Assembly (NCBI RefSeq): GCF_002804065.1 | Contig: NZ_CP024955.1 | Coordinates: 2,914,001 to 2,978,000, forward strand | Direction of reading: 5' to 3' | Source of the DNA: Kyrpidia spormannii | GTDB lineage: Bacteria; Bacillota; Bacilli; Kyrpidiales; Kyrpidiaceae | DNA length: 64,000 nt | Shown: piece after piece, positions 1-64,000 of the stretch | Numbering within the stretch: the first letter of the stretch is position 1 | Layout: each line of letters opens with the position of its first letter | Program-made: the position numbers and the translations under genes | The notes under the pieces: model-generated | Databases searched by the model: none | What the model was told of the DNA's origin: nothing | Seen by the model: the letters and a program-made list of their open reading frames with translations, nothing else

Positions 1-16
1 CACCCCGACGTTCTAA
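1..16 (+). CDS. cbbL: RuBisCO large subunit, last codons only
   Basis: Only the 3' tip is inside the window. Bases 2-16 read Thr-Pro-Thr-Phe-stop, similar to the Thr-Pro-Thr ending known for red-type large subunits. The next gene is the RuBisCO small subunit followed by cbbX, the usual red-type order cbbL-cbbS-cbbX. The identification rests mainly on that context; four codons cannot prove it. Confidence 0.5.
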
Positions 17-68
17 ACCGGGGAGACCCGCGAAGTCACATGACCATTTGGAGAGGAGAGGCGGGACA

Positions 69-500
69 ATGAGCCATTTCCGACTGACACAGGGGACATT
101 TTCCTATTTACCCGACTTCAGTGATGAAGAAATCGCCAAACAGGTTGAATATTCTATACAAAATGGCTGGGCGATCAGTATTGAATTCACCGATGATCCG
201 CACCCGCGGAATGTGTACTGGGATATGTGGGGACTGCCGATGTTCGACATCCAGGACGCCGCGGCGGTCCTGACGGAACTCCGGGCCTGCCGCACCGCGT
301 ATCCGAATTGCTACATCCGACTGAACGCCTACGATCGCAGTTACGGCCGGCAGACGACAGCGCTTTCTTTCATCGTCCAACGTCCCAAAGAAGACCCTGG
401 ATTCCACGTCATTCGCCAAGAAAAAAGTGATCGCCAGATCCGTTACACGTTGACGAGTTATGCCACGGACCGGCCCAAAGGCGCTCGGTTTGATTCCTGA
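69..500 (+). CDS. cbbS: RuBisCO small subunit (red-type, form IC/ID)
   Basis: The protein has 143 residues and is the small subunit of ribulose-1,5-bisphosphate carboxylase/oxygenase, which caps the large-subunit octamer in the cytoplasm during CO2 fixation. The N-terminus ([20 protein letters not shown]), the central [11 protein letters not shown] segment and a C-terminal extension ending in [17 protein letters not shown] are typical of the red-type family, whose small subunits carry such a C-terminal hairpin. I chose the ATG at 69 because GAGAGGAGAGG lies just upstream; an in-frame upstream start at 48 would add residues not seen in the family. cbbX begins 26 bases downstream, so both are probably on one transcript. 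Confidence 0.93.
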
Positions 501-525
501 AGGACGCGGCGAAGGAGGAAGGACA

Positions 526-1422
526 ATGGCGGAGGCCGAATCCCCGCAGGTCGATCTGCACGAAATCGCAAAAGAAACGGCCATCTATGAGGTGCTCGAT
601 CAGTTGGACCGCGAGCTGGTCGGACTGCGGCCCGTCAAGACGAAGATTCGCGAGATCGCCGCCCTCCTGCTGGTGGACCGCATGCGCAAACAGGTCGGAC
701 TGAAGACACCTCCTCCCTCCTTGCACATGTCCTTCACCGGGAACCCGGGGACGGGCAAAACCACCGTCGCCCTGCGGATGGCCGATATCCTGCACCGCCT
801 CGGGTACGTGCGCAAGGGCCATATGGTGGCCGTCACCCGGGATGATCTGGTCGGCCAGTACATTGGACACACGGCGCCCAAAACCAAAGAGGTGCTCAAA
901 CGGGCCATGGGCGGTGTGCTATTTATCGACGAAGCTTATTACCTCTATCGGCAAGAGAATGAGCGAGATTATGGTCAAGAGGCGATCGAGATTCTGCTTC
1001 AGGTGATGGAGAATCAGCGAGATGATGTGGTGGTCATCCTGGCCGGGTACAAAGACCGCATGGAGCAGTTCTTTAAATCCAACCCGGGCATGAGCTCGCG
1101 CATCGCACACCACATTGAGTTTCCCGATTACACCCTGGATGAACTGATGGACATTGCAAAGCTGATGCTGGCCGACATGGGTTATCGCCTCAGCCCCGCG
1201 GCGGATCGGGCATTGCGGAGTTATATCGAACGGCGAAAACAGATGCCCCGTTTTGCCAATGCCCGCAGCGTGCGAAACGCCCTCGACCGGGCGCGGCTTC
1301 GCCAGGCCAACCGCCTCTTCGCGCGGCCCTGCACCTGTTCGGTCGAGGACCTGATGACCATCGAGGAAGAAGACATCATGGCGAGCCGGGTCCTGCAGCA
1401 GAGCCAGGCCGGCGCCACCTAA
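526..1422 (+). CDS. cbbX: CbbX, AAA+ red-type RuBisCO activase
   Basis: This 298-residue AAA+ ATPase belongs to the CbbX family, which remodels red-type RuBisCO and releases inhibitory sugar phosphates from its active sites, pulling on the C-terminus of the large subunit. Walker A (GNPGTGKT) is at residues 72-79 and Walker B (FIDEA) at 133-137, followed by the family's YYLY segment. The start at 526 follows GAAGGAGGAAGG at a normal distance; an open frame extends upstream to 460 but overlaps cbbS. Known CbbX proteins are activated by ribulose bisphosphate. Its place directly after cbbS is the canonical red-type order and confirms the RuBisCO class. Confidence 0.95.
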
Positions 1423-1453
1423 ACTGACGAAGATCGGGAAGGTGAGAATGGGA

Positions 1454-2485
1454 ATGGACATCCACCACGGCGCGGAACAAACCGACGTCGCTGTGATCGG
1501 CGGCGGCCCAAGCGGATTGTTTGCGGCATTCTACTGCGGGATGCGCGGACTTTCCTGCAGGCTCATCGAAAGTCTGCCTCAGTTGGGCGGCCAATTGACG
1601 GCCTTATACCCCGAAAAGTTTATTTACGATGTGGCGGGGTTTTCGAAAATCCGGGCCGGGGATCTGATCGAGCGCCTGAAAGCGCAAATGATGCAATTTG
1701 AACCGGATATTCGCCTGTCTGAACAGGTTCTGAAACTCGAAAAACTGGATGAGCGCCTTTTCGCCCTCCATACGACCCAAGGGGTGCACACCGCCAAAGC
1801 GGTCATCATCTGCGGTGGGATCGGCATGTTCACGCCGCGCAAACTGCCGGCCGCCGAAGCCGGGGATTTTGAAGGGCGGGGGATCGACTATTTGATGAAG
1901 GAGACCGAAGCCTACCGCGACAAGCGAGTGCTGGTGGTCGGAGGCGGGGATTCGGCGGTGGATTATGCGCTCATGCTCGAACCCGTGGCCCGGCAGGTCA
2001 CCCTCATCCATCGGAGGGATCAGTTCCGCGCCCATGAGCACAGCGTCAGGCGGCTCTATGACAGTTCGATCAACGTTCACGTGTTCACCGAGCTCCAGGC
2101 GATTCTCGGCGGGGACCGGGTGGAAGGAGCCACGCTCCTCAACAACCGGACAAAAGAAACCCGGGAGATCGCCGTGGACGTCATCCTCAGCGGCCTTGGC
2201 TTCAGTGCCTCCCTTGGCCCCATGAAGACTTGGGGACTCAATATCGAGGGGAATGAAATCGTCGTCAATAGCCGGATGGAGACCAACATCCCCGGGGTGT
2301 TCGCTGTAGGGGACATCAATACCTACCCGGGCAAGGTAAAATTGATCGTCACCGGTTTTGGCGAGGCGACGATCGCGGTCAACCACGCAAAAACGTATAT
2401 CGATCCCAGCGCCCGCACAAACCCGGGTCACAGCTCCAGTCGCACCGATATGCCCGTGGACCGCGTGACGACGGGTTCGCGGTAA
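1454..2485 (+). CDS. Ferredoxin/flavodoxin-NADP reductase, YumC type
   Basis: This flavoprotein of about 343 residues has the thioredoxin-reductase-like fold. An FAD-binding GGGPSG is at residues 16-21, a second Rossmann motif (VLVVGGGDSAVDYA) lies in the middle for NADP(H), and the C-terminus carries GVFAVGDINTYPGKVKLI. The redox-active Cys-x-x-Cys of true thioredoxin reductases is absent, as expected for YumC-type ferredoxin-NADP reductases. It would move electrons between ferredoxin or flavodoxin and NADP(H) in the cytoplasm. Three in-frame starts (GTG 1442, ATG 1448, ATG 1454) are close together; GGGAAGGTGAG at 1436-1446 best fits the ATG at 1454. Its location between cbbX and tkt suggests a role in redox supply for CO2 fixation or for the downstream complex I; that is inference. 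Confidence 0.88.
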   Translation: MDIHHGAEQTDVAVIGGGPSGLFAAFYCGMRGLSCRLIESLPQLGGQLTALYPEKFIYDVAGFSKIRAGDLIERLKAQMMQFEPDIRLSEQVLKLEKLDERLFALHTTQGVHTAKAVIICGGIGMFTPRKLPAAEAGDFEGRGIDYLMKETEAYRDKRVLVVGGGDSAVDYALMLEPVARQVTLIHRRDQFRAHEHSVRRLYDSSINVHVFTELQAILGGDRVEGATLLNNRTKETREIAVDVILSGLGFSASLGPMKTWGLNIEGNEIVVNSRMETNIPGVFAVGDINTYPGKVKLIVTGFGEATIAVNHAKTYIDPSARTNPGHSSSRTDMPVDRVTTGSR

Positions 2486-2586
2486 TCCGTTTGGCAGGCG
2501 TGGGACTCGGGCAACTCGGCACCACAACCCGAGTCCCGCGCCGATTCGGTATCCAAAATCCCCGGTGATAAGGAGGGAGGGCGCGC

Positions 2587-4611
2587 ATGAGCGCCATCGA
2601 GACGAAAACTCTCCAGCAAAAGGCGATATCCGCCCTGCGCGTCCTTTCGATCGATGCGATCGAAACTGCGCGTTCGGGACACCCCGGCCTGCCCATGGGG
2701 GCCGCACCGATGGCCTACGCGCTCTGGGTGCATCACCTGCGCCACGACCCCGGCGACCCGGAGTGGCCCGATCGCGACCGCTTCATCCTTTCCGCCGGGC
2801 ACGGCTCCGCCCTGCTCTACAGTTTGCTGCACCTGACGGGCTATGATCTCTCTCTGGAGGAGCTCAAGCAATTCCGCCAATGGGGAAGCCAAACGCCCGG
2901 ACACCCGGAGTACGGTCACACCCCGGGGGTCGAAGCCACCACCGGTCCCCTGGGTCAGGGAATCGCCATGGCGGTCGGAATGGCCATGGCTGAACGCCAT
3001 CTGGCCGCGCGGTTAAACCGGCCGGGATTTCCCATCGTCGACCACCACACCTACGTGTTGGCGAGCGACGGGGACCTGATGGAGGGCGTGTCCCAAGAGG
3101 CCTCCTCCCTGGCGGGCCACCTCAAACTCGGGAAATTAATCGTGCTTTACGATTCGAACGGCATTTCCCTGGATGGAAGCACCTCTCTGGCCTTTACCGA
3201 AAACGTGCGTCTTCGCTACGAAGCTTACGGGTGGCACACCCTGCTCGTCGAAAACGGCAACGACGTCGACGCCATCCTGGGGGCGCTGGAGACGGCGAAA
3301 GCTGTGACGGATCGGCCGAGCTTGATCGAAGTGCGCACGGTGATCGGCTACGGAAGCCCGACCTTGCAGGGAACATCCCGGGTGCACGGCGCTCCCCTCG
3401 GGCCGGACGAACTACGGCGCACCAAGGAGTTCTACGGCTGGGATTCTCCCCCATTTCACATCCCTGAGGATGTCCGGGATCATTTTCTCGAAGTCCGGAA
3501 CCGGGGCAGCCAGGCGTCCGCGGCCTGGCGGGAGATGTTTGCCGCTTATCGCCAGGCACACCCGGATCTTGCCAAACACTTCGAAGACGCCTGGCGGGAA
3601 GGGCTCCCCTCGGGTTGGGAGGAGGCCCTGCCCCGTTTTCCCGAAGGCGGACCGGCCATGGCCACCCGGGACGCCTCCCACCGGGCGATCCAAGGTATCG
3701 CCCGGGTGGTTCCCTGGTGGATCGGGGGGTCGGCGGATCTCGCCTCGTCCAATAAGACAGCCATTGCCGATGAGCCGGCCTTCGGACCGCCCGACTACAG
3801 CGGGCGAAACATCTGGTTCGGCGTGCGGGAACACGCCATGGGGGCCATCCTAAACGGCATGGCCCTCCACGGAGGACTCCGGGTGTTCGGAGCGACCTTC
3901 TTGGTCTTCTCCGATTACATGCGCCCGGCGATGCGACTCGCCGCCCTCATGGGTCTGCGGGTGGTTTACGTCCTCACCCACGACAGCCTGGCCGTGGGAG
4001 AAGACGGCCCCACCCACCAGCCCGTGGAACACCTGGCCGCTCTACGGGCGATCCCCGGAATGACTGTGTTCCGCCCCGCCGACGCCCGAGAGACAGCCGC
4101 AGCATACCGATACGCCCTCGACCGGGCCGGCGGGCCCACGGCCATCGTGTTGACCCGCCAGGCTCTGCCCCTTCTTCCCCGGGGGGACGATACCGAAGAC
4201 GCCATCTACGAGGGAGTGGCCCGGGGTGCTTACGTCGTGGCCGACTCTCCCGATCCCCAAGCGATCTTGATCGCCACCGGGTCCGAAGTCCACCTCGCCC
4301 TGGCGGCCCACCAAGCCCTCGCTGAGGCGGGCATTCCCACCCGGGTCGTCAGCATGCCGAGTTGGGAGCGTTTCGAAGCGCAAACCGAGGCGGAGAAAGA
4401 CCGGATCCTGCCCCCTCACCTGGAGGCCCGGGTGGCCATCGAGTTGGGGCGGTCTTTGGGGTGGGAGCGATACGTGGGGAAAGGCGGGCGGATCCTGTCC
4501 GTCGATACCTTTGGCGCCTCGGCCCCGGGCGACATCGTCGTGGAGAACTATGGGTTTACCGTGGAAAATGTCGTCGAGGCGGTACGGGCCGTCATCGAAG
4601 AAAGGGGGTGA
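2587..4611 (+). CDS. tkt: Transketolase
   Basis: This thiamine-diphosphate enzyme of 674 residues, the usual family length, transfers two-carbon ketol units and regenerates pentose phosphates in the Calvin cycle and pentose-phosphate pathway. The N-terminal half has the [14 protein letters not shown] segment and the ThDP/Mg signature [12 protein letters not shown] near residue 160. The pyrimidine-binding domain contains [14 protein letters not shown], and the C-terminal domain is complete. A strong AAGGAGGGAGGG precedes the ATG. Its stop codon lies against the start region of nuoM, so the two are probably translationally coupled. Within a cbb cluster it serves as cbbT. Confidence 0.96.
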
Positions 4612-4616
4612 ATGCG

Positions 4617-6131
4617 GTGACGCACGTCCTGTCCCTCCTCCTCGCCCTGCCCCTTTTCGGTATGTTGATCGCCGCCGGGATCCCCCGGGAAAAAACCACG
4701 GCGATTCGCGCTGTCGGGATCGCGGTGTCTATCCTGGCGCTTCTACTGTCCCTTGTGATCTGGTTCCTGTTTGACCGCGGTTCGGGAACCCTGCAGTTTA
4801 CCGAGCACGGACAATGGTTTACCTTTCCCCTGCCCGGTCTGGAGCCCTTCCAGTCCGGACCGTCGGTCACCCTGGTGAGAGTCGGCTACGACCTCGGGGT
4901 CGACGGATTGTCCTTGCCCCTTTTGGCGATGTCTACCCTCGTGGCAGCGGCGGCCATGGTGGCCTCCTGGCGCACGGTGGAGCGGGTCAAAGCCTACACC
5001 CTGTGGTTCCTCTTGCTCGAAGCCGGGGTAAACGGCATTTGGACGGCCCAGAACCTTCTTTTATTCTTTATATTTTTTGAATTAGCGTTAATTGCTTTGT
5101 TTTTCCTCGTCGGGATTTGGGGAAGCGAGGGGAGGTGGCGGGCGGCCTACGAACTGCTTCTGTACAACGGTCTCGGTTCCCTGGTGATGCTCATCGTATT
5201 CGTCGCCCTTTTTCTCGCAACGGGCACCTCGGACATCCGGGAGATCCGGGCCGCTTTTGAGCGGCAGGCCCTACCTCCCGGGGAGCAAATGTGGCTCGTC
5301 ATCGGTCTTCTGGTGGCCTTCGGGATTAAGCTGCCGATCTTTCCTTTTCATACCTGGGTAAAAAATGTTCATCCCGTCGCATCGGCCCCGGTGTCGATGA
5401 TGCTCTCCGGCGTCTTACTCAAAGTGGGCGCCTACGGGCTCATCCGGTTTGCCCTCGGGTTTTTCCCGGATACCTTTGCCCGTCTCGCCCCGCTCCTGGT
5501 GGCCCTGGGGCTGATCAATGTGTTTTACGGCGCCCTCCTGGCCTTTGTCGATCGCGATTTTAAAAGGATCATCGCTTACTCCAGTATCAGTCAAATGGGT
5601 ATCGTCCTGCTCGGCCTGGCCGCCCTTAACCAGATCGGCTTGCTCGGCGCCCTTTTTCAACTCGTGTCCCACGGTTTGATCTCGGCGCTTCTCTTTTTCC
5701 TGGCCGGGGTGACCTACGCCGAAACCCACACTTCCTCCCTGGATCGGCTGAGTGGACTCGGGGCGCGCATGCCCAGGACGGCCGGTTTCCTGATGTTCGC
5801 TGCCTTGGCCTCCCTGGGCGTGCCGCTCCTGTCCGGGTTCGTGGGCGAGTGGCTGGCACTGTTGGGGTTGTTCACCACCCCCTTTCGGCCCTTTGCAATA
5901 ATTGGAGCCTTGTCCATCGTCACCAGTGCGCTCTATATTCTACGGGCGGTGATGCGGGCGATGCACGGGCCGCTGCCCGATGCCCTTGCTCACGTACAGG
6001 ACGCCCGGTCTGCCGATATGGCGCCGATTGCCGCCCTGTCCCTGGGGATCGTCCTTCTGGGCGTGTTTCCGTTTCTCATGGGGGATCTGGCCCATGCTTC
6101 CCTGGCCGCCATCGAGGCCTTGCCCTCCTGA
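4617..6131 (+). CDS. nuoM: NADH-quinone oxidoreductase subunit M (displaced)
   Basis: This integral membrane protein of about 504 residues is homologous to Mrp-type antiporters and is one of the proton-translocating subunits of complex I. Many hydrophobic segments are visible. The family core KLPIFPFHTWVKNVHPVAS contains the conserved Lys and His, and DFKRIIAYSSISQMG carries the second conserved set. The start is GTG at 4617, about nine bases after AAAGGGGG, or GTG at 4608 overlapping the tkt stop. The gene lies between tkt and rpiB instead of between nuoL and nuoN, and no other nuoM is present in the downstream nuo cluster. It could instead be an antiporter-like paralog, but its absence from the cluster makes the complex I role more likely. 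Confidence 0.88.
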   Translation: MTHVLSLLLALPLFGMLIAAGIPREKTTAIRAVGIAVSILALLLSLVIWFLFDRGSGTLQFTEHGQWFTFPLPGLEPFQSGPSVTLVRVGYDLGVDGLSLPLLAMSTLVAAAAMVASWRTVERVKAYTLWFLLLEAGVNGIWTAQNLLLFFIFFELALIALFFLVGIWGSEGRWRAAYELLLYNGLGSLVMLIVFVALFLATGTSDIREIRAAFERQALPPGEQMWLVIGLLVAFGIKLPIFPFHTWVKNVHPVASAPVSMMLSGVLLKVGAYGLIRFALGFFPDTFARLAPLLVALGLINVFYGALLAFVDRDFKRIIAYSSISQMGIVLLGLAALNQIGLLGALFQLVSHGLISALLFFLAGVTYAETHTSSLDRLSGLGARMPRTAGFLMFAALASLGVPLLSGFVGEWLALLGLFTTPFRPFAIIGALSIVTSALYILRAVMRAMHGPLPDALAHVQDARSADMAPIAALSLGIVLLGVFPFLMGDLAHASLAAIEALPS

Positions 6132-6207
6132 GCGCGCCGGGATATGGAGTTTCTGGACGGCGACCACCGGAACCTGCGCTGGACACTCATTGATGGAGGT
6201 GATGGAG

Positions 6208-6672
6208 ATGCGGGTGGCCATCGGATCCGACCATGCGGGATTTGCCTTAAAGACGTCCATCCATTCGCTGCTCGTCGACGAACTTGGCGTGGAGGTCGTC
6301 GACACGGGCTGCACCGATTGTCAGAATGGAAAATCTGTCGATTACCCGGATTATGCCCTTCCCGTCGCCAGGATGGTGGCCCGGGGAGAAGTGGATCGGG
6401 GGATCCTCATCTGCGGCACGGGCATCGGGATGTCCATCGCCGCCAACAAAATCAAGGGCATCCGGGCCGCCCTGGTGCACGACCTGTTCACCGCCCGGGC
6501 CGCCCGGGAGCACAATGACGCCAACGTCCTCGCCTTGGGCGGCCGACTCATCGGCCCGGACATTGCCCGGGAAATCGTCCGCCTCTTTATCACGACGCCT
6601 TACAGCGGGGGGCGCCACGATCGGCGCTTGGGCAAAATCGCCCAAATCGAGCAGTCCCTCGCATCTCCATAG
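6208..6672 (+). CDS. rpiB: Ribose-5-phosphate isomerase B
   Basis: This RpiB/LacAB-type isomerase of 154 residues interconverts ribose 5-phosphate and ribulose 5-phosphate, a step needed to regenerate RuBisCO substrate. The N-terminal VAIGSDHAGFALK, the central GILICGTGIGMSIAANK with its catalytic Cys, and the ARAAREHNDANVLALGGR segment are family hallmarks. Three ATGs in frame (6193, 6202, 6208) precede the conserved start; GGAGGTGA at 6196-6203 favours 6208. It sits between the displaced nuoM and nuoA with gaps of about 76 bases on each side, so the carbon-fixation and complex I genes share one transcription unit or a very tight array. Confidence 0.95.
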   Translation: MRVAIGSDHAGFALKTSIHSLLVDELGVEVVDTGCTDCQNGKSVDYPDYALPVARMVARGEVDRGILICGTGIGMSIAANKIKGIRAALVHDLFTARAAREHNDANVLALGGRLIGPDIAREIVRLFITTPYSGGRHDRRLGKIAQIEQSLASP

Positions 6673-6749
6673 CCGAGGCCGATCCAGGCGGAGCCCGTCC
6701 CCGGGAATGGAGCCGGGAGGCGCATTTTCCAGCAGAGGAGGATGAGGCG

Positions 6750-7118
6750 ATGTCCCAGTCCTACGTCACCAGCGTGCTTCTCATCGCACTTTTCGTCGCC
6801 ATCGGCGTCGGTCTGCCCATCGTCGCCTTTTCCCTGAGCCGTCTATTGCGACCGCACCACGCCTATCGCGAAAAGGGCGAGACCTACGAAAGCGGCAACC
6901 TCACCGTCGGCACCAGTTGGGTTCGCTTCCACGTGAAATATTATTTGTTCGCCCTCTTGTTCGTGGTGTTCGATGTCGAGACGCTTTTCCTGTATCCCTG
7001 GGCGGTCGCCTATGACGCCCTGGGCACCTTCGCCCTGGCGGAAGTGGGGATCTTTCTCTTTATCTTGGTGTTCGGTTTGTACTACGCATGGCGACAGGAG
7101 GTGCTGGAATGGAAGTGA
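6750..7118 (+). CDS. nuoA: NADH-quinone oxidoreductase subunit A
   Basis: This 122-residue membrane subunit of complex I has three predicted transmembrane segments. The conserved loop [12 protein letters not shown] and the segment [18 protein letters not shown] identify NuoA, which helps close the quinone site at the junction of the membrane and peripheral arms. GAGGAGGATGAGG precedes the ATG. The end overlaps the start of nuoB by ten bases, indicating coupled translation. It is the first gene of the main nuo cluster, which has the order A-B-C-D-H-I-J-K-L-N. Confidence 0.95.
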
Positions 7119-7642
7119 AAGGGTTTCCCCTCGAAGGGGTCGGACAGCTGGAGGAGAAGGAGCTTGAGCGCAACGTCGTGTTGACGACTTTGGAGAAAGT
7201 CAAAGCTTGGGCGCGATCGAATTCCATGTGGCCCCTCACCTTCGGCCTGGCCTGTTGTGCCATCGAGATGATGGCCACCAGCGGGGCCCATTACGATGCG
7301 GACCGTTTCGGCGTCTTCTTTCGTTCTTCGCCCCGGCAGGCCGATCTGATGATCGTCTCCGGCACCGTCACCAAGAAGATGGCACCCCTGCTCCGCAGGC
7401 TGTACGACCAAATGGCCGAGCCGCGCTGGGTGATTGCCATGGGAAGTTGCGCCACGGCGGGCGGTCCTTACGTGCGCTCTTATAGCGTGGTCAACGGGGT
7501 GGACCAAATCGTTCCGGTGGACGTGTACATCCCAGGATGTCCACCCAGCCCAGTCGCTCTCATTTACGGAATTAACAAACTCCAGGAAAAAATTCGTTAC
7601 GAAGCCCGCACGGGAAGGAGCGTGGTCGAGGATGGTCTATGA
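7109..7642 (+). CDS. nuoB: NADH-quinone oxidoreductase subunit B
   Basis: This peripheral-arm subunit of 177 residues carries iron-sulfur cluster N2, the last cluster before quinone. The ligands are visible: the tandem cysteines in LACCAIEMM, the cysteine in [10 protein letters not shown] and the one in PGCPPSP. ACAGGAGGTG at 7094-7103 selects the ATG at 7109 over an in-frame ATG at 7088. The gene overlaps nuoA at its start and nuoC at its end. All four cluster-binding cysteines are present, so the protein should be functional. Confidence 0.96.
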
Positions 7643-8135
7643 TCCCCAAGCCCTCCAAGACCACTGGGGGGAAGCCTTGGCCCGGGAACTGGAAACCGTT
7701 TTTGGACCCCACACCCTGGAGGACGCCCGGGTGGCCGATCACATGTTTGGTGCGGCGAAGCTCGATGTCGTCCCGGAACGATGGCTGGAGGTCGCCCAGT
7801 ATCTGCGCAACACCCCGGCGTGGTCTTTCGATTATCTGAACGACCTGCACGCCGTCGACCTGGGGGAAGAGTTTCGGGTCAACTACTTTCTGCAATCCTT
7901 CAATCATCGTCACATGCTCGCCGTCAGTGTAACGGTGCCCCGGGATAACCCCCGGGTGCCCTCGGTAACCGAGATTTGGCCGACGGCTGATTGGCATGAA
8001 CGAGAAGCCTACGACCTGTTCGGCGTCCTCTTCGTCGGACACCTGAATCTCAAGCGCATTCTTTTGCCCGAGGACTGGGTGGGCCATCCGCTGCGCAAGG
8101 ACTACGTGCCGAAGGATAAGGAGGTGAAACAATGA
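7632..8135 (+). CDS. nuoC: NADH-quinone oxidoreductase subunit C
   Basis: This 167-residue subunit is the 30 kDa-type component of the peripheral arm of complex I. The hallmark segment [17 protein letters not shown] is followed by [17 protein letters not shown], as in other NuoC proteins. The ATG at 7632 overlaps the 3' end of nuoB by eleven bases. The stop overlaps the nuoD start as ATGA. NuoC and NuoD are separate genes here, unlike the fused NuoCD of enterobacteria. Confidence 0.95.
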
Positions 8136-9235
8136 TCCGCACCGACGAGCTCCTGCTGAATGTGGGGCCCCAGCACCCCAGCACCCATGGCGTGTTTCGC
8201 CTCATCGTCAAAATCGACGGAGAGACGATCATCGAAGCCACGCCGGTGATCGGGTATCTCCACCGGGGCACCGAAAAACTGGCCGAGGACTTGATGTACA
8301 CCCAGATCATTCCGTACACCGATCGCATGGACTACGTCTCCGCCATGCTCGGGAATTATGCCTACGTACACGCCGTCGAGACCCTCATGGAGATCGAGGT
8401 GCCCGAACGGGCCGAATACTTGCGGGTCATTGCCATGGAGCTCAACCGCATCGCCAGCCACCTCGTCTGGTTCGGCACGTACCTGCTGGACCTGGGGGCC
8501 ATCACGCCCTTTCTCTACGCGTTTCGGGAGCGGGAGAAAATCCTGCAGTTGTTGGCGGAACTGTCGGGTTCCCGGATGACCTACAGTTATATGCGGATTG
8601 GAGGGGTGAAATGGGATGTGCCGGACGAGGGCTGGCTGGGACGGGTGGACGCCTTCCTCGACGCCTTCTCCGGAGCCCTGGAAGAGTTTCACGATTTGGT
8701 CACGGGCAATGAGATTATCCAAGCCCGTCTAAAAGGGGTAGGACAATACGACGCCGCCACAGCCATCGCCTACGGTCTGACCGGCGTGAATCTGCGGTCG
8801 ACGGGGGTGAACTACGACGTGCGCCGGGCGAAACCCTATTCCATTTACAACCGTTTCGCCTTTCATGTTCCCACCCGGGAAGAGGGCGACCTCTGGGCGC
8901 GCTACTGCCTGCGCATGGAGGAGATGGAACAGTCCCGGCGCATCGTCAAACAGGCGGTCGCCCAATTTCCCACAGGCGGCGACATCATCGCGAAGCTGCC
9001 CAAGGTCCTGCGGGCCCCCGCCGGGGAGGTCTACACCTCGGTGGAATCCACCCGGGGGGAGCTCGGAGTCTATATTCGCAGTGAGGGCGGGCCCAAGCCG
9101 TATCGGGTTCATTTTCGGCGCCCCTCCTTCGTCAATCTGCAGATTCTGCCCCGCCTCCTGGTGGGAGAGCACATCGCCAACATGGTTGCGATCATCGGGG
9201 GAATTGACGTCATCATGGGGGAGGTCGATGCGTAA
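8132..9235 (+). CDS. nuoD: NADH-quinone oxidoreductase subunit D
   Basis: This 49 kDa-type subunit of 367 residues is related to the large subunit of NiFe hydrogenases and forms most of the quinone-binding cavity together with NuoB. The N-terminal NVGPQHPSTHGVFR has the conserved histidines, GYLHRGTEKLAE follows, and FNRIAS-type and C-terminal GGIDVIMGEVD segments are present. The start overlaps the nuoC stop (ATGA). Its length is that of the Firmicute type without an N-terminal extension. Confidence 0.96.
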   Translation: MIRTDELLLNVGPQHPSTHGVFRLIVKIDGETIIEATPVIGYLHRGTEKLAEDLMYTQIIPYTDRMDYVSAMLGNYAYVHAVETLMEIEVPERAEYLRVIAMELNRIASHLVWFGTYLLDLGAITPFLYAFREREKILQLLAELSGSRMTYSYMRIGGVKWDVPDEGWLGRVDAFLDAFSGALEEFHDLVTGNEIIQARLKGVGQYDAATAIAYGLTGVNLRSTGVNYDVRRAKPYSIYNRFAFHVPTREEGDLWARYCLRMEEMEQSRRIVKQAVAQFPTGGDIIAKLPKVLRAPAGEVYTSVESTRGELGVYIRSEGGPKPYRVHFRRPSFVNLQILPRLLVGEHIANMVAIIGGIDVIMGEVDA

Positions 9236-9237
9236 CG

Positions 9238-10242
9238 ATGCGCGAGTGGCTCCATGCGCCGCCGACGTGGGAAACGTGGCTCGGCTACATCGTCGCCAGC
9301 CTCCTGCTCCTCGGGTTCGGTCTTTTTTTCGTCACGTATTCGATCTACGTGCAGCGAAAACTTCTCGGCTGGATGCAGAGCCGGGTCGGGCCTAACCGGG
9401 TGGGGCCCTGGGGGTTGCTGCAGACCGTGGCCGATACGATCAAGCTGTTGGTCAAGGAAAATGTTCAACTGAACAAAGCGGATCGGGTGCTATTTTTCAT
9501 CGCGCCCATCATCGCCTTTGCGCCGGCCTTCGTGGTCCTGGCCGTCATCCCGTACACGTCCTCGCTGGTCTTTTCGGATTTTAACGTAGGGCTGTTGTTG
9601 TATTTCGGGATCGCCGGCCTATCGACCCTCGGGGTGATCACCGGAGGTTGGGCCTCGAATAACAAATGGTCATTGATTGGAGCCATGCGCGCGGCGGCGA
9701 TGATGATCAGTTACGAGATTCCGCTGGTGCTCGCGGTCCTCGGGGTGGTGCTGCTGAGCGGCTCTCTCAATCTCTCGCACATCGTCGACGCCCAGGCCCA
9801 AAGCCACTGGTTCATTCTGCCGCAGATCCTGGGGTTTGTGATTTTCTTTATCGCCTCCCTGGCCGAGCTCAACCGCACGCCCTTCGATTTCAGCGAGGCG
9901 GAATCGGAACTCATCGCCGGGTACCAGGTGGAATACAGCGGTTTTCGATTCGCATTTTTCATGCTCGGGGAGTACTTGTATCTCTTTGCCATGGGCTCTT
10001 TGACGGCGGTGCTCTACTTTGGGGGATGGCTTCCGCCCCATCCCGCCCTGGCCTTCGTGCCGGGAATCGTGTGGTTCTTGCTCAAAGCCCTGTTTTTCGC
10101 CTTTGTCCCCTTTTGGCTCCAGGCAACCCTGCCCCGGATGCGCATCGATCTGTTGATGACCATGTCCTGGAAGGTGCTGTTACCCCTGTCCCTGGTGAAC
10201 CTGGCCCTGACCGTCGGTTTAAAAACGATCTGGGTGGCCTGA
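9238..10242 (+). CDS. nuoH: NADH-quinone oxidoreductase subunit H
   Basis: This 334-residue membrane subunit connects the quinone cavity to the proton channels. About eight transmembrane helices are visible. The segment QSRVGPNRVGPWGLLQ, the quinone-site AELNRTPFDFSEAESELIAG, and GLKTIW near the end are family signatures. It begins two bases after the nuoD stop with ATG at 9238. The acidic residues of the E-channel loop are intact. Confidence 0.96.
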   Translation: MREWLHAPPTWETWLGYIVASLLLLGFGLFFVTYSIYVQRKLLGWMQSRVGPNRVGPWGLLQTVADTIKLLVKENVQLNKADRVLFFIAPIIAFAPAFVVLAVIPYTSSLVFSDFNVGLLLYFGIAGLSTLGVITGGWASNNKWSLIGAMRAAAMMISYEIPLVLAVLGVVLLSGSLNLSHIVDAQAQSHWFILPQILGFVIFFIASLAELNRTPFDFSEAESELIAGYQVEYSGFRFAFFMLGEYLYLFAMGSLTAVLYFGGWLPPHPALAFVPGIVWFLLKALFFAFVPFWLQATLPRMRIDLLMTMSWKVLLPLSLVNLALTVGLKTIWVA

Positions 10243-10311
10243 GACGGGAGAAACCCTGGGTGACCTGGGGCGAGAAAATCGGCGATCCCAACCCAAGCAG
10301 AGGTGAGTGCG

Positions 10312-10749
10312 ATGTTTGGCGGCGGTGTGCTGAAAGGTTTGACCGTGACCCTGAAAGAGATGATCCGGCCGAAGGTCACGACTCGCTATCCCGATGAGAC
10401 GTACACCTTCCCGAACCGTTTTCGCGGGATTCAAAAATTGTATCCGGAGAAATGTATTGTCTGCAATCAGTGTGCCATGGTTTGCCCCACCCAGTGCATC
10501 ACGATCCGGGGCAAGCCCCATCCCGACCCGGCCAAAAAAGGGAAAGTGCTGGAAGCTTTCGAGATTCACTTCGACACCTGCATTCTGTGCGATCTGTGTA
10601 CCGAGGTGTGTCCCACCGAGGCCATCGTGATGACCAACCGGTTTGAATTGGCGGAATACACCCGGGATGCCCTGCAGAAAGATATGACCTGGCTCACAGA
10701 AAATCCCGCCGAGGCCCGGGAGGTGAATCTGCCGTGGCGCAAAACGTAA
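10312..10749 (+). CDS. nuoI: NADH-quinone oxidoreductase subunit I, 2x[4Fe-4S]
   Basis: This ferredoxin-like subunit of 145 residues carries clusters N6a and N6b. Both motifs are complete: CIVCNQCAMVCP and CILCDLCTEVCP. It passes electrons to NuoB. AGAGGTGAG just upstream supports the ATG at 10312; a GTG at 10303 is an alternative. Because no NuoEFG module is encoded in the window, NuoI is a plausible docking point for a soluble ferredoxin donor, as proposed for photosynthetic complex I; this is inference. Confidence 0.95.
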   Translation: MFGGGVLKGLTVTLKEMIRPKVTTRYPDETYTFPNRFRGIQKLYPEKCIVCNQCAMVCPTQCITIRGKPHPDPAKKGKVLEAFEIHFDTCILCDLCTEVCPTEAIVMTNRFELAEYTRDALQKDMTWLTENPAEAREVNLPWRKT

Positions 10750-11252
10750 TCGCCTTTTTTCTCCTGGCGGGGATAGCCTTCGCAGGCGCCTTCTTGATGT
10801 TTCGTTCGAAGCGGATCGTGCACATGGTCCTCTCCATCGCCCTGTCCTTTTTGAGCCTGGCGGGGTTGTTCGCGGTGCTGGGCGCGGAATTTTTGTTCGT
10901 CGCTCAGCTTATCGTCTACACCGGGGCGATCACCATTTTGGCGGTGTTCAGCATTATGTTGACCCGCCATGAGCCGGCGGGGCCCGCCGTCGGCGCCACC
11001 GGTTTCAAGCGGGGGTTCCGGTTGGCGGTGCCCCTGGGGTTGTTCGCACTGCTCGCCTGGGTCATCCTGGACACGCCGGCCGCGGTCGGGCAAGCCACCG
11101 AGGTCATCGGGCCGATGAAGATGGCCGAAGCCCTGTTTTCGCCGCGTTACTTGCTGTCCTTTGAACTTCTCGGGGTTTTGCTCCTGGTCGCCCTGGTCGG
11201 GGCGATCGTGATGGCCAAGGAGGAGATGGGGAAAGTCGGTGATCGTCGATGA
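10734..11252 (+). CDS. nuoJ: NADH-quinone oxidoreductase subunit J
   Basis: This 172-residue membrane subunit has five hydrophobic segments. The family region [18 protein letters not shown] is clear. It starts with GTG at 10734 inside the last codons of nuoI, a 16-base overlap, and its stop overlaps the nuoK start as ATGA. NuoJ contributes to the conformational coupling region of the membrane arm. Confidence 0.94.
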
Positions 11253-11593
11253 TTGGACTCCAAGACTATTTGCTCCTGGCGGCCCTTTTATTCGCCCTGG
11301 GCCTGTACGGAGCGCTCACCAGGCGCAACACGGTCATCGTGCTGCTCTCGATTGAACTGATGCTGGGGGCCGCAAACCTCAATCTTGCGGCTTTGGGTTC
11401 GTTTTTGCACGGAGGGGGTTCGCCAGCGGCTGAAGCCCTCTCCGGGAACGCCGCCAGCCAATTGTTCGCTCTGTTTAACATCGCCATCGCCGCCGCCGAA
11501 GTCGCGGTCGGGGTGGCCATCCTGATTGCCCTCTATCGCCTGCGGGAGTCGGTGGAGGTCGACACGTTCGATTCATTAAAAGATGGGCCCTGA
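11249..11593 (+). CDS. nuoK: NADH-quinone oxidoreductase subunit K
   Basis: This 114-residue subunit has three transmembrane helices and is related to MrpC. It has the intramembrane glutamates of the proton path in [14 protein letters not shown] and [13 protein letters not shown]. The start overlaps the nuoJ stop. The loop between helices two and three is slightly long and glycine-rich. Confidence 0.95.
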
Positions 11594-11611
11594 CGGGGAC
11601 CCGAGGTTCTG

Positions 11612-13510
11612 ATGACGGGGGTGGAAGACGTGGTTTATCCGGAATGGTGGCCGTGGTGGGTAATCGCTTTCCCCGCTGCTTCTTACGGGCTCCTGGTCCT
11701 GTTCGGCCGTAAGCTGAACCGGGGAAGCGCATGGCTTGGCAGTGCCGCGACCCTGGCCGGGCTTTGCGTCTCCCTCGCCCTCGCCCAGCGGGTGTTCACC
11801 GGCGGCACCGTGGAGTCGGTCCCGATGAGATGGCTGTCGGTGGGGGATGTCACCCTGAGCCTGGCGTTTGAGGTGACCCCTCTCAGCGCTCTGATGATTC
11901 TCATCGTGACGTTGGTCGGTTTTCTCGTTCATGTCTACAGTTACGGCTATATGAAGGGCGAGCGGCGGTTTTCGTCCTTCTACCAGCATTTGAGCCTGTT
12001 TATGTTTTCGATGCTCGGGCTGGTGATGGCCAGGGACCTGCTGTCGGTGTTTATCTTTTGGGAACTCGTCGGCGTCACCTCCTTTCTGTTGATCGGATTT
12101 TACTACGCCCGGCCCGAAGCCCGGCGGGCGGCCCAGAAAGCGTTTTTCGTGACGCGGCTCGGGGATGTGGGCCTGTTTGTGGCCATGCTGTACGCCTTTC
12201 AGACCACGGGCAGCTTGGCGTGGTCGGATCTGTCTGCCCACCTCGAAAGCGGGGTTCTAGCCCCGGTGCAGGCGGCGACCCTCGCCAGTTTGATCTTTGT
12301 CGCCGCGGCGGGCAAGTCCGGGCAGTTTCCACTTCATGTGTGGCTGCCCGACGCCATGGAGGGGCCGACCCCGGTTTCCGCCCTGATCCACGCGGCCACC
12401 ATGGTGGCGGCGGGGGTATTTTTGGTTGCCCGGGCCTATCCGCTGTTTTCTGCGGCACCCGAGGTGATGGGAGTGGTGGCCGTGGTGGGAGCCGCGACGG
12501 CATTTTTGGCGGCTGTCCTGGCCCTGGTTCAGGATGATCTCAAGCGGGTTCTCGCCTACTCGACGGTGAGCCAGTTGGGCTATATGATGCTCGCCTTGGG
12601 GGTGGGGGGCTACGGGGCGGCACTGTTTCATTTGACCACCCATGCGTTCTTTAAAGCGCTGTTGTTTTTGGCGGCCGGGAGTCTGTATCCCATTGTCGGC
12701 ACCTACGATATGCGGGCGATGGGGGGGCTGTGGAAAAAGGCGCCCTTTGTCGGGTGGTCTTTCTTGATCGGCATGCTCGCACTGATCGGACTGCCGCCCC
12801 TCTCGGGATACTTTTCCAAGGAGGCCATCCTCGCCCATGTTTACGGCCACAATCTCGGATTGTTTGTGCTGGCGGTGGCGACCGTAGCCCTGACGGCCCT
12901 GTACATGGGAAGGGCCTTTATGCTCGTCTTTGTCGCCCAGCGGCCGGTTCGGCAGCCGGGGCGGTGGGCTCCGGCGGTGCGGCTGCCCGTGTCGATGGCC
13001 GTACCCGTGGCATTGCTGGCTCTTTTGGCGCTGACGGCCGGCGCTTTGGAGACGCCGCAAGCGCCGGTGATCAGCCGCTGGGTGTCCGGCGATTTCCCGG
13101 ACCCGGTCCGGCCGAGTCCGGGGTGGATCAGCCCGGTGGTTGTCGCAGTGGGACTGTTGGCCCTTCTGCTGGTCTATTTTTGGTTCAGGCCGAGCCGAAT
13201 GGGCCGGTGGCAGGCCCGGCGGGAGGTGGCCGCAGCCAGCGCCTGGGCGATGCCCCTGAACCACCGGCTGTTTATCGATGCCCTCTACGAGCGGCTCCTC
13301 CTCGGGCTATACCGGTTTCTGGGGCAGGCGGCCGCACAGGTGGAGCGATACCTTTTGGAGGGCCTCGTGCACCTCGCCGCCGGGATCGCCCGGGGACTGG
13401 GCAGGGCGCTGTCCCGCCTGGAAAATGGGCAGGTTCAGGGGTACAACGCCGGCGCCCTTTTCGTGCTGGGCGCGCTGATCCTGGCCTATGTGTGGCTTCG
13501 CCTGGCCTAG
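11612..13510 (+). CDS. nuoL: NADH-quinone oxidoreductase subunit L
   Basis: This 632-residue subunit is the distal antiporter-like proton pump and carries the long lateral helix at its C-terminus. Signatures include FWELVGVTSFLLIGFYY, KSGQFPLHVWLPDAMEGPTP with the channel Lys and His, and DLKRVLAYSTVSQLGYMM. The C-terminal third ends in a final membrane anchor (FVLGALILAYVWLRLA). It follows nuoK after 18 bases. The next gene is nuoN, with nuoM missing between them; nuoM lies 7 kb upstream. Confidence 0.96.
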   Translation: MTGVEDVVYPEWWPWWVIAFPAASYGLLVLFGRKLNRGSAWLGSAATLAGLCVSLALAQRVFTGGTVESVPMRWLSVGDVTLSLAFEVTPLSALMILIVTLVGFLVHVYSYGYMKGERRFSSFYQHLSLFMFSMLGLVMARDLLSVFIFWELVGVTSFLLIGFYYARPEARRAAQKAFFVTRLGDVGLFVAMLYAFQTTGSLAWSDLSAHLESGVLAPVQAATLASLIFVAAAGKSGQFPLHVWLPDAMEGPTPVSALIHAATMVAAGVFLVARAYPLFSAAPEVMGVVAVVGAATAFLAAVLALVQDDLKRVLAYSTVSQLGYMMLALGVGGYGAALFHLTTHAFFKALLFLAAGSLYPIVGTYDMRAMGGLWKKAPFVGWSFLIGMLALIGLPPLSGYFSKEAILAHVYGHNLGLFVLAVATVALTALYMGRAFMLVFVAQRPVRQPGRWAPAVRLPVSMAVPVALLALLALTAGALETPQAPVISRWVSGDFPDPVRPSPGWISPVVVAVGLLALLLVYFWFRPSRMGRWQARREVAAASAWAMPLNHRLFIDALYERLLLGLYRFLGQAAAQVERYLLEGLVHLAAGIARGLGRALSRLENGQVQGYNAGALFVLGALILAYVWLRLA

Positions 13511-13572
13511 GCCGGAGGCGTGCGGGAGCGGACACAACAGGTTCATCCTGAATCACGAGAGGAGGTGCAGTG

Positions 13573-15054
13573 ATGCCGACAGCCAATCTTTGGTCTCTGC
13601 CCTGGTCCATGCTATGGCCGGAGACGGTCGTTTTGCTCGGCGCAATGGCCGCTTTGGTCCTGCGCCAGGTCGCTTTTGAATCGGCACTGCTTACAGTCTT
13701 GCTCAGCTTGTGGCTACGCTTCGGCACCACTTCGCACCCCGAGACCTTTGCCGGAGCCTATCGGGTCGACGGTTTTACCTTGCTGTTTCAGGCGCTGGTT
13801 TTGGTGGGGACTTTGATGCTGCTGGTCCTAGCCCGCCGCTCTCCGGGCGTGCCCCCAGAACGGCGCCCGGAGTACGCCTCGCTCTTCTTGTTTGCTGCCC
13901 TAGGCGGAATGATCCTGGCTGGGGCCACGGACCTCGTGCTCCTTTTTGTGGGCTTGGAGACTCTATCGATCGCTTCCTATGTATTAGTGGGGATGAGAAA
14001 GGGGAACCGCGCCTCTGCCGAGGGGGCGATGAAATATATTTTGAGCGGCGCCACGGCGACGGCGGTCTTCCTCTTCGGCGCCTCATACCTTGTGGGATGG
14101 ACGGGCGGCACCGATCTTGGCGAGATCGGGCGCCGCCTGGCCGCCCCGGCGCCGGGGGAGTTCGCCGGACCCCTGCTCATGGTGGGGTTCATGTTCGTGC
14201 TGGCCGCCCTGTCGTTCAAAATTGTAAGCCTTCCTTTTTATATGTGGGCACCGGACGTCTACCAAGGGGCGCCGATCGCAGTGACGACTTTTCTCGCGGC
14301 GGTCTCCAAAACGGCGGGATTTGCGGCCCTGGCGCGGATCTTGGAAGGGGTCCTCGCGGCGCCGGGCGGTCCCGGTTCTCCCTCTTGGCGAGAGATGAGC
14401 ACCATGCTGGCCATCTTGGCCGCCGCCTCAATGGTCGCGGGGAACGTGATCGCCCTGCGGCAGAAAAATACGAAACGGCTGCTCGCCTATTCGAGCATCG
14501 CCCACGCGGGATATCTGCTGATTCCCCTCGCCGCGTTCAACGCCATGACTTTTCAGCAACTGGCCTTTTATCTGTGGGCCTATCTGTTTATGAATGTCGG
14601 CGTTTTCGCGGTGCTCGACCAGGTGGCCCGGGCCCAGGGGAGTACCGATATGGCGGCCCTGAACGGCCTGTCCCGGCGCTCGCCCTTGCTCACCGCCGCC
14701 CTGACGATCCTCGTGCTCTCCCTGGCCGGAATGCCGCTCACCGCCGGTTTTTTTGCCAAATGGTACGTGCTCACCGGGGCATTGGCCGGAGGCAAGGGGT
14801 GGCTCGGGTTTGTGTTGATCGCCACCACCGTCGTCTCCTACGCCTATTACTTCCACCTCCTGCGCCACGCCTGGACCCGGTCCGAGGAGGAGTTGCCCCC
14901 GCTTCGGGTTTCCTGGCCCGTGGGCGCCCTGGTGGTGATCGCCGCAGGATTGACCTTGTTGATCGGGGTGTTTCCCGGCCAGTGGCTGGGCGGTTTGCAG
15001 CAAATGATGGACGCGGTGCAGGGCGCCGCCGCCTTTGGCTTTGAAACGAGGTAG
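13573..15054 (+). CDS. nuoN: NADH-quinone oxidoreductase subunit N
   Basis: This 493-residue antiporter-like membrane subunit is the third proton pump of complex I. It has FVGLETLSIASYVLVG, KIVSLPFYMWAPDVYQGAPI and KRLLAYSSIAHAGYLLIP, all typical of NuoN. GAGAGGAGGTG ends six bases before the ATG at 13573; a GTG at 13570 is less well placed. It closes the operon-like run that begins with RuBisCO. A GC-rich hairpin follows in the next 60 bases. Confidence 0.95.
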   Translation: MPTANLWSLPWSMLWPETVVLLGAMAALVLRQVAFESALLTVLLSLWLRFGTTSHPETFAGAYRVDGFTLLFQALVLVGTLMLLVLARRSPGVPPERRPEYASLFLFAALGGMILAGATDLVLLFVGLETLSIASYVLVGMRKGNRASAEGAMKYILSGATATAVFLFGASYLVGWTGGTDLGEIGRRLAAPAPGEFAGPLLMVGFMFVLAALSFKIVSLPFYMWAPDVYQGAPIAVTTFLAAVSKTAGFAALARILEGVLAAPGGPGSPSWREMSTMLAILAAASMVAGNVIALRQKNTKRLLAYSSIAHAGYLLIPLAAFNAMTFQQLAFYLWAYLFMNVGVFAVLDQVARAQGSTDMAALNGLSRRSPLLTAALTILVLSLAGMPLTAGFFAKWYVLTGALAGGKGWLGFVLIATTVVSYAYYFHLLRHAWTRSEEELPPLRVSWPVGALVVIAAGLTLLIGVFPGQWLGGLQQMMDAVQGAAAFGFETR

Positions 15055-15092
15055 CATACATTCCCCCATGTACCTGCTTTTGTCCGGCTACG

Positions 15093-15114
15093 GGGCCCGG
15101 CTCTTTCCGGGCCC
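15093..15114 (+). terminator. GC-rich hairpin after nuoN
   Basis: An exact eight-base-pair stem (GGGCCCGG / CCGGGCCC) with loop CTCTTT lies 39 bases after the nuoN stop. It has no T-run, so it is at best a weak or factor-assisted terminator, or an RNA-stabilising 3' hairpin. The rest of 15055-15345 shows no gene that I can support. Confidence 0.35.
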
Positions 15115-15345
15115 TGCCTTGGTCCTCTCAGCACATCAGCCAGTAGCCGCGCTCGGTCCTGAAACGGCTCAGCCCGAAAGCGCCACAGTTCACCGGCCGT
15201 CCCCGGGCCGGACAGGCTTCCCCCCGCCTTTTCTTTCCATGGTCTTGGGTTGAAAACGTCCGATCCGAAGATACCATGATGACAGGAACGCGGAACCGGC
15301 ATATACGACGCCTAGACAGTCTGGATAGAGACGGGGTGAGTTGCG

Positions 15346-15597
15346 GTGGGAAACGTGTGGCAATTGCAAGAAGCCAAAAATCGGCTGAGTGAGCTCATCC
15401 AGAAAGCGGTGCGCAGCGAGCCCCAGACGATCACCGTCCGCGGCAAACCGGCGGTCGTGGTCCTGTCTGTGGAGGAGTATGAGCGACTCACGCAGCCGAA
15501 GACCAATCTGGTGGAATTTTTCAGGAACTCTCCGCTTGTCGACGTGGATTTGGATATGGAGCGTAAGGGCGACGCCCCCCGGGAGGTTGAATGGTGA
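15346..15597 (+). CDS. Phd/YefM-type antitoxin
   Basis: This 83-residue protein resembles Phd/YefM antitoxins. The N-terminus (VWQLQEAKNRLSELIQKA) is the DNA-binding dimerisation part, followed by the family's ITVRGKPAVVVLSVEEYERL. The acidic C-terminal tail (SPLVDVDLDMERKGD) is the usual toxin-neutralising region. Such proteins neutralise a toxin and repress their own promoter. The start is a GTG after GGGGTGAG. The downstream partner overlaps by four codons but is cut off (next entry), so the antitoxin is now an orphan. Confidence 0.85.
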   Translation: MGNVWQLQEAKNRLSELIQKAVRSEPQTITVRGKPAVVVLSVEEYERLTQPKTNLVEFFRNSPLVDVDLDMERKGDAPREVEW

Positions 15598-15731
15598 GGT
15601 ACCTGCTGGATACGTACACCATTTCGGAACTGGTAAGAAAAAAGCCGAACAAAGGTGAACAGCAGTCTGCCGTCAGGGATACCGCGTACGATACTATAGG
15701 CTATCCAGACTGCTCCAAGACATCGCCGTAG
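15591..15731 (+). pseudogene. PIN-domain (VapC-like) toxin, truncated
   Basis: The reading frame starts within the end of the antitoxin gene and gives MVRYLLDTYTISELVRKKPN, the N-terminus of a PIN ribonuclease toxin with its first catalytic aspartate. After about codon 22 the sequence no longer fits a PIN domain. In another frame it matches an IstB transposition ATPase from about 15662 on. The remaining codons to the stop at 15729 are read through IS sequence. The toxin lost about 100 residues, including the other acidic residues, and should be inactive. Confidence 0.7.
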
Positions 15732-16057
15732 CCAAGGCAGACGGGAGCTACTCACGTCTTGCGCGGCAACTGGCCAGCGCACACCTTCTCATTCTGGACG
15801 ACTGGGGACTGGCACCGATGAGCACGCCAGAGGGAAGGGAGCTGCTCGACATTCTGGACGACCGAACATCGAACCATTCGACGTGTGTGGCAAGCCAGCT
15901 GCCGATAGAGGCGTGGTACGGCACGTTTGCTGACCCCACCGTCGCAGACGCTGTGCTCGACCGCCTCGTCCACAACGCCCACAAGCTCCTGCTGAAGGGG
16001 GGATCCATGCGAAAATTAAGAAATGGCTTGCCACAGGCCGAGAAAACTGTTAAATAA
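15662..16057 (+). pseudogene. istB: IS21-family IstB ATPase, C-terminal fragment
   Basis: In the third frame the sequence reads CRQGYRVRYYRLSRLLQDIA, then ADGSYSRLARQLA, LLILDDWGLAPM (Walker B), and DRTSNHSTCVASQLPIEAW and DAVLDRLVHNAHKLLLKG. These are the ordered C-terminal blocks of IstB, the helper ATPase of IS21-type transposition. The N-terminal half with Walker A is missing; the fragment starts exactly where the PIN toxin reading stops making sense. It is the left-truncated remnant of an IS21 element whose right end is marked by the repeats at 16086-16173. Confidence 0.75.
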
Positions 16058-16085
16058 GCAATAGTTGCACGGTGGGCAATCTGCC

Positions 16086-16173
16086 TGTCCAAGACTTATC
16101 GGAACGAGTGTCCAAAAGTTATTGGACTGAGTGTCCAAGAGTTATCGGATTAGGTGTCCAAATGCATCGGAAT
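16086..16173 (+). repeat. Four tandem 23-bp repeats, IS21-type terminal repeats
   Basis: Copies begin at 16086, 16109, 16132 and 16155, each opening with TGTCCAA and continuing as about TTATCGGA with 1-4 differences. Multiple short direct repeats of this kind are known at the ends of IS21-family elements, where IstA binds. Their position just after the istB remnant marks the right end of that element. Nothing further could be identified between 16174 and 16287. Confidence 0.65.
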
Positions 16174-16287
16174 ACGCACAATGTCACGGTCGGATATTTG
16201 GCGAATCCCCATGGCAGCTATAGGCAGCTGTTGGAACGGTTGCTCCACTGTTGCAGTCCTTGCCGACGGGGGAACGGGCCGGTTCCA

Positions 16288-16665
16288 CTACTTCAGCACA
16301 TAAGAAGCCAGCACACTTTGCACCTCATAGATATTTAATCCCTTTGAAAAGGTCTTCTCAAAGGGCTCGGCCTTCCCCGACACCCAGATTTTCAACTCCG
16401 ATTCCAGGTCAAAATTCCCCGCCGTCTCCACGCTGAAGTGGGTAATGCTCCTGTAGGGAATCGAGTGGACCTCCACCTTTTTTCCCGTGACTCCCTGCTT
16501 ATCCACCAGAATCAATCGTCTATTCGTGAAAATCAATAAATCACGGATGAGTTTGTACGCCTTTTCCACCCGTTCCTCCGGCGCCATGATGGCGGCAAAT
16601 TCCCGGTTCACCTCGGCCACGCTGATCTCCGAGGCATTTCCCATGAGCGCATCAAACAAACCCAT
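16288..16665 (-). CDS. PH-domain protein (bacterial PH, YvbH-like)
   Basis: This 125-residue protein appears to be a single bacterial pleckstrin-homology domain. It has MGLFDALMGNASEISVAEVN, then alternating beta-strand segments such as LLIFTNRRLILVDKQG and VEVHSIPYRSITHFSVE, and a C-terminal helix (NIYEVQSVLASYVLK). These small cytoplasmic proteins occur in many Firmicutes and no reaction is known for them. A run of GGGAGGGG precedes the ATG on the minus strand. It is monocistronic. The call rests on fold-like sequence pattern and remembered family members. Confidence 0.8.
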   Translation of the reverse strand: MGLFDALMGNASEISVAEVNREFAAIMAPEERVEKAYKLIRDLLIFTNRRLILVDKQGVTGKKVEVHSIPYRSITHFSVETAGNFDLESELKIWVSGKAEPFEKTFSKGLNIYEVQSVLASYVLK

Positions 16666-16830
16666 GTGTTCCCCTCCCTATTCTTACCCGGCCCGCATAC
16701 CGCCCCAGCCAAGTACGCAATCGACCCCCTGCTCCAAGCATACACCAACCATTCCGTGATGAAAATATCCCAGATTTGAACGGGAACGCAGAAGGAGCCG
16801 GGTCACCGGTACGGCCTGGCGAGAACAGGC

Positions 16831-16846
16831 TGGCACAAAACTTGCC
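16831..16846 (+). promoter_or_regulatory. Sigma-54-like -24/-12 motif without a gene
   Basis: TGGCAC, five bases, then TTGC matches the -24/-12 consensus of sigma-54 promoters exactly in the conserved positions. It faces right, but the next gene in that direction is on the other strand, and I see no plus-strand gene before 18090. The 16666-17014 interval is otherwise without a recognisable gene. It may be a chance match or the relic of a removed gene. Confidence 0.3.
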
Positions 16847-17014
16847 TGGCAGGAAAGAAAAAAACGGCCCGAGGAAAACCCCGGAGCCCTTTCCTTACTC
16901 ATCCACCCCGTTCGGGTACGGGATCGCCATCAGTACGGACTCAACCATCCAGGCACGCGTCTCTCCCTGAACAGCCGGTTCGCAACTGTCTGGCCGGCCG
17001 GGAGAAGCAGTCAT

Positions 17015-17521
17015 TTACGAAACTTGAATAACTTCGCCAGTGTGCACATCGTAGATAGCTCCATAGATTAGAACATCACTCGGAATAAGGGGGGAATTGC
17101 GGAGTGTCTCGACGTCGTCTCGGACGCTTTGTTCCAAATCGGTAAACGGCAAAAAGTCTATATTTGAAGCCGCTTTGGCCGAATCCGGACCCAGACGCTG
17201 GGAGATTTTATCGTAAAGGTCCTCATTCCTAAATGTCAGCATCCCGCAATCCGTATGATGAAGCACCAAGATTTCTTGTGTACCCAGCAACTGTTCGGAA
17301 ATGACAAGCGATCGGATGGCATCCTCTGTCACTCGTCCCCCTGCATTCCGAATCACATGAATATCCCCGAGGTTTGCACCGAGAGCCCGCAGGGGGTCAA
17401 TTCTGGCATCCATGCATGTGAGCACCGCAACTTTTCTGGCCGGCGGAATGGGAAGCTGGCCTTGGGAGAATTGTGATGCGTATGTGCGGTTTGCTTCAAA
17501 TAGCTTCTTCACCTCAGACAT
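17015..17521 (-). CDS. Beta-class carbonic anhydrase
   Basis: This 168-residue beta-carbonic anhydrase interconverts CO2 and bicarbonate in the cytoplasm. The zinc ligands are Cys36 (in VLTCMDARID, with the Asp38-Arg40 dyad), His89 and Cys92 (HHTDCGM). The length fits the small single-domain type common in Firmicutes. GAGGAGGAG lies just before the ATG. In an organism with a RuBisCO operon, it probably supplies CO2 or bicarbonate for fixation or anaplerosis, though it lies about 2 kb away and on the other strand, so co-regulation is not shown. Confidence 0.93.
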   Translation of the reverse strand: MSEVKKLFEANRTYASQFSQGQLPIPPARKVAVLTCMDARIDPLRALGANLGDIHVIRNAGGRVTEDAIRSLVISEQLLGTQEILVLHHTDCGMLTFRNEDLYDKISQRLGPDSAKAASNIDFLPFTDLEQSVRDDVETLRNSPLIPSDVLIYGAIYDVHTGEVIQVS

Positions 17522-17546
17522 TGAAGACTCCTCCTCATTTTAATGT

Positions 17547-17574
17547 ATAGTAAACCTACTTGTTTTATAAACAA
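17547..17574 (-). promoter_or_regulatory. Candidate sigma-A promoter of the carbonic anhydrase
   Basis: On the minus strand TTGTTT (17574-17569) and TACTAT (17552-17547) are separated by 16 bases, about 25 bases upstream of the start codon of the carbonic anhydrase. The surrounding DNA is locally AT-rich. This is a consensus match only. Confidence 0.4.
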
Positions 17575-18089
17575 CTGTGGCATATGACTATGCTTTTGTC
17601 AATACCATGGACTTCCGCCTATCCCAAAAGAACGGACCCCGAGAGAGGGGTGGTCTGGAGAAAACCGCGATTCTTGCGGGCCTCTCATAAAGATTGCGCT
17701 CACTTTGGCCGCATTCGCTGGCCGCGGCACTTCTTGCCGCACCCGCCCCTTCGTCCTGTACGGACAGCGGGAGAAAAAGAGGGAGGGCCGCTGCCCTCTC
17801 CAAAGAACCGCTCAGATTTTGCTGTTGAAGTATTCCTGGGTCACCTGCAACTGTTTCTTCAGGATGGTTTTCCACAAATGGCCCTTGGTCTCCCCCCGTC
17901 CCCTTCGACACCTTCGTCCGCTTGATCGACCCGTCGGGCAAAAATTGTCGGTATTAGTAGTGGTCCGTGTCCTTGTAAAGCTCCCACCCGCCTCAGGGCC
18001 CCTTTACACGGAGCAGGAATTCAACACCGGATCGACGAAAGTTGATGAGAACTAACCCAACGAGGCCAAGATCAGAAGGAGGACGGAAA
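17575..18089. other. Intergenic DNA with a possible gene relic
   Basis: No complete gene is convincing here. On the minus strand, around 17820-17900, one frame reads GHLWKTILKKQLQVTQEYFNSKI followed by a stop, which looks like the C-terminal tail of a lost protein, but I cannot name it. Near 17967-18012 an imperfect inverted repeat built on CCGTGT...GTAAAG and CTTTACACGG could fold upstream of the next gene. Confidence 0.3.
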
Positions 18090-19235
18090 ATGGACACAGG
18101 TCAATGGAAACGAGTCACGGCGGTTTTGTCCTTTGCTGTGTTGTTCACAACTCCTGTCGCTTCTGCCGCAGGGTACGGAAAGGCAAATTTCGAACGCCAT
18201 GGTTCGCAAACGATTATGCCGCTCCAAGGGGGAAGCGGATCGGGTGTTGGCCAGTCTAGCGGATTGTCAGCGCTCTCTTCGGGGTCCGATGATGCAACTG
18301 CGGATGCCAACAAAACCCTCAGCAGTTCCCAAACGATGAACTCTAAAGAACAGAAAGACAATCCCGACAACGGGGAACAGGACTCCAACGATGAAGGCAA
18401 CGCGGGAGACGGCGAGCATGGTGATGGAAAGCACCATGATGGTGAACATCATGGCGATTTTAACAACAGAACCTCATCCGACACCCTCACCATCTCGGTT
18501 CCAGACTCGAATGGGACATCTCAGCCGCCTGGGATCCAGCAGGCCATCCAAATCATTAAGGCCAATCTTCAGAAGCACGAAGGAAAACCGGGCAAATCGT
18601 CAGAAGCCCAGCAGGATGTACTCGCCAACCTGGAAAACTGGGCAAAACAGCAGGGGGCGAAGACCGACGAGGAAGCCGACCGCGAGGTGGAGAACACCCT
18701 GGAGCAGGCAGCCGCTTCCGGTCAAGCCGATGAACAGGTCCTCAAAACCCTCGCCGCGGTAAAGAAGAAGTTACAGGATATTCAGGGAGCAGCCCAGGCT
18801 CTGGAACAGGCGTTGAAGCACAATCCGGCCGATACCACCGTCTTGCCGCAACTTCGAGAGATGTATAACGCCCTTGGCAAAACAGGGACCCAAGTCTTTG
18901 TGGACGGTTTACAACCCAGTTTTGACGTCCCTCCCGTTGTCCAGGACGGCCGCACCCTTGTGCCGATCCGGCAGATCGCTGAAGCCCTCGGGGCAACGGT
19001 GAACTGGAATCAGGGTACGGTGACCATCCGGCGTGAAAAACAGACCGTCACCTTGCGAATCGGCGACCCGTCGGCTTCGGTGAACGGACAGAACATCACC
19101 CTTGACGTACCGCCGGAGCTGTCCGGGGGGCGGACTTTGGTGCCATTGCGTTTTGTCGGTGAGGCTTTCGGAATGGCAGTAGATTATCAGGACGGGATCG
19201 TGTCAGTCCACCCGCCTACCGGACAGAACGGATAA
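18090..19235 (+). CDS. Secreted copper-amine-oxidase-like stalk domain protein
   Basis: This 381-residue protein has an N-terminal signal peptide (hydrophobic TAVLSFAVLFTTPVASA). An Asp/Glu/Asn-rich spacer follows, with a histidine-rich stretch at about residues 100-125 containing DGEHGDGKHHDGEHHGD. Next is a helical middle region rich in Ala, Gln and Lys, and the C-terminus has two stalk-domain repeats (about 269-375) with DGRTLVPIRQIAEALGA and GGRTLVPLRFVGEAFGM. Stalk domains are known from exported Firmicute proteins and are thought to sit at the cell surface. AGAAGGAGGACGG precedes the ATG. The His-rich part may bind metal; that is inference. No enzyme domain is seen. Confidence 0.85.
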   Translation: MDTGQWKRVTAVLSFAVLFTTPVASAAGYGKANFERHGSQTIMPLQGGSGSGVGQSSGLSALSSGSDDATADANKTLSSSQTMNSKEQKDNPDNGEQDSNDEGNAGDGEHGDGKHHDGEHHGDFNNRTSSDTLTISVPDSNGTSQPPGIQQAIQIIKANLQKHEGKPGKSSEAQQDVLANLENWAKQQGAKTDEEADREVENTLEQAAASGQADEQVLKTLAAVKKKLQDIQGAAQALEQALKHNPADTTVLPQLREMYNALGKTGTQVFVDGLQPSFDVPPVVQDGRTLVPIRQIAEALGATVNWNQGTVTIRREKQTVTLRIGDPSASVNGQNITLDVPPELSGGRTLVPLRFVGEAFGMAVDYQDGIVSVHPPTGQNG

Positions 19236-19236
19236 G

Positions 19237-19275
19237 CAAGTGATTCCAGGGACCTTATCATGACGGAATCGCTTG
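19237..19275 (+). terminator. Hairpin after the stalk protein gene
   Basis: CAAGTGATTCC at 19237 pairs with GGAATCGCTTG ending at 19275 (eleven pairs with one G-U). The loop is 17 bases and there is no strong T-run, so terminator function is uncertain. Confidence 0.35.
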
Positions 19276-19322
19276 TTCGCGGTTTACCCTTTCATGGTTT
19301 TTGAACTTGGCAAGGAGGCGCA

Positions 19323-20318
19323 GTGGTGAGGCTGATTAAGGTATCTGATTACAATCATCACAACATGCAATTGGCAAAGCCTGTTTACGACAGAAAAGGA
19401 CGGATCCTGCTTGGAGCCGGCAATACTATTCATCCAAAATATTTGGAAAAACTGAAGGAAATGGGAATCTCCCATTTCCTTGTCGAAGATGCCGAATCCA
19501 ATGGAATCACGCTTGAAGAGATGCTGGATATGCCTACATGGATGGATGCCATACTTGGACTGCAGAACGTCTACAACCAGGTCGCAGCAAGAAAGCCGCT
19601 TCCGCTCGTTTCGGTCCAAAAAACCATCGGCCAGTTAATTTCGGAGGTCAAACGGCGCAAAACCGTTTTACTGGTACCATCCACATCGATAGCCAGTGAA
19701 CTTCGTCCTTATGCTCATGCTGTAAATGTTGCCCTGCTTTCACTGCAGGTTGGTAAAGCAATGAACTATAACGATTTGCAATTGCGTGATCTGGCGCTGG
19801 GGGCTTACCTGCATGATATCGGTAAAGCCATCACACCGGAGAAAACGAAACACCCGGAAGCGGGGTTCAATATTCTGCGCAGCATCCATGATTTGAGTTT
19901 ATGGTCCGCGCATGTTTCATTTCAACACCATGAAACGTTGGATGGACAGGGATATCCCCGCGGACTGAAAGGAACTGCCATTCATGAATATGCTCAAATC
20001 TGCGGAGCGGCTAACATGTATGAGAATCTCATATCTCTTCGAGAAACTCCTCCGCATGAAGCGTTGGAAGCGCTAATGGCCTTATCCGGGACAAAATATC
20101 TGGAATCAGTCGTCAAAGCGTTCGTCGATAGGATCCCATCCTATCCTCCAGGTACAATGGTTCAACTGAACAATGGTGAACCGGGAATCGTCATCCGGAT
20201 TGATACCCACATGCAGCGTCCGGTCGTGCGAATCCTTGCATCCGGGCAGGAGATCTCTCTGGCAGACAACCCTTCTATCATGATTACAGAATTGGCACGG
20301 GATAGCCTACGGCTCTAG
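19323..20318 (+). CDS. HD-GYP-type c-di-GMP phosphodiesterase
   Basis: This 331-residue protein has a variable N-terminal region (about 1-130) and a C-terminal HD-GYP domain. The domain shows YLHDIGK near residue 162, and QHHETLDGQGYPRGLKG near residue 200, which carries both the metal-binding histidines and the GYP motif. Such domains hydrolyse cyclic di-GMP. Downstream of the domain is a 50-residue extension (PGTMVQLNNGEPGIVIRID) seen in many Firmicute members. It starts with GTG after AAGGAGGCG. The next genes are an EAL protein and a chemoreceptor, so this is a local c-di-GMP and motility signalling cluster. Confidence 0.88.
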   Translation: MVRLIKVSDYNHHNMQLAKPVYDRKGRILLGAGNTIHPKYLEKLKEMGISHFLVEDAESNGITLEEMLDMPTWMDAILGLQNVYNQVAARKPLPLVSVQKTIGQLISEVKRRKTVLLVPSTSIASELRPYAHAVNVALLSLQVGKAMNYNDLQLRDLALGAYLHDIGKAITPEKTKHPEAGFNILRSIHDLSLWSAHVSFQHHETLDGQGYPRGLKGTAIHEYAQICGAANMYENLISLRETPPHEALEALMALSGTKYLESVVKAFVDRIPSYPPGTMVQLNNGEPGIVIRIDTHMQRPVVRILASGQEISLADNPSIMITELARDSLRL

Positions 20319-20443
20319 AAAGACAAGGTGGAAAAAGACCGCGATATGGCAGAACGGCTACATTTGGGTTTCGGCGTGGGACACAAAAACGGATCAGAGA
20401 ACTCCCGAGAGAGATATTTCTGGTTATAGAAAGGGGAACGGTG

Positions 20444-21276
20444 ATGATTTACACAGACGTTTCAACCGGTGGCAATAAATTCCTCCCCTCTCGGGGGAGG
20501 GGGGGTACAATTATCCTCTAGATAAAAAAATTACCAACCCCTTTGGGTTTAGAGAGTTTTTTAACCAATACAAACTCCACTCAGAATTTCAACCCGTTGT
20601 TTACCTCTCGACGGGAGAGATCTACGGTGTTGAAGCTTTAACATGTCCATCTCTCAACGGCAAACCACTCGACCCGCAGCAGTGGTTTCGTTCAGCGTGG
20701 GAGCGGGGACTATCGGCGGACGCCGATTTGAAAGCTCTAGAAACCGCTCTTTCCACTCTCCACAATGCCCCCTCAAAGATCAAGATAAGCAACATTTTCG
20801 TGAATGTAATGGCGTCAAGTTTGAATGATTCGCGTTTTATAACCGAACTGTGCAATCAGCTACATAAACATGGGATAAAATCCGACGAACTTATTATTGA
20901 GATTGTAGAATATGTCGAGTTTAACCCGGGTGAAATAAAGGAAATGGTCAAGCAGTTGCGCTCCCTTGGAATACGTGTTGCAATTGACGACTGTAAAACC
21001 TTGGATAAGACGAGGAAGACTTTGGTTGAGCTCGAACCGGACTTTGTAAAGATGGATAAATCGATCATTGGCCATATTCATGATTCATATTTCAAGCAGA
21101 CTACCCTTGTTCGTGTGGTTGAATTCGTAAAAGGGTACGGAAAGATCATTGCCGAAGGGGTTGAACGGGCAGAAGAACGCGAAGTCATCCATAAGTGTGG
21201 GGTAGAAATGGGGCAGGGGTATCTCTGGGCTCCTCCTCTCAGCATAGAAGAATTGGCACCGATGCTTCAAGTTTAG
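20444..21276 (+). pseudogene. EAL-domain c-di-GMP phosphodiesterase, frameshifted at a G-tract
   Basis: An ATG at 20444 after AAAGGGGAACG opens a short frame (MIYTDVSTGGNKFLPSRG). It continues into an EAL domain only after a -1 shift at the G5-A-G7 tract (20493-20505). The EAL part runs in frame from 20479: EFQPVVYLSTGEIYGVEAL with the EAL residues, NIFVNVMAS, IRVAIDDCKT, DFVKMDKSIIG, EGVERAEE and [10 protein letters not shown]. The metal-binding and catalytic residues therefore appear complete. Either the gene is broken, or it is switched by slippage in the G-run, or one base is missing from the assembly. No normal start codon lies between 20479 and 20725 in the EAL frame. Confidence 0.7.
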
Positions 21277-21371
21277 GCCTCGGTTTGATACCTGCCGCGT
21301 CGCGACGAGAGTTCCAGCGTGTGGTTTGTTTCATAACACCATGCCCGATGCCATCACAGGAGGTACAAACG

Positions 21372-23090
21372 ATGTTCTTATCCAGTTTCCGAACAAAACT
21401 TGCGATTATCCTTATTTTGTGCATGATCATTCCAACCACCACGTCGGGATTCATCGCATATGTTGCCACCCAGAGGGCCCTCTCAAACGAAGGGATGAAC
21501 GAACTTGAACAAGCCACCGTTGGGGCGGTCAACTTGGCGGCCTCCTTGCAAAAATTCGTGGATGCCGGGGTCATGACCAAAGAGCAGGCTCAGGAACAAC
21601 TCCGAACATTGCTGTTGGGACCGAAACAACCGGATGGCAGCAGAGATTTGAGCCAAGCCCGCGTCCGGGTCGCGAAAACCGGGTATGTATCGGCCATTGA
21701 CTCCCAGGGCAACGCGGTGATGCACCCGAAGGTGGAGGGGACCAACATCCGGGATGCCCAGGGAGGGCTAGGCAAACGGGTGGCCGAAATGAAGAACGGA
21801 GAACTCGAGTATCTGTGGCAGAATCCGGGGGAATCCCAGGCTTATCCGAAGATCGCGTATGTGCAATACTTTGCCCCTTGGGATTGGATTTTTATGACCA
21901 CAGCCTACAAAGACGAGTTTCAGGCCGCCGCAAATAACATCAAGCGCGTGATCGGCCTCATCGTCGGTGTCGATCTTGCCGCGGCGCTGTTGCTGGCATG
22001 GATCTTAAGCAGAAGTTGGATGACACTAATACAAGGGGCCAGCGATGCCGTCGGGCGGCTCGGTCGCGGTGATTTAACGGTACGGCTGAATTTTGAGAAG
22101 AGAAAAGACGAGTTTGGACAGTTGGCCAGACACTTCAATCATGCTGTGAATGGCCTTACGGAATTGATCCAAGAAGTTCGCGGCAATGCGAATCTGGTTG
22201 CATCCGCTTCCCAACAGCTCACGGCGAGTGCTGAAGAAACCGGCAAATCCGCAGAACAAATCGCCTCGGCGGCCCAGACCGTGGCGGAAGAAGCGCAAAA
22301 ACAGTTCATGGAGACCGAAAACCTCGTACGTGTCGCAGAACAAGTATCCGAGGACATTAGAAACGCCGAAGAAGCCGTTAATCAGGTATTCTCCCTGGCC
22401 ACGGAAGCCGCCGCCTACGCCGAGGACGGCGGTGGAACGGTGGATGAAGCAGTTCGCAGCATAGCCCAGGTGGAGGGCAAAATGAATTATCTTACCGAGG
22501 CCATGGACCAACTCAACAACCGTTTGCAGGAAATTGTCCGCATCGTCGAAATCATTGAAGGGATTTCTAAACAGACTAACCTGCTGGCGCTCAATGCCGC
22601 CGTGGAAGCGGCCAGGGCCGGGGAGCAGGGCCGGGGATTCGCCGTAGTGGCTGAATCGGTCCGAAAATTGGCCGAGGAATCGGCAGCATCAGCGAAAGAA
22701 ATCGGCCAGCTCACCGAGGCGATCCGTCAAGATACGAATGGCCTGGCCGTTGCTGTCGAGGGGGCTGTCCTGGAGGTGAAGCATGGTGTCGAGACCGTGG
22801 AAGCGGCGGGGCGAACCTTTTCAGGGATCGCCGACAATGCTCGGCAAGCTGCTCGGCACATGGAGAAGGCTGGCGAACAGGTCAAGCAGGTTGTCGGTGC
22901 AGTCAGTCGTATTGTTCAGGAGATCGACGATATTCGTTCCTTTGCCCGGCAGACGGCCAGCGGAACCCAAACGGTGTCTGCAGCAACGGAAGAACAATTG
23001 GCTGTGGCCGAGCAAGTCTCGGCATCCGCCATCTCGTTGTCTGACACAGCTTCCGCCCTGCAAAACTTGACATTGCGGTTTGAAGTATAA
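21372..23090 (+). CDS. Methyl-accepting chemotaxis protein with extracellular Cache domain
   Basis: This 572-residue chemoreceptor has an N-terminal transmembrane helix ([19 protein letters not shown]), a single-Cache-like periplasm-facing domain (about 35-195, with [18 protein letters not shown]), a second helix, a HAMP linker ([20 protein letters not shown]) and a cytoplasmic signalling domain. The hairpin tip reads [20 protein letters not shown]. It would report a small ligand to CheA/CheW. ACAGGAGGTAC precedes the ATG. A good intrinsic terminator follows at 23115. No che genes are in the window. Confidence 0.93.
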
Positions 23091-23114
23091 AGCCGAATCC
23101 GAAAACATGTCTAC

Positions 23115-23144
23115 GGGAGGCCCCTTTTGGGATCTCCCATTTTT
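23115..23144 (+). terminator. Intrinsic terminator of the Cache chemoreceptor gene
   Basis: GGGAGGCCCC, a TTTT loop and GGGATCTCCC form a ten-position stem with one mismatch and one wobble, followed by ATTTTT. It lies 25 bases after the stop codon. Confidence 0.75.
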
Positions 23145-23276
23145 ACTCTAAACCGCAGTAAGGGAACCGGGAATTGAGGGCAATCCGGTCACCCGTTTCC
23201 AGCACCCGATCGCCTCGCACCACGAAAAGACAGAAGGTGATCGGCAACAGGCGGGTGTATGTACCCAACGAGGAAT

Positions 23277-23305
23277 AAAAAAGCCCCCTTGGCAACCCAA
23301 GGAGG
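23277..23305 (-). terminator. Intrinsic terminator of the minus-strand chemoreceptor gene
   Basis: CCCCCTTGG (23284-23292) pairs with CCAAGGAGG (23297-23305) with one mismatch. Six A residues on its left become a T-run on the minus strand. It lies about 165 bases beyond the stop of the convergent chemoreceptor gene. Confidence 0.6.
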
Positions 23306-23468
23306 AGGAGTCAAAAAGAAACGACTGCCAAGCGAAGTATCCCTTCACTATAAACACCATTGTTAACTAACCGCCATTTGGCGTTGCATTTTTGTTATTT
23401 TCTTTTAAAATCTGAATATGTTTTATGGCCTGCACTGACAAGTGTTCATTTGTTCCGCTTCAACTTTC

Positions 23469-25175
23469 TCACAGCTTGAACTTTAAAACCGCTTGTTGCA
23501 GTTGCTGTCCAAGGCTGGCCAGGAATTCAGCGGAGGATGCCAACTGTTCAATGGAAGCCGATTGCTCCTCGGCGCCGGCAGCCACACTTTGGCTGGCTTC
23601 GGACACATGCTGTGCGATTTCACCGATAGTTGTAGTGGCATTGACCATCTCTTGACTCCCCTTGGCCAGTTCTTCTGTGGAACGGGAAACTTCCTGGATC
23701 TGACGGGAGACGCTGTTTACGTCCTCCTCGATTTGTTGGAAAGCCTTTGCACCTTCCACGATCACCCGCCAACCGTTTTCCACCAATTGGGTGTTGCTTT
23801 CTATAACTTCCACCGCCTTCGCAGTATCTTCCTGGACTTGACGGATGAGGTCCGCGATTTCCCGGGCCGCTTGCCCGGACTGCTCAGCGAGCTTGCGCAC
23901 TTCATCGGCCACCACGGTGAAACCTCGGCCTTGCTCCCCAGCTCGTGCGGCCTCAATGGCAGCGTTCAAAGCCAAGAGATTCGTCTGGTTGGCGATGCTG
24001 CTGATAAGGTCCACGATCTGGCCGATGGCTTGGGACCGATTCCCCAACTCGTTAATAATCTCAGATATCTCCTTGCTTGAGGTATTGATTTTGTCCATTT
24101 CGGCCCCAGCCCGACTCATGGCCTGGTTGCCATCCTGGGCTCGCTGACTGGTAACTTGGGCTGCACTTGCCACCTGTTGGGTGATTGCGGCGATCTGCTG
24201 TATAGCTGCGGAAAATTCTTCGATCGAGGCCATGGTATCTTGCACCTTCTCGCTTTGCAAACCTGCTCCGGCAGCCAGTTCCTGCGCCGCCTGGCTGACT
24301 TCAGTGACGGCTTGGCTGCTTTGCTCGGTGCCGGCGCTCATCTCTTCCGAGGCAGACGCGACAGTTTCAGCGGCGTCGGTGATTTGCCGAAGCAGCGACT
24401 TCAGGTTACCGGCCATCTGGTTGAAAGAGCCTGTAAGTTGGCCAATTTCGTCCCGCGTGTTGACTGTAACGGTCTCCCCGCTCAGGTCACCCTCCGCCAC
24501 TTTTTCCGCCGCTGCGGTAACCACGGCCAAGGGCTTGGTGATTATACGGGATACGAGCAGGTTCAGCCCCAGGCTGAGACCAACCCCAACCACGATCACG
24601 ACGACGAAGGTTACTTGCACTCTGTGATACATGGCGTCGGCTTCTTTTTTTATGTCGTCCGCCATCTGGGCGTTGAGTTGCACCAGTTCCCCAATCACAT
24701 TGTTGACTGCCGTACGCCTGGGAGTGACCTGCTGGTGAAGCACCTGCACGGCCAAGTCGGAACTCTGGGCGGCTACAAGCTGGTTGACGGCCTGCATGTA
24801 GTCACCATAGGCTTGGCGGAGGCGATTGATGATGTCGCGCTCCTGCGGCCGCACAATGGTGGGCAGGTATGCCTCGATAGCCTTTGCAAAATCTGCATCG
24901 TACTTCTGGATGTCCTGACGCACTGAGCTTTGGCCGGCGGCGTCCGCCAGGACGTAATCAGCACAGGCCACCGCTATGCGTCTGACAGCCCGTTCCGCGT
25001 CCCCGGCTTTTTGGATGCCTAAGACATTATCGCTGTAAATCGTTTGCACTTGTGCGTCGATCTGCGCCAGGCTAATAACCCCCATGATACCCATTGCGAG
25101 CAGGGCTACCAGACTGGCAAGAGCTGACAGAAACAGTTTTGTCGAAACCCTAAAATGATTAAATAATCTGAACAA
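23469..25175 (-). CDS. Methyl-accepting chemotaxis protein with four-helix-bundle sensor
   Basis: This chemoreceptor of about 568 residues has the 4HB-type N-terminal sensor between two membrane helices ([22 protein letters not shown] and the one near [20 protein letters not shown]). A HAMP domain and a full signalling domain follow; its tip reads [20 protein letters not shown]. The open frame begins with ATG at 25202, but AAGGAGGAT at 25183-25192 lies inside that extension and fits a TTG start at 25175, which I prefer. It is convergent with the Cache receptor. The ligand cannot be told from sequence. Confidence 0.92.
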
Positions 25176-25319
25176 TATCCGATCCTCCTTCTTTGACCTC
25201 ATCCAAGATTGTTTCCGGGTTTGTTCCCAAGTAATTATGTTTAGTGGTCAAAGGAGGAGACCTGGGCATCAAGATGAAAACGCGTTGATTTCTATTAAAT
25301 GGTATTTTTGGTTGATTTA

Positions 25320-25341
25320 CCCCCCCCCCCCCCCCCCCCCC
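25320..25341 (+). repeat. Homopolymer tract of 22 cytosines
   Basis: Twenty-two C residues occur in a row between the minus-strand chemoreceptor promoter region and the small ORF at 25535. No gene reading depends on its length as far as I can see. Such tracts are length-unstable, so the number in the assembly may not be exact. Confidence 0.95.
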
Positions 25342-25534
25342 AATTTACATTTATTTACAATCTTTTGCCCCCGTGCATTGGCAAGACTGGTAAAAAACCT
25401 CAGGGAAGAAGGAAGGGGTGTTTCAGTGTATACATGGCATAGCACGCCTAAAACTGTTATAGACAGCTCATAAAGCCCGTGCCTCCATAGCCAATGGAAT
25501 AATTGATTCCGAAGGTTATTCTTTCGGGGAGCTC

Positions 25535-25738
25535 TCAATGGGAGACCTCCTTTGCTAGCTTTCTCCTTCTTTTCTTCGGCACCAAAACTGCGATTTCCTG
25601 TACACGACTTTTGCACCGGCCGGCTTTGTGGATTGCGGCGATGCTCGTGATTAACGGGTGAAACCGCTGCACCAGTTCCACGAAGATGTCCGGGTCCGCT
25701 TTGGCCCGGCAAGCAAGTGCCGTAATGCCTTCGTCCAT
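25535..25738 (-). CDS. Small sigma-factor-like N-terminal domain protein
   Basis: This 67-residue protein has the pattern LACRAKADPDIFVELVQRFHPLI, which resembles the first helices of sigma-70-type region 2 or the RsoA-like helper proteins of Firmicutes. It ends in a basic tail (VPKKRRRKLAKEV). It lacks the DNA-recognition region, so by itself it is not a sigma factor. The ribosome-binding site is poor. It lies between the poly-C tract and IS21 debris and may be a leftover. The identification is tentative. Confidence 0.4.
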   Translation of the reverse strand: MDEGITALACRAKADPDIFVELVQRFHPLITSIAAIHKAGRCKSRVQEIAVLVPKKRRRKLAKEVSH

Positions 25739-25923
25739 ACACCAATCCCCCGCGCCTTATTGACGGGGAGGGGAGAAAAAAGACCGGACACCTTTTATCC
25801 AGCTCCGTCACCACATGCCAGGGAACACTCACGGTGTGAAGATCGGTGATAAAATCCCCAATAGAATCAGTTGAAAATTCCCCGATGCCATCACAAACTC
25901 CGTGGAGGAGAGAGGAATCATGA

Positions 25924-26058
25924 TTCAGAATTGCTGAAGAACTGGGGGCATCGCAAAACGATTCGGAAATGGCTTGAAAAGGGAAGGGCGGAAAAGTACA
26001 TAAGGACAGAACAACGACCGGCCAAGTTAGACCCGATCGCAACCAAGAAGCCCCTGTA
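25924..26058 (+). pseudogene. istA: IS21-family IstA N-terminal fragment
   Basis: Two frames together read IAEELG, then HRKTIRKWLEKGRAEKYI and EQRPAKLDP, the helix-turn-helix and linker of IstA transposases. A one-base shift in the GGGGG run separates the pieces and there is no downstream catalytic domain. It is a short relic. The remainder of 25203-26134 holds the poly-C tract and one doubtful small gene but no other recognisable coding sequence. Confidence 0.45.
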
Positions 26059-26079
26059 ATCCGGTTTTTGCGAAAGACC

Positions 26080-26115
26080 AAAGGGAAGGGCCTTCTTTTG
26101 GTTGCCCTTCCCTTT
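26080..26115. terminator. Hairpin downstream of hyuC
   Basis: AAAGGGAAGGGC (26080-26091) and GCCCTTCCCTTT (26104-26115) form a perfect twelve-pair stem 20 bases beyond the hyuC stop. The ends are A/T-rich, so it could act on either strand; the hyu operon on the minus strand is the likely user. Confidence 0.55.
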
Positions 26116-26134
26116 ACGCCACGGGAAGACAAAG

Positions 26135-27382
26135 TCAGGATTCAATGTATGATAGAACGGTTTCCAACAAAAGCCGGGTGCCCGTTGCCATGTCCTCCGG
26201 GCTCGCCCATTCTGCGGGGTGGTGGCTGATCCCGTTCCGACATCGAACAAAGATCATCCCGACATCGCATATGTCGGCCATCGCCATGGCATCGTGTCCT
26301 GCCCCGCTCACCATTTTTACAGGATCCAGATGCAATTTCCTGGCGGACTCCTCAATAACCCCGACGACTTCCGTCGAACACTGAACAGATTGGATATTGA
26401 GCCCTTCTTCAATTCTGTATTCCAACGACCGGTCTCGGCAAATGCGGTCAAGAGCGGATTTGACCCGCAATATCGTGTCGTCTCTTTGCCTTTGTTCAAT
26501 GTCGCGAATGTCCACTGTGAATTCAACCATGCCCGGGATCACATTGGAACTTCCTGGTTGTGCGTGAATCTTACCCACTGTCCCGACCGTGGTCGTCACT
26601 TGCCCGCTCTTGCACGCCCGTTCAACGGCAAGAATGACCTCCGCCGCTCCCATCATCGGATCCCGGCGTAGGTTCATCGGTACCGTACCGGCATGTCCGG
26701 CCTCACCAATGAGCGAGATCGTCAACCAGGCAACTCCGGCAATTCCCGTAACGATTCCGACGGGCTGATGAATCGATTCGAGGAATGGACCTTGTTCGAT
26801 ATGCATTTCCAAATAGACTTCAATGTCGCCCCGGTGACGGATGGAATCCGCCATTCTTCTCGGATCGACCCCGGCATTGCAGAGTGCTTCATAACGGCTG
26901 ATCCCGTCTCCATCGACTCTGTTCAAATCGCCGTCAGTGACCCTGCCGACCATTCCTCGGCTTCCGAACAGGCCGCTCTCAAATCGAGCCCCCTCCTCGT
27001 CACAAAAGGCAACAACCTCAATCGGAAGTTTGTGACTGATATTCGCATCATGGAGAACTTGAACAACTTCTATTCCGCCGATCACTCCCAGAGTGCCGTC
27101 AAAACGGCCGCCGTTCGGAACCGAATCAATATGCGAGCCGATCACAATAGCGGGGGCTTTCGGTTCTTCACCTTCTTTGCGCCCGATCAAATTGCCAAAA
27201 TGGTCGCGCCGAACCTCCATTCCCGCTTGCCTCATCCAGGAAGACACCAGATCTTGAGCCCGCAGGTCCTCCTGAGACAATGCCAGTCGGGTGACGCCTC
27301 CACTCCCGGTCCGACCAATTTGTCCTAGTTCGAATAAACGCGACTGTATCCGTGGTGCGCTGATCGACAGATTGCTGGGCAT
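26135..27382 (-). CDS. hyuC: Zn-dependent N-carbamoyl amino acid hydrolase / amidase
   Basis: This 415-residue M20-family amidohydrolase is of the HyuC/AllC/beta-ureidopropionase type. The dinuclear metal site is visible in IGSHIDSVPNGGRFDG (His and Asp) and CDEEGARFESGLFGSRG (catalytic Glu and metal Glu), with later EMHIEQGP and the C-terminal SGAGHDAMAMA. These enzymes split N-carbamoyl or related ureido amino acids to the amino acid, CO2 and ammonia. It is the last gene of an operon with an NCS1 permease and hyuA/hyuB, supporting use of hydantoin-like or lactam compounds. AAAGGAG precedes the ATG. Exact substrate unknown. Confidence 0.9.
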   Translation of the reverse strand: MPSNLSISAPRIQSRLFELGQIGRTGSGGVTRLALSQEDLRAQDLVSSWMRQAGMEVRRDHFGNLIGRKEGEEPKAPAIVIGSHIDSVPNGGRFDGTLGVIGGIEVVQVLHDANISHKLPIEVVAFCDEEGARFESGLFGSRGMVGRVTDGDLNRVDGDGISRYEALCNAGVDPRRMADSIRHRGDIEVYLEMHIEQGPFLESIHQPVGIVTGIAGVAWLTISLIGEAGHAGTVPMNLRRDPMMGAAEVILAVERACKSGQVTTTVGTVGKIHAQPGSSNVIPGMVEFTVDIRDIEQRQRDDTILRVKSALDRICRDRSLEYRIEEGLNIQSVQCSTEVVGVIEESARKLHLDPVKMVSGAGHDAMAMADICDVGMIFVRCRNGISHHPAEWASPEDMATGTRLLLETVLSYIES

Positions 27383-27430
27383 TCAGGTACTCCTTTCAAC
27401 TTGCGACAACTGTTGAACACGACCACCTAT

Positions 27431-29209
27431 TTATTGTGCCGCACCTCTTAATTGGTTTGTTGCGTCTTCGTCAATTTCGCCAGATTCGCTAATAACGACA
27501 CCATATGCTCGAAGGGCTGTATCTTTGGAAACATATCCATCCAATACGTCGGACAACACTTGTTGCGGCGAGCGCTTTTTCGGATCGCCGTATCCCCCTC
27601 CGCACGGACCGGTCATCGTTAACTTATCGCCGGCCTTCGCACGTCGATTTGGAATCTTGGAAGGGAGATTTTCTTCACGCCCCTCCGCAGTGGTCAGCAA
27701 CAATTGCCCGACACGTCCGTCTATACCGCCCATAAACCCCCATGGTGCATATTTGTGCCCGTCACCTTCCACAGAAAAACTACCATCGGCAAGGAACTGA
27801 ACTTCCCGGACGGACCCGATACCTCCTCGCCATTGTCCAGGTGCGCTGACGTCGTCCTGCAGTTCATACCGTGTAATCCGAAGCGGGTAGTGCGACTCGA
27901 TATCTTCGATGGGATTGTTGCGGGTGTTGGCATATAAGGTGTCGACCGCATCCATCCCATCCATGCCAAACCGCCCTCCATAACTCCCTTCCATGATATC
28001 CATATAAACCCAATAGTTTCCGTTCGTTAATCCGCTGTACGCGATCACTTTCAGGTTGCCCACCCCGGCACTGATCTGCCGAGGAACAACTTGTCCCAAC
28101 GCTTTCATAAGCGTATCGGCCACAATATTACCCGAGCAAAACCTTGCAATTGTCGGAGCCGGGAATGTCGGATTGCACAACGTACCTTCCGGAGCCACGA
28201 TTTTTATGGCCCGGGTCAAACCGGAGTTTTGCGGGATGTTGCCATATATCGTTGAATCCAGCAAGATTGAACGAAGAGTTAAATAGACCGCCACATCAAC
28301 CGTACCTTCAAACGGCATATTCACCGGCCTGTCGTCAACCTGACGAGAGGTCCCGGTAAAGTCCACAGTAATCTCGCTTCCCTCAATGGTCACCGTAACA
28401 GCGATCTTCAGATCTCTTCGTTCTGGGTCAGGACTGTCAAGATAACCATCAAGAAAACCTTCGGCATAGTAAACACCGTCGGGCAGGTTGCGGATGGCAT
28501 TGCGCAACATCGTATCGGAATAATTCATCAAGTCTTCACTTGCCGCGAGAACTTTTTCAAGGCCAAATTTAGCAATAAGCTCCAAATACCGGTCCGCCCC
28601 AATCCGGGCGGCCGCAATTTGCGCTTCCATGTCCCCGGTAACCATATGCGAGGCACGAATGTTGTCTCTTAACATGTGCCATACTTGCTCATTTTTCTTA
28701 CCCTGTTCATACACTTTAATGGCCTTAAACTGAAGCCCTTCGGCATACGCGTCCACCGCATCGACAATTCCACAGCTGCCGGGTGTTAAGGCACCGATAT
28801 CCAAATGATGGGCGGTGGTGACGGAAAATCCGATCAACTCATCTTTATAGAATATAGGGATGCAAAATCCGACATCCGGGCCGTGCGAAGCTCCATGGTA
28901 CGGCGAATTATGCATGATCACGTCACCGGGACGGAACGTGTCGCCTCGTTCTTCCAAAATTCTGCGGATGCCGCGAACATACCCGGGAATCGGGCCCGAT
29001 TGCAGCGGAGTACTGTGGCTTGACTCACAGAGCTGTTGACCGTCGGCATCAAGGAGAGCACATCCGAAATCTTCGGATTCACGTATAATACTTGAATAAG
29101 ACATCCGGGCCAATTTGTGCCCCATCTCCACGGCGATATTCTCCAATGCTCCGCGAATAACCTGCGCCGTAATCGGATCAATCGCAGCGGATTTTGTTTG
29201 AACTCCCAT
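27431..29209 (-). CDS. hyuB: Hydantoinase/oxoprolinase B-type subunit
   Basis: This 592-residue protein is the B subunit of the hydantoinase/5-oxoprolinase/acetone-carboxylase-like family. The N-terminus reads DPITAQVIRGALENIAVEMG, followed by SIIRESEDFGCALLDADGQ and GDVIMHNSPYHGASHGPDVG. The C-terminus carries GGGYGDPKKRSP. With HyuA it performs ATP-dependent opening of a cyclic amide such as a hydantoin or 5-oxoproline. Its ATG overlaps the hyuA stop as TAATG, so translation is coupled. Its length is normal for the family. Confidence 0.92.
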   Translation of the reverse strand: MGVQTKSAAIDPITAQVIRGALENIAVEMGHKLARMSYSSIIRESEDFGCALLDADGQQLCESSHSTPLQSGPIPGYVRGIRRILEERGDTFRPGDVIMHNSPYHGASHGPDVGFCIPIFYKDELIGFSVTTAHHLDIGALTPGSCGIVDAVDAYAEGLQFKAIKVYEQGKKNEQVWHMLRDNIRASHMVTGDMEAQIAAARIGADRYLELIAKFGLEKVLAASEDLMNYSDTMLRNAIRNLPDGVYYAEGFLDGYLDSPDPERRDLKIAVTVTIEGSEITVDFTGTSRQVDDRPVNMPFEGTVDVAVYLTLRSILLDSTIYGNIPQNSGLTRAIKIVAPEGTLCNPTFPAPTIARFCSGNIVADTLMKALGQVVPRQISAGVGNLKVIAYSGLTNGNYWVYMDIMEGSYGGRFGMDGMDAVDTLYANTRNNPIEDIESHYPLRITRYELQDDVSAPGQWRGGIGSVREVQFLADGSFSVEGDGHKYAPWGFMGGIDGRVGQLLLTTAEGREENLPSKIPNRRAKAGDKLTMTGPCGGGYGDPKKRSPQQVLSDVLDGYVSKDTALRAYGVVISESGEIDEDATNQLRGAAQ

Positions 29210-31284
29210 TAGAATCCCCCCACCTGAATGATCATGTTCCCGGAATCATCCACAAATGCCGCACAGTCCGGCGGAATGACGGTGGTTGTATCCTTCTGTA
29301 ATACAATTGCCGGCCCCGGGAACTTCGTGTTAACAGGTATTTTCTCTCGATTATAAAATGCGGTTTCGTAGGTCCTGAGCTCGCCGCCCACGCGGAAAAC
29401 TGTGCGATTGGTCTTCACAAGAGCGTCGCTCAATGAACCGCCCTCCCCGGCCGCGGGCTTTTGAACCTTCGGCATAAATCCAATACCCGTAAGACGAATG
29501 TTCACAATCTCAATAGGACTATCTGCAAAAAAATGACCGTATTCGCTTTCGTGAACGCGATGGAACTGTTGCAAAGCCGCCGTCAAGGCCTCCTCGGTGA
29601 TATGTCCGTCCGGCAGTGGAATCCGCAACTCATAACCCTGACCAATGTAACGACAGTCGGCCGACCTTTGAATCTTCATGTTCTCTTCAGCAATTCCATC
29701 ATCCCGGAGCTGTTGTTGAACTTGGTTTTCCAATAACTGGATATCCCGGTTCAATCGTTCACAGTCAAGATGTGTACTCAACATAAATTCCGTTTTGATC
29801 ACATCGTACTTTAAGTCGGTCGTCAATAAACCGATGGCCGAAGTGATCCCCGGATGAAGGGGTACGACGACTTCGGGGATGTTCAGGATTTTCGCCACCT
29901 CCACCGCATGAAGAGGGCCTGCGCCGCCGAAGGCCACGAGAGAGAATTCACGCGGATCATAGCCTCTCTGCACGGTTTTGGCACGGATCGCGTTCGCCAT
30001 GTTATTGTTGAGAATTGTAATTATACCTTCCGCCGTTTCAATCAGGGACAAGTTCAGTTGCGCCGCAAGTTCCCCAACCACCTTGTGAGCCGCGTTGGGA
30101 AAAATGCGCATTTCTCCGCCCAGAAAGTTATCTTCATCCAATCGACCCAGGACGACGTTCGCGTCTGTGACTGTTGGTTTTATTCCCCCATGCCCATAAC
30201 ACGCCGGGCCCGGGTTCGAACCGGCACTGCGCGGCCCAACCTTAAACGCGCCGCCTTCGTCGACATATGCAATACTTCCACCTCCGGCGCCTATGGTGTG
30301 TATGTCGATCATGGGAACCATCACCGGATACCCCGCAATCCAAGTATCTCGAGCCGTGGATTCCGAATACCCTTGTTCAGTAATGATTCCGATATCCGCA
30401 CTGGTTCCGCCGACGTCAAAAGTGATGAGTTTTTTGCGACCGGACAAGTTGCCGAACCAGGAACCGCCCAGGACCCCGGCCGCGGGACCGGACAGCAAAG
30501 TATTGACGGGCTTTTCGGAAACGGACTCCGGTGTGGAAACCCCGCCGTTCGAGCACATAATGCGTAGTTCACCGGAGATTCCCGCCTGCTTTAACCGTTC
30601 CTTGAGATTACTCACATACCGCTTCACCTTTGGACCCACAAAACCGTTTATGGCCGCCGTCGTAAAACGTTCAAACTCCCGGAACTGAGGAGATACATCC
30701 GAGGAAATTGTGACAAATGCTTCCGGATATTTTTCCCGGATAATCTCTCGGGCTCGCTGTTCATGTTCGGGATTCAGGTATGAGAACAGAAATGTAACAA
30801 CGATCGAGTCAACCCCGTCGTCCTTTAATTCCCGTGCAGCCCTGCGCACCTCCTCTTCGTTGAGCGGCACCAAAACCTCACCGTGCGGTGGCACAAGACG
30901 CTCGGTTACAACTTTGCGGTACCGGCGCTGCACCAATGGGCGATTTTGCCATGGAATTTCTTGCATAATCGAATAGTTTTGCGGGCGCTGATGGCGGCCG
31001 ATATGAATGATGTCCCGATATCCTTTTGTGGTGATCATCCCTGTCCTTGCACCGTCGTGCTCAAGGATTGCGTTGGTGGCAATCGTGGTGCCGTGAAACA
31101 CATGGTCAATCTCCGATTTATTGATACCGTTTCTTTCGCATATCTCCTCAATGCCTTGAACAACGGCAACAGAAGGGTCCTCCAGGCTGGTGGGAAGCTT
31201 GTGAATGACGGTTTTGCCCGTGGTGGTATCGCAGACGACGATGTCAGTAAAGGTACCTCCTACGTCCACTCCCACAAGTTTCAT
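29209..31284 (-). CDS. hyuA: Hydantoinase/oxoprolinase A-type subunit (ATP-binding)
   Basis: This 691-residue A subunit has an actin-like ATPase core. It starts with [17 protein letters not shown], followed by [12 protein letters not shown], the [10 protein letters not shown] and [15 protein letters not shown] phosphate-binding segments, and [15 protein letters not shown]. It phosphorylates the cyclic substrate with ATP so that HyuB can open the ring; this is the established mechanism for related oxoprolinases. CGAAAGGAGTAC precedes the ATG. It lies about 100 bases after the NCS1 permease gene on the same strand and in the same sigma-54-driven operon. Substrate specificity cannot be told from sequence. 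Confidence 0.93.
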
Positions 31285-31386
31285 AGCTGTACTCCTTTCG
31301 TCAGGGCTTCGACCAGTGCATCATGCAAACATTGTGCCATACTTCCTCTTGGCGAGCTCGGGCCCGGCCTTTCTCCGGCCATGTGT

Positions 31387-32739
31387 TCATTCAAAAACGG
31401 CGGCTTTTTCGTCGACTCGATGGGCGGCCAATTCGCGTTTATAGTAAGGTATAATGCGATACCCAATTGAGTAGATCACCATACTTACGGGAAGTCCAAC
31501 GATCCATGAAATGGGCAGGAATATCACTCCGCATATTCCGCCCACAATAAGGGAAGCAAACCCTAAAATATGGAACTTAACAGGACTGTTGTACAAGCGG
31601 TCGAGGTCAAAATGACGTTTCCGAACCAAGTAAAAATCTGCGATAAGAATCCCGAGAAGAGGGCCAAGAAATGCAGAATAGAAGGTGATGAACGTATTGA
31701 ATGCCGAACTTGTCAATAACAGCCATGGGAATGTGATGATACCGAGAATCCCCACAACGATTACTGATAAGCCCCACTTGATATTGAATATTTCCATCAA
31801 GACAAGGGCGGGAGGCGCAATGTTTAAAGATAAGTTACTCGTAAATTGGGCGGCGACGATGAAGATCATTAACGCGACCGCGACAGCCGTATTTGGGACG
31901 AGTGTTACCAACGCCCGAATCGGATCCCAAATGCCGGTTGCGGCAGCCGAGAGAATGCCGATCGCGACCATAATGATGAACATCGGGACAATCCCGACGA
32001 AATGACCGACCCAATTTTGCACAGGTTCCTTGCGAAGATAGCGCGCCAGATCTCCATTGTTAATCGCCCCGGTTATAAGAATCCCCACCGAGGCTGTGAT
32101 CGCGGTCCAAAAGGGCATTCCCCAACTGCCCGACGCTTCCCAACTTGAGATCAAATGGACCTTTCCGGTCGAAAAAATCTGAATAACGATGTAAACCAAG
32201 AATGCCAGTATGACAAAAGACAAGGCTGAGTCAAACCATTTGATCGATTTTATTCCATAATAGGCAATCGCGGTTTGTAGAATCTGGAAAATGATAAAAT
32301 ACAGCCACACGTTGCCCCATCCCAAAACTGTGGTACTGACGTAATTCATAGCATCTGCACCAATCCACGATCCGATTCCATACCAAAACACGGCGGGCAA
32401 CACCCGTACGAGAACGGCAATTCGCGCCCCATAGTACCCGAATGCCGAACGACACTGCACGACGAAAGGAATGCCGTATTTTATTCCCGGATGAGAATTG
32501 ATGACAAACATGAACCCAATGATAATGGAAGACACCAGGGTAACCGTCAATGCCTGCAGAATGTTCAGTTTTCCACTTGGCGGCATGAACGACTGCCCGA
32601 TAATAAAGAGCTGAATGACCACCATCGATGAAATCCAAAACGGGATATAGCTTTTAAGACTGAAAATTCTCCCACCCTCATCCACGGGGGCCAGGGAGTC
32701 TCTTTTTGAATGCTGGGTCAGTTCTGTGGATTCGGCCAT
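31387..32739 (-). CDS. NCS1-family cytosine/hydantoin permease
   Basis: This 450-residue membrane protein has about twelve helices and belongs to the nucleobase-cation symporter-1 group. It has the conserved GIKYGIPFVVQCRSAFGYYGA, followed by WYGIGSWIGADAMN. It probably imports the substrate of the downstream hyuABC enzymes with sodium or protons; hydantoins, allantoin or cytosine-like compounds are the known cargo of relatives. AAAGGGTGACC precedes the ATG. It is the first gene after the sigma-54 promoter at 32857-32872. Confidence 0.9.
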   Translation of the reverse strand: MAESTELTQHSKRDSLAPVDEGGRIFSLKSYIPFWISSMVVIQLFIIGQSFMPPSGKLNILQALTVTLVSSIIIGFMFVINSHPGIKYGIPFVVQCRSAFGYYGARIAVLVRVLPAVFWYGIGSWIGADAMNYVSTTVLGWGNVWLYFIIFQILQTAIAYYGIKSIKWFDSALSFVILAFLVYIVIQIFSTGKVHLISSWEASGSWGMPFWTAITASVGILITGAINNGDLARYLRKEPVQNWVGHFVGIVPMFIIMVAIGILSAAATGIWDPIRALVTLVPNTAVAVALMIFIVAAQFTSNLSLNIAPPALVLMEIFNIKWGLSVIVVGILGIITFPWLLLTSSAFNTFITFYSAFLGPLLGILIADFYLVRKRHFDLDRLYNSPVKFHILGFASLIVGGICGVIFLPISWIVGLPVSMVIYSIGYRIIPYYKRELAAHRVDEKAAVFE

Positions 32740-32856
32740 TCAAGGTCACCCTTTCAAATTGATTTAAGCCTGATATTGTTCGTCACCGTGTGCGCCAAAA
32801 TGCCGTCCAGTACTCGTTTTTCTTGGCCTCCTCACCTCCAACATCAACACGCCTTC

Positions 32857-32872
32857 TGCAATTGCCGTGCCA
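32857..32872 (-). promoter_or_regulatory. Sigma-54 (-24/-12) promoter of the permease-hyuABC operon
   Basis: On the minus strand the sequence is TGGCAC-GGCAA-TTGCA, a full match to the -24/-12 consensus with the GG and GC dinucleotides at the right spacing. It lies about 118 bases before the permease ATG. The divergent gene encodes a sigma-54 activator. Candidate upstream elements to its right include AATTGC...GCAATT around 32894-32923 and CAACT-TG-AGTTG at 33088-33099. This accounts for most of the 32740-33159 intergenic region. Confidence 0.8.
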
Positions 32873-33159
32873 AGTGCACGGGTATTCCGACGAATTGCCT
32901 CCAACACATATGCTGTGCAATTACTCACGAAAGTCGCTGGTAGGAGACTTCAAACTGTGGTCGGGTTGGAGAGAAATCTCGCGTCGCGGAGACAATCGGC
33001 CCGACTCCGGTAAGCCGGACCGACATGCTCGCATCTGTGGCGTGTGATAGCGGAGGAATACCAAATTTTTGTCAACGCATCTGGAATCAACTTGAGTTGC
33101 AATACTGCAAAGATATGTCGTAAGATAATTCTACCCCATGCCGGTTTTAAGGGCAATTG

Positions 33160-34953
33160 ATGCAGCGAAGGACCAGAACGAGGGTGTATTTGCAGATCTG
33201 CAATGAACTTGGAGTATTACAACGAGGGGAGCGCGCCACCGTGCAATTCGCAGATTTGTTTTCCAGATTGCCGATTGGTCTTGTGGTTGTTGACTTAAAC
33301 GGCAATGTGCATTACGTCAATGAGAAGAGTATACAGCTCTTTGCCGGCCTTGCGAGTCAAAAATCCAACAAGAAACCTATACAGGAGATCATGACATCCA
33401 CGATTATTAAGTCGATCAAGACCGAAAAGCCGAATGTGTGTATGACCACGACCGATAACGGACATTCTGTTTATTTGTTGGAAATTCCATTTGAAGCCGA
33501 TCATTTAACGAAACTCGGTCTTATCATCATGCTGGATGCAGAACAAGTCGAATACCTTATTTCCCATTCCAAGATATATCTGGATCTATCGCAAGACTTG
33601 GATACCATCATGAATCTTGTTGGGGACCTGGTCACAATCACCGACGGAAACGGAATCGTACTCCGGGTCAATGCGGCGTGCGAAAAAGTCATGGGCGTAA
33701 AAGAATCCGACTTTGTGGGTAGGCCGGCGACAATCCTTGAAGAACAAGGGATCATCGACCACTCCTCAACCGTGAATGTTTTGAGATCCGGCGTGCGAGG
33801 CATCATGACCCAGACAACCAGATCCGGTCGAAGATTGCTCGTTTCGTCCTTCCCCCTCTACAATGATCTGGGCGACTTAGTGAAGGTAGTCAACATTTCA
33901 AGAGACATTACAGAACGTGAAGAACTTCTGGATCAGATAGAGGAATTGAGAAATACGATCAGGCATTATCAGATGGAAATAGACCGGCTTAATCGGGCGA
34001 ATGCAGATACACCGATCATGAAATCCCAAATTATGCAAGATATAATGGATCTGATATTTAGAATTGCGGACGTCGATTCAACGGTCTTAATCTTGGGTGA
34101 AACCGGGGTTGGAAAAGAAGTGATTGCGCGGACCATACACAATCTGAGTTCACGGAAAGATAAACCATTTGTAGCTATCAATTGTGGATCAATTCCGGAA
34201 AGCTTGATCGAGTCCGAGCTATTCGGTTACGAGCGAGGGGCGTTTACCGGCGGCAACCGGGAGGGGAAGCTCGGACTGATTGCAGCGGCAAACAACGGGA
34301 CTCTGTTCCTCGACGAAATCGGAGAACTTCCGCTTCATATGCAGGCCAAGTTGCTCAGGGTTTTGCAAGAAAAACAACTGAGGCCCATCGGGGCCGTGAA
34401 GGAGATTAAAATCAATGTCCGCTTCATTGCGGCCACAAACAGAAATCTTGAAGAAATGGTTAAACAAGGATTGTTCAGGGAAGACCTGTTCTACAGGTTG
34501 AACGTCATATCGATTGTGGTCCCGAGTTTGAAAGAACGTCCGGAAGATATCCCTTATTTGATGGAGTATTTCTTATCCGTTTATAACCAGAAATATGGGC
34601 GCAAGGTGCAATTCCATCCGGATGTTATGCCCTATTTCTTAACCTACCCATGGCCCGGGAATATTCGAGAGCTCCAAAACATTGTGGAGCGGTTGGTGGT
34701 GACCTGTTCGGAACCCTTGATTCGACCGGAACGATTGCCGGACAAGTTGAGACACTACGATGGGCCGGAGGAAGGCGCGGCAAACAAATCCTTAAAAGAA
34801 TTGGTTGAGGAGTTTGAGAGGAATATCATCCACAATGCAATGCAAAGGTATAAAACCATGAAGGAAGTCAGTGAACACTTGAAAGTCGACGTGTCCACGA
34901 TCAGCCGGAAAGCAAGAAAGTACGGCATAAGACATGGCTCCAGCAATTTGTGA
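33160..34953 (+). CDS. Sigma-54-dependent activator with PAS domains
   Basis: This regulator of about 597 residues has an N-terminal PAS-like sensor (LFSRLPIGLVVVDLNGNVHY), a second PAS domain (LVTITDGNGIVLRVNAACEKVMG), a short coiled linker, the central AAA+ domain and a C-terminal Fis-type helix-turn-helix (MKEVSEHLKVDVSTISRKARKY). Walker A is GETGVGKE, Walker B is GTLFLDEIGELP, and the sigma-54 contact loop reads GAFTGG rather than GAFTGA. The start may be TTG 33157 or ATG 33160. Being divergent from the sigma-54 promoter at 32857, it very probably controls the permease-hyuABC operon in response to a small molecule or redox signal. Confidence 0.92.
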   Translation: MQRRTRTRVYLQICNELGVLQRGERATVQFADLFSRLPIGLVVVDLNGNVHYVNEKSIQLFAGLASQKSNKKPIQEIMTSTIIKSIKTEKPNVCMTTTDNGHSVYLLEIPFEADHLTKLGLIIMLDAEQVEYLISHSKIYLDLSQDLDTIMNLVGDLVTITDGNGIVLRVNAACEKVMGVKESDFVGRPATILEEQGIIDHSSTVNVLRSGVRGIMTQTTRSGRRLLVSSFPLYNDLGDLVKVVNISRDITEREELLDQIEELRNTIRHYQMEIDRLNRANADTPIMKSQIMQDIMDLIFRIADVDSTVLILGETGVGKEVIARTIHNLSSRKDKPFVAINCGSIPESLIESELFGYERGAFTGGNREGKLGLIAAANNGTLFLDEIGELPLHMQAKLLRVLQEKQLRPIGAVKEIKINVRFIAATNRNLEEMVKQGLFREDLFYRLNVISIVVPSLKERPEDIPYLMEYFLSVYNQKYGRKVQFHPDVMPYFLTYPWPGNIRELQNIVERLVVTCSEPLIRPERLPDKLRHYDGPEEGAANKSLKELVEEFERNIIHNAMQRYKTMKEVSEHLKVDVSTISRKARKYGIRHGSSNL

Positions 34954-35098
34954 AACCGACGATGCCCCGTTCGAACGCAAGAAAAGCGGGTGAGAGCGTC
35001 GACAACCACCACCGGTTCGTGCTCTCCTTCGCGCATCCGCCTCATATAAAACCGCTTCGACTCCGGAAGCCGAATCGGCCGGCGGGCAATATCCCTGT

Positions 35099-36238
35099 TC
35101 ACCCTCCGTCCCTTGGGCGAACCGGCTTGACGCCGCCCTTGCGTCCCAAACCGTAGCCGATACGGTACACATCCGGAATATTGACCCGCCCGTCGCTCAT
35201 CCGGTAAAAGATGGCATCCGAAAGGTGGTTGGGGATCCAGGTGTACGGGTAACCGCGCCGATGATCCCGTCCCATCCAGGGACCTGTAATCGCATGAAAG
35301 ACCTCCCGCTGCAGGGTCTCCTCGTGAATTACCTGGGGAACCACCCGCCAAATCGTTCGCTTTCCGATGTCCACTCCCTCCCACCGCAACCCCAATGCGG
35401 CGGACGCTTCCCGAAACTGTCCCGCCTCATCCACCGCGGCATTGCCAAGATATTGCCAGAATAGCCCATAAAGATCGTGTGGAGGCCAGGAAAGCACGAT
35501 TTTTGAAGACAGCACTTTTGATCCGTCTGCAAAATTGGCCACCCGACTCTCATCCAATTGGTCCGACCGAAGGAACGCCTTCACCCGCAGGCGCCGATAC
35601 GGCCGAAACTCCAAAGCCGTCTCCAGCAAGCCCCGAATTAAGATGTACATATTTTTCCAATTGTCTGCTGCCCGGTCCAGGGCATCAAACAAAACGATAA
35701 ACCACGTGCTTTTTTCATCATATTCTTTGTCCCGGGCCTCGAGGAGCCGCCCCACCTGTTCGGGATTGTCCCGAACCCATGTGTAGCGTTCCTGCCAAAG
35801 ATTCATGCGCCGCAACGGGTCTCCGGTCCCGGACAATTTGTGTACGATCACCGTTTTCCAGATCAGTCGCGGATCCGAGCCTTGAAGAAGGAGTTGTTTC
35901 AGCATATCGCGATCGGGGTATTCGTCAGGTTTATGGGTTTCTCCAAATCCCACCGCAACTTCGATCGGATCCTTTAGTTCAGCCACCGGTGAAAGCTTCG
36001 CCACCAACTCCCGAATCGGGGGTTGTTGTAACGCAGCCCACCAAAAGCTTTTGCCGGCCCCCCGCATACCTTCGACAACCATGGTATTCGGACGCAAAGC
36101 TTTAGCATGGGAGGCGGGCAAATATACGTTTCCAGGATCCGGTGCCTCACCATGGAGAGACACATCTTTGGGCAAAGCATGATCCATCAGGAAGCGCAAC
36201 TCACTCGGCGACAAACGAGAAAACCTGCCCGTACTCAT
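35099..36238 (-). CDS. P-loop ATPase of the paired, ParA-associated type
   Basis: This 379-residue protein has Walker A (VEGMRGAGKSFWWAAL), Walker B (WFIVLFDALDRAADNW), and a following conserved stretch (VKAFLRSDQLDESRVANFADG, then LSWPPHDLYGLFWQYLGN). I recognise the overall arrangement as that of ATPases coupled to ParA-like proteins in actinobacterial and other genomes, but I cannot name a function. Its ATG overlaps the stop of the upstream partner (ATGA), so the two are co-translated. There is no membrane segment or obvious effector domain. A role in a defence or stress-signalling NTPase system is possible, but this is speculation from context. Confidence 0.65.
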   Translation of the reverse strand: MSTGRFSRLSPSELRFLMDHALPKDVSLHGEAPDPGNVYLPASHAKALRPNTMVVEGMRGAGKSFWWAALQQPPIRELVAKLSPVAELKDPIEVAVGFGETHKPDEYPDRDMLKQLLLQGSDPRLIWKTVIVHKLSGTGDPLRRMNLWQERYTWVRDNPEQVGRLLEARDKEYDEKSTWFIVLFDALDRAADNWKNMYILIRGLLETALEFRPYRRLRVKAFLRSDQLDESRVANFADGSKVLSSKIVLSWPPHDLYGLFWQYLGNAAVDEAGQFREASAALGLRWEGVDIGKRTIWRVVPQVIHEETLQREVFHAITGPWMGRDHRRGYPYTWIPNHLSDAIFYRMSDGRVNIPDVYRIGYGLGRKGGVKPVRPRDGG

Positions 36239-37218
36239 GGCTTCGCCCCCTCACATTGGGCCATCCAATCGTCAAACCACCGGAGAAACCGTTGGTAAGC
36301 ATAACCCACGACACTTTTGTCGACGTTCTGTAACGACGACACGGCTGCAAGCCCCTCATTCCAATAGATGGGAATGGGCTGGTGCGGAGCATTGTCATCC
36401 ATGAGATCAAACGAAAAAAGGTCCTCACCGGGCGGATCCGTTTCATCCTCCACTTCATCGTACAAGGTGTCCCGGAACAGATCCCAGGCCGCTTCTCGAA
36501 AATGGTCCAAATAATACGGCCGCCTCGGGGGAACCAGAGCCGCCACCAAAGAGAGGCGATTCCTCATCCGCCGGGCCGTCCCATAAGTGTGCCAATGGCG
36601 AAAAAGGACCCGATAGCCCATCCACGTTGCCTCAGTGTCAGCGGCAAATAGAAGCACGTGGGCCCCCAGTTCCGTCACCAAGGCCGCCGCAATGTCGTGC
36701 AGCCCACTCCGACTGTCCAACAAGACCACATCCGGCTGCTCCTGCTTCTCAAGGGTGTCCAAAAAACGTTGCAGCCGCTCCGTCCACCGTTGCGGTCTTT
36801 CTCCCAGGTGCAATGCAGGCCGGTCCAGATAAACCCGTCCCAATTTCGCAATGTACTCCTGAGAGTCAAAAGTGTAGGCCGGAACGACCATGATTTCACC
36901 CAGCATATCCTGGCCCCCAAACCGCCGGCGGAAGTCTCTCGTTTCGATGGCCGGCCTGGTTCGTTCGCGATGCACCGTCTGTTCGGTGGCTTGACGCTCA
37001 TCAAAAGGAGCCAGAAGGATTCGCCATTTCGGGATGCGATCCTGTTCCTCCACCGATCCGCCGGGAAACGCCCATACTCCCGCAAAGGCGCGGAGTTTGG
37101 GGTGTCGGCGCAGGGCGTACACCAGAAAGCCGCTCCCGGCATCCGGGCGAACGGGAAGGACCGTCGCCGCATCGCGGACCGGCGAATGGGATTGTGATTG
37201 TACATTCGTGATGTTCAT
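36235..37218 (-). CDS. Chimeric protein: Nudix-like N-terminus, ParA-like C-terminus
   Basis: This 327-residue protein joins two unlike parts. Residues about 10-60 (RDAATVLPVRPDAG, LVYALRRHPKLRAF, GVWAFPGGSVEEQDR) match the first strands of Nudix hydrolases up to the start of the Nudix box. From about residue 100 it reads like a ParA/MinD-type ATPase without its N-terminus (AKLGRVYLDR, QPDVVLLDSRSGLHDIAAAL, LLFAADTEATWMGYRVLFRHW). The KGG-type Walker A is missing, and so is the REUXEE part of the Nudix box. AAGGAGGTG gives a good start at ATG 37218. It is coupled to the P-loop ATPase downstream. It may be an in-frame deletion fusion that no longer binds nucleotide by itself. Confidence 0.6.
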   Translation of the reverse strand: MNITNVQSQSHSPVRDAATVLPVRPDAGSGFLVYALRRHPKLRAFAGVWAFPGGSVEEQDRIPKWRILLAPFDERQATEQTVHRERTRPAIETRDFRRRFGGQDMLGEIMVVPAYTFDSQEYIAKLGRVYLDRPALHLGERPQRWTERLQRFLDTLEKQEQPDVVLLDSRSGLHDIAAALVTELGAHVLLFAADTEATWMGYRVLFRHWHTYGTARRMRNRLSLVAALVPPRRPYYLDHFREAAWDLFRDTLYDEVEDETDPPGEDLFSFDLMDDNAPHQPIPIYWNEGLAAVSSLQNVDKSVVGYAYQRFLRWFDDWMAQCEGAKP

Positions 37219-37317
37219 CAGGCATACACCTCCTTGTCCCATGAGAATCGGAGAATTGGATTTATAAGATATTTCTCATCGGGTTAATGAAAAAAATCCG
37301 ACAGCCCCAAGAAACCG

Positions 37318-37899
37318 TCATTCCATAAACCGTCTCCGCAGTTCCTGATTGACGGCCTCTTTGTCGAACCGCATCGGGCTGAACGTTCCGCCGCTCCAGA
37401 GTCTCATGTGTTCATACTCCGGATGGTTGGGTTGACTGATGATTTTTAGAAAATCGGCGTAGCCGTGCGGCCCCCCGACATCCTCCGGAGGACAGGATCG
37501 CGCCCCGTCCAAACAGGCGTATGCGGGACGGTCTCCCAGATCGTAGATCGGGCGTATCACCCGCAGGACGTGCATCCAATTGTCGCCGAAATCATACAAG
37601 TACCCGAGCACGTCATCCCTATCAAAACCCAGGGACGGCAGTCGCTTCCTCCGAGCATCAAAGTGCGTGGCATCCACTTCAAACTCATCATCCGGAGTAC
37701 TGATCCGGGTCTTTCCGAATCGAAACTCGTACAAATGATAATTCTCCCACCCCATGACCACCTGAATGACATCGTGGAGGCGCTGAAAGGTGATGTTGGC
37801 AGGCACACAAAATCGCCGCCACACGCTCGGGTGAACATCGCACAGCGTAATTTCAAATTCGTATGCCGCGGGCTTACTCGCACGAATTCGATTCGACAC
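37318..37899 (-). CDS. Plasmid pRiA4b ORF-3-like protein
   Basis: This protein of about 193 residues belongs to the pRiA4b ORF-3/IS1096-passenger family. It begins with YEFEITLCDVHPSVWRRFCV, continues with FQRLHDVIQVVMGWENYHLY and FEYDFGDNW-like YLYDFGDNWMHVLRV, and has the late CPPEDVGGPHGYADFL. The biochemical role of the family is not established. AAAGGGG placed eight bases before a GTG suggests the start at 37899; an ATG at 37917 is possible. It is monocistronic or the last gene before the P-loop pair. Confidence 0.85.
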   Translation of the reverse strand: MSNRIRASKPAAYEFEITLCDVHPSVWRRFCVPANITFQRLHDVIQVVMGWENYHLYEFRFGKTRISTPDDEFEVDATHFDARRKRLPSLGFDRDDVLGYLYDFGDNWMHVLRVIRPIYDLGDRPAYACLDGARSCPPEDVGGPHGYADFLKIISQPNHPEYEHMRLWSGGTFSPMRFDKEAVNQELRRRFME

Positions 37900-38144
37900 G
37901 ATGTCGTCCCCTTTCATTCTCTCTACTCATTCCCGCCGAGCCGCCGCAACAGGTCGGCGGTGCGTAAATTTTATAACGATCACTCCGGCCGCGTTCGCCG
38001 CCTTCTCCCGGCCATCCTCACCGGGGTCCTTCCCCTTTCTCAGGGCCGCGAGCTTGCCCAGATAGGATGAATTGTCCTTCGCATATTCCGGAGACGACAA
38101 CGGCCGGGGGCGACGAAACCCACCTCCTGTACAGGATCCCGGAA

Positions 38145-39575
38145 TCATCTGCCGTACAACCGCTGTCCGATCTTTTCAATGCTATCCAGCACCGCCCGCA
38201 TATCTTCCTCCCTGGTCGTCGGGTTGATGAACACGCTGCGCAGCCACCGGCGCCCGCGAAGAGAGGTCACGGATAGAAACCCTTCCCCGGAGCGCATCAG
38301 TTCTCGCTGAATCTCTTCGTTGATCGCATCGAGGCGCTCGTCGGCCACTCCTGCGGGTCTGTACCGAAAGCACAGCAGGTTGAGCTCGGGTTCATGGGCC
38401 AGTTCAAACGCGGGATGAGCCCGCAACAGGTCGGCCCACGCCCGAACCTGAGCCAGGTTGCGTTCCACCAGCTCTGTCAGGCCCGAATCGCCCAAATATC
38501 GGCGCGTCACCCACAGGCGAAGGGCATCGAATCGACGAGACCCCTGAAGGCTCATTCCACCTCGGCTCTGCGGCCGAGCGGCTGTCTCGTTCTTTCGCGT
38601 TAAATATGGCGCCCCGGATTCGAACAGGTTCCGCAGGGCTCCCTTATGACGGGTCAAAATCGCCCCCATGCTCTTCGGCTGCATCAACCATTTGTGGGGA
38701 TCGACGGTCACACTGTCCGCCCGGTCGATTCCCTTCAAAAGGTGCTTCTTCTGCTCACTGAACAAGAGCGCTCCGCCGTGGGCGGCATCGACGTGCAGCC
38801 AAACTCCATACTCCCGGCATATGTCCGCCACCGCGTCCACCGGATCCACACTTCCCGTACTGGTGGTCCCCACCGTGGCCACTACCATGACGGGGGAGGC
38901 ATCGGACGCTCTCACCTCCCGAAGGGCCGTTCGCAATCGTTCCGGGTCCATTCGGAAAGCGTCATCGGTGGAAATTTTGACCACCGATTGCTCTCCGAGG
39001 CCCGCCGTCGCCGCCGATTTCACGACCGAATAATGGGCCTGATCAGAGGCAAAGATGACGGGCCGACGTCGCAGTGCCCAGACTCCCTCCGTCCGGAACC
39101 GCCCTTGGGTGACGGACTGCAAAGCCAGAAGCAGTGCGGTCAGGTTGGAAACGGTTCCGCCGCTGACCAGCGACCCCTCGCCATGATCCATGCCGCATAA
39201 GGCACACAGCCAGGCGATCACCTCCTCTTCGACGGCCGTGGCCAAAGGAGAAAGTTCCCAAGCCAGCATATTCTGATTGAGAGCGGAGGCCACCCAATCC
39301 GCCAGCACAGCCACCAAGAGCGGACCGGAGTCCATGTGCCCGAAAAATTTGGGATGGGCCACCTGCATCGAATGTTCCAAAACGCTCCGCATATCGATCA
39401 AAATCTCGGCCCACTCTCCGGACCGACCGTCGGCGGGCAGCCATGCGTCCCCCTCATGCCAAACCGGTCGATTCGCCAAAGAGGCAAAATGGTCGATCAC
39501 CATGTCCGCCACCTGGCGAGCCATGGCGCGTGCAACCCGGTGATTGGACGGATCGACCGTCAACACTTTTTCCAT
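38145..39575 (-). CDS. PLP-dependent group II decarboxylase
   Basis: This 476-residue enzyme belongs to the aromatic-L-amino-acid/2,4-diaminobutyrate/glutamate decarboxylase group. The PLP-binding lysine is in SVTVDPHKWLMQP, with upstream VWLHVDAAHGGALLF and the substrate-side VAHPKFFGHMDSGPL and LSPLATAVEEEVIAWLC. It would decarboxylate an amino acid to an amine in the cytoplasm. Its start overlaps the 3' end of the MFS transporter gene by 16 bases, so amine production and export or uptake may be linked. The substrate cannot be assigned from the motif alone. Confidence 0.9.
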   Translation of the reverse strand: MEKVLTVDPSNHRVARAMARQVADMVIDHFASLANRPVWHEGDAWLPADGRSGEWAEILIDMRSVLEHSMQVAHPKFFGHMDSGPLLVAVLADWVASALNQNMLAWELSPLATAVEEEVIAWLCALCGMDHGEGSLVSGGTVSNLTALLLALQSVTQGRFRTEGVWALRRRPVIFASDQAHYSVVKSAATAGLGEQSVVKISTDDAFRMDPERLRTALREVRASDASPVMVVATVGTTSTGSVDPVDAVADICREYGVWLHVDAAHGGALLFSEQKKHLLKGIDRADSVTVDPHKWLMQPKSMGAILTRHKGALRNLFESGAPYLTRKNETAARPQSRGGMSLQGSRRFDALRLWVTRRYLGDSGLTELVERNLAQVRAWADLLRAHPAFELAHEPELNLLCFRYRPAGVADERLDAINEEIQRELMRSGEGFLSVTSLRGRRWLRSVFINPTTREEDMRAVLDSIEKIGQRLYGR

Positions 39576-40792
39576 GTCTCACTCCCCCCGTGGTTGGAAA
39601 CCCCCGTGTGTCCCACGGCCCAGTGCACCTTCCCGGCGACGAGCAGGCCGGCTCCCATCAGCACCACCGTTGCCGCGACCCCCATGGGCAACGCAAATCC
39701 CCCGGATCGGTCGGCGAGCACACCCGCCCCAGCGGCGCCGATGATTTGACCCACCCCGTAGACCCCGGTCATCAAACCGATGGCCCGACTGCTTTCCTCA
39801 GGGCGAAGCCTTTTGGCGAGCCCGGTGGCCATGGTCGTGATCCCCATAAAGGTGCCGCCGAAAAGAATCGCACCGATCATCAATCCGGCAGGATTCGGCA
39901 TCACAACGGGAAGAACCACCCCGACCGCCTGCAGAACAAGAGCCGCCGCAAGACTTACTATAGCACTCTTCCGCTCGGCGATGGCCGACCAGGCCCAACA
40001 GGACGGAATCGCCGCGATCCCGACCACGATCCACCCATACGGTGCAATGGCGTGAAGTTCTGGAACTCCGGCCGCCAAACTGACAAGAAAGGTGCCGGTG
40101 ATGATATATCCGGCGCCTTCGCAACCATAGGACGCCAGCAGCCACGGAAAATAATCGCGCTCTGCACCGCGCCCCCCTGATCGATTCCCAGGCTGTGGTG
40201 CAGCTAACCCGGTTCTCTGCCGGGGCATCCACCGGGCAGCCGGAACCCCGAGCCCTATGCCGAGCGCCGTCATGGCCAACCACATCCCGCGCCATCCGAA
40301 CGCTGAGCCAAGCGTTGCAACTGCAATTCCGGTTGCCGCAATTCCCAGTCCGACACCGCCGTAGAAAATGCCGGACAACCTGAGGCGGCCGCGATGGGCC
40401 AGGGCGTCCAACACCATGCTCGAAACAAGAACAAACACCAAACCGCTCGCGATTCCCGAAAGAAAGCGCACGGCGAGCCACAGCCAGGAAGCCGAGCCCA
40501 CCCCCATCGCGCCGGTGGTGATGATACTGACGGCCAACGAATAGCGGTAAAGCGGTACCCTGTATTTGGCAACCTGAGACAACCCCGCGACAAACGCACC
40601 GACCAGATATCCGAGGTAATTGCTGGACGCGAGATAACCCGCCAGGGCATCCGACACATGTTCGTCGGCTTGCATGAAAGGCAGAATCGGCGTGAAGGCA
40701 AATCGTCCGATGCCCATAGCGATAAACAACGCCAACACTCCCCCTGCCAGAATACGGTAATCCTGATTGAGGCTTATTCTTATACGAGACAT
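39560..40792 (-). CDS. YbfB/YjiJ-family MFS transporter
   Basis: This 410-residue membrane protein has twelve expected helices. The N-terminal LFIAMGIGRFAFTPILPFMQ is typical of YbfB/YjiJ transporters, with YLASSNYLGYLVGAF next. GGGGGTATG lies upstream of the ATG. It is the first gene of a two-gene unit with the PLP decarboxylase, and a LysR regulator is divergent. It may export the product amine or import the amino acid; this is inference from context. Confidence 0.88.
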   Translation of the reverse strand: MSRIRISLNQDYRILAGGVLALFIAMGIGRFAFTPILPFMQADEHVSDALAGYLASSNYLGYLVGAFVAGLSQVAKYRVPLYRYSLAVSIITTGAMGVGSASWLWLAVRFLSGIASGLVFVLVSSMVLDALAHRGRLRLSGIFYGGVGLGIAATGIAVATLGSAFGWRGMWLAMTALGIGLGVPAARWMPRQRTGLAAPQPGNRSGGRGAERDYFPWLLASYGCEGAGYIITGTFLVSLAAGVPELHAIAPYGWIVVGIAAIPSCWAWSAIAERKSAIVSLAAALVLQAVGVVLPVVMPNPAGLMIGAILFGGTFMGITTMATGLAKRLRPEESSRAIGLMTGVYGVGQIIGAAGAGVLADRSGGFALPMGVAATVVLMGAGLLVAGKVHWAVGHTGVSNHGGSETWKKC

Positions 40793-40911
40793 GTGGCATA
40801 CCCCCGGATTTTTGCACCCATTGTAGAATGCGGAATTTATCTCGTAAAATGAATGATCGAGATGATAACCATCTTTCCTAATGATTGATTGAACAAAAGG
40901 AGCGCGAGCAT

Positions 40912-41787
40912 GTGGAGATTCGGGATCTGACCATTTTCGTCACCGTGGCGAGAACCGGGAGTATCACCAAGGCGGCCGGTCAACTGGGATATGTCCAGTC
41001 CAATGTCACGGCCCGAATTCAGCATCTTGAGGCCAGCTTGGGCACCGTTTTGTTTCATCGCCATCCCCGGGGTGTTTCCCCGACGGCCACAGGGGAAGTC
41101 TTTTTGCGTTACGCCGAAAGGATTCTACACTTGTGCGAGGAAGCGGAACAGGCGGTTCGAGACAACTCATCACCCAGTGGTCCGCTGCGCATCGGAGCCA
41201 TGGAGACCACCGCGGCCATCCGCCTGCCGGCCATACTGTCCGAATACCACAAACTGTACTCGAAAGTCCAAATCTCCTTGCTCACAGGACCCACCGAACA
41301 TTTGGTGGAAAAGACGCTGAACTTTGAAATCGAGGGGGCATTTGTGGCCGGCCCTGTCCATCATCCGCTGCTCACCGATGAGGCGACCATTCAAGAGGAA
41401 CTGGTTCTCGTGTCCAAACCCGGGGATGACAACATCCTTGATCCGAAGGAACTCTCTTCTCGCAATCTGGTGGTCTTTCGTGAGGGATGCTCCTATCGCA
41501 AGCGATTGGAACAGTGGCTCGACGCTCACGGCATCGGGCACCGAACCGTCGTGGAGCTGGGGTCGGTGGACGGGATCCTCGGTTGTGTGGCGGCGGGCCT
41601 CGGCATTTCCCTGGTGCCGAGATCCATTATTCGGAACGAACAACACGATCTCTCCGTTCACGAGCTGCCCGACGGCTACGGAAAGGTTCCCACGGTGTTC
41701 ATCCGGCGCAAAGATGCTTTCCTGTCCCCGGCTCTCGCGAAATTTATCGCCGTGGTTCGGAAACATGTTGAGGCTGGCCGGGCGTAG
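40912..41787 (+). CDS. LysR-type transcriptional regulator
   Basis: This 291-residue regulator has a LysR N-terminal winged helix (FVTVARTGSITKAAGQLGYVQSNVTARIQHLE, written here only to name the helices at about residues 8-40) and a substrate-binding domain (GPLRIGAMETTAAIRLPAIL onwards). It starts with GTG at 40912, nine bases after AAAAGGAG. It is divergent from the MFS-decarboxylase pair across about 120 bases, so it most likely controls that unit and itself. The inducer is unknown. Confidence 0.92.
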   Translation: MEIRDLTIFVTVARTGSITKAAGQLGYVQSNVTARIQHLEASLGTVLFHRHPRGVSPTATGEVFLRYAERILHLCEEAEQAVRDNSSPSGPLRIGAMETTAAIRLPAILSEYHKLYSKVQISLLTGPTEHLVEKTLNFEIEGAFVAGPVHHPLLTDEATIQEELVLVSKPGDDNILDPKELSSRNLVVFREGCSYRKRLEQWLDAHGIGHRTVVELGSVDGILGCVAAGLGISLVPRSIIRNEQHDLSVHELPDGYGKVPTVFIRRKDAFLSPALAKFIAVVRKHVEAGRA

Positions 41788-41795
41788 GAAGCGGT

Positions 41796-42276
41796 TCAGG
41801 CCCGCGCCTTTTCTCCGGTCGAACACTTCGACTTCAGCATCTTGAGCCGGTGAATCTGGCCTTCCACCTGCCCATTGCTCCACGGCAGACGCAGGGCCTG
41901 TTCGACCGCCTCCACATTTTGCCGGATGCTTCGCGCAAACGAACGGATTTCCACCAAGCCACTATGTTCGGCCTGCTTCAACCACCCAGCTAGCCGATCC
42001 GCCGACGTCGCACCATCGCTTCAAAGGATTGGATCAACTCGCGAGCCTCGGCAAGCCACGGCTGATCCTGAACCCACACTGTCCACAACTGCCGTTGTTC
42101 ATCGGTATACGCATCCTCGGGTTGCCGCAACAGCCTCGCCATCTCCCGCCGTCCTAGCCGTCGTTGGACCCGAACCGGTGAATCATGATGTTTCGAGTAC
42201 CGTTCACGGCGTACGCGAGCCAGATAGGCGGACAGCGTCGATCGGGAACTGCGGTAGCCCTTTTCCCGCAGTCACT
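41796..42276 (-). pseudogene. ISL3-family transposase, C-terminal remnant
   Basis: On the minus strand the 3' part reads LRLPWSNGQVEGQIHRLKMLK, the diagnostic C-terminal block of ISL3 transposases. Upstream, in a shifted frame, segments such as GYRSSRSTLSAYLARVRRE and WLAEARELIQSFEAMVRRR continue the homology. Stops and shifts separate the pieces and the N-terminus is missing. It abuts the IS110 remnant at about 42280, showing nested or successive insertions. Confidence 0.7.
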
Positions 42277-42284
42277 GCAGCGGG

Positions 42285-42647
42285 ATGTGTCCGGGGAGCC
42301 ACGAGAGTGCGGGGAAACGGAAATCGGGACGCACGCGCAAGGGCAATCCCACGCTCAGGCGGGCCTTGGTGGAGGCCGCTCAGGCAGCCGGACGAACACG
42401 AAACACTTATCTATCTGCGCAATTCAGACGCATCGCGCAGCGTCGGGGGAATAAACGAGCGGCTGTGGCGGTCGGGCACACGATCCTGGTCATTGCGTAC
42501 TATTTGCTAAAACGAAAGACGACTTACGAGGATCTCGGTCCATTGTACTTCGAAGAAAAGCAACGAGAAACGGCAATCCAAAACAGCATCAAACGTCTGG
42601 AGCGCTTCGGATACAAGGTAACACTGGAAGCCAGAACACCTGCGTAG
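42285..42647 (+). pseudogene. IS110-family transposase, C-terminal remnant
   Basis: The sequence carries SAGKRKSGRTRKGNPTLRRA, YLSAQFRRIAQRRGNKRAAV, and a tail ending RLERFGYKVTLEA, the conserved end of IS110-type (Transposase_20) enzymes. The N-terminal DEDD catalytic half is absent, so the fragment is inactive. A C-terminal piece of about 115 residues is left. The following 42648-42776 bases probably include the right end of this element. Confidence 0.8.
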
Positions 42648-42776
42648 ATTTACAATAATATCCTCTTCTAAGAGTCTATTCCACCCGATGGACTCTGTAG
42701 GGGCCTTTTTCTATGACAATCTATGGATTTTCACGGTAGCGGTAACATAACAGTCCTAATCGTGCCGCTCGAAAAC

Positions 42777-43130
42777 TTACCGACTTAGCTTGTACAACAC
42801 ATACTGGTTCAACGACACGCCCTCTTGACGTGCTTTCATAACAAGTTCTCGGTGCAAGTTCTTCGGAACTCTCACGACAAACTTACCACTATATTCGTCG
42901 TCAGACTCCGGCTCTGGGATCGAATCGCCATGCTCGAGTTTCACTTCCAACCAGCCTTCCATGGCCTCCCGGATGTTCTGGAATGCCTCCTCCGGAGTTT
43001 TCCCGTCACTCATACAACCGTCCAGTTCCAGAACTTTGGCGAAGTAGTATAAACCATCACCATCGTCTCGCGGTTTAATCTGAATGGTGTATGGAAGATT
43101 CATGTAATACGAAACATCTTTGTTTGCCAT
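42777..43130 (-). CDS. hicB: HicB-family antitoxin
   Basis: This 117-residue protein has the HicB-like partial RNase H fold (YTIQIKPRDDGDGLYYFAKVLELDGCMSDG region, about residues 14-45) and a C-terminal ribbon-helix-helix (GKFVVRVPKNLHRELVMKA, QEGVSLNQYVLYKL). It neutralises HicA and represses the operon. The start may be ATG 43130 or ATG 43103; the reading frame overlaps the long form of hicA by 31 bases. Gene order is toxin then antitoxin, as usual for hicAB. Confidence 0.88.
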   Translation of the reverse strand: MANKDVSYYMNLPYTIQIKPRDDGDGLYYFAKVLELDGCMSDGKTPEEAFQNIREAMEGWLEVKLEHGDSIPEPESDDEYSGKFVVRVPKNLHRELVMKARQEGVSLNQYVLYKLSR

Positions 43131-43399
43131 TGTTCTCTGGCAAGGGCAGAATGGAGTTGAACGGACGAGGAGCCTGTCACTCCCCGATTTGTGATGATTT
43201 CCTCCACATACGCCGCCTTCAATGGGTTTTGTTCTTTCAGTGTGATGACATCGCCGTCTTGGTTTCTGAACTGCCGATGCGAACCTTTCGTCCGAACCAA
43301 CTCGTATCCGTAGTGCCTCAGGACCTTGACGGCTTCATCGTATCTAATCCCGTTTGGGCGGCTCTTCATTTTTTGGACGATTTTCTCTACCCTTGCCAT
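43100..43399 (-). CDS. hicA: HicA-family mRNA interferase toxin
   Basis: The first 70 residues have the double-stranded RNA-binding-like HicA fold with the catalytic histidine in TKGSHRQFRNQDGD and the closing NPLKAAYVEEI. The family is normally 60-80 residues; here the frame runs on for about 30 more residues (TNRGVTGSSSVQLHSALARE), which overlap hicB and look unlike the family. This may be a shift near the 3' end or a natural tail. GCAGGAGGTGG precedes the ATG and a promoter-operator lies just upstream. Confidence 0.85.
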   Translation of the reverse strand: MARVEKIVQKMKSRPNGIRYDEAVKVLRHYGYELVRTKGSHRQFRNQDGDVITLKEQNPLKAAYVEEIITNRGVTGSSSVQLHSALAREQWQTKMFRIT

Positions 43400-43416
43400 G
43401 CTCCACCTCCTGCATT

Positions 43417-43446
43417 TATAGTACTATATATGATACTATAGTGCAA
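43417..43446 (-). promoter_or_regulatory. hicAB promoter with overlapping operator palindrome
   Basis: On the minus strand TTGCAC (43446-43441) and TACTAT are separated by 17 bases. The stretch 43417-43440 is an inverted repeat with arms TATAGTA and TACTATA that covers the -10 region and spacer. This fits autorepression by the ribbon-helix-helix domain of HicB. Confidence 0.65.
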
Positions 43447-43598
43447 GAGGATGGAGAAATTTTTTCCGGAAAACCACCTGTCTACATAACGCCATTCTCA
43501 CCGCTCCGTACCATCCAGCGGGCATACCTTTCCACCCCCACTATACCATACCCAACACCATGCTTGAGCGCCAAGATTGCGCCAGCAATGCGCCAACG

Positions 43599-43638
43599 AA
43601 AAAAGACCCCATCACGCAACGGTGGTGGGGTCTTTCTC
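43599..43638. terminator. Bidirectional intrinsic terminator
   Basis: GACCCCATCAC and GTGGTGGGGTC form an eleven-pair stem with a six-base loop. Six A residues lie on its left and TTTCT follows on its right, so it could terminate transcription from both sides. Confidence 0.6.
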
Positions 43639-43670
43639 AATGACAATCCGGTGATATTGATCGTCAAGTA

Positions 43671-43705
43671 GAATTGACCCCGGGTTAGCACTGAATTTTG
43701 ACCCC
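43671..43705. repeat. IS-end-like repeats
   Basis: GAATTGACCCC and GAATTTTGACCCC occur 22 bases apart, a pattern known from the ends of some IS21-type elements. No transposase is attached. The whole 43447-43792 stretch is otherwise without a supportable gene. Confidence 0.35.
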
Positions 43706-43792
43706 AATCAGAAAAGTGAACCAATAGCTGGCTCATGCCGCCGTGCCGCCGAGCATGTCAAACATGATACAGACCAGGCGACCAAGCAATTC

Positions 43793-44059
43793 TTGGGTGA
43801 GCTGGTGCTCGGCGGAGACATTTTGTTAACCCGAAAGGCCGAGCGGGAGTTCGCCGAGTACATCGATCGATACCGCCGACGCATTGCAAAATACCCCCAC
43901 CATCCCTACCGGTTCAAATATCCCGCCGGGGACGTGATGCAGGCATTGGCTATCGAAGCACTCAGGGAAACGCCGGAACCGGTTTCCGATGACCCTTTGC
44001 TGGGTCTCCCTTGTGCTGGGGGCCGCGGCGTTCCTTGCCCTCGCCCTCACATCATTTGA
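43793..44059 (+). CDS. Hypothetical protein
   Basis: I do not recognise this reading frame. Up to about 43985 it looks protein-like (TRKAEREFAEYIDRYRRRIA, PAGDVMQALAIEALRETPEP), after which it overlaps the next gene in another frame and becomes Pro/Gly/Cys-rich. A frameshift could have separated it from the following membrane protein, or it may be the eroded end of another gene. Confidence 0.25.
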   Translation: MGELVLGGDILLTRKAEREFAEYIDRYRRRIAKYPHHPYRFKYPAGDVMQALAIEALRETPEPVSDDPLLGLPCAGGRGVPCPRPHII

Positions 44060-44828
44060 CGCTGATAAGGGATATGCGCCCCTGCACTCTTGGGGCATCA
44101 TCCTTTTTCTTCTCGGGCTAGCGTTTGTCGTTCTCACCCTCATTTCAGCCCTCGTCTGGGCGGCCTCCCGGGGTCGATATGCCACCCGCCGAGCGGTGGG
44201 ATTACTGTTCGTTGTGGGCATGAGCGCTTCAGCATTGGTTTTTTTTCTCAGTTCCACGTACGATGAGTCGACCGCCGCCGGATCCCGTTCCGGCACGTCA
44301 TCGCTCGGCGGGCAAGGAAACTCCGCCCTATCGGGATCTCTGCGCAATGAGTTCGGCGTCTACGGCCTTCAACTCGGCGATTCCCAAGACAAGGTGATCA
44401 GCAGGCTCGGTGCGCCGACCCGAAAAGATTTTCAAAGAATCAGTCAGGGGACTGCGGGCTCCGTTTATGATTACGGCAACCAGTTGAGTTTCACTTTCCT
44501 CAACGGCCGGATCATCAACATCTCTTCCCGGGACCCCGAGTTCGGCACGAAACGCGGCGCCTCCATCGGCGACTCATTCGACCGTGTGCTTTCCTTGTAC
44601 CGCGGCTATTCCATGAACACGAACCAGGATCATTCCGCTCTCCTGTTACGGGACCGCGACTCGAATCTGTTGCTGTTCACTTTCAGTTACAACAGACTCA
44701 ACTCGATTCAACTATTGGACACCAAAGGAATGAACGCCATCTCTAACAGCATATGGGACGCCGTATTCGATCGAAGCATCAAAATCAACCCGGACGGGAC
44801 CTACCAGTATCCGGGCAGTTTGAATTGA
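43989..44828 (+). CDS. Membrane-anchored protein of unknown function
   Basis: This 279-residue protein has three hydrophobic segments in its first 90 residues (LVLGAAAFLALALTSF, IILFLLGLAFVVLTLISALV, GLLFVVGMSASALVFFLSS). A Ser/Gly-rich linker follows. The exported C-terminal domain contains YGLQLGDSQDKVISRLGAP, a pattern like the SmpA/CAP-associated fold that recurs as IGDSFDRVLSLYRGY. The domain may be a small protein-binding module; no enzyme motif is seen. I found no clear ribosome-binding site, so the start at 43989 is only the first ATG. Confidence 0.6.
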   Translation: MTLCWVSLVLGAAAFLALALTSFDADKGYAPLHSWGIILFLLGLAFVVLTLISALVWAASRGRYATRRAVGLLFVVGMSASALVFFLSSTYDESTAAGSRSGTSSLGGQGNSALSGSLRNEFGVYGLQLGDSQDKVISRLGAPTRKDFQRISQGTAGSVYDYGNQLSFTFLNGRIINISSRDPEFGTKRGASIGDSFDRVLSLYRGYSMNTNQDHSALLLRDRDSNLLLFTFSYNRLNSIQLLDTKGMNAISNSIWDAVFDRSIKINPDGTYQYPGSLN

Positions 44829-44984
44829 GAAACCGGCCGCCGCATCAGCCCCATTTTAATGGGGGTCAAGACGGCCAAATGCCTTGAAAACGTTTGTTTG
44901 TAACCCCTTCTATAGTACAATAAAACCGTTGAAGGTGAAGAAAATGCCTGTACTCAAAAACATGATCTCAGCTAAACAGCGTAT

Positions 44985-45877
44985 TTGAAGATTTATCACA
45001 GGCTCCCCGGTTACAAAGGCGACTTCAAGAATCGTTCGCTCAAAACCAACACAATTCAGCTAAAAGTCTGGGACGGGGGCGACTGGCGGTTCATCACGGT
45101 GGAAGTGGAACCCACCAGTCATTCGAGGAAGCTCCATCTGGATGATTCGTGGGAGATGACTGTACCCACTATTTATGAAAAAGAGGGTATTTTCTACCTG
45201 GTGCTTCGAGAAAAAGTCCAACCTGATGAAGTTTGCCGACTACTACCGGTCCAAGAACCCGAAGGTACTGGCCGTGGACTTGAATGTGGGCCGCAAGAAC
45301 CGGGCGGTATGCGCATTGGTGGGCAAGGACGGTACGGTTTACAAAGTCAGGCATATCGACCTGACAGCGTGTAACACGACGGATGTCCACCACCTGTTGG
45401 GGCTCATTGCCCGGAACGTGAGAGGCCTTGGAATCGTCCCGGAGGGTCACCGGCCCTGCAAGAAGCTCTGGCGGAAGGTCCATGCGGCAAACGACAATTA
45501 TGCCCACCACCTGAGCAAACGCTTAGTTGACCTTGCTATGGAGTGGGATGCTCGGGTCATTGTTTTCGAGAACTTGAAAGCACAAGCACGGTTCGGCCAG
45601 GATACGGCAGAGGGTAGGTTATTGGCTGCACCGAAGGGTCATGAAGTACACCGCGTACAAAGCCAAAGCGCGGGGTGTACTGGTTGCCCTCGTATCTCCG
45701 AATGGCACCAGCACCCGGTGTTCGCTGTGCGGTTCGCTGGATACTTTAAGGACCTGCAACATCTTGGCGTGCAGGAACTGCGGCACCGTTCACAACAGCC
45801 ACGTGAATGCCGCCATCAACATCGGCATGGCTTGGTTCATCCGGGAGGAAAAGCGGTTGCAACAAAAGACCGCTTAA
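44985..45877 (+). pseudogene. tnpB: TnpB (IS200/IS605 RNA-guided nuclease), degraded
   Basis: Three frames must be joined. The first reads LPGYKGDFKNRSLKTNTIQL and TVPTIYEKEGIFYLVLREK. The second has the RuvC-like ILAVDLNVGRKNRAV-type segment (VLAVDLNVGRKN) and VIVFENLK with its catalytic Glu. The third has RCSLCG...CRNCG (zinc finger) and HVNAAINIGMAW with the last Asp replaced by Asn. At least two frameshifts, near 45225 and 45640, separate them and about 130 N-terminal residues are missing. It is a dead relative of the TnpB nucleases, which are guided by an RNA made from the element's right end. Confidence 0.8.
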
Positions 45878-46078
45878 ACCATATTGCGAAAGCCTGCGAC
45901 TCCCGAAAGGGAGGGGTCGCCGCCGGGACGATGTTCCCGGTAGGCGTCCGGGAATCCAGGAACCCGTCCAGCCTAAGGGGTCAGGAAAGCTTGGGCGGCA
46001 GCCCCGTTGCCGGATGCCGAGGCTTCTCCCGTGCCTATGTATGGATGCCTGCCACTTCAGTGGGGGGGAGGATTCACA
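45878..46078 (+). ncRNA. Candidate omega-RNA/right end of the TnpB element
   Basis: Directly after the tnpB remnant lies a structured GC-rich stretch. GCGAC-TCCC-GAAA-GGGA-GGG-GTCGC at 45896-45920 folds into a strong hairpin, and further GGGA/TCCC repeats follow. It ends near 46052-46063 with CCAC-TTCA-GTGG, like the terminal hairpin of IS605-type right ends. By family knowledge the guide RNA is made from this region. Whether it is still transcribed cannot be told. The bases 46079-46399 show nothing recognisable. Confidence 0.45.
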
Positions 46079-46399
46079 GGATCCATGGCAATCACGCGAA
46101 TGCCGGCCAGTCCGAGTGCTAGTACAAACTTCCCAATGCTCCATTCGTAACGGCGTACGATGCGGACTTGAGCTTTCAACAGGTACAGATCTTATACTCC
46201 TATGCCCGAGCCCATTATAACTCGACAAACTTTACGTCCTTGGCGAACCCCTTTCACCCGGCCGACGAACATTTGGGGGGCGGCAACGGGAATTAAAAAA
46301 AGAAAAGCATGGTTCCTGTCAGTGATTGCAAGTAGTTGCCTAGCATGAAAAAAGATGGTGTACTTTAGACCAGAAGCGGGAATCGGGATACTGGGCGTC

Positions 46400-47100
46400 C
46401 TAGGGAATGCAGGCCCACCACGGCAGCCAAACCAGCGCCGTCTCTCCAAACACGTCCCGCATTGCTGGACTCAAGGTCTTACTGCCGTCGATGACCACCA
46501 GAATCCCGTCGTCGGTCCTCAGTCCCCGCTCCACAAGATCTGTCAGCAGCCCCTTGCACACCGTCGCGTTCTCGGTCGCCCCCTCCCACACGAATAGGAT
46601 CTGCTTCTTTCCCTCTGCGTCAATGCCCAGTGCGGCTACCACGGTGTGCTCCTCCATGACGATCCCGTCGATGACCAAGGCTACGTTCCGGCGGTCAGCC
46701 GGGCGCCGCTGCATGAGCTTTTCTAACAGTTTTTTCGTGGCGGCGATGAAAGGGCGGCTGACTGCACTCTTGCTCGTGCCGGGCGTTTCCACCTCACTCC
46801 CCACCGGCTCAAGACCAAATGTATCGTTTCGAGTCGACGGGCCGTGGATCATCCTCTCCAGGACAGCCTCAGTGAGGAACGTTGGATCCTAAAACGCCTG
46901 GTACGTCTCAAGCGAGATCTCATGGCCGTCGACGCTGCGTACCCGAATTTTCTCGACTCGCCACCTTTCGGCCCCCGGCATGACCGAACCCTTTTCCTTT
47001 TCGTGTCGAGCGGCCTTGCGCTCCGGATGATGTTTGCTTTTGTGAACCACTGGGGCATGAGTCCTTCCCTTGCTGTTTCCATCACGTCCAGATGAGACAT
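46400..47100 (-). pseudogene. IS256-family transposase, truncated and frameshifted
   Basis: On the minus strand the pieces read KEKGSVMPGAERWRVEKIRV, VDGHEISLETYQAF, then a stop, then FLTEAVLERMIHG, EVETPGTSKSAVSRPFIAAT, NVALVIDGIVMEEHTVVAAL with the first catalytic Asp, and IDAEGKKQILFVWEGATENA. The frame ends after VIDGSKTLSPAMRDVFGETALV, so the C-terminal third is gone. This is the Mutator-type DDE family. It cannot be active. Confidence 0.8.
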
Positions 47101-47342
47101 TTGGATGGTCAACTGTTGAGAGCATCAAGTGCCGAAAACAGGCTCTGGTCATTTCGCAGAATCTGGTGTAACTTTGATTTGATAGGTCGCTTTCTCCTTT
47201 CTTTGCTGTTCCCAATCCCGTTATACCATACGGATTTAGGCGACCGTCGCCTTCAAATTTCTACGAAAGCTGGGAGAACGCGTCCACTGGCAGCAAGAGG
47301 TGCTCGCTATAATGAGGCTGGAAGACGTCCGGCCACAGGCCT

Positions 47343-47694
47343 ATGGCCAACATCCCCGGCGGCATGGACCGTGAGGAGTGGCATAAGGCGCAGAGGGCGT
47401 TCCCGCACGACGCCGGGGTCCAGGTGCTGGTTGCAACCGACACGGCGGGCGAGGCGATCAATCTTCAGCGTGCGCACCTCATGGTTGAACGACGACCTGC
47501 CGTGGAACCGGAGCCGCATCGAGCGGCGCTTCGAACGCATGCACCGCATTAAACGGCCCATCGGGTTCATCGAATCCCACGCCACGGGCAACGACACCGG
47601 GGGCAAGGCTAGGGGTGACATCTTGACATACGGCGGTGTCCACCTGTGCCACCTGGCGGTTCTGAAAGAACAACGTGACTATACGCGGAAATGA
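47343..47694 (+). pseudogene. SNF2/DEAD-type helicase C-terminal remnant
   Basis: One frame reads MDREEWHKAQRAF, AGVQVLVATDTAGEAINLQR (helicase motif V). After a shift near 47470 another reads LNDDLPWNRSRIERRFERMH (motif VI with its arginines), HRIKRP. The motor's N-terminal half is missing. Helicases of this kind occur in restriction and phage-defence islands, and an intact type I system starts 190 bases downstream, so it is probably a relic of a former neighbour. The identity of the parent system cannot be told. Confidence 0.65.
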
Positions 47695-47883
47695 CAGCCA
47701 GATTGTCCACGGCGACCCGTTTCACCATGATGCCTTCCAGGACTTGAAGGCCAGCTGCGTCCTTATACTATCCTCACTTGAACATGAGCGATTGGGGCGG
47801 GCGAGCGCCTCCGGGGGGACAAGCGGTGGAAGTGTGGATCGCCGTCAGTAGAAAGCATGTGACTTCTATGGAGGAAATTTGAC

Positions 47884-49905
47884 ATGGAGAACGGCCAACT
47901 GACCTGGATCACGAACTTTATTTGGGGCATCGCCGACGATGTGTTGCGCGATCTGTACGTGCGCGGCAAGTACCGCGATGTCATTCTCCCGATGACCGTT
48001 ATCCGCAGGCTGGATGCGGTGCTGGAGCCCAGCAAGCAGGCGGTGCTTGAAATGAAGGCGTCCCTTGACAAGGCGGGCATCACGCACCAGGACGCCGCCT
48101 TGCGCAGGGCGGCGGGACAGGCATTTTATAACACCTCGCCGTTCACCTTGCGCGACCTCAAGGCGCGTGCCAGCCGCCAGCAACTGGAGGCGGATTTTCG
48201 TGCCTACCTCGATGGCTTCTCGCCAAACGTGCAGGAGATCATCGACAACTTCGAGTTCCGCAATCAGGTCCCTCGCCTGGCAAAAGCCGACGCCCTGGGC
48301 ACCCTGATCGAGAAGTTTCTCGACCCGTCCATCAACCTGAGTCCTTACCCTGTGCTCAACAGCGACGGCACCGTCCGGCTTCCCGGCCTCGACAATCATG
48401 CCATGGGCACCATCTTCGAGGAGCTGGTGCGCCGCTTCAACGAGGAGAACAACGAGGAGGCCGGTGAGCACTGGACGCCGCGCGACGCCGTGAGGCTGAT
48501 GGCCCATCTGGTCTTCGAGCCGATCGCCGACCGGATCGAATCCGGCACGTATCTTCTTTACGACGGCGCCTGCGGCACGGGCGGAATGCTCACGGTGGCC
48601 GAGGAAACCCTCCTGCAACTGGCGAAAGAACGCGGCAAACAGGTCTCGGTGCACCTTTTCGGACAGGAGATCAACGCCGAAACCTACGCCATCTGCAAAG
48701 CCGACCTGCTGATCAAGGGTGAGGGTGACGCCGCCGACAACATCGTCGGCGGGCCGGAGCACTCGACGCTCTCCAACGATGCCTTCCCCGGCCGTGAGTT
48801 CGACTTCATGCTCTCGAACCCGCCATATGGCAAGAGCTGGAAGAGCGACCTAGAGCGCATGGGCGGCAAAGCGGGCATCAAGGATCCGCGATTCGTCGTG
48901 CAGCACCGGGGCGAGGAGCTGTCGCTCATTACCCGCTCGAGCGACGGCCAGATGATGTTCTTGGTGAACATGCTTTCCAAGATGAAGCACGACACCCCGC
49001 TCGGCAGTCGCATCGCCGAGGTGCACAACGGCTCGTCGCTGTTCACGGGGGACGCCGGCCAGGGCGAGAGCAACATCCGCCGCTGGATCATCGAAAACGA
49101 CTGGCTCGAGGCGATCGTCGCCCTGCCGCTGAACATGTTCTACAACACCGGCATCGCCACCTACGTCTGGGTGCTCACGAACAGGAAGCCCGGGCACCGC
49201 AAAGGCCGCGTGCAGCTCATCGATGCCACCCAGTGGTACAAGCCCCTGCGCAAGAACCTGGGCAAGAAGAACTGTGAGCTGTCCGAAGAGGACATCCGTC
49301 GCGTCCTCGACACCTTCCTCAAACTTGAGGAAACCGAGCAGTCCAAGATCTTCCCCAACGCGGCTTTCGGCTACTGGAAGGTGACGGTGGAACGTCCCCT
49401 TCGCCTGAAAGGCATCGACCCCGAGCGCGCCTACACCGCCAAGGAGATCAAGGCGCTTCGGGAAACGGCCGAGCGGGCGGAGGACGCACCGCCGGTGATC
49501 AAAAAGATTCACAAACCCGGCACCGAGCCCGACCCGCTACACGGGCTGTTTGAGGTTGTCATCGGTGGCAAGCCCCGGGTGGTGGAGTATGAACCGGACA
49601 CGGAGCTGCGCGACAGCGAGCAGATCTCGTTCCTCGAGTGCCCGGCATGCCATCAACCGGGCTACTTGCCGAGCCCGGAAGACCAGCGCACGGCCATCGA
49701 GGCCTTCCTGCGGCGCGAAGTCCTGCCCTACGTGCCGGACGCCTGGTACGACCCGGCAAGCGTCAAGGTCGGCTACGAGATCAACTTCAACCGGTACTTC
49801 TACAAGCCAAAGGCTCTGCGCTCGCTGGAAGAAATCCGCACGGATTTGCTGAAATTGCAGGAGGCAAGCAAAGGATTACTACAAGGAATTATTGGAGGTG
49901 AATAA
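47884..49905 (+). CDS. hsdM: Type I restriction-modification methyltransferase subunit
   Basis: This 673-residue adenine methyltransferase subunit has the N-terminal helical HsdM domain (WGIADDVLRDLYVRGKYRDV). The SAM-binding motif is DGACGTGGM near residue 226, and catalytic motif NPPYG is near 312. Its C-terminal extension is longer than average, with a CPACHQPGY cysteine pair, as seen in a subset of HsdM proteins. GGAGGAAATTT precedes the ATG. It opens the four-gene unit hsdM-X-hsdS-hsdR. With HsdS it would methylate adenines in a split recognition site. Confidence 0.95.
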   Translation: MENGQLTWITNFIWGIADDVLRDLYVRGKYRDVILPMTVIRRLDAVLEPSKQAVLEMKASLDKAGITHQDAALRRAAGQAFYNTSPFTLRDLKARASRQQLEADFRAYLDGFSPNVQEIIDNFEFRNQVPRLAKADALGTLIEKFLDPSINLSPYPVLNSDGTVRLPGLDNHAMGTIFEELVRRFNEENNEEAGEHWTPRDAVRLMAHLVFEPIADRIESGTYLLYDGACGTGGMLTVAEETLLQLAKERGKQVSVHLFGQEINAETYAICKADLLIKGEGDAADNIVGGPEHSTLSNDAFPGREFDFMLSNPPYGKSWKSDLERMGGKAGIKDPRFVVQHRGEELSLITRSSDGQMMFLVNMLSKMKHDTPLGSRIAEVHNGSSLFTGDAGQGESNIRRWIIENDWLEAIVALPLNMFYNTGIATYVWVLTNRKPGHRKGRVQLIDATQWYKPLRKNLGKKNCELSEEDIRRVLDTFLKLEETEQSKIFPNAAFGYWKVTVERPLRLKGIDPERAYTAKEIKALRETAERAEDAPPVIKKIHKPGTEPDPLHGLFEVVIGGKPRVVEYEPDTELRDSEQISFLECPACHQPGYLPSPEDQRTAIEAFLRREVLPYVPDAWYDPASVKVGYEINFNRYFYKPKALRSLEEIRTDLLKLQEASKGLLQGIIGGE

Positions 49906-49910
49906 TAGCA

Positions 49911-52214
49911 ATGCTTGAAAAGATCGTTCGAATCAAAAACATTGGTCGTTTTCTGGACTACGCCGCTAAGGGAGACGTAACATTCCGCAAGTTGACGCTT
50001 GTATATGCAGAAAACGGCCGTGGCAAGACAACTCTCTGTGCGATACTTCGCTCCCTGCAAAGCGGCCAGCCCGAGTTCATCTCCGAGCGACAGACCCTGT
50101 GGGCGACGGATGCGCCATTTGTGCACATCCGGCTCAACAATGCCGACTACAAGTTCGACGGCAATGCTTGGACCAACTCACATCCCGACATCCTCATCTT
50201 TGACTCCGTGTTCGTGAATGAGAACGTCTACTCCGGCGACTATGTCGAGCATGAACACAAAAAGAACCTCTACCGCGTCATCGTAGGGGCGCAAGGCGTC
50301 CAGCTCGCCAGGCAGATTGAGGAGCTGGACAGGCAAATCCGAGATTTGAACGCGAATCTACGAGAGAAGAAGGAATCAATCTCCAAGCACGTGCCGTCCG
50401 GTACCGAGTTCGATGACTACCTGGAATGGCAACCTCTCGCTGATATCGAGGCGCAGATACAACAGAAGACTGAGGAGTTGAGCAACAGGCAGCGTGCTGC
50501 CGCGAGAGCTGGCGAGATTCAGGAGAAGCAGCTGTTTGTAAAGGTTCAACTCCCTTCCCTGCCGTCTAACTTCTCTGAGATCCTGTCAAAGCAACTGACG
50601 GATATCGTCATCGATGCCGAAAGGAAGGTACGAGAACAGATTGCACGACACCAGATGGGACATCAAGGCGAGTCCTGGCTGTCCCAAGGCTTGGCCTACG
50701 TCAAAGATGACCGGTGTCCCTTCTGCGGGCAAGGGGTGCAAGCCAACGATTTGATCGCGGCTTATCGCTCGCACTTCAGCGCGGCCTACAGGGGCCTCAA
50801 GCAAGAAGTCGCCCAACTGACCCAGCGGGTGAACAGTGCCATTGGTGAGGCGGCCCTTAGCTCGGTGCAGCAAGCAATCGCCGCCAACGCGGCCCTCGCG
50901 GAGTTCTGGAGGCAGTTCACTGCTGTTGACTTGCCTCATATTTCTTTCTCGGACATACAGCAGAAGTACGCCACACTCCGCGAAAAGTGCCTGAAGCTCG
51001 CCACGAGAAAGCAGGAAAGCCCGACCGAGTCGGTCAAGTTGGACGCGGAATTCACTACGGCCCTCGCGGAAGTGGATGCCCTGCGAACGGCCGTCGTTAA
51101 ATACAACGCGGCCGTGGACGCGGTGAATTCGCGTGTTAACGAGCAGAAGGCTGCCGCGCGCTCACAGCCTGACATCGTAGGGGTTAAGAATGAACTGGCT
51201 CAACTGGAGGCACGAAAAAAGCGGTTTGAGCCGGAGATCGCGAAGGCTTGCCAAGCGTACAAAGATGCAGTCGCGAAGAAGGCATCACTTGATCAGGAGA
51301 AACAGCAGCTCCGCCGACAGCTTGATCAATATTGCGAAAACATTATGCGTACCTACGAGAAGTCTATCAATGAGTACCTTGACCATTTCAACACCGGGTT
51401 CCGCATCACCAATTCGCGTCATCTCTACAAAGGCGGCACACCGAGTTCACACTATCAGATTGAGATCAACAGGAAACCCGTGGACCTCGGCGACGCGCGT
51501 ACTCCTGCCGGAACGCCTTGCTTCAAGACGGCCTTGAGTTCCGGCGACCGGAACGCCTTGGCGCTGGCCTTCTTTCTGGCTGTGCTAAAACAGGAATCGG
51601 ACATTGAGCGGAAAATTGTCGTGTTCGACGATCCGTTTACGAGTCTCGATCGATTCCGCCGAACCTCCACTCAGCAACTCATTCAACGGCTTTTGAAGAT
51701 GGCGCAACAGGTTATCGTCCTTTCGCACGACGCGCATTTCCTGAAGTTGCTCCATGACGAGTGTCCCTCCGCGACTACTAACACCAAGACGCTCCGAATG
51801 AGCAAGACGGGAAATGCCACCGTCATTGGGGAATGGGACATTGAAGCGGAGGTGCTAAGTTCATATGAGAAAGACTATAGGACACTGCACGGGTTTTACG
51901 ATGACAGGACAGGCGACCCGCGCGCAGTTGCTAGAGCCATTAGGCCCTTCCTCGAATGCCTGCTGAGAACCCGTTTTCCTGGACACTTTCAACCGAACGA
52001 GTGGCTTGGTGATTTTATTACCAAAATACGAGCGGCTGATGAGGCAAGCGGTTTGCAACTAGCCAGAGCCGATCTCAGCGAACTGGAAGCGATAAACGAC
52101 TACTCCAAGAAGTACCACCATCAGCAGAATCCAAATGCCGACATAGAACCGATAAACGAGGACGAATTGCATGCCTATGTAAAGCGGACACTTAGGTTAG
52201 TCGGCGGTGAGTGA
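49911..52214 (+). CDS. Zinc-hook ABC-type ATPase, RloC/PrrC-like (putative anticodon nuclease)
   Basis: This 767-residue protein has an SMC/Rad50-like layout. Walker A is AENGRGKTT (33-41). A coiled coil is interrupted by a zinc hook CPFC (269-272). A second coiled coil runs to about 480. Then come the signature LSSGDRNAL (542-550), Walker B VVFDDP (570-575) and the H-loop His606. The C-terminal 130 residues carry Arg678-x3-Glu682 and His736/His737, reminiscent of the Arg-Glu-His triad of PrrC/RloC anticodon nucleases, although the Glu-His distance is longer than in those. It lies between hsdM and hsdS. PrrC and RloC are known to be linked to type I restriction genes. The family call is reasonable; tRNA cleavage is inference. 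Confidence 0.75.
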   Translation: MLEKIVRIKNIGRFLDYAAKGDVTFRKLTLVYAENGRGKTTLCAILRSLQSGQPEFISERQTLWATDAPFVHIRLNNADYKFDGNAWTNSHPDILIFDSVFVNENVYSGDYVEHEHKKNLYRVIVGAQGVQLARQIEELDRQIRDLNANLREKKESISKHVPSGTEFDDYLEWQPLADIEAQIQQKTEELSNRQRAAARAGEIQEKQLFVKVQLPSLPSNFSEILSKQLTDIVIDAERKVREQIARHQMGHQGESWLSQGLAYVKDDRCPFCGQGVQANDLIAAYRSHFSAAYRGLKQEVAQLTQRVNSAIGEAALSSVQQAIAANAALAEFWRQFTAVDLPHISFSDIQQKYATLREKCLKLATRKQESPTESVKLDAEFTTALAEVDALRTAVVKYNAAVDAVNSRVNEQKAAARSQPDIVGVKNELAQLEARKKRFEPEIAKACQAYKDAVAKKASLDQEKQQLRRQLDQYCENIMRTYEKSINEYLDHFNTGFRITNSRHLYKGGTPSSHYQIEINRKPVDLGDARTPAGTPCFKTALSSGDRNALALAFFLAVLKQESDIERKIVVFDDPFTSLDRFRRTSTQQLIQRLLKMAQQVIVLSHDAHFLKLLHDECPSATTNTKTLRMSKTGNATVIGEWDIEAEVLSSYEKDYRTLHGFYDDRTGDPRAVARAIRPFLECLLRTRFPGHFQPNEWLGDFITKIRAADEASGLQLARADLSELEAINDYSKKYHHQQNPNADIEPINEDELHAYVKRTLRLVGGE

Positions 52215-52225
52215 GAGCTGAAAAA

Positions 52226-53701
52226 ATGACGGAAAATTATATGTCTCGAATGACCGATATCCTCAAACCCTACCCCGCCTACAAAGACTCAGGCGTGGAA
52301 TGGCTCGGCCAGGTGCCGGAGCATTGGGAGGTGTTGCCCGGGCGTGCGGTGTTTCGTGAAATCAATGACCGTGGTCACCCTGACGAACAAATGCTGTCGG
52401 TAACCATCACACGCGGCGTACTGCGTCAAGCAGACTTGCTCGCAAACAGCTCCAAGAAAGACTCCTCGAACGAGGACAAGTCCAACTACAAACTCGTTCA
52501 ACCGGGTGACCTGGTGTACAACAAGATGCGAGCCTGGCAGGGGGCGGTGGGTGTCTCGGCTTACCGGGGGATCGTGAGCCCGGCTTACATCGTCCAGCGG
52601 CTAAGAAGCGTCGAGAACTTGCCCCGCTACATGCACTTTCTTCTTCGCACACCACTTTTCGCTTCGGAGGCCGAGCGATGGTCGTATGGCATTACTTCGG
52701 ATCAGTGGAGTCTGCGGGCAGAGGAATTCAAGTGCATCTACTTCTCACTTCCTCCCCTCCCCGAACAAACCGCCATCGTGCGGTTTCTGGAGTGGGCGGA
52801 GCGGAAGATCCGGCGGGTGATCCGGGCGCGACAGCGGCGAATTAATCTGCTGGAGGAGTACAAGCAGGCCCTCATCCACCAGGCCGTTACGGGCCAGATC
52901 GACGTCCGCACGGGACAGCCCTACCCGGCCTACAAGGACTCCGGCGTGGAATGGCTGGGAAAGGTGCCGGCGCATTGGGAGTTGCGGAAATTGAGGGCCT
53001 TGTTCACTAAAGCAGGAAGTGGGACCACACCTTCAGGAGAAGAGTTTTACGGGAGCGACATCCCGTGGGTCGTCACTGGCGATTTAAATGACTCAGTCCT
53101 TACGAACACTACGCGTGCAGTCAATGCGAGAGCACTAGAAACCTTCTCTGCACTTCGTCTATATCCAAAAGATTCTTTGATAGTCGCAATGTATGGAGCG
53201 ACCATAGGCAAAACAGCAATCCTCGGGATTGAGGCTTGTACCAATCAAGCATGTTGTGTGTTAGCTGAACCACGTAGGGGTGTGCTAGTTCGCTTTATAC
53301 AATCAGCGGTCATTGCTGCTAAAGGGTATCTTGTCCGGCAAGGATATGGTGGAGGACAACCCAACATAAATTCCGAAATCGTTCATAGTCTGCGAATACC
53401 TGTGCCGCCATATAGGGAACAAACCGCCATCGCCGAATACCTCGATGCCCAGTCGGCCAAGATCGACGCGGCCATCTCCGCCGCCCGCCGCGAAATCGAA
53501 CTGTTGCACGAATACCTCGAGCGCTTGATTGTCGATGTAGTCACCGGCAAAGTGGATGTGCGCGAGGTCGCTGCGCGGCTGCCGGAGGAACCGCCCGAGG
53601 AGGAGTCCGAGTGGGGGGACACGGAAGACATGGCCGAAGCTGAAACGGCAGATGATGATGCCGCCGCAGAAGCTCTCGCGGAGGAGGAAGTTGAAATATG
53701 A
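52226..53701 (+). CDS. hsdS: Type I restriction-modification specificity subunit
   Basis: This protein of about 491 residues has two target-recognition domains, each introduced by the same segment: KDSGVEWLGQVPEHWEV and KDSGVEWLGKVPAHWEL, 651 bases apart. Each half ends in a conserved helix (LPEQTAIVRFLEWAERKI and YREQTAIAEYLDAQSAKI). It determines the DNA sequence bound by the whole complex. The C-terminal 40 residues are strongly acidic (EEPPEEESEWGDTEDMAEAE), which is unusual. The ATG at 52226 or GTG at 52211 may be the start. The stop overlaps the hsdR start (ATGA). Confidence 0.94.
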   Translation: MTENYMSRMTDILKPYPAYKDSGVEWLGQVPEHWEVLPGRAVFREINDRGHPDEQMLSVTITRGVLRQADLLANSSKKDSSNEDKSNYKLVQPGDLVYNKMRAWQGAVGVSAYRGIVSPAYIVQRLRSVENLPRYMHFLLRTPLFASEAERWSYGITSDQWSLRAEEFKCIYFSLPPLPEQTAIVRFLEWAERKIRRVIRARQRRINLLEEYKQALIHQAVTGQIDVRTGQPYPAYKDSGVEWLGKVPAHWELRKLRALFTKAGSGTTPSGEEFYGSDIPWVVTGDLNDSVLTNTTRAVNARALETFSALRLYPKDSLIVAMYGATIGKTAILGIEACTNQACCVLAEPRRGVLVRFIQSAVIAAKGYLVRQGYGGGQPNINSEIVHSLRIPVPPYREQTAIAEYLDAQSAKIDAAISAARREIELLHEYLERLIVDVVTGKVDVREVAARLPEEPPEEESEWGDTEDMAEAETADDDAAAEALAEEEVEI

Positions 53702-56700
53702 AACCCACCGATACCAGTGAAGCCGGGCTTGAAACGTTGATCTGCCGGGCGCTGGCGGGCAGTGACTGCACGCCCCGGCCGGCCGGCACTCCGGCGGTCG
53801 TCGCCGAAACGCCGGCGGCCTACGCCGGGCTGGGTTGGCTCCCCGGCGACCCGGCCGACTACGACCGGGAGTACTGCGTCGATCTGGTTCAGCTCGCAGC
53901 CTTTCTGCGCTCGACCCAGCCCGAAGTGGCCGAAGCGCTCGATCTGGATCACGACAGCCCCACCCGGCGGAAGTTTCTGGCGCGCCTTCAGGGCGAGGTG
54001 AGCAAGCGCGGGGTGGTGGACGTGCTGAGAGGCGGCATCCAGCACGGGCCGCACCGCATCGAGCTTTTCTACGGCACGCCTTCGCCCGGCAACGAGGTGG
54101 CGCGGGCGCTCTATGAGCAGAACCGCTTTACCGTCACGCGCCAGCTCCGCTACAGCCGCGACGAGATGCAGCGGGCGCTGGACCTGGTGCTTTTTATCAA
54201 CGGCCTGCCGGTTTTCACCTTCGAGCTCAAAAACCGGCTGACCAAGCAGACGGTCCATGACGCCATCGAACAGTACAGGCGCGACCGCAACCCGCGCGAG
54301 AAACTGTTTGAGCTGGGCCGCTGCGTGGCACATTTTGCGGTGGACGACAACGAGGTGTGGTTCTGCACGCACCTTGCGGGCAAGGCGTCGTGGTTTCTGC
54401 CTTTCAACAAAGGCTACAACGACGGCGCGGGCAATCCGCCCAACCCGCAGGGGCTCAAAACCGATTACCTCTGGCGGGAGGTCCTCACCCGGGAGAGCCT
54501 GACCGACATCCTCGAAAACTACGCGCAACTCGTCGAGGAGAAGGACCCAAAAAGCGGGAGGAAGTCGCGCAAGCAGATTTTCCCCCGTTATCACCAGCTC
54601 GACGTGGTGCGCAAGCTGCTCGCAGATGCCCGGAAACATGGCGCAGGGCGGCGGTATCTCATCCAGCATTCGGCCGGCAGCGGCAAGTCGAACTCCATCG
54701 CCTGGCTGGCCCACCAGTTGATCGGTCTCGCGAGGGATGGCAGGCCTATTTTCGATTCCATTATCGTGGTGACCGACCGGCGCATCCTGGACCAGCAGAT
54801 CCGGGACACGGTCAAGCAGTTTGCCCAGGTGAGCGCTACGGTGGGGCACGCCGAACATTCCGGCGATCTGCGGCGCTTCATCGAGGGCGGCAAAAAAATC
54901 ATCATCACGACGCTGCAGAAGTTCCCGTTCATCCTCGACGAAATCGGAGGCGAGCACCGCGGGCGCCATTTTGCCATCATCATCGACGAGGCGCATTCGG
55001 GGCAGGGGGGCCGTACCTCGGCCAAAATGAGCATGGCTTTGTCGGAAGCCGGTGCGGAGGATGAAGAGGAAACCTTCGAGGACCGGATCAACCGGCTCAT
55101 GGAGACCCGGAAGCTTTTGCCGAACGCCAGCTATTTCGCCTTCACCGCCACCCCGAAAAATAAGACGCTCGAGATGTTCGGTGAACCCGACCCGCAGCCC
55201 GACGGCACGGTCAAACACCGGCCGTTTCATAGCTACACCATGAAACAGGCCATTCAGGAAGGGTTCATCCTGGATGTGCTGGCCCACTATACACCGGTCA
55301 ACAGCTACTACAAGCTCATCAAGAAAATTGAGGACGACCCGGAATTCGACGTCAAAAAGGCGCAGAAGAAGCTGCGCCGCTTCGTCGAGGGGCACGAGCA
55401 CGCCATTCGGCTCAAGTCCGAGATCATGGTGGACCATTTTCACGAGCAGGTGATTGCCAAAGGCAAGATCGGCGGCCGGGCGCGGGCCATGGTGGTGACC
55501 GGCAGCATCGAGCGGGCCATCCAGTATTTCCATGCTTTTAAGGCGTACCTTGCCGAGCGCAAAAGCCCTTATCGGGCGATTGTGGCCTTCTCGGGGGAGC
55601 ACGAGTATGGCGGACAACAGGTCACCGAGGCCAGCCTCAACGGCTTTCCCTCGAACCAGATCGCCGACAAGATCCGGGAGGACCCGTATCGGTTTTTGAT
55701 CTGCGCCGACAAATTCCAGACCGGCTACGACGAGCCGCTATTGCATACGATGTACGTGGACAAGGTGCTCTCCGGGGTCAAGGCCGTGCAGACACTTTCG
55801 CGCCTCAACCGCGCCCACCCGCAGAAGCATGATACCTTCGTCCTCGATTTTGTCAACGACCCGGAGGCGATCCAAAAGGCCTTCGAGCCCTACTACCGGA
55901 CGACCATCCTCGCGGACGAGACCGACCCGAACAAGCTGCACGACCTCAAGGCCGACCTGGACGGGTACCAGGTGTACGCGCCCGAAGAGGTGGATGAACT
56001 GGTACGACTGTACCTGGACGGCGCCGACCGCGACCGTCTCGACCCGATCCTTGACGCCTGTGTGACCACCTACATAGAGCACCTCGACGAAGACGGTCAG
56101 GTCGACTTCAAAGGCAAGGCCAAAGCGTTTCTTCGAACGTATAATTTTCTGTCTTCAATCCTCCCCTACACCAACGCCGAGTGGGAGAAGCTATCGATTT
56201 TCCTCAACTTCCTGGTGCCCAAATTGCCGGCGCCAAAAGAGGAGGACCTTTCGAAGGGCATCCTCGAGGCGATCGACATGGACAGCTACCGGGTCGAGAA
56301 ACAGGCGACCATGAGGATCGCGCTTGCCGATGCGGATGCCGAGATCGAACCGCTGCCCACGGTGGGCGGGGGACATAAACCCGAACCGGAGCTCGACCGT
56401 CTCTCGAACATCATCAAGGCTTTTAACGATCAGTTCGGCAACATCCCCTGGACCGACGCCGATCGGGTGCGCAAACTCATCACCGAGGAGATTCCGGCAC
56501 GTGTGGCGGCCGACGCCGCTTACCAGAACGCACGCAAATATTCCGACAAACAGAACGCGCGCATCGAGCACGACAAGGCGCTCGGTCGCGTCATGATCGC
56601 GCTGCTGCAGGATGACACCGAACTCTTTAAACAGTTCAGCGACAACGAAGGCTTCCGGCGCTGGCTAACGGATACGGTGTTCGCACTGACCTACGGCGAA

Positions 56701-56718
56701 CCTGGCAGCGCGAGGTAG
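53698..56718 (+). CDS. hsdR: Type I restriction enzyme R subunit (nuclease-translocase)
   Basis: This 1006-residue subunit cuts unmethylated DNA after ATP-driven translocation. The N-terminal nuclease domain has LPVFTFELKN (Glu-x-Lys) near residue 170. The motor has HSAGSGKSNSIAWLA near residue 323, the DEAH-type IIDEAHSGQGG near 429, and ICADKFQTGYDEPLLHTMYV with motif VI residues in the second RecA fold. The C-terminal helical domain is complete. It is translationally coupled to hsdS. No internal stop or shift is present, so the system looks functional. Confidence 0.95.
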   Translation: MKPTDTSEAGLETLICRALAGSDCTPRPAGTPAVVAETPAAYAGLGWLPGDPADYDREYCVDLVQLAAFLRSTQPEVAEALDLDHDSPTRRKFLARLQGEVSKRGVVDVLRGGIQHGPHRIELFYGTPSPGNEVARALYEQNRFTVTRQLRYSRDEMQRALDLVLFINGLPVFTFELKNRLTKQTVHDAIEQYRRDRNPREKLFELGRCVAHFAVDDNEVWFCTHLAGKASWFLPFNKGYNDGAGNPPNPQGLKTDYLWREVLTRESLTDILENYAQLVEEKDPKSGRKSRKQIFPRYHQLDVVRKLLADARKHGAGRRYLIQHSAGSGKSNSIAWLAHQLIGLARDGRPIFDSIIVVTDRRILDQQIRDTVKQFAQVSATVGHAEHSGDLRRFIEGGKKIIITTLQKFPFILDEIGGEHRGRHFAIIIDEAHSGQGGRTSAKMSMALSEAGAEDEEETFEDRINRLMETRKLLPNASYFAFTATPKNKTLEMFGEPDPQPDGTVKHRPFHSYTMKQAIQEGFILDVLAHYTPVNSYYKLIKKIEDDPEFDVKKAQKKLRRFVEGHEHAIRLKSEIMVDHFHEQVIAKGKIGGRARAMVVTGSIERAIQYFHAFKAYLAERKSPYRAIVAFSGEHEYGGQQVTEASLNGFPSNQIADKIREDPYRFLICADKFQTGYDEPLLHTMYVDKVLSGVKAVQTLSRLNRAHPQKHDTFVLDFVNDPEAIQKAFEPYYRTTILADETDPNKLHDLKADLDGYQVYAPEEVDELVRLYLDGADRDRLDPILDACVTTYIEHLDEDGQVDFKGKAKAFLRTYNFLSSILPYTNAEWEKLSIFLNFLVPKLPAPKEEDLSKGILEAIDMDSYRVEKQATMRIALADADAEIEPLPTVGGGHKPEPELDRLSNIIKAFNDQFGNIPWTDADRVRKLITEEIPARVAADAAYQNARKYSDKQNARIEHDKALGRVMIALLQDDTELFKQFSDNEGFRRWLTDTVFALTYGEPGSAR

Positions 56719-56866
56719 CCAGGACCCAGACGAGGCGGTCCGGCGCCATCTCGCTTGGACGTTGTCTACGGTAACGTAAAAAGGGACCACTGTAGTAACG
56801 CCATGGGACGCACCTGTGCGTGGCAATCATCAAGTTGACTATGGTAGCCACGAGAATCGGACCCAC

Positions 56867-56905
56867 CCCTGCTTAGGCGGCGCCTAAGCAGGGTCACCCG
56901 TTTTT
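56867..56905 (+). terminator. Perfect palindrome with T-run after hsdR
   Basis: CCCTGCTTAGGCG and CGCCTAAGCAGGG form a thirteen-base perfect inverted repeat with one central base at 56867-56893. It is followed by CACCCG and TTTTT. It probably terminates the hsd operon; a recombination or protein-binding site is also possible. The remaining 56719-56866 shows no gene. Confidence 0.55.
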
Positions 56906-56962
56906 CCGCGCTCTTGCTGTTGCCTTGATGAGCATAAGTTTTAGTTGGAGGGTTGCTTTGTC

Positions 56963-57286
56963 ATGAAAAATACCAAGGCTTTCTTTATTTTACTGATTCT
57001 TCAATTTTTTTATTTTCTCTTCCTGATCCCATGGAGCGCCATTTTCTTCGTCTCCGGCATGATGTTCGATGCTCCCGGTTCGGAAAACAACATCTTGTTG
57101 CTCGCAATTTTTTTTGCCATCATGGTCTATCCCGTTGCGTTGATCAGTTCCTCAGTGATGAGCTGGAAATGGTATAAAAAAGGTCATTTTCGTCGCTCGT
57201 ACATATGGAATTCGATTCCATTGATATGGATCATACCGATATTATTGGTACTCGTGCTGGCGTTAATTTTTGCTAATTTTACATAA
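56963..57286 (+). CDS. Small membrane protein of unknown function
   Basis: This 107-residue protein has about three transmembrane segments (AFFILLILQFFYFLFLIPW, ILLLAIFFAIMVYPVALISS and LIWIIPILLVLVLALIF). No motif is recognised. Its base composition is clearly more AT-rich than the hsd genes, which suggests a different origin. GGAGGG lies about ten bases before the ATG. It stands alone between the restriction operon and an IS66 element. Confidence 0.6.
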   Translation: MKNTKAFFILLILQFFYFLFLIPWSAIFFVSGMMFDAPGSENNILLLAIFFAIMVYPVALISSSVMSWKWYKKGHFRRSYIWNSIPLIWIIPILLVLVLALIFANFT

Positions 57287-57398
57287 AAATTATTTCTGGC
57301 CAAGTGCTGTTCCAACCCAAGTTTGACATCGGTCGCGCCGTGATGCTCGTGGTCGGCCAAGACGTCACCAGATCCTTGGATGATTTCGCTGTCACCGG

Positions 57399-57410
57399 GT
57401 AAGCGTCAAA
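57399..57410 (+). repeat. IS66 left inverted repeat
   Basis: GTAAGCGTCAAA is the exact complement of the right end at 62431-62442; GTAAGCG is the typical start of IS66-family ends. Confidence 0.8.
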
Positions 57411-57493
57411 TCCGACACACCTGGCCGAGCAATCAGCCGCATGCGATGATTCTCTCATACACCACCTGAGTGCAGGAGGAGGAGATCATCGCC

Positions 57494-57823
57494 ATGACAA
57501 GGACCGAGTTGCGGAAAACTTGGGCAGACCGTGTGGCCCACTTCGAGGCCAGCGGCCAAAGCGCCGCCGCCTGGTGTGCCGCCCACCACATTCAACCCCA
57601 TCAATTGTACTATTGGCGGCGGAAACTGCGAACCTCGGAGAAGCCCCAGACCCCCAGCGCTTCCCTGTTGCCCCAATGGCTCCCCGTTGAGATCGACGAA
57701 ACCTCGTTGGACGCAGAGACCTCTGTGGTGATCCGGGTTCATCAAATCGTCCTGGAAGCCCGGCCCGGCTGTTCTCCCGAGTGGCTCGCCGACCTCGTGC
57801 GGGCCCTGATGTCCCGGTGTTAG
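57494..57823 (+). CDS. tnpA: IS66 accessory protein TnpA
   Basis: This 109-residue accessory protein has a helix-turn-helix of the IS3/IS66 OrfA kind (TWADRVAHFEASGQSAAAWC, HHIQPHQLYYWRRKL). Such proteins bind the ends of the element and are needed for transposition together with TnpB and TnpC. AGGAGGAGGAG precedes the ATG at 57494; a GTG at 57470 is less likely. The stop overlaps the tnpB start. Confidence 0.85.
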   Translation: MTRTELRKTWADRVAHFEASGQSAAAWCAAHHIQPHQLYYWRRKLRTSEKPQTPSASLLPQWLPVEIDETSLDAETSVVIRVHQIVLEARPGCSPEWLADLVRALMSRC

Positions 57824-60689
57824 AGAATCCCGGACAACGGGTCTATCTCGCCTGTGGAAGCACCGACTTGCGCAAGTCCATCGACGGGCTCGCTGTGCTG
57901 GTCAAAGAGCAGTTCGAACTGGACCCGTTTTCGCCGTGTCTTTTCGCGTTTTGCAGTGCGACTTGAAAGTCGTCGAGATTCATGTGGTGCGAATCCACCC
58001 GTCCAGAACTGCGGACGCGAACCTACCGTGACGTGGGGCAGTGGTAACGCAGCCTTGCGAGAGCTCACGGGACAATGTAGCCGCGCCAGATAGAGTGAAT
58101 TCGGGCCGGAGCCAGGTTGCGAAGTGCATGGTGAACATCCGTGAACCCTCTATAAACCGCGTCAGCGAAGACAAGCGAAACACTCTGATACGCTTGAGCC
58201 AAAAGGCATGTAGCCGGAATCGGCACTTGCAAATTGCCGATTCGCAGTTCCGAGTGCTACCGCGGGATTCAGGGCACCTAAACACTTCAGAGATGGGGTC
58301 TCGACGGAACAAGGTAAGCCCCATGGGGTCTGTCCGAAACGAGACAGTAAGCGGAACGTAAGTTACGCCGAACTCCTCAGGGGGTAGAGGAATGGGCAAA
58401 AAGCGAAGGCTGTCTTGTAATGAGACAGATAGGGGCGGCAGAAAGGCCGAGATACCCCGACGCGAAAGCGTGCAGACTTGCCCAAGGTCATCCAGCCGGG
58501 AATCCTGTAGCATGAGACGAAAGGGGTGGTCTGTTATGAACCGAAAAGCCGTCCCAAAAGACGAGTCAACAGGCCACACTCGTAAGAATCCCAGAGAAAT
58601 CCACGAAGACCCTATCATGCGCGCATGGTTGGAAGCCCAAACGGCCGAGACCCGTCCACATGATATGGACCAGTGGACAGGATGGAAGGATATCGAACGT
58701 CACGTCCTCAGGTTGCAGCGACAACTGGCTCACGCAGTCGAAAATGGCAATCGTAAAGCAGTGCGCCACTACAAGTGGCTCATTCGGACCAGCCACCACG
58801 TCAAACTTCTGGCCATTCGGCACGTGACGCAAGAAAACCGGGGACGGCGCACCCCAGGAGTCGATGGAAAAATTTACACGACGCCAAGGCAGCGCCGTAA
58901 ACTCTGCAGGCTTGTGAATCTACATCGTCGTCCTGATCCGGTTCGGCGGGTGTACATCCGTAAGAAGAATGGCAAGCTCCGACCTTTGGGAATTCCCACC
59001 ATGCACGACCGGGTGTGTCAGGCCATCCACAAGATGGCCATGGAACCTGAGTGGGATATTCAATTTGCGCCCAATACGTACGGATTCCGACCACAGCGGT
59101 CGACATGGGACGCGATCGGACAAGTTTATACCATCCTTTGTCGCTCTAACTCCCCCCAATGGGTCATCGAAGGGGATATTCGTGGGTATTTTGACAACGT
59201 CGACCACGAGAAACTGCTGGCTAAGCTCGCTCCAGAAGACCGCGTGTTCGTTCGGCGCATGTTGAAAGCCCCCGTCTTTGATCCGGAACATGGGCTTGTT
59301 CCAAGCATCAGGGGTACGCCCCAAGGGGGTCTGTTATCCCCCTTACTGGCGGTTATTGCGTTACAAGGGATGGAGAACGAGTTGCGGGAAAAGGCGTTGC
59401 AAATGAAATTTGGAAGAGACCGCACGAGTCCCGGCATTCACATCGTCAACTATGCGGACGACTTCATCGTCACGTGCAAAACCAAGGAGCAGGCCGAACA
59501 GTTTGTACCGGTCATCGCCCAGTGGCTTGCGGAGAATGTCGGGGTTGAACTCAGCCTGGAGAAGACCCACATCACACACATCGATGACGGGTTTGACTTT
59601 CTGGGATTTAACGTCCGAAAGTACCGCGGGACGCTATTGATTAAACCCGCCAAGGCCAATGTGCTAGCCTTTTTGCGGAAAATCAAAAGCATCCTGGACG
59701 CGAACAAGTCGGCCAAGCCATCTACGGTCATCCGGTTGCTGAATCCCTTGATCCGGGGATGGGGCAACTACTACAGCACCCAGGTGAGTAAGGAAATCTT
59801 TAACTACTGCGACCACAGGATTCACTGGATGCTCTGGAGATGGGCGAAACGACGACATCCGGGGAAAGGAGCCCGGTGGATTCACCGGAGGTACTTCCCT
59901 CGGCGTGGAAATCGCAAGGGGGTATTCGCGGACGGCCCACTCACGCTCGCCATCATGAGCGACATTCGCATCATCCGGCACGTGAAGATACAGGGACGAC
60001 GTTCGCCTTATCGCCCAAGCGACCAGGAGTATTTTGAAGCAAGACGAGAACATCTGCTCCTGAAACGGTTGAACGGCATGCAGAAGGCAGTGGTGCGCAA
60101 AACCCACGGACGGTGTGCACTCTGTGGATGTCCCATTTCTACGGAACACTTCCGACGCTGGCAGGTCGACGGAGACAATCCTATCCTGTTCGTTCGGATG
60201 ATTCCCGAGCGACTCGGAGGCCGCAATACGATTGCAAATGTCGTCGTTACGCACCGATGGTGCTATAACAGGTACCGATCCGTTTATAACCATGATCCCC
60301 TTCCCGACCAGCTAGAACGCTATCTTTCCAATCAGGAAAGTCTGATCGACGGACGTGTGGTGTGGGATCGTGAACGACGATGAAACTGCAGGATGGCTTG
60401 AGCCGTGTGACGGGAAACTGTCATGCACGGTTCTTAGGGGAGGAGGTGGCCGCAAGGCCACCGACTTACCCGACATCGCAAACGGGATAAACTCAAAATC
60501 CTCCAGTGGGACCACAATGGGTTCTGGCTCCATTACCGGCGCTTGGAACGGGGCACCTTTCAGTGGCCCGACGAGAATCCGTCGGAAACCCTGAAAATCA
60601 ACCGCCGGCAGTTGCAGTGGCTGCTCGACGGGCTTTCCCTGAATCAGAGCCAAGCCCATCGGGAGGTGACGGCGCGCACCGTCCTGTAA
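57817..60689 (+). CDS. tnpB: IS66 accessory protein TnpB, split by a group II intron
   Basis: Exon 1 is 57817-57955 and exon 2 is 60475-60689. Exon 1 begins with GTG inside the end of tnpA and reads YLACGSTDLRKSIDGLAVLV up to LFAFC. Joining the exons restores the family sequence FCNRKRDKLKILQWDHNGFW, then LERGTFQWP and a normal C-terminus. The spliced product has 117 residues, the usual IS66 TnpB length. Without splicing the frame stops three codons after the junction. TnpB is required for IS66 transposition but has no known enzyme activity. Confidence 0.85.
58536..60383 (+). CDS. ltrA: Group II intron reverse transcriptase/maturase with HNH domain
   Basis: This intron-encoded protein of about 615 residues has reverse-transcriptase blocks RPLGIPTMHDRVCQ, FRPQRSTWDAI, GDIRGYFDNVDH, GTPQGGLLSPLLA and the catalytic NYADDF (near residue 305). 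Domain X (maturase) lies around LNPLIRGWGNYY. A C-terminal HNH endonuclease has CALCGCP and later THRWCYNRY. It helps the intron RNA to splice and inserts it into new sites by target-primed reverse transcription. I chose the ATG at 58536; the open frame extends back to 58392 but that part is intron RNA structure. Confidence 0.93.
   Translation: MNRKAVPKDESTGHTRKNPREIHEDPIMRAWLEAQTAETRPHDMDQWTGWKDIERHVLRLQRQLAHAVENGNRKAVRHYKWLIRTSHHVKLLAIRHVTQENRGRRTPGVDGKIYTTPRQRRKLCRLVNLHRRPDPVRRVYIRKKNGKLRPLGIPTMHDRVCQAIHKMAMEPEWDIQFAPNTYGFRPQRSTWDAIGQVYTILCRSNSPQWVIEGDIRGYFDNVDHEKLLAKLAPEDRVFVRRMLKAPVFDPEHGLVPSIRGTPQGGLLSPLLAVIALQGMENELREKALQMKFGRDRTSPGIHIVNYADDFIVTCKTKEQAEQFVPVIAQWLAENVGVELSLEKTHITHIDDGFDFLGFNVRKYRGTLLIKPAKANVLAFLRKIKSILDANKSAKPSTVIRLLNPLIRGWGNYYSTQVSKEIFNYCDHRIHWMLWRWAKRRHPGKGARWIHRRYFPRRGNRKGVFADGPLTLAIMSDIRIIRHVKIQGRRSPYRPSDQEYFEARREHLLLKRLNGMQKAVVRKTHGRCALCGCPISTEHFRRWQVDGDNPILFVRMIPERLGGRNTIANVVVTHRWCYNRYRSVYNHDPLPDQLERYLSNQESLIDGRVVWDRERR
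60400..60433 (+). ncRNA. Group II intron domain V
   Basis: A 34-base hairpin GAGCCGTG..., inner stem TGACGG-GAAA-CTGTCA and closing GCACGGTTC has the catalytic AGC triad near its 5' side, a GAAA tetraloop and a two-base bulge. This is the diagnostic catalytic domain. Domain VI follows up to 60474. Confidence 0.9.
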
Positions 60690-60761
60690 GCCTCCAAACT
60701 TCTTTTCCTGTCGTGGTGGGATGTGGCAGGAAAAGAAGCGTTTGTGCCGAAATCAATAGGT

Positions 60762-62345
60762 ATGAACAACATCGTGGTTGCTGCGGAGACAATCGAATCC
60801 CTTGAGAAAAGAATCCAGCGCCTGGAACAGGAAAATGCCGAGTTGGCGGCCAAGGTGGCCTGGTATGAGGAGCAGTTTCGCCTGAGTCAACGCCGCCGGT
60901 TTGCCGCCTCCAGCGAGCGCTCCAAGACGACCTCCGAGCAGTTGGAACTGTTTAACGAGGCCGAAGTGGAGGCACAGACGCCTCCACCGGAGCCGACGGT
61001 GGAAACAGTGACGGTGCGCCGGGTGAAAAAGCCGGGTCAGCGGGAAGAGAAGCTGAAGGAGCTGCCGGTGGAACGGATCGAGCACCGCCTGGCCGAAGAG
61101 GAACAGGTTTGCCCGCAGTGTGGGGATGCGCTCCACGAGATGAGCACCGAGGTTCGGCGGGAACTCAAGATCATCCCGGCGCAGGTGAAAGTGGTGGAGC
61201 ACGTGCGGCAGTTGTACTCCTGCCGCCGTTGCGAACGCGAAGAGATCCAGACCCCGATTGTCAAGGCCCCCATGCCGAAGCCGGTCCAACCGGGAAGTCT
61301 GGCCTCCCCCTCGGCGGTAGCCTACGTGATGACGCAAAAATACGTCGAGGGGATGCCGCTGTACCGGCAGGAGCAACAGTTTGAACGCCAGGGTCTTGCC
61401 CTCTCGCGGCAAACCCTGGCGAATTGGATCGTGTACAGCGCGGAGCATTGGCTGGAGCCCTTGTACGAGCGGATGCACCGGGAGCTTTTGAACCAAGACA
61501 TCCTGCATGCGGACGAGACCACGCTGCAGGTGTTGCGGGAGCCGGGGCGGGCGGCAGAGACGACGTCGTACCTGTGGCTGTACCGCACCGGACGCTACAG
61601 TCCGCCCATCGTCCTGTATGAGTACCAGAGGACTCGGGCGGCGGAACATCCGAAGGCGTTTCTGAACGGGTTTAAAGGGTACCTGCATGTGGACGGGTAT
61701 GCGGGGTACAACGGACTGGCGGACGTGACCTTGGTGGGGTGCTGGGCGCACGCCAGGAGGAAATTTGACGAGGCACTCAAATCCCTGCCGGCCTCGAAGC
61801 GTTCGGCGCCGGTGGCCGCCAAGGAAGGCTTGGCCTATTGCAACCGGCTGTTTGCGATCGAGCGAGACCTGAAAGATCTCACGCCGGAGGAGCGGTACCG
61901 CCGCCGCTTGGAGTTGAGCCGTCCGGTGTTGGATGAGTTTTTGGCGTGGCTGGTGGAGCAAAAGGAACACGCCCTGCCCAAAAGCGCCTTTGGCCAAGCC
62001 ATTCAGTACTGCTTGGGACAGTGGGGGAAGTTGGAGGCGTTTTTGAAAGACGGGCGGTTGGAGATCGACAACAACCGGAGCGAGCGATCGATCAAGCCCT
62101 TTGTGATTGGTCGAAAAAACTGGTTATTCGCGAACACCCCGAAAGGGGCGAAGGCGAGCGCGACGGTGTACAGCATCGTGGAGACCGCCAAGGAAAACGG
62201 GCTGAATCCCTACGAATATCTTCGGTACCTGTTTGAGCGGTTGCCCAACGTGGACGTCAACGATACCAGTGTCTTGGATAGACTGTTACCGTGGTCGCCC
62301 GAGCTGCCGGAGTCTGTCCGCCGTCGGCCATCCGGGGGCACGTAA
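60762..62345 (+). CDS. tnpC: IS66 transposase TnpC
   Basis: This transposase of about 527 residues has the N-terminal coiled region [20 protein letters not shown], the basic linker, the zinc-binding CPQCG...CRRC, and the DDE catalytic domain with [25 protein letters not shown] and the Glu in [14 protein letters not shown]. The C-terminal IS66 tail ([14 protein letters not shown]) is complete. An upstream GTG at 60723 could add 13 residues, but [12 protein letters not shown] looks like the natural start. With TnpA and TnpB it would move the element. Confidence 0.92.
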
Positions 62346-62430
62346 ACACCGAACTGAAGAGCAGGCCCCATCACCTGGGTCGGGTGGGGCCTATTTGGCG
62401 TGCCCAAAAAGCCTACAGCCACCGGCCTCG

Positions 62431-62442
62431 TTTGACGCTTAC
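62431..62442 (-). repeat. IS66 right inverted repeat
   Basis: TTTGACGCTTAC is the exact inverse of the left end at 57399-57410. Confidence 0.8.
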
Positions 62443-62639
62443 TTTCCATTAACGATGCGGCAGGATTCACTTCATGTTACGGCCTGCAGTTTCGCTTCAC
62501 CCATCGGGGCTTTTCGCAGGGCTTCATCCTTAGGCTCTCACCACCAGATGCCTGCTAGCTACGAGGCGGTCTGGCCCCTATCTCGGCCGGACTTGCACCG
62601 GCAAGTTGTGCCTAGCTTTGCTAGGCGCGCTGTGGGGGA

Positions 62640-62651
62640 TTTGACGCTTAC
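62640..62651 (-). repeat. Second copy of the IS66 right-end sequence
   Basis: TTTGACGCTTAC recurs 209 bases after the first right end and borders the IS1634-type fragment. The bases inside it do not resemble those inside the first copy. It is probably the end of another IS66-like element. The interval 62443-62639 contains no gene I can support. Confidence 0.55.
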
Positions 62652-63327
62652 GGATTGGCGGCGGCGTCATAATCGCTGGGGATTTCATCGCGTAACAGGC
62701 CGGGTCGTTCAGGAAACGGCCGTGAAACGGCGAGTGGGGCGCCCTCGGAAAACCGATCCCGACCAAGGGAACGTAGAGGTTGTCCGGTGGCGAGTGACCT
62801 TCACGGTGGAACCCGACACAGAGGCCATTGAACAGAGACGGCAAAGGGACAGTACATTTGTCCTGATCAGTAACGTCCCGCGGACGCGTCGGGCCGACGA
62901 TGCCGATCTGCTGCGGGATTACAAAGGCCAGATCGAGGTCGAGAACCTGTTTCGGGCCCTGAAACAGCCCTATTTTGTGCACGGAATTTTCGTCAAGACG
63001 CCCAAACGCGTCTTGGCGTTGGCCTATGTCTTTTTACTGGGGCTGCTGGTGTACGCGATCATTCAACACCGGGTGCGCCAAGGGGTGCGGGAGGATCAAC
63101 AAACGGCACTGGCGATCGCGGGTGCGAAGTTTCGCTCTCCGACCACCCGGACGTTACCGAAAGAGTTTGACGGGTTAACCCTTGTGATCGTGCGCCTGCC
63201 GGATGGGACGGTCACCCATCATCTTCAAGGACTTACCGAGACAGGGATCCAGATTCTTCGATGGATTCGGATCCGGACGGATAACCTCTTGATGGGAGCT
63301 TCATTGCCACCAGCGGAAAGTGGGTAA
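62652..63327 (+). pseudogene. IS1634-type (IS4-like) transposase, C-terminal fragment
   Basis: The reading frame gives KRRVGRPRKT, DSTFVLISNVPRTRRADDAD, LLRDYKGQIEVENLFRALKQ with the catalytic Glu block, VHGIFVKTPKRVLALAYVFL and LLVYAIIQHRVRQGV. These are the last blocks of IS1634-type transposases. The N-terminal half with the first two Asp residues is missing, cut exactly at the IS66-like end at 62651. The open frame continues upstream into non-homologous DNA only by chance. Confidence 0.75.
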
Positions 63328-63546
63328 TCGACCTCTCGGCGGGCGGGTCTTCGATATCATGTGACAACTGAATCCTCAGAGAAGGCCTTGTTTGTGGATA
63401 TAACGTCGAATTTTGTCGAAATAGGCAGATGATCAATTTCATGTTTCGACATTCTTCGATATGCGAAAAATGGGATCCAGTCAGGGACCCCAACTGTAAT
63501 GAACCAAAGGTCGGCGAAAAGTTGGCTCAAGAATGTGGAAACGATG

Positions 63547-64000
63547 TCATGACCCGTTGTTCTTTTTTATCTCAAATAAAAATCGGGCTTTGATATAATT
63601 TAGTTCATTGATTAATTTAAGTCTTCCACATGCCCAGGCCGCAATTCCAAGTATTCTCAAGTCATTATTGTAATCATTAATAACTTTCTTAAGGAGTAAT
63701 TTATATTCTGCACTCTGTTTTCTGCCTATTGAATAAATCAATTCCCACGGATATTGCTCCAAAAAAGTAATATCAATGTCGGTACTGTCTAAAATACTCT
63801 GAATAACTCTCATTCTCCAGTACTCACTATCCAAATTAATTATTAAAAATTTATAATCAACAGATTTAATTGCGCTACTATCTCTTGCAATAAGCTCCAA
63901 TGCTTCTTGATCCTTATTATGAATAAATGCTTTTATGAGCTGTGACGTTAATTTTTTTGCTAAGCCAAGATTCGCTAATCTTTTATATGCATTGATTCGT
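63547..64000 (-). CDS. Partial hypothetical protein, AT-rich, runs off the right edge
   Basis: The minus-strand frame is open from the window edge to a stop at 63547, giving about 150 C-terminal residues. It contains short helical repeats (LANLGLAKKLTSQLIKAF, LRILGIAAWACGRLKLIN) reminiscent of HEAT or ankyrin-like scaffolds, but no motif I can name. The composition is about one-third GC, far below the rest, which indicates recent acquisition. The start codon lies outside the window. Confidence 0.55.
   Translation of the reverse strand, partial: RINAYKRLANLGLAKKLTSQLIKAFIHNKDQEALELIARDSSAIKSVDYKFLIINLDSEYWRMRVIQSILDSTDIDITFLEQYPWELIYSIGRKQSAEYKLLLKKVINDYNNDLRILGIAAWACGRLKLINELNYIKARFLFEIKKNNGS

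Follow-up and report, generated by a model that had tools for sequence, protein, structure and literature searches.

A short, broken run of guanines in the chromosome of Kyrpidia sp. EA-1, G5-A-G7, is best explained as what is left, shortened and interrupted, of a poly-G contingency tract found in a family of genes for EAL-type c-di-GMP phosphodiesterases. In Kyrpidia and Alicyclobacillus relatives, replication slippage at this tract would phase-vary EAL-Spo0E proteins, and the EA-1 copy would be a derived member, probably locked OFF; we put the probability of this reading at about 0.7. The tract, its reading frames, its conservation in the family, the associated riboswitch and the protein domains can be read directly from the genomes.

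The gene lies in a window of 64,000 nucleotides (contig NZ_CP024955.1, positions 2,914,001 to 2,978,000), part of an EA-1 genome that forms a single contig of 3,352,175 bases. Relatives were searched in 398 genomes of the class and in two families, the Alicyclobacillus-like f7 (41 genomes) and f48 (18 genomes), with one genome per species and with long homopolymers being error-prone in such data. The nearest genome to EA-1 in the comparison (G001; 3,384,766 bases) is that of a sister species.

The tract and its frames in the window

On the forward strand, an RBS-like AAAGGGG (20430-20436) precedes the start codons GTG 20441 and ATG 20444 (together 20430-20446), which share one frame. Starts were ranked by their best match to a ribosome-binding site, a rule that counts only the four-base core AAGG here, at a spacing of 9. 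The leader frame (20444-20521) reads MIYTDVSTGGNKFLPSRGRGGTIIL from the ATG, and its 25 codons end at TAG 20519-20521. Within it lies the interrupted tract (20493-20505) in the context CTC-G5-A-G7-TAC, with G5 at 20493-20497, A at 20498 and G7 at 20499-20505. The reading frame of the EAL domain follows on the same strand (PF00563; 20506-21276) and is open from ATT 20479 to the stop at 21274-21276; its first ATG, GTG or TTG is TTG 20728, already within the domain. A -1 shift at the tract joins leader and EAL frames, and in all these respects the sequence-only reading, which had proposed a startless EAL frame reached by such a shift, agrees with the letters. Its placing of the gene beside an HD-GYP gene and chemoreceptors was likewise right: Pfam assigns an HD-GYP-type protein (HD_5, HD) to the gene upstream (19323-20318, forward strand) and sCache, HAMP and MCP signal domains to a chemoreceptor gene downstream (21372-23090, forward strand), with a second chemoreceptor beyond. 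Elsewhere in the window, group II intron pieces occur on both strands at 57998-62604 (RF02003, RF00029, RF02012).

G or C runs of seven are not in themselves rare in the window, where three have exactly that length and the four runs of at least seven fall below the 17 expected from a first-order model. Stretches of 13 bases with at least 12 Gs are found only twice on both strands, at G5-A-G7 and at a pure G22 (25320-25341). The window copy, with only G5-A-G7, does not carry the extended, uninterrupted repeat that typifies contingency loci, which lies towards the 5' end of a reading frame or in a promoter. An inverted repeat that is complete in EA-1, CCTCCCC (20482-20488) and GGGGAGG (20494-20500), spans 20482-20500 on the forward strand, and the A inside the tract could have come from a template switch at this repeat, in a change that may be read in either direction. 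Folding of 20400-20560 gave no more stability than shuffled sequence (z -0.18).

A poly-G tract in a family of EAL genes

Long tracts occupy the same place in relatives. The nearest EAL protein in EA-1, 38% identical to the window EAL, is read from a TTG start behind AAGGAGG and has G25 (genome 2849983-2850007) at the homologous junction; its orthologue in the sister species has G29. Relatives in several genera of families f7 and f48 carry G12 to G22 between a short leader and the EAL domain, so that tracts in the family span 12 to 29 Gs and are long, pure repeats. The leader frame of the window gene matches by eye that of the long-tract relatives (AAT AAA/AAC ... CCC TC). Six more distant EAL genes (L113-L118) have no G tract.

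Tract length varies between related genomes. The sister-species orthologue of the window gene reads CTC-G6-TAC at the same place and is seven bases shorter, giving 13 versus 6 bases for the window gene against 25 versus 29 for the paralogue. G091 and G113, two genomes from a single genus whose leaders are almost identical, carry 12 and 20 Gs; differences of this size, up to eight bases in a pure G run among close relatives, point to instability of the DNA itself. Several contigs end inside the tract, for example in Alicyclobacillus sendaiensis and A. mali. In a second group of EAL genes (loci L004, L036, L078), the tract before the EAL domain is G23 in G002 and G12 in G003, and the EA-1 counterpart has a short G5 run in an open frame. 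One further member, in G402, reads GGGTGGGCGG and is in frame by eye; G400, of the same genus, has G18. Tracts thus seem to decay into states that no longer change, in frame in G402 and open in the G5 counterpart, and the window copy would fit as a case fixed in the OFF state.

Short-tract members at L103, L112 and L175 show CCC(C)TTC, then G6 to G8, then TAT. The C-rich block that precedes many tracts (by eye) suggests that the poly-G perhaps grew from a small palindrome.

Runs of this kind are uncommon in EA-1, whose whole genome has only four G runs of at least nine, three of them 21 to 25 long and one being the EAL paralogue. Across the class, a run of at least 12 was found in 71 of 398 genomes; counted by hand from this census, they comprise 19/29 of f7, 4/4 of f1 and 48/365 elsewhere, many of the runs lying away from EAL genes and some being contig-end noise. 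Noise of this kind also seems to account for several further G runs in draft genomes.

Reading frames across the family

The start rule places 6 of 16 long-tract genes in frame. Two rows not picked up by the motif were read by hand, G157a in frame (ON) and G403b out of frame (OFF), and bring the total to 7 of 18 scorable genes in frame and 11 not, with lengths falling in all three phases; this is close to the third given by random length, unlike a fixed coding linker. The count includes G002 and G003 of the second EAL group, and one of the seven ON genes (G157b) has a stop inside the EAL domain. Loci with the tract at or broken by a contig end (L077/L097, L038/L092, L100, L104, L105, L108, L176) and a fragmentary EAL (L136/L160) were left out, and genes with short or broken tracts were listed apart. 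Among the latter, the window gene, its sister-species orthologue, G270a, G324, G400b and G409b are OFF by the top-ranked start, G402 is ON by eye and G409c carries G9. Starts were chosen by the rule, and some loci have a weaker start in the EAL frame.

In the tree, one branch (100/99) splits 40 rows from 15. The group of 40 holds the window gene and its orthologue, a pair that sits on a long branch, together with 21 of the 23 long-tract rows, 12 tract-less rows and one row with assembly noise. Within this group, a label test on long versus short rows found no clustering of tract length (five changes against a shuffled mean of 5.6, with 163 of 500 shuffles as low).

Riboswitch and Spo0E-like tail

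The common anatomy of these genes runs from a c-di-GMP-I riboswitch through the leader, the poly-G tract and the EAL domain to a Spo0E-like tail. Rfam placed the riboswitch upstream in 14 of the 20 loci scanned, the exceptions among these being the window gene (L001), L038, L078, L081, L103 and L107; none was found at L036, and L009, L010, L040 and L041 start at or near the tract, with too little sequence to show one. At the EA-1 paralogue, a promoter-like site (consensus match only) lies directly before the aptamer, and a stem GCGCCC...GGGCGC-TTTTT is seen by eye behind it; a scan for intrinsic terminators that allowed loops up to 8 only did not list this stem. The Spo0E-like domain (PF09388) scored above the Pfam cut-off in 22 of the 38 relatives with C-termini examined, comprising 16/22 with a tract of at least 12 and 6/16 without. 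Riboswitch or tail is kept without a long tract at L101, L103, L106, L112, L170 and L175. Downstream, a gene similar to an EA-1 FapA-like protein was present in 13 of 29 loci, some of which have short flanks. Spo0E proteins act on Spo0A~P.

State of the window copy

Pfam recognizes the EAL domain in the window frame at 144 bits (residues 26-253), and the E, N, D, K and Q positions that are invariant among five aligned members are all kept. Conserved acidic, N, K and Q residues of EAL domains have catalytic roles, and an intact loop 6 motif, DDFGTG/AGYSS, also counts toward an active phosphodiesterase. The predicted window protein retains the former and lacks the latter. Loop 6 reads DDCKTLDK in both the window protein and its sister-species orthologue, against DDVCAGST, DDVGAGST (twice) and DDVGMGSN in four relatives. 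The window EAL aligns with DosP (4hu3) over 23-260 with the invariant E, N, D, K and Q kept, unlike DosP in loop 6, and activity is doubtful because DDCKTL stands where DosP has DDFGTG. The domain that had been called complete from the sequence is not fully canonical.

Other features of the family are missing here too. The protein ends after the EAL domain, with no Pfam match to a Spo0E-like domain, and no riboswitch was found upstream at Rfam gathering scores; relaxing the search of 20300-20560 to E values up to 5 gave four sub-threshold chance hits, no riboswitch among them. Against the sister species, the window gene differs by 9 nonsynonymous and 5 synonymous substitutions (rate ratio 0.50), compared with 5 and 12 in the HD-GYP gene (0.13), 13 and 21 in the neighbouring chemoreceptor gene (0.19) and 32 and 34 in the EAL paralogue (0.26). 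With 14 substitutions, a number too small to separate decay from constraint, the window gene gives P = 0.20 in a neutral test and P = 0.07 against its two neighbours pooled (18 nonsynonymous to 33 synonymous). The unbroken EAL frame is no proof of function, since 14 changes had about an even chance of leaving no stop. The best reading of the broken tract, the absent riboswitch and tail and the degenerate loop 6 is that the window gene is a derived copy, which would once have had a long tract and is now probably locked OFF.

Further G tracts in EA-1

The pure G22 in the window (25320-25341, reverse strand) precedes the ATG listed for the second chemoreceptor (ORF 23469-25202) by about 117 nt. 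The sister species has G14 there with conserved flanks, and the spacing of promoter or leader may thus vary. An imperfect inverted repeat, CTCCTCCTTTGACC ... GGTCAAAGAAGGAGG, is seen by eye in this leader over the likely ribosome-binding site. At another locus (L074), a G21 (5027-5047; genome 1229026-1229046) precedes a PAS-HD-GYP-type ORF by about 226 nt and is G18 in the sister species, again with conserved flanks; what by eye is a C-terminal remnant of a chemoreceptor lies between the two.

In a cathode-adapted EA-1 culture, a GG insertion at nt 1515328 was recorded at 90.8% (Table 1 of PMC7823960, as excerpted). It lies directly upstream of an ORF that looks CheR-like by eye (L148). Tract slippage was considered for this insertion and rejected, the surrounding 1.1 kb having no G or C run of at least six.

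Proposed mechanism and rival explanations

In intact members, a short leader starting with ATG or TTG would be joined to the EAL domain through 12 to 29 Gs, and slipped-strand mispairing during replication would alter the number of Gs. About one length in three would give the full protein (ON) and the others an early stop (OFF), so that individual cells would gain or lose a protein that degrades c-di-GMP and may also take phosphate off Spo0A. Slippage, mixed ON/OFF populations and Spo0A as the target are what we infer from the tracts and domains. The window gene would be a derived member that has no riboswitch, Spo0E-like tail or pure tract, and that is probably locked OFF. The sequence-only reading had named phase variation, programmed slippage, recent mutation and sequencing error as candidates. 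Phase variation is well supported for the gene family, in which unrelated long tract lengths occur at the same place in several genera; it is weakly supported for the window copy, where the tract has few Gs and an A interrupts it, and where neither of the two species has the RBS-linked ATG in frame with EAL. A recent mutation fits that copy best, in the form of decay of an older switch.

It is unlikely that the window gene is still a slow switch, in which slippage in G7 occasionally joins leader and EAL. The G7 part could slip, an ATG with a modest RBS and an unbroken EAL frame are in place, and relatives bear the long form of the same element; however, the pure run is only 7, a length found three times in the window, loop 6 is altered, the tail is missing, and the G6 of the sister species likewise fails to bring the RBS-linked ATG into frame with EAL. 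In that orthologue, a GTG without an RBS sits in the EAL frame, and its protein may be made for this reason. The two copies are out of frame in different phases, EA-1 needing -1 and the sister species the opposite shift, so the direction is not conserved between orthologues and programmed -1 ribosomal frameshifting is disfavoured. More generally, slippage of ribosome or RNA polymerase at the G run might yield a constant small share of full-length protein whatever the DNA length. The family tract varies in frame, which transcriptional slippage would tolerate, and a short hairpin overlaps the window tract (-18.7 kcal/mol, z -2.1 against shuffles), but the hairpins in four further members do not clearly exceed shuffles (z -1.35 to 0.03). 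The opposed directions in the two species speak against the ribosome; as to the polymerase, the differences of up to eight Gs among close relatives suggest unstable DNA instead. We regard this explanation as improbable.

That the tract is simply a product of faulty sequencing or assembly is very unlikely. Homopolymers are a usual site of such errors, and in A. sendaiensis two contig ends show 11 Gs and 13 Gs at what looks like one site; the EA-1 chromosome (CP024955), however, comes from PacBio sequencing polished with Illumina reads to a claimed QV60 (PMC5773743), reads of 250 bases easily span 13 bases, and in the sister genome, too, the RBS-linked ATG is not in frame with EAL. Going beyond the main reading, it is conceivable, though we advance this tentatively, that Kyrpidia and Alicyclobacillus relatives share a conserved, riboswitch-controlled, poly-G phase-variable bifunctional EAL-Spo0E protein. 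By stochastically setting the levels of c-di-GMP and Spo0A~P, this protein would divide a clone into cells that swim, cells that form biofilm and cells that sporulate, with the G tracts near chemoreceptor and PAS-HD-GYP genes completing a small c-di-GMP/chemotaxis phasome.

Comparison with known systems

Neither a poly-G-switched EAL gene nor an EAL-Spo0E protein was found among the matches listed, by title and abstract beginning, in searches of the open-licence PMC literature. A 2025 review states that phase-variable loci had for long been linked mainly to surface structures and counts c-di-GMP phosphodiesterases subject to phase variation among recent themes, citing examples with promoter inversion and with epigenetic switching (PMC11868660). 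EA-1 has been studied as a cathodic biofilm former (PMC7823960, in excerpt), and the switch could matter for its use for that reason. If correct, our reading would describe a poly-G switch in a riboswitch-controlled phosphodiesterase with a sporulation-regulator tail in several environmental genera, and slippage-based bet hedging tied directly to the choice between biofilm, motility and sporulation.

Poly-G and poly-C contingency loci of Campylobacter, Neisseria and Helicobacter are switched ON and OFF in translation through homopolymeric tracts. The family resembles them in having a G run near the 5' end of the frame with lengths in all phases. It differs in its hosts, Kyrpidia and Alicyclobacillus relatives, in its product, which is a second-messenger enzyme and not a surface structure, and in tracts of up to 29. 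Adaptation of Pseudomonas aeruginosa involves both homopolymer indels and c-di-GMP enzymes; the tracts there are intergenic, the indels arose in evolved lines and the excerpted text names no tract inside an EAL gene (PMC8115180), whereas here the tract lies in the EAL gene. The pdcB and pdcC genes of Clostridioides difficile come close in pairing a c-di-GMP phosphodiesterase with stochastic switching in a spore-former. In the excerpted account, pdcB is switched by site-specific promoter inversion (PMC9286219), unlike the G tract in frame seen here, which often comes with a riboswitch and a Spo0E-like tail.

Follow-up and report, generated by a model that had tools for sequence, protein, structure and literature searches.

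RloC, described in Geobacillus kaustophilus and Acinetobacter baylyi, is a zinc-responsive tRNase that excises the wobble nucleotide. The 2008 report on this family defined its C-terminal motif as Arg-X3-Glu-X36-52-His, with a Ser frequently preceding the His, and found that the G. kaustophilus protein needs Arg692, Glu696 and His737 to cleave tRNA (PMC2610378). At that time RloC was uncommon in restriction-modification (R-M) loci (8 of 72), and RloC inserts within the type I loci of Campylobacter were already described (PMC2610378). Cleavage of the tRNA anticodon by RloC is activated by linear DNA and restrained by zinc. Assayed RloCs are ATPases that free a tRNase in response to DNA ends, and the hook-bearing one of A. 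baylyi still responds to DNA breaks when the R-M genes of its host are mutated (PMC3874168). PrrC, encoded in the EcoprrI locus, is silenced by its linked type I enzyme and freed by an anti-restriction factor, after which it cleaves tRNA (PMC12707154). That defence operons can harbour further defence genes has also been published, as 'guilt by embedding', in work cited in PMC12255303.

Here we analyse a gene, called X, located within a type I restriction operon of Kyrpidia spormannii. The window, by which we mean the whole stretch of 64,000 nucleotides that was analysed, comes from a single-contig genome of 3.35 Mb, where nothing but X itself matches X or Pfam AAA_13; in the phage genomes searched, X had no match. 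X occupies positions 49911-52214 (+), starting with ATG and reading through 767 codons with no stop inside. It is preceded by hsdM (47884-49905, +; 673 aa), a type I DNA methyltransferase gene (N6_Mtase 4.4e-51, HsdM_N 6.5e-23; PADLOC MTase_I 6.5e-242), and followed by the specificity subunit gene hsdS (52211-53701, +; 496 aa from a GTG, inner ATG starts being possible; Methylase_S 6e-24) and the restriction subunit gene hsdR (53698-56718, +; 1006 aa; HSDR_N 5.8e-20, SWI2_SNF2 2.9e-27). The order hsdM-X-hsdS-hsdR given in the preliminary description of this DNA is thus intact, with Pfam and PADLOC identifying the neighbours as the M, S and R subunits of a type I enzyme. Since only 5 nt separate hsdM from X, and both the X-hsdS and the hsdS-hsdR junctions are 4-nt overlaps, the four genes look like one coupled operon. 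Just 3' of hsdR the window carries a group II intron (57998-60474) with intron RNA domains and a reverse transcriptase (58392-60383), followed by an IS66 transposase gene (60723-62345) and, beyond it, by a second stretch of group II intron RNA (D1D4-4; 62472-62604, -).

In its general plan X resembles RloC, having an ABC head interrupted by a coiled coil that carries a CxxC hook, a C-terminal Arg-x3-Glu followed by a late His, a length (767 aa) within the published range of 658-897 aa, and a position inside a type I locus, where RloC is found at times. The Walker A motif, AENGRGKTT (residues 33-41; 50007-50033, +), has N35, G38, K39 and T41 invariant in 15 relatives, as is the whole of the hook motif CPFC (residues 269-272; 50715-50726, +), a putative zinc site. 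The ABC signature LSSGD (residues 542-546) and the Walker B/D-loop FDDP..SLD (residues 572-580), which together span 51534-51650 (+), were located in an alignment of 30 sequences in which S543, G545, D573, D574, P575, S578 and D580 are invariant, and the switch His is His606. Walker A, signature, Walker B/D-loop and His606 frame the insert that bears CPFC; in the structural model this motif is flanked on both sides by long helices, and the hook insert splits the head.

The putative catalytic residues of the C-terminal domain are R678-x3-E682 (51942-51956, +) and, after 53 and 54 further residues, respectively, H736 and H737 (52116-52121, +). R678, E682, H736, H737, C269, P270, F271 and C272 are all invariant in 15 full-length relatives, with identities to X of 24-76%. 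Given this invariance and the strength of the AAA_13 match (E=1.2e-53), the motifs of X are not due to chance, and the zinc hook, complete ABC motifs and Arg-x3-Glu plus late His listed in the preliminary description are all present. When the C-terminal domains of X and of sequences 17-74% identical to it were aligned (21 in all), no residue of the domain other than R678, E682 and H737 was invariant. They are still invariant in 30 sequences once classic RloCs are added, and align with the RloC catalytic triad; classic RloC here denotes sequences with the published motif, the assayed GkaRloC and AbaRloC themselves being outside the alignments. We prefer H737 over H736 as the counterpart of the RloC catalytic His, because two relatives keep H737 but not H736, which is Tyr in L049 and Met in L051.

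AlphaFold2 modelled the whole of X with a mean pLDDT of 87 and a pTM of 0.57, and the isolated C-terminal domain, which is chiefly helical, with a pLDDT of 88. A fold search with the whole model returned Rad50 and SMC heads, and the sequence of X matched, among solved structures, only Rad50-like and other ABC heads. X has an ATPase head, coiled coil and hook in common with Rad50 and SbcC. The best matches would suit a structural or DNA-repair ATPase with no nuclease activity of its own. However, neither Rad50 nor SbcC has the additional C-terminal domain (PMC2610378) that in X is conserved and in its relatives carries the invariant RloC triad, and both work with a partner nuclease, Mre11/SbcD, a family for which Pfam found no match among the four genes of the operon. 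We regard this reading as highly improbable. The C-terminal domain had no Pfam match when searched alone, fold searches of its model against PDB and BFVD gave nothing significant, solved nucleases included, and the C-terminal profiles of both branches described below found nothing among solved homologues. In view of these fold searches, the nuclease identity of X rests on its sequence, and a HEPN fold for the domain is not claimed from structure.

The family itself is already known, as RloC and, in PADLOC, as PDC-S06. By its AAA_13 match X belongs to the PrrC/RloC superfamily. Its best PADLOC match is PDC-S06 (PDLC04895; 4.6e-87), a candidate class whose match covers residues 1-694 and omits the last 70 residues, including the His, and whose name, in the literature consulted, is given only as a list entry. 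PrrC is matched as well (8.5e-9), and shares with X the ABC ATPase, the triad and a gene within a type I operon; but PrrC, at 341-416 aa against 767 aa, is roughly half as long, has no hook or coiled coil where X carries CPFC, and has a Glu-His distance of 31, and the place of X between hsdM and hsdS also sets it apart. The ATPases of Septu, PARIS and Lamassu, considered as possible identities, gave weaker PADLOC matches or none.

Two lines of comparison define the relation of X to classic RloC. The C-terminal profile of the branch containing X and that of classic RloC match in a profile-profile comparison with P=3.4e-6, a score that 40 column-shuffled controls and a reversed profile all fell far below. 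Among 83 AAA_13 proteins placed in a tree, the sequences of His-His (HH) type, which have HH at the catalytic position as X does, group together (35 tips, local support 0.80) and separately from the Ser-His (SH) group of classic RloC, and CxxC is present in all of the HH proteins surveyed (33/33). Taking triad conservation, profile homology and tree grouping together, X is a protein of the RloC type that belongs to a separate branch. The preliminary description had called X RloC-like and possibly a new branch, and the domain order and the triad, both in common with RloC, the profile homology and the separation of HH from SH bear it out.

The same 83-protein survey places the Glu-His distance of X among those of its relatives. 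Fifty-four residues separate Glu and His in 21 of 33 HH proteins and 37 in 16 of 28 SH proteins, and a third AAA_13 group has mostly X48-52; the published value for the G. kaustophilus RloC is X40. The long spacing is a property of the HH branch, only two residues past the published range. The earlier remark that the distance in X is longer than in known PrrC and RloC was correct as to the number, but X54 exceeds the published X36-52 only marginally; the accompanying suggestion of a different effector is not sustained, because published RloCs already span X36-52, and because the spacing is a branch-specific length around one unchanged triad. A related possibility is that X is a nuclease of the same build acting on an RNA other than tRNA, or at another site. 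This would explain the branch-specific HH and the spacing near 54, and is compatible with a C-terminal domain that is distantly similar to classic RloC and has no fold match. Against it, the triad is the sole invariant feature of that domain and is unchanged, and other groups also vary in spacing while keeping the triad; we consider such a shift of substrate decidedly unlikely. Members of the third group (about 860-900 aa; loci L084, L093-L096, L098, L100, L102, L106, L109, L110, L114, L119, L124 and L126) keep Arg...Glu and have the His preceded by Glu, Ala or Gly.

HsdM relatives 90-95% identical to that of the window were found in other genomes of the same phylum, and blastn against their operons delimited a cargo slot at 49852-52257. 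Homology ends at 49851 (at 49839 in some), inside the end of hsdM, and returns at 52258-52268, inside hsdS. In the sister operons this slot is occupied by a classic RloC, alongside a near-identical HsdM (L168), by Ppl (L157), by PD-Lambda-3 B (L158), by SIR2 with HerA (L160 and L161, which L162 resembles by gene sizes alone), by GmrSD plus PDC-M23 (L159) or by PDC-M23 (L163). GmrSD also occupies the slot of a Meiothermus plasmid operon (L177) and of a more distant operon (L165), and nothing fills it in L166 and L167, both more distant as well. Every occupant identified other than X is a defence gene, known or candidate. At its C-terminal end (~18 residues, LKLQEASKGLLQGIIGGE; 49852-49905) the HsdM of the window is unlike those of the sisters, which resemble one another (DLLAVEKEAEGLL-type end), and this hsdM tail may have arrived together with X. 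The third-position GC is 0.65 in X and 0.62 in hsdS, compared to 0.83 in hsdM and 0.81 in hsdR. From the slot contents of the sisters, the homology breaks, the HsdM tail and the third-position GC, X looks like exchanged cargo.

A scar lies between stacked modules in the hsdM-hsdS interval, twice in L159 (G132:C23) and once in L163 (G049:C33). In it, 30-37 nt from the head of hsdS are followed by about 26-33 nt and then by 100-123 nt of hsdM tail beginning at the equivalent of window position 49740. These scars suggest that cargo is exchanged through recombination between operons.

The preliminary description had cast X as the guard of its type I enzyme. In such an arrangement, known from PrrC (PMC12707154), X would be silenced by its own HsdMRS and freed when a phage anti-restriction protein disturbs the enzyme, and would then cut tRNA. 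The location of X inside a coupled type I operon fits this, as does L052, in which a relative lies between hsdS and hsdR (order hsdM'-hsdS-X-hsdR). However, relatives with 67% (L002) and 72% (L003) identity to X, the closest ones whose surroundings could be read, have HmaA on one side and HmaB-HmaC on the other, within Hma, an unrelated kind of defence system, the reading frame of the second being broken in that metagenome contig; for many relatives no restriction gene was found in the annotated flanks; unlike defence genes occupy the same slot in sister operons; and a hook-bearing RloC responds to breaks in R-M mutants (PMC3874168). Other relatives of X adjoin PaeR7I or BsuBI/PstI type II systems, one lies 3' of a type I operon (L038), and those of L053, L051 and L066 immediately follow a ResIII protein or have a DNA methylase nearby. 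That the relatives move among Hma systems and restriction systems of types I and II is as expected of an autonomous module, and the genomic context argues for X being independent of its neighbours. A PrrC-like guard role is therefore less favoured than an autonomous module, and we think it unlikely, although some regulatory link of X to its operon may exist, since so few RloCs were found in R-M loci in 2008. At L002, a 492-aa DUF4062/HATPase_c_4 protein (6145-7623, +), with no PADLOC match at 1e-20, is encoded between HmaA and the X relative. The gene following the X relative at L001, considered as a candidate HmaB, is not HmaB.

In our judgement X is probably a ribonuclease of the RloC type, gated by DNA, which the type I restriction operon carries as cargo and which acts autonomously as a second line of defence. 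What was observed directly for X is its gene order, its motifs, the conserved triad, the homology to RloC and the exchange of cargo in its slot; its silencing, DNA-end trigger, tRNA substrate and phage protection would be those of the characterised RloCs. Having the same head, hook and triad as the assayed RloCs, X most likely acts alike. The Rad50-like ABC head and the zinc-hook coiled coil would form a dimer that is silent in healthy cells. As infection proceeds, the head would be engaged by DNA ends, such as those that restriction or a phage attacking the host genome creates, and ATP hydrolysis would then free the C-terminal R678/E682/H737 nuclease. The freed nuclease would cut tRNA in the anticodon loop, halting translation and so blocking phage production. 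Points that speak against this proposal are the lack of a significant fold match to a solved nuclease, the His in place of the usual Ser, and the spacing two residues past the published range.

To our knowledge, the HH branch had not been delineated before, nor had a single slot been described in which HH-RloC and classic RloC are exchanged, and we know of no HH member that has been assayed. The RloC family would gain a coherent branch with a distinct, putative His-His active-site motif and a nearly fixed spacing. A bolder proposal, which we advance with more doubt than confidence, is that the HH branch constitutes a separate class of RloC-like tRNase and that the type I operons of this lineage serve as an exchange platform. 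Here the interval from hsdM tail to hsdS head would be a standard cassette site for swapping suicide effectors and further modules of defence (HH-RloC, classic RloC, SIR2-HerA, Ppl, GmrSD and PDC-M23) by recombination, leaving scars where modules are stacked. The near-identical restriction operons that differ in the defence module of one slot, classic RloC and HH-RloC included, provide a natural comparison, with which the long-standing question of whether an RloC acts under the restriction enzyme or autonomously becomes directly testable. The closest plasmid relative of the operon (L177, Meiothermus taiwanensis pMtWR-220) has a second cargo slot, between hsdS and hsdR, which contains a DUF4433 (DarT-like) protein, a macro-domain protein, an AAA ATPase and a DUF4276 protein.
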